DNA from: Tissierellia bacterium
GTDB taxonomy: Bacteria; Bacillota; Clostridia; Peptostreptococcales; Acidaminobacteraceae
Assembly (NCBI GenBank): GCA_012520095.1
Contig: JAAYOV010000098.1
Span: 1-32,823 of the forward strand
Length of the DNA: 32,823 bases
Reading direction: 5' to 3'
Shown: positions 1 through 32,823 of the stretch, piece after piece
How positions within the stretch are numbered: position 1 is the stretch's first letter
Layout: every line of letters begins with the position of its first letter
Translations under genes and position numbers: made by a program
The notes under the pieces: generated by a model
Told to the model about the DNA's origin: nothing
Seen by the model: the letters and a program-made list of their open reading frames with translations, nothing else
Databases searched by the model: none

Positions 1-123
1 ATTAAAATGACCGCACCGGCCATCGTAGAGTGCCCTTCATGCCATGAACCGATGGTGATTCATCGCGTGTGTCCCAATTGCGGTGAATACAAAGGCAAAG
101 AAATTATCTCAATGGAAGAATAG
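1..123 (+). CDS. rpmF: 50S ribosomal protein L32, C-terminal part
   Basis: This is the 3' part of a gene whose start lies before the window. The 40 visible codons encode a zinc-ribbon pattern with two CxxC pairs, CPSC and CPNC, separated by about a dozen residues, followed by GEYKGKEI and a TAG stop. This is the usual C-terminus of ribosomal protein L32 of the large subunit. In Bacillota rpmF commonly lies near plsX; here plsX is 5 kb downstream, after an inserted regulatory cassette. A terminator follows directly. I am confident in the family; the N-terminal part cannot be seen. Confidence 0.9.
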
Positions 124-137
124 AAACACGATAAAGA

Positions 138-164
138 AGAGTCTGAACAATCAGGCTCTTTTTT
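138..164 (+). terminator. Rho-independent terminator after rpmF
   Basis: A 9-bp stem, AGAGTCTGA pairing with TCAGGCTCT (one G-T wobble), has a 4-base loop and runs straight into a T-tract. It lies 14 bases after the rpmF stop and separates it from the kinase operon. Confidence 0.85.
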
Positions 165-190
165 CGTGCAAAGAATATTTTCGAACTCTC

Positions 191-219
191 TTCTCAAGGG
201 GGTGTTTAGGGGCTAAACT
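191..219 (+). promoter_or_regulatory. candidate sigma-A promoter of the kinase operon
   Basis: TTCTCA (191-196), a 17-base spacer and TAAACT (214-219) lie about 30 bases before the kinase start. The hexamers are only partial matches. The string GCTAAACTGA occurs again before plsX (5270-5279) at a similar distance from its start codon, which gives mild support. Confidence 0.35.
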
Positions 220-250
220 GATAAGTAAGTGAGATGTGAAGGGAGTCGGC

Positions 251-2239
251 ATGTTTTCGAATAAGAATTTCCGCAAAATTTTCATATCGCTCCTTATTTT
301 CTCGTTTTTTCTTCTGATCGCTGTAACGGTATTTGCAAGCTGGAGCAACGGCATTTCCTGGTACGACTATCTCCGTTATTCCGGGAGTTTGAGCGCCGAG
401 GAGAGGCGGTACCTGGAAGATCACCCTATTCGTCTTGCCTCAGATATAACGGCTCCACCGATTTCTTATTTTGATGAGGAGAAGGGAAGCTATGACGGGC
501 TGATCGTCGACTATATGAATGCTCTCTCCATTGAACTCGAGAGCTCAATAGAAATTTCCATGTACCCTTTTTATGATCTTGTCGAAGCGCTGCGAGCCGG
601 AAAAGTAGACGCTGTCGATATGTTTCCGAGCGCATCGCGCGCGGCCGAGTTTGACCTGACTCTTCCTATGTACAAGCTGAAGACGCTTTTGATCTATCCC
701 TCCGGCATAGAGGGAAGTTTTCGAACCAATCTGGCGGGAAAGAAGATTGTCGTGCCAAAAGGCGATCTGGCCAATGAATTTGTCGCAGGACTCTATGCCG
801 GAACCGATCTGGATCCACCGGAACTCATCACCGTCAACAGCACGCATGCTGTCTTTGAGACTCTTCTGGAAGGAGGGGCGCAGATCGGTATCGGAGATGA
901 AGCGGTCATTTATTCTTTCTGGAAGGAGTTTGACGAGGTATCAGGAGGGAAGTATCGCTTGGAAACTCTTTATGAGAAGGATGTTGTATTTGGTATTAAA
1001 AAGGGAAATCCGCTCCTGCTCTCGATTCTGAATAAAGGAATATTGCAGCTGAAGAGGAAAGAAATCCTCGACAAGGCGCAACAGAAGTGGTTCGGCCTCT
1101 CTCAGTCCATCCAAGGAGAAAAGCCGCCTGTCGATTTGATCGTGGCAGGCGTAATCGGCATTATTATCATTTCCATCGCCTCCTATCTTTGGAACTATTC
1201 GCTGAAGCAACGTGTTGAAGAGACAACGGCAGATCTCCTCAGTATGCAGAGCAACCTTAGACAAATCATGGATCACTTGGGGACGGCTCTTATCATCTGC
1301 GATGAAGACGGTCTGATCGTGGAGTCCAATACCACTACGAGTCGACTTCTGGATCAGCCAAAGGCAGTTTACTTGGGTGCACACTATCGGAGTTTTGAGC
1401 CCCTTCGCGCGCTTTTGTCATCTGCCTGGGAGGAAGAAGAATCCACCGGAAAAGTAGAGCATAGAGGAAAGAAGTTCAGCGTCACAAAGCGCCTGTTCTT
1501 TCAAGAACAGCAGTGGAGAAACTTATTCATCATTGAGGATATAGGTGAGAGAGAACTTCTGGAAGAAAGACTCCGCCAGGAGTCAAAAATGATTGCCATC
1601 GGACAACTGTCGGCGGGGTTTGCTCATGAGATCCGAAACCCCTTGGGAATAATACGAAACGGATTATTTTTGCTAAAGAAGAAAGAGCAGGGCTCCATTA
1701 TAGATTTGATGGAAGAGTCGATGAACCGAATCAATTCGTTAATCTCTCATATGCTCGATATCTCCCGCGTCAATCACGATGAAATGCGTTCTACTGATGT
1801 AGTCGATCTCATTGACAGTCTATTGCTTCTCTATGAGAGTCCGATCAAGTCGCTTGGAATTGAAGTGGATTTTCACTGTTCACAGATACGTCAATGGCCA
1901 TTTTATGTCGAGTCTCTTAAAACGATTTTTCTCAATCTCCTCGACAACAGCATCGATGCCTTGGAGAAAGTAGACAGGAAGAGAATCCTGAAGATAAATT
2001 GTGCTTCTGATGAGAGGGGGTACTCTTTTATGATTCATGACAATGGGGTGGGGATACCTGCCGATTCCATAGAATATATCTTCCACCCATTTTACACTTC
2101 AAAACCTGAAAACTCAGGAACGGGGCTCGGGCTATATGTCGCCTATAATGAAGCAAAGAATCTCGGAGGAGATCTGCGGGTCGAGTCCGTTGACGGTGAG
2201 GGAACGCGCTTTATCCTAAAGATAGAAAAGAGGCAATAG
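251..2239 (+). CDS. sensor histidine kinase with extracellular solute-binding (SBP_bac_3-like) domain
   Basis: A membrane sensor kinase of about 662 residues. A hydrophobic segment at residues 10-30 precedes an extracellular domain (about 55-285) that resembles family-3 solute-binding proteins, with a motif such as DAVDMFPSASRAAEFDLTLP. A second membrane helix (about 296-316), a short linker and a PAS-like region (about 335-435) follow. The kinase core has the phospho-acceptor His459 in FAHEIRNP, the N box NLLDNSIDAL, DNGVGIP and GTGLGLYVAY. The architecture is NtrB/AtoS-like with a binding-protein sensor. I prefer ATG 251 because AAGGGAG lies 5 bases upstream; an in-frame GTG at 236 would add five residues. 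The next gene starts on the base after the stop and encodes its probable partner. The ligand is unknown; amino acids or small organic acids are likely for this domain type. Confidence 0.9.
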   Translation: MFSNKNFRKIFISLLIFSFFLLIAVTVFASWSNGISWYDYLRYSGSLSAEERRYLEDHPIRLASDITAPPISYFDEEKGSYDGLIVDYMNALSIELESSIEISMYPFYDLVEALRAGKVDAVDMFPSASRAAEFDLTLPMYKLKTLLIYPSGIEGSFRTNLAGKKIVVPKGDLANEFVAGLYAGTDLDPPELITVNSTHAVFETLLEGGAQIGIGDEAVIYSFWKEFDEVSGGKYRLETLYEKDVVFGIKKGNPLLLSILNKGILQLKRKEILDKAQQKWFGLSQSIQGEKPPVDLIVAGVIGIIIISIASYLWNYSLKQRVEETTADLLSMQSNLRQIMDHLGTALIICDEDGLIVESNTTTSRLLDQPKAVYLGAHYRSFEPLRALLSSAWEEEESTGKVEHRGKKFSVTKRLFFQEQQWRNLFIIEDIGERELLEERLRQESKMIAIGQLSAGFAHEIRNPLGIIRNGLFLLKKKEQGSIIDLMEESMNRINSLISHMLDISRVNHDEMRSTDVVDLIDSLLLLYESPIKSLGIEVDFHCSQIRQWPFYVESLKTIFLNLLDNSIDALEKVDRKRILKINCASDERGYSFMIHDNGVGIPADSIEYIFHPFYTSKPENSGTGLGLYVAYNEAKNLGGDLRVESVDGEGTRFILKIEKRQ

Positions 2240-3592
2240 GTGGATACGTATCCGGTTTTGGTTGTGGATGATTTAAAAGAGTATCGACAGAGCATGGAAA
2301 TGCTCCTTGAGAGCGAAGGCTATCGTGTCTGGCAGGCGGCGGACATTGAAGAAGCAATGGGGATTCTAGCAACGGAGGAGGTCGAGATCATCCTAACGGA
2401 TCTGCTTCTTGGAAGCGAATACGGCATCGATCTGCTCAGCCGGGCCAAAGCGATGAAGCCCGACGTCGAGGTCATAGTCCTGAGCGCCTTTGCTACAGTC
2501 GAGAGTGCGGTTGAGGCGATGAAAAAAGGCGCTTATTCGTATTACATCAAGAGTGAGAATCCGAGCACTTTGTTGAGGGATATTGAGCGCATTCTCGAGA
2601 TGAAGCGCCTGCGCAGAGAGAATCGGGAACTCCGCTCCGGCAAAGTGTTTCTGGAAAGTGAAAATCCGGCATTTCGTCAGTTGATGGAGGTTGTCCATCG
2701 CATCGCGTCGTCATCTCTTTCTGTTCTCATTCTCGGCGAATCCGGAGTGGGCAAAGAGGTCATCGCCCGACATATCCACAACTTGAGTAAGCAAAAAGAG
2801 GGCCCTTTTGTTCCGGTACATTGTCAAATGTATTCAAAGGGGCTGTTGGAGTCGGAACTCTTCGGTCATGAGAAAGGCTCTTTTACCGGGGCCGTTGCGC
2901 GCCATATCGGTAAATTTGAGACGGCAAACGGCGGGACGCTGTTTTTAGATGAGCTCGGAGAAATGGAAGAGTCAGTTCAGGTCAAGCTCTTGCGCGTACT
3001 CGAGGACAAGACAGTATCTCGCATCGGAAGCAGTGAAGCAAAGAAAGTGGATTTCCGGTTGATTTCAGCCACGAACAGCAAAGAAGTTGATGGAAAGATC
3101 CGGGGAGTCAGGGAGGATCTCTTTTATCGACTCAGCGGTATTGTGCTTCGGGTACCGGCGCTGAGAGAGCGGATGGAGGACATTCCTTCACTTGTTCGCT
3201 TTTTTCTACATAGTGCTGCTCAGAAAATGAACAAATCTGTCGATATGATCGAGCCGGATGCGATGGAGCTGCTATGCCGCTATCCCTATCCGGGAAATGT
3301 CCGGGAGTTGCGAAATATCGTAGAGCGCCTGGTGGTGCTCAGTGATCATCAGCAGATCACAAGAGACGATGTTCTCCTCCACGTCCCCTTTCAGACGCAG
3401 CCGCTTAGCTCAGGACTGCGAGAGGCGCGAAGCGCATTTGAGAAGAAGTATATCGCGACGCAATTGGTGAATCAGCGCTATGACCTCGATCAAACGGCGC
3501 AGGCGTTGGGCATCACGAGAAGACAATTAAACAATAAACTTTTGGAATATAATCTGAGAGGATGGTTGGAAAGACGACAGCAGAGGAAATAA
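2240..3592 (+). CDS. NtrC-family sigma-54-dependent response regulator
   Basis: A 450-residue activator with three domains. The receiver domain (1-120) carries Asp10-Asp11, phospho-acceptor Asp54 in ILTDLLLG, Ser82 and Lys104. The AAA+ domain has Walker A GESGVGKE (166-173), the sigma-54 contact loop as GSFTGA (213-218, from the GAFTGA family) and Walker B GTLFLDELGE (about 232-241). The C-terminus has a Fis-type helix-turn-helix, DLDQTAQALGITRRQLNNKL. All elements needed for phosphorylation-controlled activation of RNA polymerase-sigma-54 are intact. The start is a GTG adjacent to the kinase stop. The pair with the upstream kinase is clear from position. Its probable target is the -24/-12 promoter right after this gene. 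Confidence 0.93.
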   Translation: MDTYPVLVVDDLKEYRQSMEMLLESEGYRVWQAADIEEAMGILATEEVEIILTDLLLGSEYGIDLLSRAKAMKPDVEVIVLSAFATVESAVEAMKKGAYSYYIKSENPSTLLRDIERILEMKRLRRENRELRSGKVFLESENPAFRQLMEVVHRIASSSLSVLILGESGVGKEVIARHIHNLSKQKEGPFVPVHCQMYSKGLLESELFGHEKGSFTGAVARHIGKFETANGGTLFLDELGEMEESVQVKLLRVLEDKTVSRIGSSEAKKVDFRLISATNSKEVDGKIRGVREDLFYRLSGIVLRVPALRERMEDIPSLVRFFLHSAAQKMNKSVDMIEPDAMELLCRYPYPGNVRELRNIVERLVVLSDHQQITRDDVLLHVPFQTQPLSSGLREARSAFEKKYIATQLVNQRYDLDQTAQALGITRRQLNNKLLEYNLRGWLERRQQRK

Positions 3593-3593
3593 A

Positions 3594-3636
3594 TTTCCCG
3601 ATATTTCACCTTCCGGGAAAAAAACTTCCTGAAATA
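3594..3636 (+). promoter_or_regulatory. nested inverted repeats, candidate activator binding sites
   Basis: Two interleaved inverted repeats lie 33-75 bases upstream of the -24 element: TTTCCCG (3594-3600) with CGGGAAA (3614-3620), and TATTTCA (3602-3608) with TGAAATA (3630-3636). Their place between the activator gene and its likely promoter fits an upstream activating sequence bound by the Fis-type domain. The first pair, followed by an A-run, is less like a plus-strand terminator because it lacks a T-tract. Confidence 0.45.
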
Positions 3637-3668
3637 GTAAAAACTTACTGGCGTTTGCTTGGAAATGA

Positions 3669-3683
3669 CGGCATCGTTTTTGC
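3669..3683 (+). promoter_or_regulatory. sigma-54 (-24/-12) promoter of the NhaC-type transporter
   Basis: CGGCATCGTTTTTGC has GG at 3670-3671 and GC at 3682-3683, with exactly the 12-base phase of the sigma-54 consensus, and retains GGCA and TTTGC. Transcription would start near 3695, leaving a short leader with AAGGAGG at 3707-3713 before ATG 3721. The neighbouring NtrC-type activator supports the call. Confidence 0.72.
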
Positions 3684-3720
3684 GTAGTTATAGGTAAATA
3701 AATGTTAAGGAGGTTCTTGC

Positions 3721-5142
3721 ATGCAAAGAGAAATACGCTTGTGGGAAGCGCTGGTGCCGGTCATAGGCATGGCGGTCATCATCGTCTATTCCATGGTAGT
3801 ACTTGGGTTGGATCCACACATGCCCATTGTGATCTCGACGATATTGGCAGCGTTTATGGCTCTTAAGGTGGGGATTAGCTGGAGCAGGATACGTGAAGGG
3901 ATGATCAACAGTGTGTTCCGGGCCGTGGAAGCACTCATCATCGTCATGATCGTAGGTATGCTGATCGGTTCTTGGATGCTCAGCGGCACAGTGCCCACCA
4001 TGATTTATTACGGGCTTGATCTCATTTCCCCCAGATTTTTTCTACCGACGGGCGCGATCCTGTGCTCCATCGTTTCGCTGGCTACAGGTTCTTCTTGGAC
4101 ATCCAGCGGTACGATCGGCATTGCACTCATGGGCATTGGAGCAGGGCTTGGAATCAATCCTGCATTGACTGCCGGAATGGTCATTTCCGGAGCCTATTTC
4201 GGGGACAAACTCTCTCCGCTGTCGGACAGCACCAATGTCGCAGCGGCAACTGCCGAAACGGATCTCTACATGCACGTGAAGAGCATGCTCTTTACGACGG
4301 GACCGAGCATGTTGATCGCACTTGTTCTTTACACGATTGTAGGTATGGGCCATAGTGCCGCTTCGGTAGATTTAGGCATGGTCGAGAGCATTCAAACGGC
4401 TCTGGCTGCGGAATTCAACATCACTCCTTGGCTCTTCATTCCTCCACTTATCGTCCTAATTACGGCGGCGATGAAAGTTCCTGCTATTCCCTCACTAATC
4501 GGTGCATCTGCCATCGGAGGCGTCTTTGCAGCAATTTTCCAGGGCTCCAATCTTACGACTATCCTGAACGTATATCTTGACGGGTTTGAAACGAGTACAG
4601 GGCTGGAATTGGTGGATCGTCTATTGAACAGAGGAGGCGTCAACGGGATGATGTGGACGATCTCGCTGATCATCTTTGCCCTATGTTTTGGGGGGATTCT
4701 GGAGGAGTCCGGCTTTACCGAGGTGATCTTGCAGCGAGTGATCAACCGATTTGTCAAAAACACCGGAAGCCTTGTTGCGACGACCATCGTCACAGGCATT
4801 GCGTCGGATTTTGTGTTGACAGATCAGTATCTTGCCCTTATCATCCCCGGAAGGATGTTGTACAAGAAGTATGATGAAATGGGGCTGGAGCGGTATTATC
4901 TCTCCCGGACGCTTGAGGATGGAGGGACACTATGGTCGCCGTTGTTTCCGTGGAACGGCTGCGGAGCTTATCAGGCGGCGACACTGGGGGTGCCGACCTT
5001 TAGCTACCTCCCGTACGCTTTCCTCAACCTTGTAAATCCGTTAGTTTCTATCGCCATGGCATATTTGGGTATTGCCGTCTTCCGCGTCGGAAAATCCGAT
5101 CCGGTAAAAGGAAAGGTGGAAGAAACACCCTCAGAAGCCTGA
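3721..5142 (+). CDS. NhaC-family Na+/H+ (or Na+/organic acid) antiporter
   Basis: A 473-residue polytopic membrane protein with about eleven to twelve hydrophobic segments. It carries the family motif GAYFGDKLSPLSDSTN (about residues 158-173) and a preceding GSSWTSSGTIG stretch, both typical of NhaC-type carriers. Members exchange sodium for protons, and some (MleN) combine this with malate/lactate exchange, so the substrate should not be taken as Na+/H+ alone. It lies directly after a sensor kinase and sigma-54 activator and behind a -24/-12 element, so it is likely induced by an extracellular compound that it also transports or exchanges. The Shine-Dalgarno AAGGAGG is excellent and a strong terminator follows, so it is a single-gene transcript. 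Confidence 0.88.
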   Translation: MQREIRLWEALVPVIGMAVIIVYSMVVLGLDPHMPIVISTILAAFMALKVGISWSRIREGMINSVFRAVEALIIVMIVGMLIGSWMLSGTVPTMIYYGLDLISPRFFLPTGAILCSIVSLATGSSWTSSGTIGIALMGIGAGLGINPALTAGMVISGAYFGDKLSPLSDSTNVAAATAETDLYMHVKSMLFTTGPSMLIALVLYTIVGMGHSAASVDLGMVESIQTALAAEFNITPWLFIPPLIVLITAAMKVPAIPSLIGASAIGGVFAAIFQGSNLTTILNVYLDGFETSTGLELVDRLLNRGGVNGMMWTISLIIFALCFGGILEESGFTEVILQRVINRFVKNTGSLVATTIVTGIASDFVLTDQYLALIIPGRMLYKKYDEMGLERYYLSRTLEDGGTLWSPLFPWNGCGAYQAATLGVPTFSYLPYAFLNLVNPLVSIAMAYLGIAVFRVGKSDPVKGKVEETPSEA

Positions 5143-5178
5143 TCTCAATTAAGAACAACTCAGGTTGTGATGGAAAGA

Positions 5179-5221
5179 AGAATGTCTAAAGAAGGGTAGA
5201 ACCTTCGGGCATTCTTTTTTT
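5179..5221 (+). terminator. Rho-independent terminator after the antiporter gene
   Basis: AGAATGTCT pairs with GGGCATTCT (with G-T pairs), and GAAGG pairs with CCTTC inside it. A run of T follows directly. It separates the sigma-54 unit from plsX. Confidence 0.85.
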
Positions 5222-5247
5222 GTTCTTTCGAGGAGATGAGGAGTGTA

Positions 5248-5277
5248 TTCCACTGAACCTCCATTTTGTGCTAAACT
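5248..5277 (+). promoter_or_regulatory. candidate promoter of the plsX operon
   Basis: TTCCAC (5248-5253), 18 bases, then TAAACT (5272-5277). This is a weak match, but it shares GCTAAACTGA with the sequence before the kinase gene and lies between a terminator and the plsX start. No FapR-type operator was recognised. Confidence 0.35.
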
Positions 5278-5302
5278 GAACAGGATATAGAAGGAGGAAA
5301 TC

Positions 5303-6280
5303 ATGCCGATCGGAATCGATGCAATGGGCGGAGATCACGCTCCGGAAGAAATTGTAAAGGGTGCCCTGAGTGTTCTTGAAGAGATAGGAGACACACTCTG
5401 GCTCTATGGAGATGAAAGGCAGCTTCGTCCGCTCGTAGGAGATGCGCCGGTGGTGATTGTGCCCTGTACGCAGATCGTCCTGGGCGATGATGCACCGGTA
5501 GAAGCTGTGCGGAATAAAAAAGACTCACCTCTTGTGCGAGGTATGCGGGATTTAAAAGCGGGAAAGATCTCCGGCTTTTTAAGCGCGGGCAACACCGGAG
5601 CTCTTCTTGCAGGGGGGACCCTGATTGCAGGAAGAATTAAAGGAGTTGCAAGACCGTGTATCACGAGCGTATATCCGACTCGCAGAGGGATGAGCGTTCT
5701 GTGTGATGCAGGAGCCAATGCGGACTGTACGCCAATTCATCTGCGCGATTTTGCTCTGATGAGCTCCTTTTATGCTCAAGAAGTGATCGGGATTGACAAT
5801 CCTCGCGTGGGAATCGTCAATATCGGAGAAGAACAGGGCAAAGGCAATGAGCTTGTAAGAGAGGCTTATCCCCTCATGGAAGAAGCCAACATTCATTTTA
5901 TAGGCAGCGTCGAAGGGAGAGAAATCCCGCATGGAGCCGCCGATGTCTATGTGAGCGACGGCTTTACCGGGAATGTCATCCTGAAACTGACAGAAGGCAT
6001 GGCTTCTTTTATTCTTTCGGAAGTGAAAGAGGCGATCATGGGCACGACCCTGAGTAAGCTAGGGGGGCTGATGATCAAAGGAGAGCTGAAAAAAGTCTTA
6101 AGCAGAATGGATTATCGTGAATATGGAGGGGCGCCGCTTTTGGGGCTGAAAGGCTGTGTCGTTAAAGCGCACGGCAGCAGCGATGCTCGAGCGTTCAGTA
6201 ATGCTCTTCGTTATCTAAAAAAATACATCGATTCTTCTATTGTGGAAAAAATTGCTGAAGAACTCAACAGCGGACAGTAA
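5303..6280 (+). CDS. plsX: phosphate acyltransferase PlsX
   Basis: A 325-residue protein of normal length for PlsX, the peripheral membrane enzyme that makes acyl-phosphate from acyl-ACP for phospholipid synthesis by PlsY. It begins with the hallmark IGIDAMGGDHAP and contains LSAGNTGALLAGG, GEEQGKGNEL, VSDGFTGNVILK and the C-terminal GLKGCVVKAHGSSDARA, all conserved family segments. AGAAGGAGG precedes the ATG. It is first in a compact run with rnc, a radical SAM gene, smc and ftsY. The acpP gene that often separates plsX and rnc in clostridia is missing here. Confidence 0.96.
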   Translation: MPIGIDAMGGDHAPEEIVKGALSVLEEIGDTLWLYGDERQLRPLVGDAPVVIVPCTQIVLGDDAPVEAVRNKKDSPLVRGMRDLKAGKISGFLSAGNTGALLAGGTLIAGRIKGVARPCITSVYPTRRGMSVLCDAGANADCTPIHLRDFALMSSFYAQEVIGIDNPRVGIVNIGEEQGKGNELVREAYPLMEEANIHFIGSVEGREIPHGAADVYVSDGFTGNVILKLTEGMASFILSEVKEAIMGTTLSKLGGLMIKGELKKVLSRMDYREYGGAPLLGLKGCVVKAHGSSDARAFSNALRYLKKYIDSSIVEKIAEELNSGQ

Positions 6281-6289
6281 GGAAGTATT

Positions 6290-6967
6290 TTGTCAATTCA
6301 ATCGTATCTTAAGCGCCTGAAAATTAAATGGCGAAATATTGAACTGTATGAGGAAGCTCTCACCCACAGTTCATATAAAAATGAGCATCCCGATATTGCC
6401 TGGCAACACAATGAACGCTTGGAATTTTTCGGCGATGCTATTTTAGAGTTTGTCATCAGCGAGTATCTCTATGAAGAGATGGGCGATACGTATCGAGAAG
6501 GAGATCTGACAAAGCTTCGTTCTCGCATCGTCAGCGAAGAAGGGCTTCAGAAATTAGCGGGAAAAATCGAGATCGCCCCCATGCTCCGGTTGGGAAAAGG
6601 CGAGGAAAAGGTAGGAGCCAGAGAGCGTCCGTCTACGCTTGCCGACGCGGTCGAGGCTTTTATAGCGGCCATCTACCTTGATCGGGGAATGGCTTTTACG
6701 AAGAAGTTTATTCTGCGCAATTTCCGATCCCACCTGACGGGCGTGCTCGAAGGAGAGAGCCTGTTGGACTATAAGAGCATTCTTCAAGAAAAACTTCAGA
6801 ACCAAGGGAAACGGCGCTTGAGCTACAAGGTGGACTCCGTCACAGGACCGGACCATCAGCGCCACTTCAAGGTGACTTTATATATCGACAATAAACCGGT
6901 TTCTCAGGGAGAAGGCAGTAGCCGCCGGAATGCGGAAAAGGAAGCGGCAAGGAAGGCCCTTGAATGA
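6290..6967 (+). CDS. rnc: ribonuclease III
   Basis: A 225-residue double-strand-specific endoribonuclease that processes rRNA precursors and structured mRNAs. The catalytic domain has the signature NERLEFFGD (41-49), with metal ligands Glu45, Asp49, Asp119 and Glu122. The C-terminal dsRNA-binding domain (about 158-225) ends with GEGSSRRNAEKEAARKALE. The start is TTG at 6290, with AAGGAAG a few bases upstream and only 9 bases after plsX; no better start exists. The last four bases overlap the next gene (ATGA), which suggests translational coupling. Confidence 0.96.
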   Translation: MSIQSYLKRLKIKWRNIELYEEALTHSSYKNEHPDIAWQHNERLEFFGDAILEFVISEYLYEEMGDTYREGDLTKLRSRIVSEEGLQKLAGKIEIAPMLRLGKGEEKVGARERPSTLADAVEAFIAAIYLDRGMAFTKKFILRNFRSHLTGVLEGESLLDYKSILQEKLQNQGKRRLSYKVDSVTGPDHQRHFKVTLYIDNKPVSQGEGSSRRNAEKEAARKALE

Positions 6968-7983
6968 GTCATATTAATATCCCGTTTTTTCTTCCCCATA
7001 TGGGATGCACGCAGCGATGTGTATACTGTGATCAGAATCTTATCGCAAATGAAAAGCTTCCCGCAGAAGAAGAGTTCCGCCGGAAGGTGGAGGCATATCT
7101 TGAGGCGTCAAAGAAGGCAGACTCAATGGAGATTGCCTTTTTTGGAGGGAGCTTTACCGTGCTTCCAAGAGAAGTGCAGAAAAAGTATCTTTCACTGGCA
7201 GCCGAATACGTCGGCAAGGGGGCGATTCGAGGCATCCGCTTTTCCACTCGCCCCGATGCTATTGATCATGAAATCATCAATTTTTTAGAAGAATATCCTG
7301 TGACAACGATAGAACTGGGTGTTCAAAGTGCAGATGAACGGGTGTTGACGGCCTCAAAACGAGGTCATGATCTGGTCGATATTTTAAAATCGACCAGCAT
7401 CGTCAAGCGGCGAGGATACCGGTTGGGGATTCAGATGATGACGGGGCTTCCCGGCGACGACTATGAAAGAAGTGTCTATACGGCTGATAAAATTGCCGCT
7501 CTTAGGCCTCAGTTTGTTCGCATTTATCCTACGCTTGTCCTAAAGGGGACGATCCTTGAGCAGATGATGAATCGAGGCGAATACATTCCCTGGGAGATCG
7601 AGGAGACTCTGGAGCTTGCCGATGTGATCATGAGTATTTTCCTGCGTGAAAACATTCCCGTCATCCGCTTGGGACTGTACAGTGAAAATCCGGACTTTGA
7701 AAGCAATATTGCCGCCGGCCCATATCATCCTGCGCTCAAGAGCCTCGTTCTCTCGCGGATGTACAGAAATCGTCTGGAGGAGCGGCTTGCCGGAAGTGGA
7801 GACATCCATCTAAAAGTGTCTCCTTTTGACGTTTCGACAGCATACGGGCATGGGGGTCAGAATCGTCAGTATTTTATGGAAAAATATGGCAGACGCCTGT
7901 GCGTGAAGTCTGAAGAGACACTGCCGCGCTATTGTTTTGAATATCAGGGGAGACATGTTCCTCTTTACAAGGAGAATTTGTGA
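6964..7983 (+). CDS. radical SAM protein, Elp3-like, between rnc and smc
   Basis: A 339-residue radical SAM enzyme. The cluster motif CTQRCVYC (Cys15, Cys19, Cys22; CxxxCxxC) would hold a [4Fe-4S] centre that cleaves S-adenosylmethionine. FFGGSFT, IELGVQSADERVL and GIQMMTGLPGD are typical of the Elp3/HemN-like branch. The acetyltransferase domain of true Elp3 is missing. Proteins of this type are often found between rnc and smc in clostridia and remain poorly characterised; tRNA modification is a reasonable guess, but nothing here proves it. Start and stop overlap both neighbours by 4 bases. Confidence 0.88.
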   Translation: MSHINIPFFLPHMGCTQRCVYCDQNLIANEKLPAEEEFRRKVEAYLEASKKADSMEIAFFGGSFTVLPREVQKKYLSLAAEYVGKGAIRGIRFSTRPDAIDHEIINFLEEYPVTTIELGVQSADERVLTASKRGHDLVDILKSTSIVKRRGYRLGIQMMTGLPGDDYERSVYTADKIAALRPQFVRIYPTLVLKGTILEQMMNRGEYIPWEIEETLELADVIMSIFLRENIPVIRLGLYSENPDFESNIAAGPYHPALKSLVLSRMYRNRLEERLAGSGDIHLKVSPFDVSTAYGHGGQNRQYFMEKYGRRLCVKSEETLPRYCFEYQGRHVPLYKENL

Positions 7984-10900
7984 GACTCAAAGCCATTGAA
8001 CTCAAAGGTTTTAAATCATTTGCCCAGCGCACAAGAATCGAATTTCCACCCGGAATCAGCGCGATTGTAGGGCCCAACGGCTGCGGCAAGAGCAATATCA
8101 TCGATGCTGTGCGATGGGTGCTTGGCGAGCAGGCAACCGGAGCGCTGCGCGCAAAAAAAATGGAAGATGTCATTTTCAACGGCACCGAGCATAAAGCCCG
8201 CCAGAATTATGCAGAAGTTTCTCTGCTGTTTGAGGGAGCCGATACGCGAATTGAAGGAGTGGGAGAGGAACTGTGTATTCGCCGCATTTTACATCGAAGC
8301 GGAGAGAGCATCTATTCAATTGACGGCAAAGATGTACGCCTTCGAGATGTCAGAGAGCTTCTCATGGACACAGGCATCGGAGTGAGCGGCTATTCTCTTA
8401 TCAGCCAGGGAGATATTGAAGACATCCTCAGTCAGAGTGGATTCAATCGAAGAAAAGTCTTTGAAGAGGCATCCGGGACATCGCTTTTGACGGCGAAGAA
8501 GCTGGAAGCGTCGAGGAGACTCGAACGCGTCGAGTCCAACGTGGAGCGAATAAGCGACATCTATTTGGAGGTGGAAAGCAGAATCGAGCCTCTGAAAGAA
8601 GCTTCGCAAAAAGCGGCTCGCTATTTAGAGCTTAAAGAGCGCATGGAAGAAGCGGAGCTCTATTATGCCCTTGGCGACTATGAGCGCTATGACAAAGAAG
8701 CGTCTCAATGGCAAGCTGAGTTGCAAACAAAGCAGAAGCTGGAAGAGATCCTTCGCGCGGAATGGGATCAGAGCGAAGAAAAGTATGAAGCTGCGGAGAA
8801 AGAGCTTCGCGAACGCGAAGAAGAGCATGACGCTCTTCGTCAGAGACAGCGAACGCTCATGGAAGAGCGCGACGGCATCTTTTTGCAATTGCGCCTGAAA
8901 GAAGAGCGAAAGACTCAGACGGCTGCCAGAGAGCGAGCACTTGCCACCTCTGTTGAGGAAGGAGAGTCGCTTCGATGTTCGTTTTCGGAAGAATTGACAG
9001 GCCTAGGTAAAGAAGTAGAGGAAAAGGAAAGAAAATACTTGGATTTGACTCAGAGCCTGGAAGAACTCAATTATGCTCTTCAAGAAAAAAAAGCGCAGCT
9101 TTCGGGTTCGCATCGAACACAAGAAGAGCGCGAGGAAGAACTCCGAAAGGCGAGAGAGCGGTTGGAAGCTCTCAAAGCCACGGAGCACCTTCTTTTGGAG
9201 CAAAAGAAAAATTTGGACAGAGATCTCGATGAAGCCGGATTTGATAGGCTGGAGCTGAAGAAAAAAACAGAAGATCACTCGGCGCTAGTCTATGAAAAGG
9301 AAAAGGAAGGAAAAGAACTCAGGCGTCTTTTGGCGAAAAGAGATCACTCCCTTGCGTTCACTGAACAAGAAAAGCGCGATGCAGAAGAATCTCTTCGACT
9401 CGTTCAGGCGCAGAAGATCGATAAGAATAATCAAATGCGCGACCTTCAGAAAGAAAGGGAGCTTTTAGAAGGAGTGGAAGCTTCTCATTTAGAGGAGACG
9501 CCCGACTCGGGAGAGCTTTTTATTCATCATCTTCGAGTGAAAAGAGGGTATGAAACGGCCGTTGAAACGGTGCTTGGCGCCAGGATGCAGGCACTATTGC
9601 GCCGCGATTTGAGCGAAGCTCTGGAAGGGTCAAATGGCAAGGGGAGTTATCTTCTCTATGAACGTGCCGGCATACCTGATGCGAGTTTGCAAGAAGAAGA
9701 CCTGCTTTCTCATGTGGAAATCGATCCGCCGTATGTTTCGCTACTTTCAACTCTCCTTGCAGGAGTCAAAGTGGTCGATTCGTTTGATGAGGCGGAAGTT
9801 TCACCGGGAGAGATGATCGTAACAAAAGACGGGGCGTTTTTAAACGGACCGTTTTTACGGCTTTCCTCTGCACAACCTCCGCTGCTAAGTTTTCGAGTAA
9901 GACGGGAGGAAATCCTCGAAGAAATCTTCGAATTGGAGAAAGACCTCGGTGAAGATAAAGACAGAGAGGAGCATCTCATTGCCGAGTGCAGACATCTACA
10001 CCGGCAGTTTGAAGAAGAAGTAGAGAAGCGAGAGGCACTCCTAAAGGCCATCGAGAGCAGCGATAATGAGCTCCGAGACCTTCGGCATATAGGGGAGCTC
10101 AATGATCAGCGGGTGCAGCAATTGGGAAAAAAAATCGAAGCCGACATGATGCGCCGCAGTGAACTTATTAAACAACTGGAAGACAAAAGTGTTCAAAGGG
10201 AAGATCTCTGTGGGCAAATCGATTCTGTTCTCTTGCAAGAGCTGCCGGACAACCGCCTCTTGGAAGAAGATGCGGGTGCGTTGGCGGAAGAAGTTCATCG
10301 CAGCGAGTTGGTCCTTGCGCGTTCGGAAGAGATTCTTCGGGCGGCAAAGACGAATTTAGAGGAAAAACAGCGAGCGTTTGATCAGGCAATGCAGAGGCGG
10401 GAGAGCGAGCGTAGTCAGATGCAAGATCTCCGTATTATGCTTCACAATCTTCAGGAAGAGATTGATCAGCTGAGGGAGCAGCATAGCGAAATCCTGCTTT
10501 CTATCGAAGAGATCGATGCATATGTGATTGAGCTTCGCAAGCAGATTTCCACGCTCCGAGAGGAGAGAGAGAGACGAGAAATAGAGAAAAAGGATCTCGA
10601 CGAGCGCCAAAAGACGCTTCTAGCGGAAATCTCTGCTTTGGATGTCAAATATGTTCGTGTAGACGAGAGGAGAAAGAGCGTATCCGAGAGTATCTGGGAA
10701 ATGTATCAACTCAGCATTCGTCAGCTTCGGGAGCGCTTCAGCGCTCGAGAGGTGCAGACGAGTCGAAGCGAACTCAGAAATATCCGTCAGTCCATGCTGG
10801 CGCTTGAACCCGTCAATCTCGATGCTATCGAGGAATATGAACAGGTGTCTGAGAGAGAAAAATTCCTTCGTGCGCAGTTGGATGATCTTCAAAAGGCGAG

Positions 10901-11423
10901 AGAAGATCTCCATCGCACCCTTGCAACTCTTGAGCGCCGGATGAGGGGAGATTTCAAAAAGACGTTTGAGGAAATCAGAGGATATTTCCAAGATATATTC
11001 AGAGAGCTCTTCCGAGGGGGAGAGGGAGATATCCGCTTGGAAGAAGACAAAGATGTATTGGAGAGCGACATTCTCATTTATGCTTCGCCGCCGGGGAAAA
11101 AGCTGGTTCATATGAATCTTCTAAGTGGAGGAGAAAAGGCAATGACGGCGATAGCGCTACTGTTTGCCGTCCTTCGAGCGAAGCCGTCTCCGTTTTACAT
11201 TCTCGACGAAGTGGAAGCAGCGCTCGATGATGTCAATATCCAGAGGTTTGGAGAGTTTTTAAAGACTTTCAGCGAGGACAGTCAGTTTATATTGATTACA
11301 CATCGCAAGGGGACGATGGAATACGCCAAAGCGCTGTACGGTGTATCCATGGAGGAAAAGGGAATCTCATCTCTTGTTTCGATCAATTTAGAAGAAGGAG
11401 AAAACTATGGCAGGGCTGTTTGA
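7980..11423 (+). CDS. smc: chromosome segregation protein SMC
   Basis: A 1147-residue condensin ATPase, close to the usual size. The N-terminal head has Walker A GPNGCGKSN (31-39). Two long Glu/Lys/Arg-rich coiled-coil stretches flank a hinge at about residues 500-640. The C-terminal head has the signature LLSGGEKAMT (about 1046-1055) and Walker B FYILDEVEAALDD (about 1071-1083). With ScpA and ScpB (not in the window) it would compact and segregate the nucleoid. The start is GTG, overlapping the preceding stop as GTGA. The 3' end overlaps ftsY by 17 bases. Confidence 0.97.
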   Translation: MRLKAIELKGFKSFAQRTRIEFPPGISAIVGPNGCGKSNIIDAVRWVLGEQATGALRAKKMEDVIFNGTEHKARQNYAEVSLLFEGADTRIEGVGEELCIRRILHRSGESIYSIDGKDVRLRDVRELLMDTGIGVSGYSLISQGDIEDILSQSGFNRRKVFEEASGTSLLTAKKLEASRRLERVESNVERISDIYLEVESRIEPLKEASQKAARYLELKERMEEAELYYALGDYERYDKEASQWQAELQTKQKLEEILRAEWDQSEEKYEAAEKELREREEEHDALRQRQRTLMEERDGIFLQLRLKEERKTQTAARERALATSVEEGESLRCSFSEELTGLGKEVEEKERKYLDLTQSLEELNYALQEKKAQLSGSHRTQEEREEELRKARERLEALKATEHLLLEQKKNLDRDLDEAGFDRLELKKKTEDHSALVYEKEKEGKELRRLLAKRDHSLAFTEQEKRDAEESLRLVQAQKIDKNNQMRDLQKERELLEGVEASHLEETPDSGELFIHHLRVKRGYETAVETVLGARMQALLRRDLSEALEGSNGKGSYLLYERAGIPDASLQEEDLLSHVEIDPPYVSLLSTLLAGVKVVDSFDEAEVSPGEMIVTKDGAFLNGPFLRLSSAQPPLLSFRVRREEILEEIFELEKDLGEDKDREEHLIAECRHLHRQFEEEVEKREALLKAIESSDNELRDLRHIGELNDQRVQQLGKKIEADMMRRSELIKQLEDKSVQREDLCGQIDSVLLQELPDNRLLEEDAGALAEEVHRSELVLARSEEILRAAKTNLEEKQRAFDQAMQRRESERSQMQDLRIMLHNLQEEIDQLREQHSEILLSIEEIDAYVIELRKQISTLREERERREIEKKDLDERQKTLLAEISALDVKYVRVDERRKSVSESIWEMYQLSIRQLRERFSAREVQTSRSELRNIRQSMLALEPVNLDAIEEYEQVSEREKFLRAQLDDLQKAREDLHRTLATLERRMRGDFKKTFEEIRGYFQDIFRELFRGGEGDIRLEEDKDVLESDILIYASPPGKKLVHMNLLSGGEKAMTAIALLFAVLRAKPSPFYILDEVEAALDDVNIQRFGEFLKTFSEDSQFILITHRKGTMEYAKALYGVSMEEKGISSLVSINLEEGENYGRAV

Positions 11424-12330
11424 CAAAATAAAAAGAAGCTTGAAGAAGACGAGTGAGAGCTTCATTGAATCGCTCGATGACCTCTTGGGCACATATGAAG
11501 AGATCGATGAAGATTTTCTTGAGGAACTCGAAGAGATATTGATTATGGCGGATATGGGTGCGGAGACGACGGAGGAGGTGATGACGCAGCTCGAACATCT
11601 CATCTATAATCGCCTCATTCGCCGTCCGAAAGAAGTTGTGCCCACGCTCAAGGAGATCCTTCAAAAGATGATCCAAGTGCCTGATGAAGAGCAGTTCAAT
11701 TGGGACAATCCGCCGAAAGTCCTCCTGATCATCGGTGTCAACGGGGCGGGGAAGACTACTTCTATCGGAAAACTGGCAAAGCTTCTTAAAAGTGAAGGCA
11801 AAAGCGTTCTCATGGCTGCAGGAGACACGTTCCGCGCAGCTGCCATCGAGCAGCTCCAGATATGGGCTGATCGAGCGGGGGTCGATCTGATTAAACAGCA
11901 GGAGGGCAGTGATCCGGCAAGTGTGATCTTTGATGCCATTGCAGCCCAGAAGAGCCGGGGAATCGATGTTCTTCTCTGTGATTCCGCCGGAAGGCTTCAC
12001 AACAAGAAAAATCTCATGAGAGAACTTGAGAAGATCACTCGGATTATTACAAGAGAATACCCGAGGGAGGAAGTGCGAACCCTTCTCGTGCTCGACTCCA
12101 CAACGGGACAAAATGCTCTCAACCAGGCGGTTCTGTTTAAAGAATACGCAGATATGGATGGCATCATCCTCACCAAGCTCGACGGCACAGCGAAAGGCGG
12201 TTTCGTTTTCAGCATCAAACAGAAGCTCGGCGTTCCCGTTTTGTTCGTTGCGACGGGAGAGCAGATTGATGACATGGCCCCCTTTGATGCCGCAAGCTTC
12301 GTCGATGGAATCTTCTCATCAGATAGATAG
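11407..12330 (+). CDS. ftsY: signal recognition particle receptor FtsY
   Basis: A 307-residue SRP-GTPase that docks ribosome-nascent-chain-SRP complexes at the membrane. It has a short amphipathic N-terminus ([12 protein letters not shown]), a helical N domain (to about 100), then the G domain with [10 protein letters not shown] (about 110-119), [16 protein letters not shown] and [15 protein letters not shown] replaces the commoner DTAGR. The acidic A domain of enterobacterial FtsY is absent, as usual for Gram-positive forms. The start lies inside the smc 3' end with GAAGGAG upstream. ffh does not follow. I see no strong terminator before the next promoter. Confidence 0.97.
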
Positions 12331-12387
12331 TGATCTTTTACTTCGTCATAGTTTATATAATGAGACTTGATGCGTCACGTAAAAAAG

Positions 12388-12416
12388 TTGACTTGATTAT
12401 TAATATTTGATAACAT
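12388..12416 (+). promoter_or_regulatory. sigma-A promoter of the peptide transporter operon
   Basis: TTGACT (12388-12393), a 17-base A/T-rich spacer and TAACAT (12411-12416): five and four of six consensus bases with ideal spacing. It lies 30 bases before the first gene of the opp operon and is the most convincing promoter in this 115-base gap. Confidence 0.72.
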
Positions 12417-12445
12417 TTTGAAACGAATAATATGTGAGGGGAAAT

Positions 12446-13384
12446 ATGCTAACCTACACGGCCCGCAGGTTGTTGCAGGGAATACTACTGGTTATTGTAG
12501 TCAGTATTCTCGTTTTTTCAATGTTACATTTGATGCCGGGAGATCCCGTTGAGTTGATTACCGATCGAAAGGTGCCGCCGGAAGTCAAGGCGGAGATGAA
12601 GCGCCAGTACGGACTGGATCTGCCTCTTCACCAGCAGTACCTTCGATGGGTTAAGAATATTTTGCGAGGAGACTTCGGTGTTTCCATACGGTCAAAGACA
12701 TCCGTTGCAGCGACTTTTAAGCATCGCATCCCGGTTACGCTGAAGCTGACGGGAACAGCTCTTCTCGTGGAGTTTTTAATCGGCGTTCCTCTGGGACTTC
12801 TGGCTGCATATAAAAAGGACTCTTTCTTTGATCGAGCTGTCATCACCACATCTCTTTTATTTGCGGCACTTCCATCTTTTTGGATTGCGGTGATGTTGAT
12901 CATGGTATTCGGAGTGCATCTGCGCATTCTCCCTTTGAGCGGATTTAGCAGTGCCAAGCACTATATTCTTCCCGTGCTCTCGATTGCGCTTGGGGGCATT
13001 GCGGGGATGCTTCGCATGGCCAAATCCGAGGTGCTCGATGTGTTGAATGAAAGATTCGTCTTTACCGCCTATGCGAAGGGACTCGATAAAAGGACGGTTC
13101 TCGTCAAGCATGTTCTCTACAACTCCATCATTTTGATTTTGGTTATGTTCTTTTTAAGCCTTCCCTGGATTATCAGCGGAGCCGTGATCATTGAAAACAT
13201 CTTTGTGATACCGGGAATGGGCGGTCTGATGACACAGGCCATTATCAATCAGGACATGTTTGTCGTGCAAGGCTGCGTACTGATCATTTCCATCTTGACA
13301 GTACTCAGCAATATTCTCGCCGATCTATTGATTGCCGCACTGGATCCGCGAATTCGCGTTTCATTAAGTGAGGGAGAAAGTTGA
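12446..13384 (+). CDS. oligopeptide/dipeptide ABC transporter permease (OppB/DppB type)
   Basis: A 312-residue inner-membrane permease with six predicted helices. Family marks are the N-terminal YTARRLLQGILLV, FSMLHLMPGDPVELI, the YGLDLPLHQQYLRW segment and the EAA-type loop with AKGLDKRTVLVKHVLYNS. I chose ATG 12446, which has AGGGGA just upstream; a GTG at 12434 would add four residues. It is the first gene of a six-gene unit with permease C, two ATPases, a binding protein and a peptidase, and overlaps the next gene by 4 bases. Substrate could be di-, tri- or oligopeptides; nickel-type relatives are less likely given the terminal peptidase. Confidence 0.93.
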   Translation: MLTYTARRLLQGILLVIVVSILVFSMLHLMPGDPVELITDRKVPPEVKAEMKRQYGLDLPLHQQYLRWVKNILRGDFGVSIRSKTSVAATFKHRIPVTLKLTGTALLVEFLIGVPLGLLAAYKKDSFFDRAVITTSLLFAALPSFWIAVMLIMVFGVHLRILPLSGFSSAKHYILPVLSIALGGIAGMLRMAKSEVLDVLNERFVFTAYAKGLDKRTVLVKHVLYNSIILILVMFFLSLPWIISGAVIIENIFVIPGMGGLMTQAIINQDMFVVQGCVLIISILTVLSNILADLLIAALDPRIRVSLSEGES

Positions 13385-14214
13385 ACGAGATCCTATATAT
13401 TTATAAGAAAAATCGATATCTGCGAATGGGGACTATCATGGTAGGGTTTCTTGTTCTCGTGGCGATATTTGCTCATGTCATCGCGCCGTTTGACTACGAT
13501 GAGGCCAATCGAGACGTACGCCTGGAGCCACCGAGCTCGGATCATTGGTTCGGCACCGATGAATTTGGCCGAGATGTATTCAGCCGAGTTCTCTATGGAA
13601 GCAGGATTGCGCTGCGAGTGGCGATTCTGGGTGTTTCCATTCAAGTTCTTATCGGCGTGACCCTCGGCCTTATCAGCGGATACTTCGGGCGCGTGACCGA
13701 TCAGATAGTGAGTTTTTTAGCTGACCTCACTTGGTCGCTCCCCCCGATCATCATGAGTATGGCGGTTATTTCCATCATAGGAAAAGGACTAGACAACACG
13801 ATCATCGCTATATCTGTCGTAAGTTGGGCGCAGTATGCGCGCGTAGTTCGGGCGAAGACATCGTCTTTGAAAAACATGGCTTTTGTCGAGACGGCGCTTG
13901 CCTACAATGAAAGTCACCCTTCGATTCTGTTTCGCTATATTTTGCCCAATACGATTCCTTCGATCATCGTACTGGTATCGCTGTCGATTCCAAATACCAT
14001 CATGAGCACGACAGCGCTCAGCTTTCTTGGCTTGGGGGCGCAACCGCCTTCGCCTGACTGGGGATTGGCTCTTTCCTCGAGCATTCTCTATCTTCTCAAT
14101 GCTCCATGGCTTGCCGTCTTCCCCGGCATTGCACTCGTTTATACGGTGTTTGCTTTTAACCTTCTTGGCGAGGGATTGCGAGACCTCCTGGATCCGCGCC
14201 TGAGAGCGAGGTGA
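13381..14214 (+). CDS. oligopeptide/dipeptide ABC transporter permease (OppC/DppC type)
   Basis: A 277-residue second permease subunit. It has the N-terminal helix, the conserved HWFGTDEFGRDVFSRVLYGSR segment shared by OppC/DppC proteins, and the C-terminal STTALSFLGLGAQPPSPDWG motif. The start is TTG at 13381, overlapping the oppB-type stop (TTGA) and preceded by GAGGGAG. No upstream ATG fits. It pairs with the previous permease to form the transmembrane channel. The ATPase gene begins 6 bases after its stop. Confidence 0.93.
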   Translation: MNEILYIYKKNRYLRMGTIMVGFLVLVAIFAHVIAPFDYDEANRDVRLEPPSSDHWFGTDEFGRDVFSRVLYGSRIALRVAILGVSIQVLIGVTLGLISGYFGRVTDQIVSFLADLTWSLPPIIMSMAVISIIGKGLDNTIIAISVVSWAQYARVVRAKTSSLKNMAFVETALAYNESHPSILFRYILPNTIPSIIVLVSLSIPNTIMSTTALSFLGLGAQPPSPDWGLALSSSILYLLNAPWLAVFPGIALVYTVFAFNLLGEGLRDLLDPRLRAR

Positions 14215-14220
14215 GGTGAG

Positions 14221-15192
14221 ATGAATACATTGCTTGAACTGAAAGATCTGTCGATAGACTATCTCGTAAAAGATGGAAAGCTCTCTGCCGTCAATTCTTT
14301 AAATCTCAGCATCAACCGAGGAGAGATATTTGCGCTTGTAGGGGAGAGCGGATGTGGAAAGACGACGGTAGCCTTTTCTATCATGCGGCTTCTTCAGGGG
14401 AATGAACAGACGAGTGGGGAAATTCTCTTTGAAGGGGAAGATCTGCTGACGCTTGAAGACGGCCGCATTGAGAAGATTAGGGGAAAGCATATCGGGATGA
14501 TTTTTCAAAACCCTCTCGATTCCCTGAATCCGGTCTATACATCGGGAAATCAAGTAGCGGAAGCGATTCTCCTGGATGAAAAAGACAAACATGTCGTCAT
14601 GGAAAAGCTTTTGAAGCTCTATGAAGATGTCAGAATCCCCGATGCTCCGGAACGCATTCATTCCTATCCGCATGAATTGTCCGGAGGGATGCGCCAGCGA
14701 GTGATGATTGCGATGATGCTTTCGAGAAATCCGCAGCTCCTTATTGCCGATGAACCTACGACGGCACTCGACGTGACAGTGGAGGCGCAGATATTGAAGC
14801 TTTTAAAAGAGCTGCGCGATGATTACGGCTCAGCGATTCTTCTCATCACCCATAATTTCGGAATCGTCGCTGAACTCGCCGATAGAGTGGGGATTATGTA
14901 TGCAGGCGAGCTGGTGGAGCTTGCCGATGTTGTTGAAATTTTCCACCATCCGGTTCATCCCTATTCGAAGGCCTTGATGGCATCTCTTCCGAGGATGACG
15001 AAAGAAGAGGGCAGGCTTGCTACACTCGATGGGACGGTGCCGAGGATCATAGGAGAATTTAAGGGCTGCCGCTTTTCGAATCGCTGTGCGCTGGCTCAAA
15101 AGAGGTGTTTTGTCGATACGCCTTCGCTTCTCGAGATCAGACCCGGACATTTTGTTCAGTGTCATAATGAGGAGGTACTGCGTGGTTATTGA
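14221..15192 (+). CDS. peptide ABC transporter ATPase (OppD/DppD type)
   Basis: A 323-residue nucleotide-binding subunit. It has Walker [10 protein letters not shown] (about 40-48), the signature LSGGMRQR, Walker [13 protein letters not shown] and the switch histidine in ITHNFG. The C-terminal extension has the peptide-family cysteine arrangement C-x5-C-x6-C and a later Cys (GCRFSNRC...RC...VQCHN). In a characterised mycobacterial dipeptide transporter a comparable region holds an iron-sulfur cluster, so one may be present here; this is inference from the spacing. GAGGTGAG lies directly before the ATG. The end overlaps the second ATPase gene by 11 bases. Confidence 0.93.
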
Positions 15193-16138
15193 TATAGACA
15201 ATGTTACAAAGAGCTTTCGCGTTGGATCGGGTTTTTTTCTTCAGGGACGTAAAAAAATCTTTGCCCTCGACGAAGTGAGCTTTCATCTGCGTGAAAATGA
15301 GATTCTCGGGATCGTCGGAGAAAGCGGGAGCGGCAAGACGACAGTTGCCCGCTGCATCCTTGCCCTCACAGGCATCGATGAGGGGAGAATTGAGATCCAT
15401 GGCGATGATATTCAAAGTGCAAGCAGGCAGAAGCGAAGGGAATTGAGAAATCACTTTGCCATTGTCTTTCAGGATCCTGCCGCCAATTTAAATCCTCGGC
15501 AGCGAGTGAAGAACTCGATCATGCGCCCACTGATCTTAAAAGGTGTGTCTCAGAAGGAGGCAAACAAAAAGGCCGTTGAGGCCATGGAAAAGGTAAAGCT
15601 GGATGCGCGTTATCTCCAAAGTTTTCCTCACGAGCTCTCAGGCGGACAGCAACAGCGCATCGCCATCGCGCGTGCTCTTGTGCTGGAGCCGGATGTGATG
15701 ATCCTCGATGAGCCGACTTCCGCGCTCGACATTTCCGTTCAGGCGCAGATATTAAACCTTCTTCTCGATCTTCAAGAGGAGATGAAAATGAGCTATATCA
15801 TCATCACGCATGATCTCAATGTCATACGCTATGTGTGCGACCGAGTGGTGGTGATGTATATGGGAAGAGTGGTAGAGATCGCCTCTATGAAAGAGATCGA
15901 TGAAAATCCGCGCCATCCGTACACTCGCATGCTTCTGGAGAGTTCTCCCGTGCTTGATCCGAGAGATCGGGAGAACAGGGATATTCAGGAAATAGGCGAA
16001 GCGAAGTATATTTATAATCCGACCAGTTGCAATCTCGTCGGACGATGTCCCCATGAGAGCGACATATGCTCTCAGGCGAGACCGCCTCTAGAGGAGGTAC
16101 AGGATGATCACTTTGTCGCATGTTTTTTACAAAAATAG
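15182..16138 (+). CDS. peptide ABC transporter ATPase (OppF/DppF type)
   Basis: The second nucleotide-binding subunit, 318 residues. It has Walker A GESGSGKTT, the signature ELSGGQQQR, Walker B MILDEPTSALD, the switch histidine ITHDLN and a C-terminal Cys region (NLVGRCPHESDICSQARP). I place the start at GTG 15182 because GAGGAGG lies 8 bases before it and the reading frame upstream only antisenses nothing useful; the open frame reaches back to 15086 inside the first ATPase, which is an unlikely start. It works as a heterodimer with the preceding ATPase to power the two permeases. The binding-protein gene starts 13 bases later. Confidence 0.92.
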   Translation: MVIDIDNVTKSFRVGSGFFLQGRKKIFALDEVSFHLRENEILGIVGESGSGKTTVARCILALTGIDEGRIEIHGDDIQSASRQKRRELRNHFAIVFQDPAANLNPRQRVKNSIMRPLILKGVSQKEANKKAVEAMEKVKLDARYLQSFPHELSGGQQQRIAIARALVLEPDVMILDEPTSALDISVQAQILNLLLDLQEEMKMSYIIITHDLNVIRYVCDRVVVMYMGRVVEIASMKEIDENPRHPYTRMLLESSPVLDPRDRENRDIQEIGEAKYIYNPTSCNLVGRCPHESDICSQARPPLEEVQDDHFVACFLQK

Positions 16139-16151
16139 AAGGGAGAAAAAA

Positions 16152-17711
16152 ATGAAACAAAAAAAACTACTTAGCCTTCTCTTGGCAGCGGTGCTGCTAC
16201 TCGTCTCATGTGGAGGCGGCGGACAGGAAAGCGCCCCTGTCGAGGAGGCCGAAGAGAAGGAAATCGTACTGGGAGAGTTCGGCGAATGGTGGGGCCTGGA
16301 TACGAGCCAACTTGACGGATCTTCTTCGACGCAGAGACTTGTCGCTGATCCGATCGTCCTCATCGATGACGATGGAACACTGATTCCCAATATGGCATCT
16401 GAAGTGGAGATGAGCGAAGACGGAAAGACGATCCGCTTACATTTCCCCGAAGGAATGAAATATGCCGACGGAAGAGACCTCACACCCGAAGATGTGGTCG
16501 CATCTCTTGAAAGAGGCAAGACGTCGGGACCGTTCGGCACGGATTTACAGCCCATCGTGAAGATGGAAGTAAAAGACCGCGATGTCTTTTTGTATCTTGA
16601 AGAATATACATGCAATATTGCAAACACCCTTACGAGCTCCTTTGTCACGGTCATGCATAAAGATGATACGCTTAAGACAAATGACGAGCTTTTATGGGAC
16701 TGCATGCCCTACGGCATGTATAGCCTAGATGAATATGTGGAGGGCTCTCATGTCGTCCTCAAACGAAACCCTCATTATATTACACATAATCCTCGTGCAG
16801 AGAACAAAGGTCCCGGGGCGTTTGAAAAGATCACCGTTCGCTTCTTCAAAGAGGAGTTCAGTCTGATTAACGCCTTTAATGTGGGTGATATTCAATACGC
16901 TTCCGGCCTCAGCATCGATTCGAGCGCGCAGGCGACAGGCGATTTCATCCTGGAAAACAGCGTCATGGTCCCCAATATTCATTACATTGAGCTCAATCAA
17001 AGTGATCCGATCCTGAGCGATATAAATATCCGCAAAGCGATCGGGCTGATCATCGATCGCGCCGATGTGGTCGACGCCAATAAAGACGCCGTCATTGAAG
17101 CGTACAGTGTGGTCACGGAAAATGTACTGAACTACTCTGAAAACTTCGACAATTATTACAGAGAGACGTATGCAAATGATGTAGAGCAGGCTAAACAGCT
17201 CCTCGCCGATGCCGGATGGGTCGACACCGACAATGACGGTTTCCTCGATAAAGACGGCCAGAAGTTGACGCTTCAATTCCTCGGAGCGGCACAGCCTACC
17301 GATGAGCGAACGGCGCAGGCGCTTCAGCTTCAGTTCAAAGAAGTAGGCATCGACCTGACGCTGGAGCTGATCGATCCCAATTATCGCTACGAGAAGATAG
17401 AGCGCGGGGAATATCAGATCGGAATGGAGCAGTTCGGAACAGAGGATCCGGTCCTTCTTCTCTCCTGGCTCTTTACCAATCCCAATAACCTGAAGGCCCA
17501 GGATGCTTACTTTGACGCCGTATACTCCACGTCGCACGTGCTCGACTATGACAAGAGGACGGAAGGATTTGAAGTTGCTCAGAGAATGCTCGTCGACGAG
17601 TGTGTCATTATTCCCATGTACACAGTGAAAGCCATTGTTGCATGGAAGGGTGATTTGAATGTTCCCACCCGTCTCAAGAGCGGCATCCTCATCTGGAATG
17701 ATTTAAGGTGA
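16152..17711 (+). CDS. peptide-binding lipoprotein (SBP family 5)
   Basis: A 519-residue extracellular substrate-binding protein. The N-terminus is a lipoprotein signal: MKQKK, a Leu/Ala-rich core and the lipobox LVSC with the lipidated Cys20, followed by Gly residues. The mature part has family-5 features such as MASEVEMSEDGKTIRLHFPEG, YADGRDLTPEDVVASLER, INIRKAIGLIIDRADVV and AKQLLADAGWVDTDNDGFLD. The ATG at 16152 follows GAAGGGAG; an open frame back to 16104 would place 16 residues before the signal peptide. It delivers peptides to the permeases upstream. Its stop overlaps the peptidase start by 4 bases. Confidence 0.93.
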   Translation: MKQKKLLSLLLAAVLLLVSCGGGGQESAPVEEAEEKEIVLGEFGEWWGLDTSQLDGSSSTQRLVADPIVLIDDDGTLIPNMASEVEMSEDGKTIRLHFPEGMKYADGRDLTPEDVVASLERGKTSGPFGTDLQPIVKMEVKDRDVFLYLEEYTCNIANTLTSSFVTVMHKDDTLKTNDELLWDCMPYGMYSLDEYVEGSHVVLKRNPHYITHNPRAENKGPGAFEKITVRFFKEEFSLINAFNVGDIQYASGLSIDSSAQATGDFILENSVMVPNIHYIELNQSDPILSDINIRKAIGLIIDRADVVDANKDAVIEAYSVVTENVLNYSENFDNYYRETYANDVEQAKQLLADAGWVDTDNDGFLDKDGQKLTLQFLGAAQPTDERTAQALQLQFKEVGIDLTLELIDPNYRYEKIERGEYQIGMEQFGTEDPVLLLSWLFTNPNNLKAQDAYFDAVYSTSHVLDYDKRTEGFEVAQRMLVDECVIIPMYTVKAIVAWKGDLNVPTRLKSGILIWNDLR

Positions 17712-19048
17712 CTATAGCGGAATTTTTGAGAGACATTCCCGATTATCGGGAATTTCTCTCCGTTGAGGAGCTCGATGCCTCGACGCGAAAACTTCATGAA
17801 GAGTATCCTGATGAGACAGAGCTCTTTACCATCGGGCACACACGAGAAGGGAGAGAGCTGCTCTGCCTGAAACTGGGAAACGGAGACAAAAACGCTCTGA
17901 TGTTCGGCTGCCCGCACCCCAACGAACCGATCGGGACGATGATGCTGGAATACTTTTGTCGTCGGGCATTGGAAGAACCGGAGTTTATACGAGAGCTGGG
18001 ATATACCTGGTATATCGTAAAAGCGTGGGACGCAGACGGCTTGGCAAGAAACGAAGGCTGGCTGAAAGGCCCGTTTACCGTGAGCCACTATGCGAGGAAC
18101 TATTATCGTCCCGCTTCAAAAGAGCAGGTCGATTGGACATTTCCGGTGGAATACAAGGAATTGAGCTTTCACGACTCTCTGCCTGAGACAGAGGCGATGA
18201 TGAGGCTTATCGATGAGATCAGGCCGCATATCATCTATTCGCTTCACAATGCGGGTTTTGGAGGAGTGTATTGGTATGTCACAGAAGATGTGCCGGAGCT
18301 CTATCGACCGATGCGAGAGCTCGTCGAGTCCGAGGAGATTCCTCTTCACCTCGGAGAGCCCGAATCTCCCTATCTGAAAGAACTGGCTCCCGCTGTTTAT
18401 AAAGCGGAAGGGATTTGGGAGACGTATGATTACCTCGAGGCAAACGGTGTCGAGAATATCGCAGATGTGCTGGGAGGTACGGCAAGCGACGATTATGCCG
18501 GCCGGCGTTACGGAACGTTTACGATGCTTACAGAGCTTCCTTATTTTTATTCTCCGCGGATCGACGATTTGAGCGAGTCGGAGATGACGCGAAGGGAAGT
18601 GGCGCTCATTCGACTTAATAAGAGCGAGGCGTCTTATCGAGAGCTCAGAGAGATCGTCGAAAGAAACGTACCGTTTTTCTCTCCCGACAATGTATTCGTC
18701 TCCGCTGTCGTTGATTTTACGAAACCTGAACATATTCAGGCGGAGCGCGAAGACGTCCTTCGAAACCAGAAATACGATGCGCTTGCTAAAGAATCAGAGG
18801 TTTTTGACAACCTGCTCGTCTCTGATATGTATCAACTTTTGACATACGCCATGCTGGTGCGCGCCTTTGAAAAAGACGGATTGGACGAAAATCAGGATTA
18901 TTCTTTGGCAAAAAGCCTTTTTGAAGAGAGGGCTCGGAAGCTTGAGTCGGAGCTCGACTATCAGGTGATTCCGATAAAGAAGCTCGTTACCCTGCAGCTC
19001 GGGTGCGGACTCCTGATGGCGCAGGTCATGAAGAGCAAGAAAAACTAA
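17708..19048 (+). CDS. M14-family zinc carboxypeptidase at the end of the opp operon
   Basis: A 446-residue protein without signal peptide, so probably cytoplasmic. The zinc site is seen as HPNE (His70, Glu73) and SLHNAG (His180). Arg130-Asn131 in the ARNYY segment match the substrate-carboxylate pair of the family, and Glu276 in TMLTELPYF is the probable catalytic glutamate. The C-terminal 150 residues are helical and not recognised. The start is GTG 17708, overlapping the binding-protein stop as GTGA, which implies coupled translation. Its place in the operon suggests that it trims imported peptides. The substrate is unknown: ordinary C-terminal residues or a special linkage such as gamma-glutamyl are both possible. 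Confidence 0.82.
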   Translation: MTIAEFLRDIPDYREFLSVEELDASTRKLHEEYPDETELFTIGHTREGRELLCLKLGNGDKNALMFGCPHPNEPIGTMMLEYFCRRALEEPEFIRELGYTWYIVKAWDADGLARNEGWLKGPFTVSHYARNYYRPASKEQVDWTFPVEYKELSFHDSLPETEAMMRLIDEIRPHIIYSLHNAGFGGVYWYVTEDVPELYRPMRELVESEEIPLHLGEPESPYLKELAPAVYKAEGIWETYDYLEANGVENIADVLGGTASDDYAGRRYGTFTMLTELPYFYSPRIDDLSESEMTRREVALIRLNKSEASYRELREIVERNVPFFSPDNVFVSAVVDFTKPEHIQAEREDVLRNQKYDALAKESEVFDNLLVSDMYQLLTYAMLVRAFEKDGLDENQDYSLAKSLFEERARKLESELDYQVIPIKKLVTLQLGCGLLMAQVMKSKKN

Positions 19049-19083
19049 GTATAAGGTGGTTTAGCTTAAACATAATAAGATAA

Positions 19084-19130
19084 ACAAAAGAGACCCTTCC
19101 GTCCATCGATACAGATGGACGAGAGGGTCT
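19084..19130 (-). terminator. terminator between convergent opp operon and L25 gene
   Basis: An almost uninterrupted stem joins AGACCCTTCCGTCCATC (19091-19107) to GATGGACGAGAGGGTCT (19114-19130) around a 6-base loop. On the minus strand it is followed by CTTTTGTTT, so it ends the L25 transcript. On the plus strand TCTTGTTGTCT follows, a weaker tail, but it probably also stops the opp operon. Confidence 0.8.
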
Positions 19131-19158
19131 TGTTGTCTGTGAAGCGAAGGTGAATTTC

Positions 19159-19794
19159 TTATTCTTCTCCTTCAGATTCCTCTCCTGTCGCTTCGACAGT
19201 CTCGACACCGTCGGCTTCTTCGGCTTCTTCCTCTTCAAAGGCAGTGGGCTCGATGACATTGTAGATGAGCGAGTCATGCGGAGTGATCACTGTGTAGTTT
19301 TCATCGGTGAAAATGGGGAGATCTGCCACGCTCAAGCTCTCGCCAACTTGTACAGAGGAGACATCGAGATTCAGAGAATCGATCAAATAGCGAGGCAACG
19401 TTTCAATTTCAAGCTCGTTTAAGAGCTCTTGAACGATGGCATCGCCTTGAACTTGATCGAGTCCTGTGAGAAAAATAGGAATGCTGACTTTAATTTTCTC
19501 ATCAGCCATCAATCGCTGAAAGTCCATATGGAGAACTTTTTGTGTGACAGGGTGACTCTGCATATCCTTTAACAGTACGAAAGTCTTCTCCCCGTCGATC
19601 ACCAGGTCCAACGCCGAACCTACATGATGGGAGTTGAGAAAACGTTGTGTCTGTGTTTCGCTCAGGCTCAGAAGCGTCGGCTCCTCTTTGCCTCCATAGA
19701 CAACGGCGGGAATGCGCGCCTCTCTGCGAAGAGCGGCATTGCTGCTTTTTCCTTTATTTTCCCGCAGTTGGGCTTCAAGGAAATCTCTTGACAT
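19159..19794 (-). CDS. 50S ribosomal protein L25, CTC/TL5 long form
   Basis: A 211-residue 5S rRNA-binding protein of the general-stress CTC type. The N-terminal L25 domain (about 1-90) has REARIPAVVYGG and LLKDMQSHPVTQKVLHMDFQ. The beta C-terminal domain (about 95-180) includes VSIPIFLTG and LPRYLIDSLNLDVSSVQVGESL. The last 25 residues are almost all Glu, Ala, Gly and Thr, an acidic tail. The start is ATG at 19794 on the minus strand, with AGGAGG seven bases upstream; upstream in-frame codons to 19812 would come before the Shine-Dalgarno. The gene is transcribed alone, against the opp operon. Confidence 0.93.
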   Translation of the reverse strand: MSRDFLEAQLRENKGKSSNAALRREARIPAVVYGGKEEPTLLSLSETQTQRFLNSHHVGSALDLVIDGEKTFVLLKDMQSHPVTQKVLHMDFQRLMADEKIKVSIPIFLTGLDQVQGDAIVQELLNELEIETLPRYLIDSLNLDVSSVQVGESLSVADLPIFTDENYTVITPHDSLIYNVIEPTAFEEEEAEEADGVETVEATGEESEGEE

Positions 19795-19832
19795 AATTAA
19801 CCTCCTAGTCAAGTAGTTTATACTCTGTTTTT

Positions 19833-19849
19833 ATGATACCAATATAGCA
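19833..19849 (-). promoter_or_regulatory. candidate extended -10 elements for the L25 gene
   Basis: On the minus strand TGCTATATT (19849-19841) and TGGTATCAT (19841-19833) both have the TGn-plus-hexamer form of an extended -10 element. Neither has a good -35. The same TTGGTATCAT string is found before the CBS-ACT gene (25349-25358). Confidence 0.35.
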
Positions 19850-20061
19850 TACCATGTTATTTGGCCTTTTAGGAAGATATTTTTTTCGGGTATATACAAA
19901 AGTGTCTTTATAGGGTATAGATAGTATGCTGTCACTGATGATATTTGCGTGCATTGTCTCAAAAACGCAAAAAATGAGAGAAAAGAAGGGGTGTTTGAGC
20001 CCTTACAGGAAAGAAGAGACCTCGGTTGCATCCCATCTTTCAGGCTTCCGTACACACATAT

Positions 20062-20090
20062 CTGTCACACGGATATTGAAGTTATATACA
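20062..20090 (+). promoter_or_regulatory. candidate promoter of the YitT-family gene
   Basis: CTGTCA (20062-20067), 17 bases, TATACA (20085-20090): four of six matches in each hexamer with ideal spacing. It would give a leader of about 90 bases that includes the GGAGAG hairpin and the candidate leader peptide. The inverted repeat ATATC/GATAT overlaps the -35 and spacer and could be an operator. Confidence 0.35.
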
Positions 20091-20139
20091 GTGGAGAGTT
20101 CTTTCGCTCTCCTTGACCTTGTCTATTAAGGAGATGGTC

Positions 20140-20175
20140 ATGGGGGCGCGCTCACATGAGCTCTTCCGGATTTAG
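20140..20175 (+). CDS. possible 11-residue leader peptide
   Basis: ATG 20140 follows AAGGAG (20128-20133) at a 6-base spacing and reads MGARSHELFRI before TAG at 20173-20175. The stop codon overlaps the Shine-Dalgarno AGGAG (20174-20178) of the next gene, so a ribosome ending here would sit on the start region of the YitT-type gene. The signal is only as strong as the spacing and the overlap; no family is recognised and it may be chance. Confidence 0.3.
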   Translation: MGARSHELFRI

Positions 20176-20184
20176 GAGTAAAAT

Positions 20185-21033
20185 ATGTTTAACAATTATA
20201 AGCGCATTGCATTCATACTATTGGGGCTTCTTATCATGACTGCAGGACTGGGAGTTTTTATCATCCCTTCAAAACTTGCCTCTGGAGGATTGACGGGGTT
20301 TTCATTGGTTCTTAACCATCTGTTTCCGTCGCTGTCAGTGGGAAGCATCATGCTCATCGGCAATATTTTCCTCTTTATTCTGGGGTTTCTTTTGATCGGA
20401 AAGCAGTTTGGCGGGTACACCATCTTCTCTTCACTGACATTGTCTGCTTTTCTCGATATTTTTGCCAGGATATTTCCCATGCAAAGTGCGCCCACAGATG
20501 ATCTTTTTATCAATCTTTTCTTTGGGACGCTCATCAGCTCGGTCGGTATGGCGATCGTCTTTCACCAAGATGCTTCCACCGGAGGAACGGACATCCTCGC
20601 AAAAATCGTCACAAAATATACGACACTGGACATCGGAAAAGCTCTCATGGTGATCGATGTATTCGTCGTGATCATGGCATCCATGGTCTTCGGCGTGCGT
20701 TTGGGACTGTATGCTCTTCTCGGCGTTCTGATGAACGGCTTCATCATTGACAATCTCATCATGGGCTTTAAGAGACGATTCCTTGTTGTCATCATGAGTG
20801 AGAAAAATGATGAGATCTATCAATTTGTCGACGAAACCCTTGAGCGAGGGGCTACGCTCTATCATGCTGAAGGCGCATATGAGCGCCAAGATAAATATGT
20901 ACTTCATACCATTTTAAATAAAAGTCAGTATATTCAACTCAAACAGCACGTCCATCGAATCGATCCGGATGCTCTGTTGAGTGTCACAACGGTTCAGGAA
21001 GTCTTCGGCGAGGGCTTCGCTGAGTTACGTTGA
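20185..21033 (+). CDS. YitT-family membrane protein
   Basis: A 282-residue protein with about five membrane helices in the first 190 residues and a cytoplasmic C-terminal domain (about 200-282) of the DUF2179 type. The motifs GLGVFIIPSKLASGGLTGFS and FHQDASTGGTDILAKI are characteristic of the YitT family, often found in multiple copies in Bacillota. Physiological function is not established; relatives have been proposed as transporters. AGGAG precedes the ATG with 6 bases. The HAD gene follows after 27 bases and may be cotranscribed. Confidence 0.88.
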   Translation: MFNNYKRIAFILLGLLIMTAGLGVFIIPSKLASGGLTGFSLVLNHLFPSLSVGSIMLIGNIFLFILGFLLIGKQFGGYTIFSSLTLSAFLDIFARIFPMQSAPTDDLFINLFFGTLISSVGMAIVFHQDASTGGTDILAKIVTKYTTLDIGKALMVIDVFVVIMASMVFGVRLGLYALLGVLMNGFIIDNLIMGFKRRFLVVIMSEKNDEIYQFVDETLERGATLYHAEGAYERQDKYVLHTILNKSQYIQLKQHVHRIDPDALLSVTTVQEVFGEGFAELR

Positions 21034-21060
21034 TATTGCCGGCGAAGGAGGAATGATTTA

Positions 21061-21888
21061 TTGAATTATCGAATAATAGCGATTGATTTAGACTTTACAC
21101 TTCTCAATGATCAGCATCGAATTCATGAGAAAAATCAAGAAGCGCTGAAAGAACTGGCAAAGATAGCCACTGTCGTCTTTGCGTCGGGAAGGCCTATTTC
21201 CGCCATGCTCCCGTTTCTGCAAATATTTCCGAAGGGAACGATCAAATATCTCATAGGCAGCAATGGGGCTCATTCAATCGATGAAGAAGGCAATATTTTT
21301 TATGAAGCATATATTGATGGCGAGATCCTGCTACCGGTTTACAAAGAGGCGGAAAATAGAGACGTGAGCTTTCATTTCTTTCATGAAGGAGCGATTTATT
21401 CAAACACGGACAGCATCATTGTAAGAAAAGATGCGGAATTCATGGAAATGCCGTTAAAAATTGTTGATAACATGGACGAAATGCTCACCGGCATGCATCT
21501 GCATAAGTTCCACTCCATGGGTGATCCTCTCAAGCTTCGGGGCTTTTATGAATGGCTCCGGGCACAGAAGCTTCCTCTGCACCCAATTCTCTCCAAACCA
21601 TACATTATGGAGGTGCCGCCGATAGGAGTGGACAAGGGCGAGGCTCTTAAAAGTCTTGCCGCCTACTTGGGGGTTCGAAGGCGGGAGATCTTAGCCGTGG
21701 GTGACAGCTTTAATGATGCAGGAATGCTTCGCTATGCAGGGACGGGGCTTGCCATGGATAATGCTCCTAAAGGCGTCAAGAACATCGCTGATCGCACCTT
21801 ATATGTCAATCATGAGCAAAATCTGGCGGAGATACTGTTGGAGATCGTTTTAGAACCGAAAAAACTGTATTCTCTCAGTTACAAATAG
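21061..21888 (+). CDS. Cof-type HAD-superfamily phosphatase
   Basis: A 275-residue HAD hydrolase of the Cof (C2 cap) class, which dephosphorylates sugar phosphates, flavin or other small phosphates. Motif I is IAIDLDFTLLND with Asp9 and Asp11; Phe replaces the usual Gly after the second Asp. FASGRP is motif II, Lys in GVDKGEALKSL is motif III and GDSFNDAGML is motif IV. The start is TTG 21061 with GAAGGAGG upstream; no ATG fits. The next gene begins 26 bases later. The substrate cannot be deduced. Confidence 0.9.
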   Translation: MNYRIIAIDLDFTLLNDQHRIHEKNQEALKELAKIATVVFASGRPISAMLPFLQIFPKGTIKYLIGSNGAHSIDEEGNIFYEAYIDGEILLPVYKEAENRDVSFHFFHEGAIYSNTDSIIVRKDAEFMEMPLKIVDNMDEMLTGMHLHKFHSMGDPLKLRGFYEWLRAQKLPLHPILSKPYIMEVPPIGVDKGEALKSLAAYLGVRRREILAVGDSFNDAGMLRYAGTGLAMDNAPKGVKNIADRTLYVNHEQNLAEILLEIVLEPKKLYSLSYK

Positions 21889-21914
21889 TCGCTATTCATA
21901 GAAAGGAAACAACC

Positions 21915-22667
21915 GTGAAATTACATTCTTGGAATGTCAATGGACTGCGCGCAGTGATTCGAAAGGGCTTTTTTGACTACCTGTCCCGGGAAGACCCGCA
22001 TATTGTCTGTCTGCAGGAAATCAAGGCGATGCCTGAGCAAGTGGAAGATACCTTTGAAGGATATCATGTGTTTTGGAATAGTGCGCAGAGGAAGGGATAT
22101 TCAGGGACGATGACCCTTTCAAAGACGAAACCTATCAGCGTGCGAAAGGGGATCGGCATCGAAGTGTTCGATGTAGAAGGCAGAGTGTTGACATTGGAGT
22201 TTGACGACTTCTTCCTCGTCAACATCTACACGCCCAACTCGAAAAGCGGTCTCGAACGCTTAGATGAGAGAATGTATTTTGAAGATGAATTGAGGGACTT
22301 TTTAGCCGAATTGGAGAAGGAAAAACATGTTATCGTCTGTGGGGACTTAAATGTCGCCCATCAGGAGATCGACCTGAAAAATCCTCAGTCAAATCGCAGA
22401 AGTGCCGGATTTACCGATGAGGAGAGAGAAAAATTCACGCAGCTTCTTGAGAGCGGCTACATCGATACATTTCGCTACTTTTATCCGGATGCCGTGGATG
22501 TCTATTCCTGGTGGAGTCCGATTACCAGAGCCAGAAGTCGAAATGCCGGGTGGCGCATTGATTACTTCCTCGTATCGGAAGGGATGAAAGAGAAGATGAA
22601 AGATGCCCGCGTATTGATGGAGGTCATGGGAAGTGATCACTGTCCTGTCGAGTTGGAGTTGAAGTGA
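21915..22667 (+). CDS. exodeoxyribonuclease III / AP endonuclease
   Basis: A 250-residue Mg2+-dependent nuclease of the ExoA/XthA family that repairs abasic sites. It shows SWNVNGLRA, the metal ligand Glu35 in CLQEIK, GDLNVAH (Asp144, Asn146), GWRIDYFLVS and the C-terminal GSDHCPVEL (Asp241, His242). Length is normal. The start is GTG 21915 with GAAAGGAA upstream. It lies in a possible transcript with the HAD gene before it and the hydrolase after it. Confidence 0.95.
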   Translation: MKLHSWNVNGLRAVIRKGFFDYLSREDPHIVCLQEIKAMPEQVEDTFEGYHVFWNSAQRKGYSGTMTLSKTKPISVRKGIGIEVFDVEGRVLTLEFDDFFLVNIYTPNSKSGLERLDERMYFEDELRDFLAELEKEKHVIVCGDLNVAHQEIDLKNPQSNRRSAGFTDEEREKFTQLLESGYIDTFRYFYPDAVDVYSWWSPITRARSRNAGWRIDYFLVSEGMKEKMKDARVLMEVMGSDHCPVELELK

Positions 22668-22686
22668 TGGACTGACGGAGGTCGCC

Positions 22687-23499
22687 ATGTTATTTGGAGC
22701 CGGCGAAGGAAGTGTACGCATAGGAAACAGCCGAATGCACTATGTGACATTTGGGAAGGGGAAGAGAGATTTGATCCTTTTTCCGGGTCTCGGGGACGGA
22801 TTGGCCACGGTAAAAGGAAAGTCGCTTCCTCTTGCATGGATGTACCGAAAGTATGTAAAAGAATATAAAGTTTGGGTGTTCAGCCGAAAAGAACCGCTTG
22901 AAGACAATATCACGACGAAAGATATGGCGGCGGAAATGAAGGAAGCGATGGATCAGCTGAATATCAAAAAAGCATCGATTATGGGTGTTTCTATGGGAGG
23001 CATGATCGCCCAGTATTTGGCAGTCGACTTTCCTGAGAGAGTTGACAAGCTGATTCTCGTCGTCTCCATCGCCACCCCCAATCCACTCGTCGTTGGGAAT
23101 CTCAGTTACTGGATTGAACTCGCGGAAAAAGGAGATTTTGAAACCCTGATGATCGACAGTACGCTTCGATACTATTCTTCAGAGGCGTGGAAGAAAAAGA
23201 AATGGCTTCTTCCTCTGACTCTCAAGGCGGCAAAGTCGAAGAACCCGGAGCGATTTTTGAGCCAAGCAAAAGCCGCTCTCTATCACGATGCCTATGAAGA
23301 GCTTGGAAAGATTCAAGCTCCGACGCTGATCATAGGAGGAGCAAAAGACATGACGGTTGGGCCCGACGCTTCATTAGAGATGGCGGAAATGATCCGAAAA
23401 AGCACTTTGTATATCTATCCTGAATTCGGTCATGCTGCCTATGAAGAAGCCAAAGACTTTCATGAGGTCGTACTGCGATTTCTACGCGTTGAAAGCTGA
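22687..23499 (+). CDS. alpha/beta-hydrolase
   Basis: A 270-residue alpha/beta-hydrolase-fold protein. The nucleophile elbow is GVSMGG with Ser102, and Asp221 (GGAKDMTVGP) and His249 (EFGHAAYE) complete a normal catalytic triad. The oxyanion region is LFPGLGDG. No signal peptide is present, so it acts in the cytoplasm. GACGGAGG precedes the ATG. It starts 19 bases after the exonuclease III gene and is followed by a terminator, so it is the last gene of this unit. Esterase, lactonase or hydrolase activity is possible; the substrate is unknown. Confidence 0.88.
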   Translation: MLFGAGEGSVRIGNSRMHYVTFGKGKRDLILFPGLGDGLATVKGKSLPLAWMYRKYVKEYKVWVFSRKEPLEDNITTKDMAAEMKEAMDQLNIKKASIMGVSMGGMIAQYLAVDFPERVDKLILVVSIATPNPLVVGNLSYWIELAEKGDFETLMIDSTLRYYSSEAWKKKKWLLPLTLKAAKSKNPERFLSQAKAALYHDAYEELGKIQAPTLIIGGAKDMTVGPDASLEMAEMIRKSTLYIYPEFGHAAYEEAKDFHEVVLRFLRVES

Positions 23500-23532
23500 A
23501 AGAATATCTCCCTGCTGAGTGTCAATGTCGAG

Positions 23533-23563
23533 CTATCCGTATTGTTTTCCGGATAGTTTTTTT
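23533..23563 (+). terminator. Rho-independent terminator after the hydrolase gene
   Basis: A perfect 7-bp stem CTATCCG/CGGATAG with a 10-base loop is followed directly by seven T residues. Confidence 0.88.
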
Positions 23564-23688
23564 GTCTGTCGAGGCCATTTGCCGAGTGCTGCGGCCGGTT
23601 GCTTTCGAGAGTTTGAACTTGAAGGCTTCACAAAAAGAAACTGGAGCGCTCAAGTGAATAATGGGTATCTCTCTATTGAGGTGTGAAA

Positions 23689-25257
23689 ATGAACAAAACA
23701 GATCTACATATTCATTCCGTGTATTCTGACGGCTCGCAGAGCATTGATGAGATTTTTTGTGAGGCTAAGAAAGAAGGAATGACTCGAATTGCGATCACTG
23801 ATCACGATGCGCTTCCTCCGTGGGAGGAAGTAAGAGAAGCAAGAGATCGCTATAGAATCGATACATTGACAGGAGTAGAGCTCAGTTGCCGGGATCCTCT
23901 GACTGGAAGAAGCGTCCATCTTTTAGGGTATGGATTTTCTCCTGCTGCTCCACATATCAGGAAGTTTTGTGAGGATATGACGCTGAGGCGTCGCAGACAA
24001 AACAGCCGTCAGCTTTCCATCTTGAAGGAAATGGGTTATCGCTTTGAGTGCTCGAAACTCTTGGAGTATATGACACCCGGAGGTGTTCTCCAAAAACAAC
24101 ACATCTTACTGATGCTGATGGATGCAGGTTATACCGAGCATATGTTTTCATCGCTGTTTTTTGAGCTGTTCGGACGCCGGGGCGTGCTTCTGGAAGAAGA
24201 TGACTCGCCTCACTTTGAAGAAGGGATGTATGCGATACTTGCCGACGGAGGTCAAGTGGCGCTTGCTCATCCGGCGCTCGGAGAATTATGGGATTTAGTA
24301 CCTGTTTTGAAGGAATTGGGGCTTGCCGCCATTGAGATGGATCATCCCGTCCACTCTGCACAGGATCGGCTAAGAGCGGCTGAGCTTGCGCAAAAGTACG
24401 ATCTCGAACTTGCAGGAGGCTCCGATACCCATGGCAACTACAGCTATATTCAGCGTCGCATAGGGGAGTGTCTCTCTCATTGGCTGACTCACGACAATTT
24501 ATCTGAAAGAATGCACTTTGTCAGAGGGCTTCTGGAAGAGGCTTCGAAAGAGGCGCTCATGCGTGGCAGCCGTCCGATGAGGAGCTGGGACAAGGGAAAA
24601 CAGGACTGGGTTAGCGAAGTGGACCTGTATATTCAAGAAAAGATTGTCCAGGCGATTAGAAGCCGGTATCCTTCTGAGACAATTATCAGCGAAGAACTGC
24701 CGAATGGGAGCCTGTCAAAGGGATTTAATTGGATTCTCGACCCCATTGACGGGACCAGGAATCTCTTATATGAAAGAGAAAATTACTTCATCTCTCTGGC
24801 TCTCTACAATGGGAATATACCGGTGCTTGCCGGTCTTAGCGATCCCAAGCGATCCGAGATCTTCTTAGGAGAAAGAGGAAAGGGAGTAACCAAAAATGAC
24901 ATGCCGCTTCCGGCTCTGAAGCCCGTTGCCATGCATCAAGCGATATTCGAAAACGGGACAAAGGCAAATCACTTGGGCAAACTTCTCTCAGAGGTGCAGG
25001 CTGTCCGATACAGTGGGTCGATTGTCAAGAGCTTAAGCATGCTTCTCACCGGAAAACGGCATCTCATGGTCAGTGACAAGGTGCGCATCTGGGACTATGC
25101 GGGCGGTGTTTTCCTGCTGGAAGAGCTTGGCGGAGCGGCCAAGATCTATCCGGGAAAAGGCCGTGGCGGCGCAGATGTGCTAATTGCAGCGGTCAGCCGG
25201 GACCTACTGGAAGATGCGCTTAAAGCAATCAAAGAAGATGGATGGGATGAGCGGTGA
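23689..25257 (+). CDS. PHP phosphoesterase fused to an inositol-monophosphatase-like phosphatase
   Basis: A 522-residue two-domain enzyme. The N-terminal PHP domain (1-about 270) keeps the metal ligands His7, His9, Asp14, His39 (TDHD), Glu64 (GVELS), His194 (LAHP), Asp246 and His248 (GSDTHG), like the TrpH/RNase AM group. The C-terminal domain (about 285-515) is an IMPase/CysQ-type phosphatase with SEE (Glu335-Glu336), DPIDGTRN (Asp351, Asp354) and IWDYAGG (Asp469). Both active sites look intact. Members of both families are known to attack 3',5'-bisphosphonucleotides such as pAp, so one shared substrate is a plausible inference. I chose ATG 23689 with GAGGTG five bases upstream; GTG 23683 is the alternative. 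The frame is continuous over the junction. Confidence 0.87.
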   Translation: MNKTDLHIHSVYSDGSQSIDEIFCEAKKEGMTRIAITDHDALPPWEEVREARDRYRIDTLTGVELSCRDPLTGRSVHLLGYGFSPAAPHIRKFCEDMTLRRRRQNSRQLSILKEMGYRFECSKLLEYMTPGGVLQKQHILLMLMDAGYTEHMFSSLFFELFGRRGVLLEEDDSPHFEEGMYAILADGGQVALAHPALGELWDLVPVLKELGLAAIEMDHPVHSAQDRLRAAELAQKYDLELAGGSDTHGNYSYIQRRIGECLSHWLTHDNLSERMHFVRGLLEEASKEALMRGSRPMRSWDKGKQDWVSEVDLYIQEKIVQAIRSRYPSETIISEELPNGSLSKGFNWILDPIDGTRNLLYERENYFISLALYNGNIPVLAGLSDPKRSEIFLGERGKGVTKNDMPLPALKPVAMHQAIFENGTKANHLGKLLSEVQAVRYSGSIVKSLSMLLTGKRHLMVSDKVRIWDYAGGVFLLEELGGAAKIYPGKGRGGADVLIAAVSRDLLEDALKAIKEDGWDER

Positions 25258-25349
25258 CGTTTAGAGGCAAGTGAGATATTTATCCTTATTGTCCTGAGAG
25301 AGTGAATATCAACAAATTATTCCGAATGAGTTTATTTTTTATCATTTCT

Positions 25350-25358
25350 TGGTATCAT
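25350..25358 (+). promoter_or_regulatory. candidate extended -10 promoter of the CBS-ACT gene
   Basis: TGGTATCAT contains TATCAT (five of six -10 bases) with the TGn extension, 33 bases before the start codon. A T-rich stretch with TTTATT lies where a -35 would be. The same TTGGTATCAT occurs before the L25 gene. Confidence 0.45.
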
Positions 25359-25390
25359 GAGAGTAATATCATCTATTTAAGGAGTTAAAT

Positions 25391-26029
25391 ATGTTGGTTC
25401 GTGCGATTATGACACCGGAAAGAGATCTCACTGTCTTGCGACCTTCTCAAACTCTGGAAGAAGCCCTGAATAAGATCAATGAATTGGGCTTTCTTTCCTT
25501 GCCGGTTGTGGAGGAGGGAAAATTTGTCGGATATATCTCCAGCTTTTATCTGTACAGAAAATTTGTCGAGAGCGGAGAACCTGTGTTTGCCGATTTTCTC
25601 CGCGCGAACATCATTGAGGATTTTGTCGATACCTCCGTTGAGCCCATAGCCGATACGACATATGTCGAAGAAGCGGCGGAAGCTTTTTTCCTTTCCAATA
25701 TGCGATTCATTCCAATCGTAAATTTTGCAGGAGTCTTTCTAGGCATTTTGACGCAGAAGGCATTATTTGAGCTGATTACCAAAGTATACGGCCTTCATGA
25801 TACAAAAATCGTCATCTACACACAGGAGTTTGTGGGGATGCTCCGACGCATCACCAGTGTCCTTGAGCGTCTGGACGTCAACATCACCAATATTGCCAAG
25901 TATGACACGGAGACCTTGGGCGTCCAAGAACTCTCTTTACGTGTAAAGGGAGGAAATTTGGATGAAATCGTCAGACGTTTGGAAGACAGAGGAATCAAAG
26001 TGCGCGATGTCGTTCCTGCAAAAAAATGA
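25391..26029 (+). CDS. CBS-domain pair with C-terminal ACT-like domain
   Basis: A 212-residue cytoplasmic protein. Two CBS motifs (about 1-60 and 75-135: VRAIMTPERDLTVLRP, LPVVEEGKFVGYIS; FIPIVNFAGVFLGILT) form a Bateman module that binds adenine nucleotides. An ACT-like domain follows (about 137-208: VGMLRRITSVLERLDVNITNI), which often binds amino acids. The layout is that of AcuB-type proteins, but acetoin genes are not nearby, so I do not use the name. TAAGGAG precedes the ATG, and a terminator follows: a single-gene transcript. Confidence 0.86.
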   Translation: MLVRAIMTPERDLTVLRPSQTLEEALNKINELGFLSLPVVEEGKFVGYISSFYLYRKFVESGEPVFADFLRANIIEDFVDTSVEPIADTTYVEEAAEAFFLSNMRFIPIVNFAGVFLGILTQKALFELITKVYGLHDTKIVIYTQEFVGMLRRITSVLERLDVNITNIAKYDTETLGVQELSLRVKGGNLDEIVRRLEDRGIKVRDVVPAKK

Positions 26030-26037
26030 AGCCGGCA

Positions 26038-26060
26038 GCCACCGAAAGGGTGGCTTTTTT
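26038..26060 (+). terminator. Rho-independent terminator after the CBS-ACT gene
   Basis: GCCACC pairs with GGTGGC around GAAAG and is followed by six T residues, nine bases after the stop codon. Confidence 0.9.
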
Positions 26061-26086
26061 AGCTGAAGAGAAGAAAGGAGCCAACG

Positions 26087-27070
26087 GTGGCAAAGTCAGC
26101 CGGACAGAAGCAGAAAATTCTCTACGTAAAGGAGCTTTTGGAAAGACGCGGTGATCGACAATCGCCTTTGAGTATGGAGATGATCCTAAGCTACTTAGAA
26201 AATCGGGGTATTTCTGCTGAGCGCAAGAGCATCTATGATGACATAGATGCGCTGCGTGATTTTGGGATGGACATCGTCTATCAAAAAAAGCATCCGAGAG
26301 GATACTATCTGAATAACCGTCCTTTTGAGACGGCTGAGTTGAAGCTTCTCATTGATGCGGTAGAAGCTTCGAAGTTTATTACGCAAAAGAAGACGATGGA
26401 ACTGATCGAGAAGTTATCTGCGTTTGGAGATGGACAGAGGCAGCGTCTGTTCAAGCGACAGGTGTATGTGAGAGATCGCATAAAAAGCATGAATGAGAGC
26501 ATTTACCATAATGTCGATCGCATCCATGAAGCCATCTCGCAGAATAAGCGAATCTCCTTTTACTACTTTGCGTATGATGTGAAGAAAAAACGAATACTGC
26601 GGCGCGGCGGGACTCGCTATGATATCAGTCCTGCCGTTTTGAGCTGGAGCAATGAAAACTATTATCTCATTGCCTACGATCACGAGGCGGAGATGATAAA
26701 ACATTATCGCGTTGACAAAATGAGCGACATCCGCGTGGAAGAGTCAACTCGCCTCGGCTTGGAGATCATTGAGAATATAGATATTGCAAATTATACGCAG
26801 AAATATTTTTCTATGTTCTCCGGAGAAGAGATCTCTGTAACGCTGGAATTTGCCAATGAGCTTGCCGGCGTAGTTCTTGATCGATTCGGGTTAAATATCC
26901 ACTTCTTTCCGGCAGGGGAGAATTCGTTTGAGGCGCGCGTGAAAGTGGCGCTCAGCCCCTTTTTCTTGGGATGGATTGCAGCCTTTGGAAAACAGGCAAA
27001 AATTGTCAGACCGCAAGAAGCCGTTGATGCCATGAAAAACATGTTGGATACGGCTCGAAATAACTACTAA
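26087..27070 (+). CDS. WYL-domain transcriptional regulator
   Basis: A 327-residue regulator. The N-terminal winged helix (about 1-75) contains QKILYVKELLERR and SAERKSIYDDIDALRDFG, the DeoR-like recognition segment. A WYL domain follows (about 140-230) with the core PAVLSWSNENYYLIAYD, where Tyr-Tyr-Leu stands for Trp-Tyr-Leu, and a C-terminal WCX-like region (about 245-327). WYL domains bind nucleic acid or nucleotide ligands, and many such regulators control DNA-damage or phage-response genes. The start is GTG 26087 behind AAGGAG. A gene for a HIRAN protein lies 61 bases downstream and could be its target. Confidence 0.88.
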   Translation: MAKSAGQKQKILYVKELLERRGDRQSPLSMEMILSYLENRGISAERKSIYDDIDALRDFGMDIVYQKKHPRGYYLNNRPFETAELKLLIDAVEASKFITQKKTMELIEKLSAFGDGQRQRLFKRQVYVRDRIKSMNESIYHNVDRIHEAISQNKRISFYYFAYDVKKKRILRRGGTRYDISPAVLSWSNENYYLIAYDHEAEMIKHYRVDKMSDIRVEESTRLGLEIIENIDIANYTQKYFSMFSGEEISVTLEFANELAGVVLDRFGLNIHFFPAGENSFEARVKVALSPFFLGWIAAFGKQAKIVRPQEAVDAMKNMLDTARNNY

Positions 27071-27076
27071 AGTCCC

Positions 27077-27104
27077 TTTAACAGTACACATCCTCGTCTA
27101 TACT
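27077..27104 (+). promoter_or_regulatory. candidate promoter of the HIRAN gene
   Basis: TATACT (27099-27104, five of six -10 bases) lies 16 bases after TTTAAC (27077-27082, a weak -35) and 27 bases before the start codon. Confidence 0.42.
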
Positions 27105-27131
27105 GAAGATGCAAAGATAGAGGAGGAAGAC

Positions 27132-27467
27132 ATGAAAGATTCATTTGTCACAGTGACCGGCTTCTGGCACTATACCGGAATTCAGCCTTTTGCCATTGGG
27201 AGTGTTCTCCGCTGTGAGAAAGAGCCACACAATCCCTTCGATGACGAAGCGATTCGCGTCAGTCTATACCCTCTAGGGACAGTAGGCTATATTGCCAACA
27301 GCGTATATACCAAGGCAAACGGCACAAAGACAGCTTCCGGGCTTTATGACAGGGTTCCCGACACTTTTAAAATCAAAGTGATGTTTACAACGAAAACGAA
27401 AGTAATCTGCCGTATTCAGCGCAAGAAGAAAAAAAAGAAAGACAAGCTCCGGAAGGAAGAAGTGTGA
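27132..27467 (+). CDS. small stand-alone HIRAN-domain protein
   Basis: A 111-residue protein. The HIRAN fold is suggested by VTGFWHYTG, VLRCEKEPHNPFDDEAIRV and LGTVGYIANS (about residues 7-60), matching the usual G...Y......G..v.L..EP.NpyD..Ai.V pattern. HIRAN domains recognise damaged DNA or stalled forks, and in eukaryotic HLTF the 3'-OH end. Here it is not fused to a helicase or nuclease. The end is very basic (RKKKKKKDKLRKEE), compatible with nucleic-acid contact. GAGGAGG precedes the ATG. It follows the WYL regulator with its own candidate promoter. Confidence 0.78.
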   Translation: MKDSFVTVTGFWHYTGIQPFAIGSVLRCEKEPHNPFDDEAIRVSLYPLGTVGYIANSVYTKANGTKTASGLYDRVPDTFKIKVMFTTKTKVICRIQRKKKKKKDKLRKEEV

Positions 27468-27512
27468 AAGTCCGTATTCGATTCTGATCATTGTCATAGA
27501 AGAGCGCGATGC

Positions 27513-27558
27513 AAAAAAAGAAAAGAGTTGGGAGAGATCGCTTCTCATCAACTCTTTT
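27513..27558 (-). terminator. terminator of the tRNA-Gln gene
   Basis: On the minus strand, eight bases after the tRNA, AAAAGAGTTG pairs with CAACTCTTTT and GAGAAG/CTCTC extends the stem; CTTTTTTT follows. On the plus strand the trailing T-tract is short, so it serves the HIRAN gene less well. Confidence 0.85.
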
Positions 27559-27565
27559 CATCATT

Positions 27566-27641
27566 TGGCAGGGGATGTCGGGATCGAACCGACGAATTCT
27601 CGGGTCAGAGCCGAGTGCCTTAACCGCTTGGCCAATCCCCA
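27566..27641 (-). tRNA. tRNA-Gln (anticodon CUG)
   Basis: A complete 76-base cloverleaf on the minus strand including encoded CCA (27568-27566). The D arm is GCCAAGCGGTTAAGGC, the anticodon stem CTCGG/CCGAG closes the loop CTCTGAC with anticodon CUG after U33, and the T arm is GTCGG-TTCGATC-CCGAC. The discriminator is G73, as expected for Gln. The acceptor stem is perfect from 2:71 to 7:66, but base 1 (T) faces base 72 (T), where U1-A72 is usual. It has its own promoter and terminator. Confidence 0.95.
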
Positions 27642-27656
27642 GTATGTGCGAAAAAC

Positions 27657-27685
27657 ATTTTACTTCAAGAGCTGATTGGTGTCAA
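27657..27685 (-). promoter_or_regulatory. sigma-A promoter of tRNA-Gln
   Basis: On the minus strand a perfect TTGACA (27685-27680), exactly 17 bases, and TAAAAT (27662-27657), ending 15 bases before the tRNA. This is the strongest promoter seen in the window, as suits a tRNA gene. It overlaps the divergent promoter of the DtxR-type gene. Confidence 0.85.
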
Positions 27686-27708
27686 GGAGTTTTGCGTGAT
27701 ATAATATC
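27676..27708 (+). promoter_or_regulatory. promoter and palindrome before the DtxR-family gene
   Basis: A perfect TATAAT (27700-27705) has TTGGTG (27676-27681) 18 bases upstream. Transcription would start near 27712, only about nine bases before ATG 27721, so the leader holds little more than GAGGTG. The -10 lies inside the near-palindrome GATAT-A-ATATC (27698-27708), a reasonable autorepressor site. The -35 overlaps the -35 of the divergent tRNA promoter. Confidence 0.6.
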
Positions 27709-27720
27709 GATGAGGTGTAT

Positions 27721-28104
27721 ATGAAATTATATGAATCAGCTGAAGATTATCTGGAGACCATACTGATGCTCAGTGAGGAACTTGAACAAGTTCGCTCGGT
27801 TGATGTCGCCAATAAGATGAGTTTTTCCAAAGCGAGTGTGTCGGTGGCGATGAAAAAGCTCAGAGAACAGAACCTGGTTGAATTCGATTCTGACGGAGGA
27901 ATTCATCTTCTGCCGAAAGGTCGAGAAATTGCTGAGCGCGTATATCAAAAACACATGGCGATCGCTCGCTTTCTGCGTCAGATCGGAGTTGACCCTGTCA
28001 CAGCAACGCAGGAAGCCTGTAAAATAGAGCATGATATTTCAGAGGATACGTTTCTCAAGCTGATCGCACACTCTCAGGCGATCGAGGAAATGAAGAATTC
28101 TTAA
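27721..28104 (+). CDS. short DtxR/MntR-family metal-dependent regulator
   Basis: A 127-residue protein with the DtxR-type winged helix (about 1-65: SVDVANKMSFSKASVSVAMKKLREQNLVE) and dimerisation domain (about 66-127), but no SH3 domain, as in MntR. Likely metal ligands are Asp9 and Glu12 in the MntR-like SAEDYLETI, His78, Cys100, Glu103 and His104 (EACKIEHDIS). Cys100 is at the place where MntR has Glu and DtxR/IdeR have Cys, so the metal is unclear: iron or manganese. I prefer ATG 27721; GTG 27715 would lie in the Shine-Dalgarno. It is divergent from the tRNA and followed by a terminator. No metal transporter gene is adjacent. Confidence 0.88.
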   Translation: MKLYESAEDYLETILMLSEELEQVRSVDVANKMSFSKASVSVAMKKLREQNLVEFDSDGGIHLLPKGREIAERVYQKHMAIARFLRQIGVDPVTATQEACKIEHDISEDTFLKLIAHSQAIEEMKNS

Positions 28105-28136
28105 TTGTCAAGTGTTTTTCTATCTACAAAACTTCT

Positions 28137-28169
28137 AACAGCGGGGATTTCTCTGCTGTTTTTATTTTT
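28137..28169 (+). terminator. Rho-independent terminator after the DtxR-family gene
   Basis: AACAGC pairs with GCTGTT, extended by GGGG/CTCT with wobble pairs, and TTTATTTTT follows. Confidence 0.82.
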
Positions 28170-28218
28170 CAGTTCTTGCCGGGCGTCTTCTAATAATACA
28201 AATGCATTCCATTTCCGC

Positions 28219-28224
28219 TATAAT
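28219..28224 (+). promoter_or_regulatory. -10 element of the aminotransferase gene
   Basis: A perfect TATAAT lies 64 bases before the start codon. No good -35 is found 16-18 bases upstream, so an activator may be needed. The leader ends in AATGGAA (28267-28273), the inverse of TTCCATT (28207-28213) that lies just before the -10. Confidence 0.5.
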
Positions 28225-28288
28225 ATGTAACAAGCGACACGAAACACAGGAAGAGTTTAGGTTTTAATGGAAGAAAGGACGTAGTGTC

Positions 28289-29437
28289 ATGAAAAATCGA
28301 AAGCTGCTTATGATACCGGGGCCGACGCCTGTCTTGAGGTCCATCCAGGATGAAATGGGTCGTGAGACGGTAGCGTTTGGAGATCGTGGATTTGTCTCAG
28401 ATTTTCAGTGTTTGCTTGAAGATTTGAAAAACATGTGGAGCTGTGACGGGATGGCATTTGTCATTGCCGCCAGCGGAAGTTTTGCTATGGAGATGGCGCT
28501 TGTCAACACACTCAAGAGAGAAGATTCTCTTTTAATTGTCTCAAACGGGTTTTTTGGTGATCGATTTGTAGAAATTGCAGAGAAAAAGGGATATGACTTT
28601 GATGTGCTCTCTGCCCCCTGGGGAGAGGTGGTGGGGGCGCAAGAAGTCGCAGATCAGCTTAAGAAGAAGAAATATGCCGCTGTAACGGTGACGCATGTCG
28701 ACACATCTACCGGAGCTGTCGCTCCCGTTCGGGAGATTGGTGAAGTGCTTCAGGGGTATTCGGACATCATCTATATCGTCGATGGGGTCTGTTCTGTCGC
28801 AGGTGAGCCGGTCGATATGAAAAAAGACCATATCAACGTGCTTTTTAGCGGCTCTCAAAAAGCATTCGGAGTGGCGCCGGGCTTGGCTCTTCTATGGGCA
28901 GACCGCAAATCGATTGAACGCAGAAAATCTATCGGAGAGGTCATGGAGTATTATGCCGATTATCAAAAATGGGCACCGGTCATGGCGGACACCGGGAAGT
29001 ATTTTGCCACTCCGGCTATAAATATGATTTGGGCGATGAAAAAAGCAGTGGAAGTCATTAAAGAAGAAGGACTCGACAATCGCTACGAAAGACATCGAAG
29101 AAATGCAACGGCTATGCGCGCCGCGCTTGAGGCGATGGGATTTTCTCTTCTTGCGGGAGAGTCTTGTCGAGCTGTCACACTGTCCAATGCATTGTATCCG
29201 GAGGGGATAGAGGACGGAGCGTTTCGAGAAGAGCTGGAAAGACAAGGGGTTCAGGTGGCAGGAGGTTTGGGCGCATATGCAGGAAAAATGTTTCGCCTGG
29301 GTCATATGGGCAATGTCGATGAACATGAACTGGCAGCGACTGTTTGTGCTATAGAAAAGACGTTGAAAACACTTTCTCCTTCCTATGAGTTAGGCGCGGG
29401 AATCACGGCTTTCTTGAAGAAATTGTGCGGAGAATAA
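28289..29437 (+). CDS. class V aminotransferase (alanine-glyoxylate / serine-pyruvate type)
   Basis: A 382-residue PLP enzyme of normal length for this family. It starts with LLMIPGPTPV, has ASGSFAMEMAL for cofactor phosphate binding, Asp165 in IYIVDGVCSV and the Schiff-base Lys191 in SGSQKAFGVAPGLAL. Members transfer amino groups between serine, alanine or similar donors and glyoxylate or pyruvate; the exact pair is not readable from sequence. AAGGAC lies eight bases before the ATG. It has its own -10, and no partner gene is close, so it is probably monocistronic. Confidence 0.88.
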   Translation: MKNRKLLMIPGPTPVLRSIQDEMGRETVAFGDRGFVSDFQCLLEDLKNMWSCDGMAFVIAASGSFAMEMALVNTLKREDSLLIVSNGFFGDRFVEIAEKKGYDFDVLSAPWGEVVGAQEVADQLKKKKYAAVTVTHVDTSTGAVAPVREIGEVLQGYSDIIYIVDGVCSVAGEPVDMKKDHINVLFSGSQKAFGVAPGLALLWADRKSIERRKSIGEVMEYYADYQKWAPVMADTGKYFATPAINMIWAMKKAVEVIKEEGLDNRYERHRRNATAMRAALEAMGFSLLAGESCRAVTLSNALYPEGIEDGAFREELERQGVQVAGGLGAYAGKMFRLGHMGNVDEHELAATVCAIEKTLKTLSPSYELGAGITAFLKKLCGE

Positions 29438-29493
29438 GAAATGTACAAATAACGGGCAAGTTAAGACGGCGAAGTCATCGAATGAAGATTTTT

Positions 29494-29520
29494 TGAAAGG
29501 ATTGTGCTTCCTCGTTCGTA
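29494..29520 (+). promoter_or_regulatory. candidate ECF-type promoter of the sigma/anti-sigma unit
   Basis: TGAAAG (29494-29499) and CGTA (29517-29520) are separated by 17 bases, similar to the TGAAAC-16-CGTA pattern of SigW-type ECF sigma factors. An ECF sigma gene lies in the operon, so autoregulation is expected. The match is imperfect by one base in the -35 and one in spacing. The leader includes AAGGATCCTT, a 10-base palindrome (29538-29547). Confidence 0.4.
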
Positions 29521-29566
29521 TTCATAGTGAAAGGGTCAAGGATCCTTGGAAAGGGGTACATACATC

Positions 29567-29935
29567 ATGAAAAAAAAGATTGCATTCATACTGTTGCTGA
29601 CGCTTGTCTTGACAAGCGCAACGTCTGTCTTTGCCGCGGGCGCAGGAAGCCGAGCTCGCCTAAGTCAAAAAGCATATATTCGCAATGAAGAGTGCGTTTA
29701 TGACGGAGAGGGTCCTCAAGATGGAAGCGGTTTTCAGCACAAATCCGGCGGAAGCAAGAGACTCGGCTCTCAGTGGGAGCGCCCGGAAGAATGTCTGCAA
29801 AACGGAGAATGCCTCTATGACGGAGAGGGTCCTCAAGACGGTACGGGACAGCAGTTTCGAAGCGGAAACGGCATGGGCAGATCCGATCGCCTGAATTGTC
29901 CCAATGATGGAACAGGACGAAAAAACAACCGGTAA
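29567..29935 (+). CDS. small secreted Cys/Gly-rich repeat protein
   Basis: A 122-residue protein that I cannot assign to a characterised family. MKKK plus a hydrophobic core and SVFAAG form a Sec signal peptide cleaved near residue 25. The mature part has two copies of E-C-x-Y-D-G-E-G-P-Q-D-G-(S/T)-G, 39 residues apart, and a shorter third copy CPNDGTG at the end; each copy carries a Cys. The copies are rich in Asp and Gly and could bind metal or cell-wall material. I chose ATG 29567, preceded by GGAAAGGGG, because the signal peptide begins there; ATG 29546 would add seven residues. It is first in an operon with an ECF sigma and an anti-sigma gene. Confidence 0.75.
   Translation: MKKKIAFILLLTLVLTSATSVFAAGAGSRARLSQKAYIRNEECVYDGEGPQDGSGFQHKSGGSKRLGSQWERPEECLQNGECLYDGEGPQDGTGQQFRSGNGMGRSDRLNCPNDGTGRKNNR
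29699..29838 (+). repeat. two direct repeats inside the secreted protein gene
   Basis: A 23-base sequence starting TATGACGGAGAGGG occurs identically at 29699-29721 and 29816-29838, in the same reading frame, 117 bases apart. It codes for the YDGEGPQD core. Identity at third codon positions suggests a recent duplication or gene conversion. Confidence 0.85.
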
Positions 29936-29947
29936 ACAGGAGCGTTT

Positions 29948-30436
29948 ATGCGCAGTGATCAGCAGCTCTTTGCTGCAATGGAGCGCCACGCAGATATGGT
30001 GCGGCGCATATGCATGGTACATCTGAAGAGTGAAGCTGACACGGAGGACATATTTCAGGAAGTGTTTATGAAGTATGTCTTTTCCTCGCAAGTCTTTGAG
30101 AGTGAAGAACATGAGAAAGCGTGGTTTATCCGTGTCAGCATCAATGCATGTAAAGATTTGCTGAAGAGTTTTTTCCGCAAGAACACCGTTGGAATTGAGG
30201 AGGCTATCGAGCCTTTTCAAAAAGATATGGATGACGAGCGCCGAGAAGTGCTCGAGGCAGTTCTTGAACTCCCGAAAAAATACAGAGATATCATTTATCT
30301 GCATTACTATGAGGGATACGCTGCGACGGAGATTGCGCAATTACTGAACAAGAACGTCAATACGATCTACACCCTCCTTGCAAGAGGGAGAGACAGTTTA
30401 AGAAAGACATTGGGAGATGAGGGCTATGAAGAATAG
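29948..30436 (+). CDS. ECF-type RNA polymerase sigma factor
   Basis: A 162-residue sigma-70-family factor with only regions 2 and 4, as in ECF factors. Region 2 has ADTEDIFQEVFMKYV (about 31-45) and WFIRVSINACKDLL (about 59-72). Region 4 (about 103-157) has LPKKYRDIIYLHYYEGYAATEIAQLL and the recognition helix NVNTIYTLLARGRDSL. CAGGAG lies six bases before the ATG. It follows the secreted protein gene by 12 bases and overlaps the anti-sigma gene by 11. It likely transcribes its own operon when released from the anti-sigma factor. Confidence 0.92.
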   Translation: MRSDQQLFAAMERHADMVRRICMVHLKSEADTEDIFQEVFMKYVFSSQVFESEEHEKAWFIRVSINACKDLLKSFFRKNTVGIEEAIEPFQKDMDDERREVLEAVLELPKKYRDIIYLHYYEGYAATEIAQLLNKNVNTIYTLLARGRDSLRKTLGDEGYEE

Positions 30437-31133
30437 AATACAAAACGCCTTCGAACCGATTCGGGCAAGCGAGTCGCTAAAGAGAAAAACTCTGGCAGCT
30501 GTTACTTCGAGACGCAGGCCGGTTGCCGGAACCGTTCGCAGACACGCCGTCCTAGCGACCTTGTTATTTCTGGCTGTCGTGAGTTTCGGAGGATATCGAG
30601 TTTACTATACACCGACCGATGTCATCAGCATCGATATGGAATCGTCTGTAGAGCTCAGCATCAATCGTTTTGAGCGAGTGATCAGCTGGAACAGTTTCGG
30701 CTCCGGTGGCGAAGAGATACTGGAGAGTTTGTCACTGAGGCATAAAAAATATGATGATGCCGTTTGCACAGTGATAAATAAGACATTTTTGCAAGGAGAA
30801 GATCCCGAAGACATGCATGTTAGATTGACGGTAGCCTCTAATTCGCCACAGAGACAACGGCGCTTGATGGAGACTTTGGCTCAAGGAGATGGCGTTTTGG
30901 GAGACATGAGTTTCGAGTGTCATGCAGGCTTTATGGAAAATGTCAGGGAAGCGCATCGTCACGAAATGTCTTTGGGAAAATACTCTTTGTATTTGGAGCT
31001 GACAGAAGCAGGCGAAGAGCTGACAATTGAAGAAATGCGTAAAATGCAAATGCGAGACGTCCGAAAACGCATACAGGATAAAGATCCCGGCGACTCAGAA
31101 GGTGCTCAGCAGAGAAAACAGCATGGACAATAA
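30426..31133 (+). CDS. membrane anti-sigma factor with RsgI-like domain
   Basis: A 235-residue single-pass membrane protein. About 42 basic residues face the cytoplasm, one helix (about 43-60: AVLATLLFLAVVSFGGY) crosses the membrane, and the outside part begins with VISIDMESSVELSINRFERVISW, the hallmark of the RsgI middle domain. The usual zinc anti-sigma motif HxxxCxxC is absent. The C-terminus (about 160-235) is charged, helical and rich in Glu, Arg and Gln. The partner is an ECF factor, not SigI, which is less usual for RsgI-like domains. ATG 30426 follows GGGAG and GAGGG; ATG 30417 is the alternative. It overlaps the sigma gene by 11 bases and a terminator begins at its stop. Confidence 0.8.
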   Translation: MKNRIQNAFEPIRASESLKRKTLAAVTSRRRPVAGTVRRHAVLATLLFLAVVSFGGYRVYYTPTDVISIDMESSVELSINRFERVISWNSFGSGGEEILESLSLRHKKYDDAVCTVINKTFLQGEDPEDMHVRLTVASNSPQRQRRLMETLAQGDGVLGDMSFECHAGFMENVREAHRHEMSLGKYSLYLELTEAGEELTIEEMRKMQMRDVRKRIQDKDPGDSEGAQQRKQHGQ

Positions 31134-31157
31134 AAAAGCGGATGAACCGCTTTTTTT
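31132..31157 (+). terminator. bidirectional terminator after the anti-sigma gene
   Basis: AAAAAAGCGG-ATGAA-CCGCTTTTTTT is nearly symmetrical, so it can end both the plus-strand sigma operon and the convergent minus-strand cyclodeaminase gene, whose stop is 32 bases away. Confidence 0.88.
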
Positions 31158-31188
31158 GAAGAAGATAGCGAAATAGATAAGAAAATTC

Positions 31189-32205
31189 CTATAGTTTGAT
31201 CATCGTGCCCTTCTTCGCACGGATGGCCAGATCGTAAATTCGCCTTGCAATTGACAGATCCTGCAAAGCGATGCCGGTGGCATCAAAGACAGTGATTTCC
31301 TCTTCTGAATTGCGCCCCGGTGATCCTGTTATTAGAAGCTCTCCCATCTCCTTAAGATCGTCGAAGCGCATCAATCCATACATGAGGGGAATCTCCACTT
31401 CCCCGATTTCTGCGGCCTGTTTCTTGTCATCGACATAGACGGTGGATCGGGTGAGGATGAAAGAGTCAAGTTCTTGCTTTCCCTTCATATCTGAGCCGAT
31501 GGCGCATATGTGGGTGCCGGGTTTGATCCAATCCATCTGCAATAGAGGTATTTTTGAAGGGGTTGCGGTGACGATGATATCACTGGCTAAAGAAGCTTTT
31601 GCGAGGTCTTCGCATATAGATATGTGGAATTGTTTTCCCTTGCGGGAAGAGAGGAGCCTCTCTAATGTAGTGAGGAACTCAGGTTCTTTCTGCTTTGCTT
31701 TTTCAAGACCGTGAGGATTATAGAGATACAATGTTTCAAGCTGCGGCATGACAAAAAGGGCTGCAGCCGCAAGATACGGTGCCAGCTCTCCCATTCCGAC
31801 AACTAATAGAGTCTTGGAGTCTTCTCTGGCAAGATATTTCATGGAGACGGCTGCTGCGGCACCTGTTCGCATATAGGTCAGGCCCGAAGCGTTTAAGAGC
31901 GCAAGGGGCTCGCCTGTGCGATCATCGAATATTAAGGATGTGGCAAATGTAGCAGGCAGCGAATAATCTCGGTTTGCAGGAAAACGGGAAATCAGCTTCA
32001 GGCCGTAGACCCTATTGATTCGCAGATGCCCCGACTTGATGTCGACTTCTCCAAGCCCGGAAGGAAACTCGTGAGAGATGAAGGGAAATAGGGTTCCGGT
32101 CTGATTTTCTTTCGCAATATAAGCGGACTCCACACTTTCGATCGCCTCGGGCAGGGTAAGTAGAGAGTCAATTTCATTTCGGTTCAGCACCAAGATACTT
32201 GTCAT
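31189..32205 (-). CDS. ornithine cyclodeaminase / mu-crystallin family protein
   Basis: A 338-residue NAD(P)-dependent enzyme. Family marks are Lys70 in VYGLKLISRFP, SLIFDDRTGEPLALLNAS, the Arg113 region YMRTGAAAAVSMKYLA, a Rossmann segment VVGMGELAPYLAAAAL (about 135-150), and the C-terminal EITVFDATGIALQDLSIA. Members include ornithine cyclodeaminase, alanine dehydrogenase and amino-acid or imine dehydrogenases. The Rossmann loop reads GMGELA in place of the common GxGxQ-A, so the exact activity is uncertain. ACGGAGG precedes the ATG at 32205 on the minus strand. It lies 168 bases after the ABC permease gene with no clear terminator between. Confidence 0.86.
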   Translation of the reverse strand: MTSILVLNRNEIDSLLTLPEAIESVESAYIAKENQTGTLFPFISHEFPSGLGEVDIKSGHLRINRVYGLKLISRFPANRDYSLPATFATSLIFDDRTGEPLALLNASGLTYMRTGAAAAVSMKYLAREDSKTLLVVGMGELAPYLAAAALFVMPQLETLYLYNPHGLEKAKQKEPEFLTTLERLLSSRKGKQFHISICEDLAKASLASDIIVTATPSKIPLLQMDWIKPGTHICAIGSDMKGKQELDSFILTRSTVYVDDKKQAAEIGEVEIPLMYGLMRFDDLKEMGELLITGSPGRNSEEEITVFDATGIALQDLSIARRIYDLAIRAKKGTMIKL

Positions 32206-32373
32206 ATTCGCCTCCGTCTGTACTTATTCATTCTTACCCAAAGTTTTTGAAATGCTACATTGACATTTGAAAGGAGGTACGTCGACGATAAAACGGATTC
32301 AGCATACTATAGGCAAGTTTTAGTAAAGAGAGAAACAAATCAAATAATCCTTTTAGGGGAAATAGTCATGATC

Positions 32374-32823
32374 TCACTCTGTTTTGATTGCCTCAATAGC
32401 TGAGAGCTTTGTGGCTCGCTTTGCCGGGTAATAGCCGGCCATAAGTCCAATGAGAGAACTGAATATCAGAGAAAGCAAGATGAGCCAGGGAGGAATGATG
32501 GAAATAACAGCGTCATCGCCAAGTCGAACCCCTGCTTCCGTTTGGCTGAAAATAAAATTCAACAGTTGAGAAATTCCGATGCTCAAGGATATGCCTAAGA
32601 CACCTCCGAGGAGTCCGATGAGGCTTGCCTCTGTCAGGAAAATTAGCCTGATATCTCTGACAGAAGCACCGATGACTTTCATTATCCCGATTTCCCTTGT
32701 TCTCTCATAGATGCTCATCACCATCGTGTTCGCGATGCCGATAGCAGCTACAATCAGCGAGATGGAACCGATTCCTCCAAGTACAGCTTGTATGATGAGC
32801 GTTCCTTGGTTCATTTCTTCTGC
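32374..32823 (-). CDS. FtsX/MacB-type ABC transporter permease, C-terminal part
   Basis: The open frame runs off the window at 32823, so only the last 149 codons are visible. They cover the C-terminal FtsX domain: a helix, the cytoplasmic loop MVMSIYERTREIGIMKVIGASVRDIRLIFL typical of MacB/YknZ-like permeases, two further helices and the ending GYYPAKRATKLSAIEAIK. The Met at 32814 has no convincing Shine-Dalgarno and lies within the domain, so it is not the start. Such permeases work in ATP-driven export or mechanotransmission with an ATPase and often an adaptor, expected beyond the window. Confidence 0.9.
   Translation of the reverse strand, partial: AEEMNQGTLIIQAVLGGIGSISLIVAAIGIANTMVMSIYERTREIGIMKVIGASVRDIRLIFLTEASLIGLLGGVLGISLSIGISQLLNFIFSQTEAGVRLGDDAVISIIPPWLILLSLIFSSLIGLMAGYYPAKRATKLSAIEAIKTE

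Follow-up and report, generated by a model that had tools for sequence, protein, structure and literature searches.

A single gene of the window, by which we mean the whole stretch of 32,823 nucleotides analyzed here, joins a PHP domain to an IMPase domain in one polypeptide, and the fusion is real, with two intact metal sites. We judge the chances to be about even that its product is a bifunctional phosphohydrolase, whose PHP half would open a ribosyl-type 1,2-cyclic phosphate and whose IMPase half would remove the remaining phosphomonoester. The fusion is a new variant on known enzyme families, and a search of the open-access literature found no paper describing a PHP-IMPase fusion or an IMPase in phn operons, in line with the initial annotation, which knew of no characterized protein of this architecture.

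The gene (23689-25257, forward strand) translates without interruption to 522 amino acids plus a stop codon, which bears out the continuous PHP-IMPase frame read in the initial annotation, and neither a stop nor a frameshift was found near residues 275-290. Its start was placed at the ATG at 23689 rather than at the upstream in-frame GTG at 23683, the mechanical ORF start, because a Shine-Dalgarno-like motif, GAGGTG, can be read from the sequence at 23678-23683 of the same strand, 5 nt before that ATG. The PHP domain, of PhnPP type according to its PF02811 and NF041661 matches, the residue check and the tree, occupies residues 1-265 (23689-24483, forward strand), while the IMPase domain, recognized by PF00459, the residue check and a confidently modelled structure, occupies residues 275-515 (24511-25233, forward strand). 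The same fusion is conserved over its full length, with 71-72% identity, in both other genomes of the genus (G001 and G002), and among these genes dN was about 0.2 in each half with synonymous change saturated, a pattern of purifying selection indicating that the fusion is neither an assembly error nor a decaying gene. In the structure model the IMPase half was confident, with blocks from residue 271 mostly above 80 pLDDT, and the PHP half was poor, probably because few PHP sequences entered the model's alignment. A single-protein scan of the genome contigs returned no relatives, nor did a scan of viral contigs with the PHP alignment.

The PHP half matched PF02811 at residues 5-103 (2.6e-12; 47.8 bits vs. 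a gathering cut-off of 26.4), and the nine metal ligands described for PHP phosphoesterases (PMC11656708) are complete (H7, H9, D14, H39, E64, H138, H194, D246, and H248). All twelve PHP and IMPase residues named in the initial annotation are present; the ninth PHP ligand, His138, which it had missed, lies within a KQH motif (residues 136-138; 24094-24102, forward strand) and completes the set. Among the NCBIfam models the best match was PhnPP (NF041661, 161 bits, 3.4e-47), ahead of all other PHP models by at least 69 bits, including the nucleoside bisphosphate phosphatase model NF041577 (91.9 bits) and the RNase AM (RNase RNM) model NF047791 (77.7 bits, vs. a cut-off of 375). The PhnPP equivalog cut-off of 500 bits was missed; the phn-linked PHPs of Bacillota also stay below it, with 171-316 bits, and no PHP examined reaches it. 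PhnPP itself, or Elen0235, is the phosphoribosyl 1,2-cyclic phosphate 1,2-diphosphodiesterase of Eggerthella lenta, a PHP-family enzyme that the window protein resembles in its best family match and its nine-ligand metal set, and from which it differs in its sub-threshold score, in the fused IMPase and in its position outside a phn operon in the window genus.

Residue counts were more telling than the tree for placing the window PHP. KQH, D69, C94, and Y251 occur in all three members of the genus, and these residues are common in phn-linked PHPs and rare in generic ones. Column counts gave K at position 136 in 28 of 29 phn-linked PHPs, vs. R in 31 of 38 generic PHPs, and Q at position 137 in 26 of 29, vs. 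P in 32 of 38, so that KQH in the PhnPP branch faces RPH in most generic proteins; D69 was present in 28/29 phn-linked PHPs, with mostly Y and other residues in the generic set, and Y251 in 29/29. The window protein carries the phn-type residue at each of these four positions. In a quick tree of 98 rows the window PHP fell within a branch of 57 rows that holds the phn-linked PHPs (SH-aLRT 94), on the opposite side from 38 generic PHPs including E. coli RNase AM, although a union of the window PHP with the generic PHPs was not rejected (p-AU 0.236). RNase AM (Rnm/TrpH/YciV) and the nucleoside 3',5'-bisphosphate phosphatases share with it the PHP family and the metal site, while most proteins on their side of the tree carry RPH and lack D69.

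The IMPase half matched PF00459 (Inositol_P) at residues 291-512 (6.9e-30; 104.9 bits vs. a cut-off of 27) and retains all the catalytic residues (D312, E335, E336, D351, D354, T356, and D469), as do SuhB, the Bacillaceae IMPases and CysQ; unlike these, it stands on a long, separate branch and is fused to a PHP domain. The likeness to CysQ on which the initial annotation drew was not supported: in a quick tree this half branched apart from both CysQ and SuhB of E. coli, and the CysQ model TIGR01331 gave 39.3 bits, short of its cut-off of 228.8. G001 and G002 moreover possess a second gene, separate from the fusion, on the CysQ branch, while in the window genome (G000) the fusion was the only IMPase-family gene found. 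The nearest clade unites phn-linked IMPases with those of Bacillaceae (support 84), and the phn IMPases form one clade (95*) in the quick tree. Joining the window half with them cost nothing (p-AU 0.50), a result that permits a common origin of the sequences without demonstrating one. Since the branches of both halves are long (1.4 changes per column for PHP, 2.0 for IMPase), their specificity may have shifted.

In relatives among the other Bacillota, the same two families meet within phn operons, which serve the C-P lyase pathway for extracting phosphorus from phosphonates. G087 encodes a fusion of 537 amino acids, 33% identical to that of the window and flanked by phnL and phnDCEE; its complete phn operon also holds phnHIJKM. 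G595, likewise in a complete phn operon, encodes one of 546 amino acids between phnL and phnD. A third fusion, shortened in its IMPase half, lies next to phnG, phnH, and genes for the phn transporter in G125 (L061, G125:C29); PhnJ was not found in that genome and PhnI is a 54-residue remnant, so this operon looks degenerate. Separate adjacent PHP and IMPase genes were present in the phn operons of G040, G522, G993, G1107, and Desulfosporosinus sp. SRJS8; both genes flank phnL in the operon of G426 and lie about 0.5 kb apart in G767, whereas in G796, G848, and G871 the operon contains an IMPase and no PHP was seen in the locus. PhnJ was detected in 20 of the 398 genomes of an even phylum sample, and in 7 of these 20 an IMPase gene lay less than 11 kb from it, vs. 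an expectation of 0.10 computed from the 15 IMPase genes that these genomes contain; this excess should be read as indicative and not as a probability, because the genomes are related and the G1138 locus is nearly the same as that of G040. Across 28 phn loci, no open frame matched either PhnN or PhnP of E. coli at E < 1e-5. By this pattern, an IMPase-family enzyme would be an unrecognized end-step partner in those Bacillota C-P lyase operons where no PhnP or PhnN homolog was found, and the fate of 5-phosphoribosyl cyclic phosphate in these bacteria becomes open to direct testing.

Some loci showed further particularities. G1107 appeared at first to encode a fusion, a candidate set aside when the PHP gene was seen to end directly before the in-frame IMPase ATG (L119:8633-10339), a single stop codon away from a fused frame. 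In G796 (L124:8161-9698) the IMPase adjoins a protein of the MBL fold that is best matched, below cut-off, by the NCBIfam model of a cyclic nucleotide-degrading phosphodiesterase. The phn loci of G1138 (L121, G1138:C7) and G040 (L069, G040:C48) are nearly identical and encode the same PHP and IMPase proteins, while the genomes are assigned to different families, which either recent transfer or misbinning of a contig would explain.

The PHP halves spoke against one fusion event, which was rejected whether all fusions (p-AU 0.002), the three phn-linked fusions (p-AU 0.000136) or the window genus together with the fusion of G087 (p-AU 0.003) were constrained to one clade. That the PHP halves do not form a clade suggests repeated fusion; either the two domains were joined several times or genes once fused came apart again. 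The IMPase partner has apparently been joined to the cyclic-phosphate hydrolase more than once.

In E. coli the cyclic-phosphate step of the C-P lyase pathway is performed by PhnP, followed by PhnN (PMC10574752). The PHP-IMPase pair of the relatives sits where these end steps would be needed, PHP and IMPase being different families from PhnP and PhnN, and most likely ends the pathway in their place, which would yield ribose 5-phosphate and Pi from 5-phosphoribosyl 1,2-cyclic phosphate. Within a fused protein, the N-terminal PhnPP-type half would convert a ribosyl-type 1,2-cyclic phosphate to the monoester, and the C-terminal IMPase half would release the sugar (phosphate) and Pi from the latter; here we infer the order of the reactions, the substrate and the action of both halves on one molecule. 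A further proposal of the initial annotation, the hydrolysis of both phosphates of one compound, came close to this scheme. Elen0235 is reported to cleave the diester of a cyclic phosphate and also the monoester that arises from it (PMC11656708); this favors the cyclic-phosphate chemistry proposed for the PHP half, but cleavage of the monoester without an IMPase partner counts against the bifunctional reading.

In the window genus the chemistry is better founded than the choice of substrate. Neither PhnJ nor PhnI was found in G000 and G002 (drafts rated 97% and 92% complete), two of the three genomes of the genus, and the phn operon of G001 has a solo PHP separate from the fusion, so that the fusion need not serve C-P lyase. 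The neighborhoods of the window fusion and of its counterparts in the sister genomes contain no phn genes, and the neighbors change from genome to genome, leaving no conserved context. This position outside phn operons, together with the lack of a detectable C-P lyase in two of the three genomes, suggests that the enzyme probably applies this chemistry to a cyclic phosphate of some other origin, and raises the question of which cyclic phosphate it serves.

One alternative, which we consider unlikely, is that the enzyme of the window genus acts on a cyclic phosphate of a different kind, for example myo-inositol 1,2-cyclic phosphate or a 2',3'-cyclic nucleotide, and that the IMPase half then hydrolyses the monoester. 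The genomes in which C-P lyase was not found and the strong divergence of the IMPase half would suit it, as would a PhnPP-like PHP that in Lysinibacillus irui lies outside phn genes, beside a HAD hydrolase. ADP-ribose 1'',2''-cyclic phosphate was considered as well and dropped, because KptA, its source, was looked for in the genus and not found, which weakens the case for a different cyclic phosphate.

It seems quite unlikely that the fusion merely secures the co-expression of two independent, broad-specificity phosphatases with no substrate in common. Their unconserved gene context would fit, and as the sole IMPase-family gene found in G000 the fusion may serve as a general IMPase; against this stands the repeated pairing of PHP with IMPase in phn operons, and the rejection of the phn-linked PHP halves as a clade suggests that this very pairing was fused more than once. 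We consider it less probable again that the window-genus fusion is a C-P-lyase-independent repair enzyme, returning 5-phosphoribosyl 1,2-cyclic phosphate, for instance from PRPP breakdown, to ribose 5-phosphate and Pi. PRPP can break down to this cyclic phosphate.

The least probable reading is one proposed in the initial annotation, the degradation of short RNA or pAp by an RNase AM/TrpH-like PHP and a CysQ-like IMPase: such enzymes occur in both superfamilies and the window protein does match NF041577, NF047791 and CysQ, but the lead of PhnPP over these PHP models, the KQH, D69, and Y251 residues in place of the generic ones, the grouping with phn-linked PHPs (with the p-AU of the generic union as given above) and the position of the IMPase half off the CysQ branch, next to the separate CysQ-like genes of the sister genomes, all speak against it.

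Upstream of the window fusion, on the same strand, lie genes for a YitT-like membrane protein and a Cof-type HAD hydrolase (20185-21888), the same two families as those around the Lysinibacillus irui PHP. The pair was not seen in the neighborhoods of G001 and G002, and the likeness is therefore perhaps due to chance. On the Lysinibacillus irui plasmid (L255:7195-9475) no phn genes are annotated in the stretch around the PhnPP-like PHP, which is part of a HAD-PHP-YitT run following an iron-type ABC transporter and is 51% identical to the PHP of the G087 fusion.
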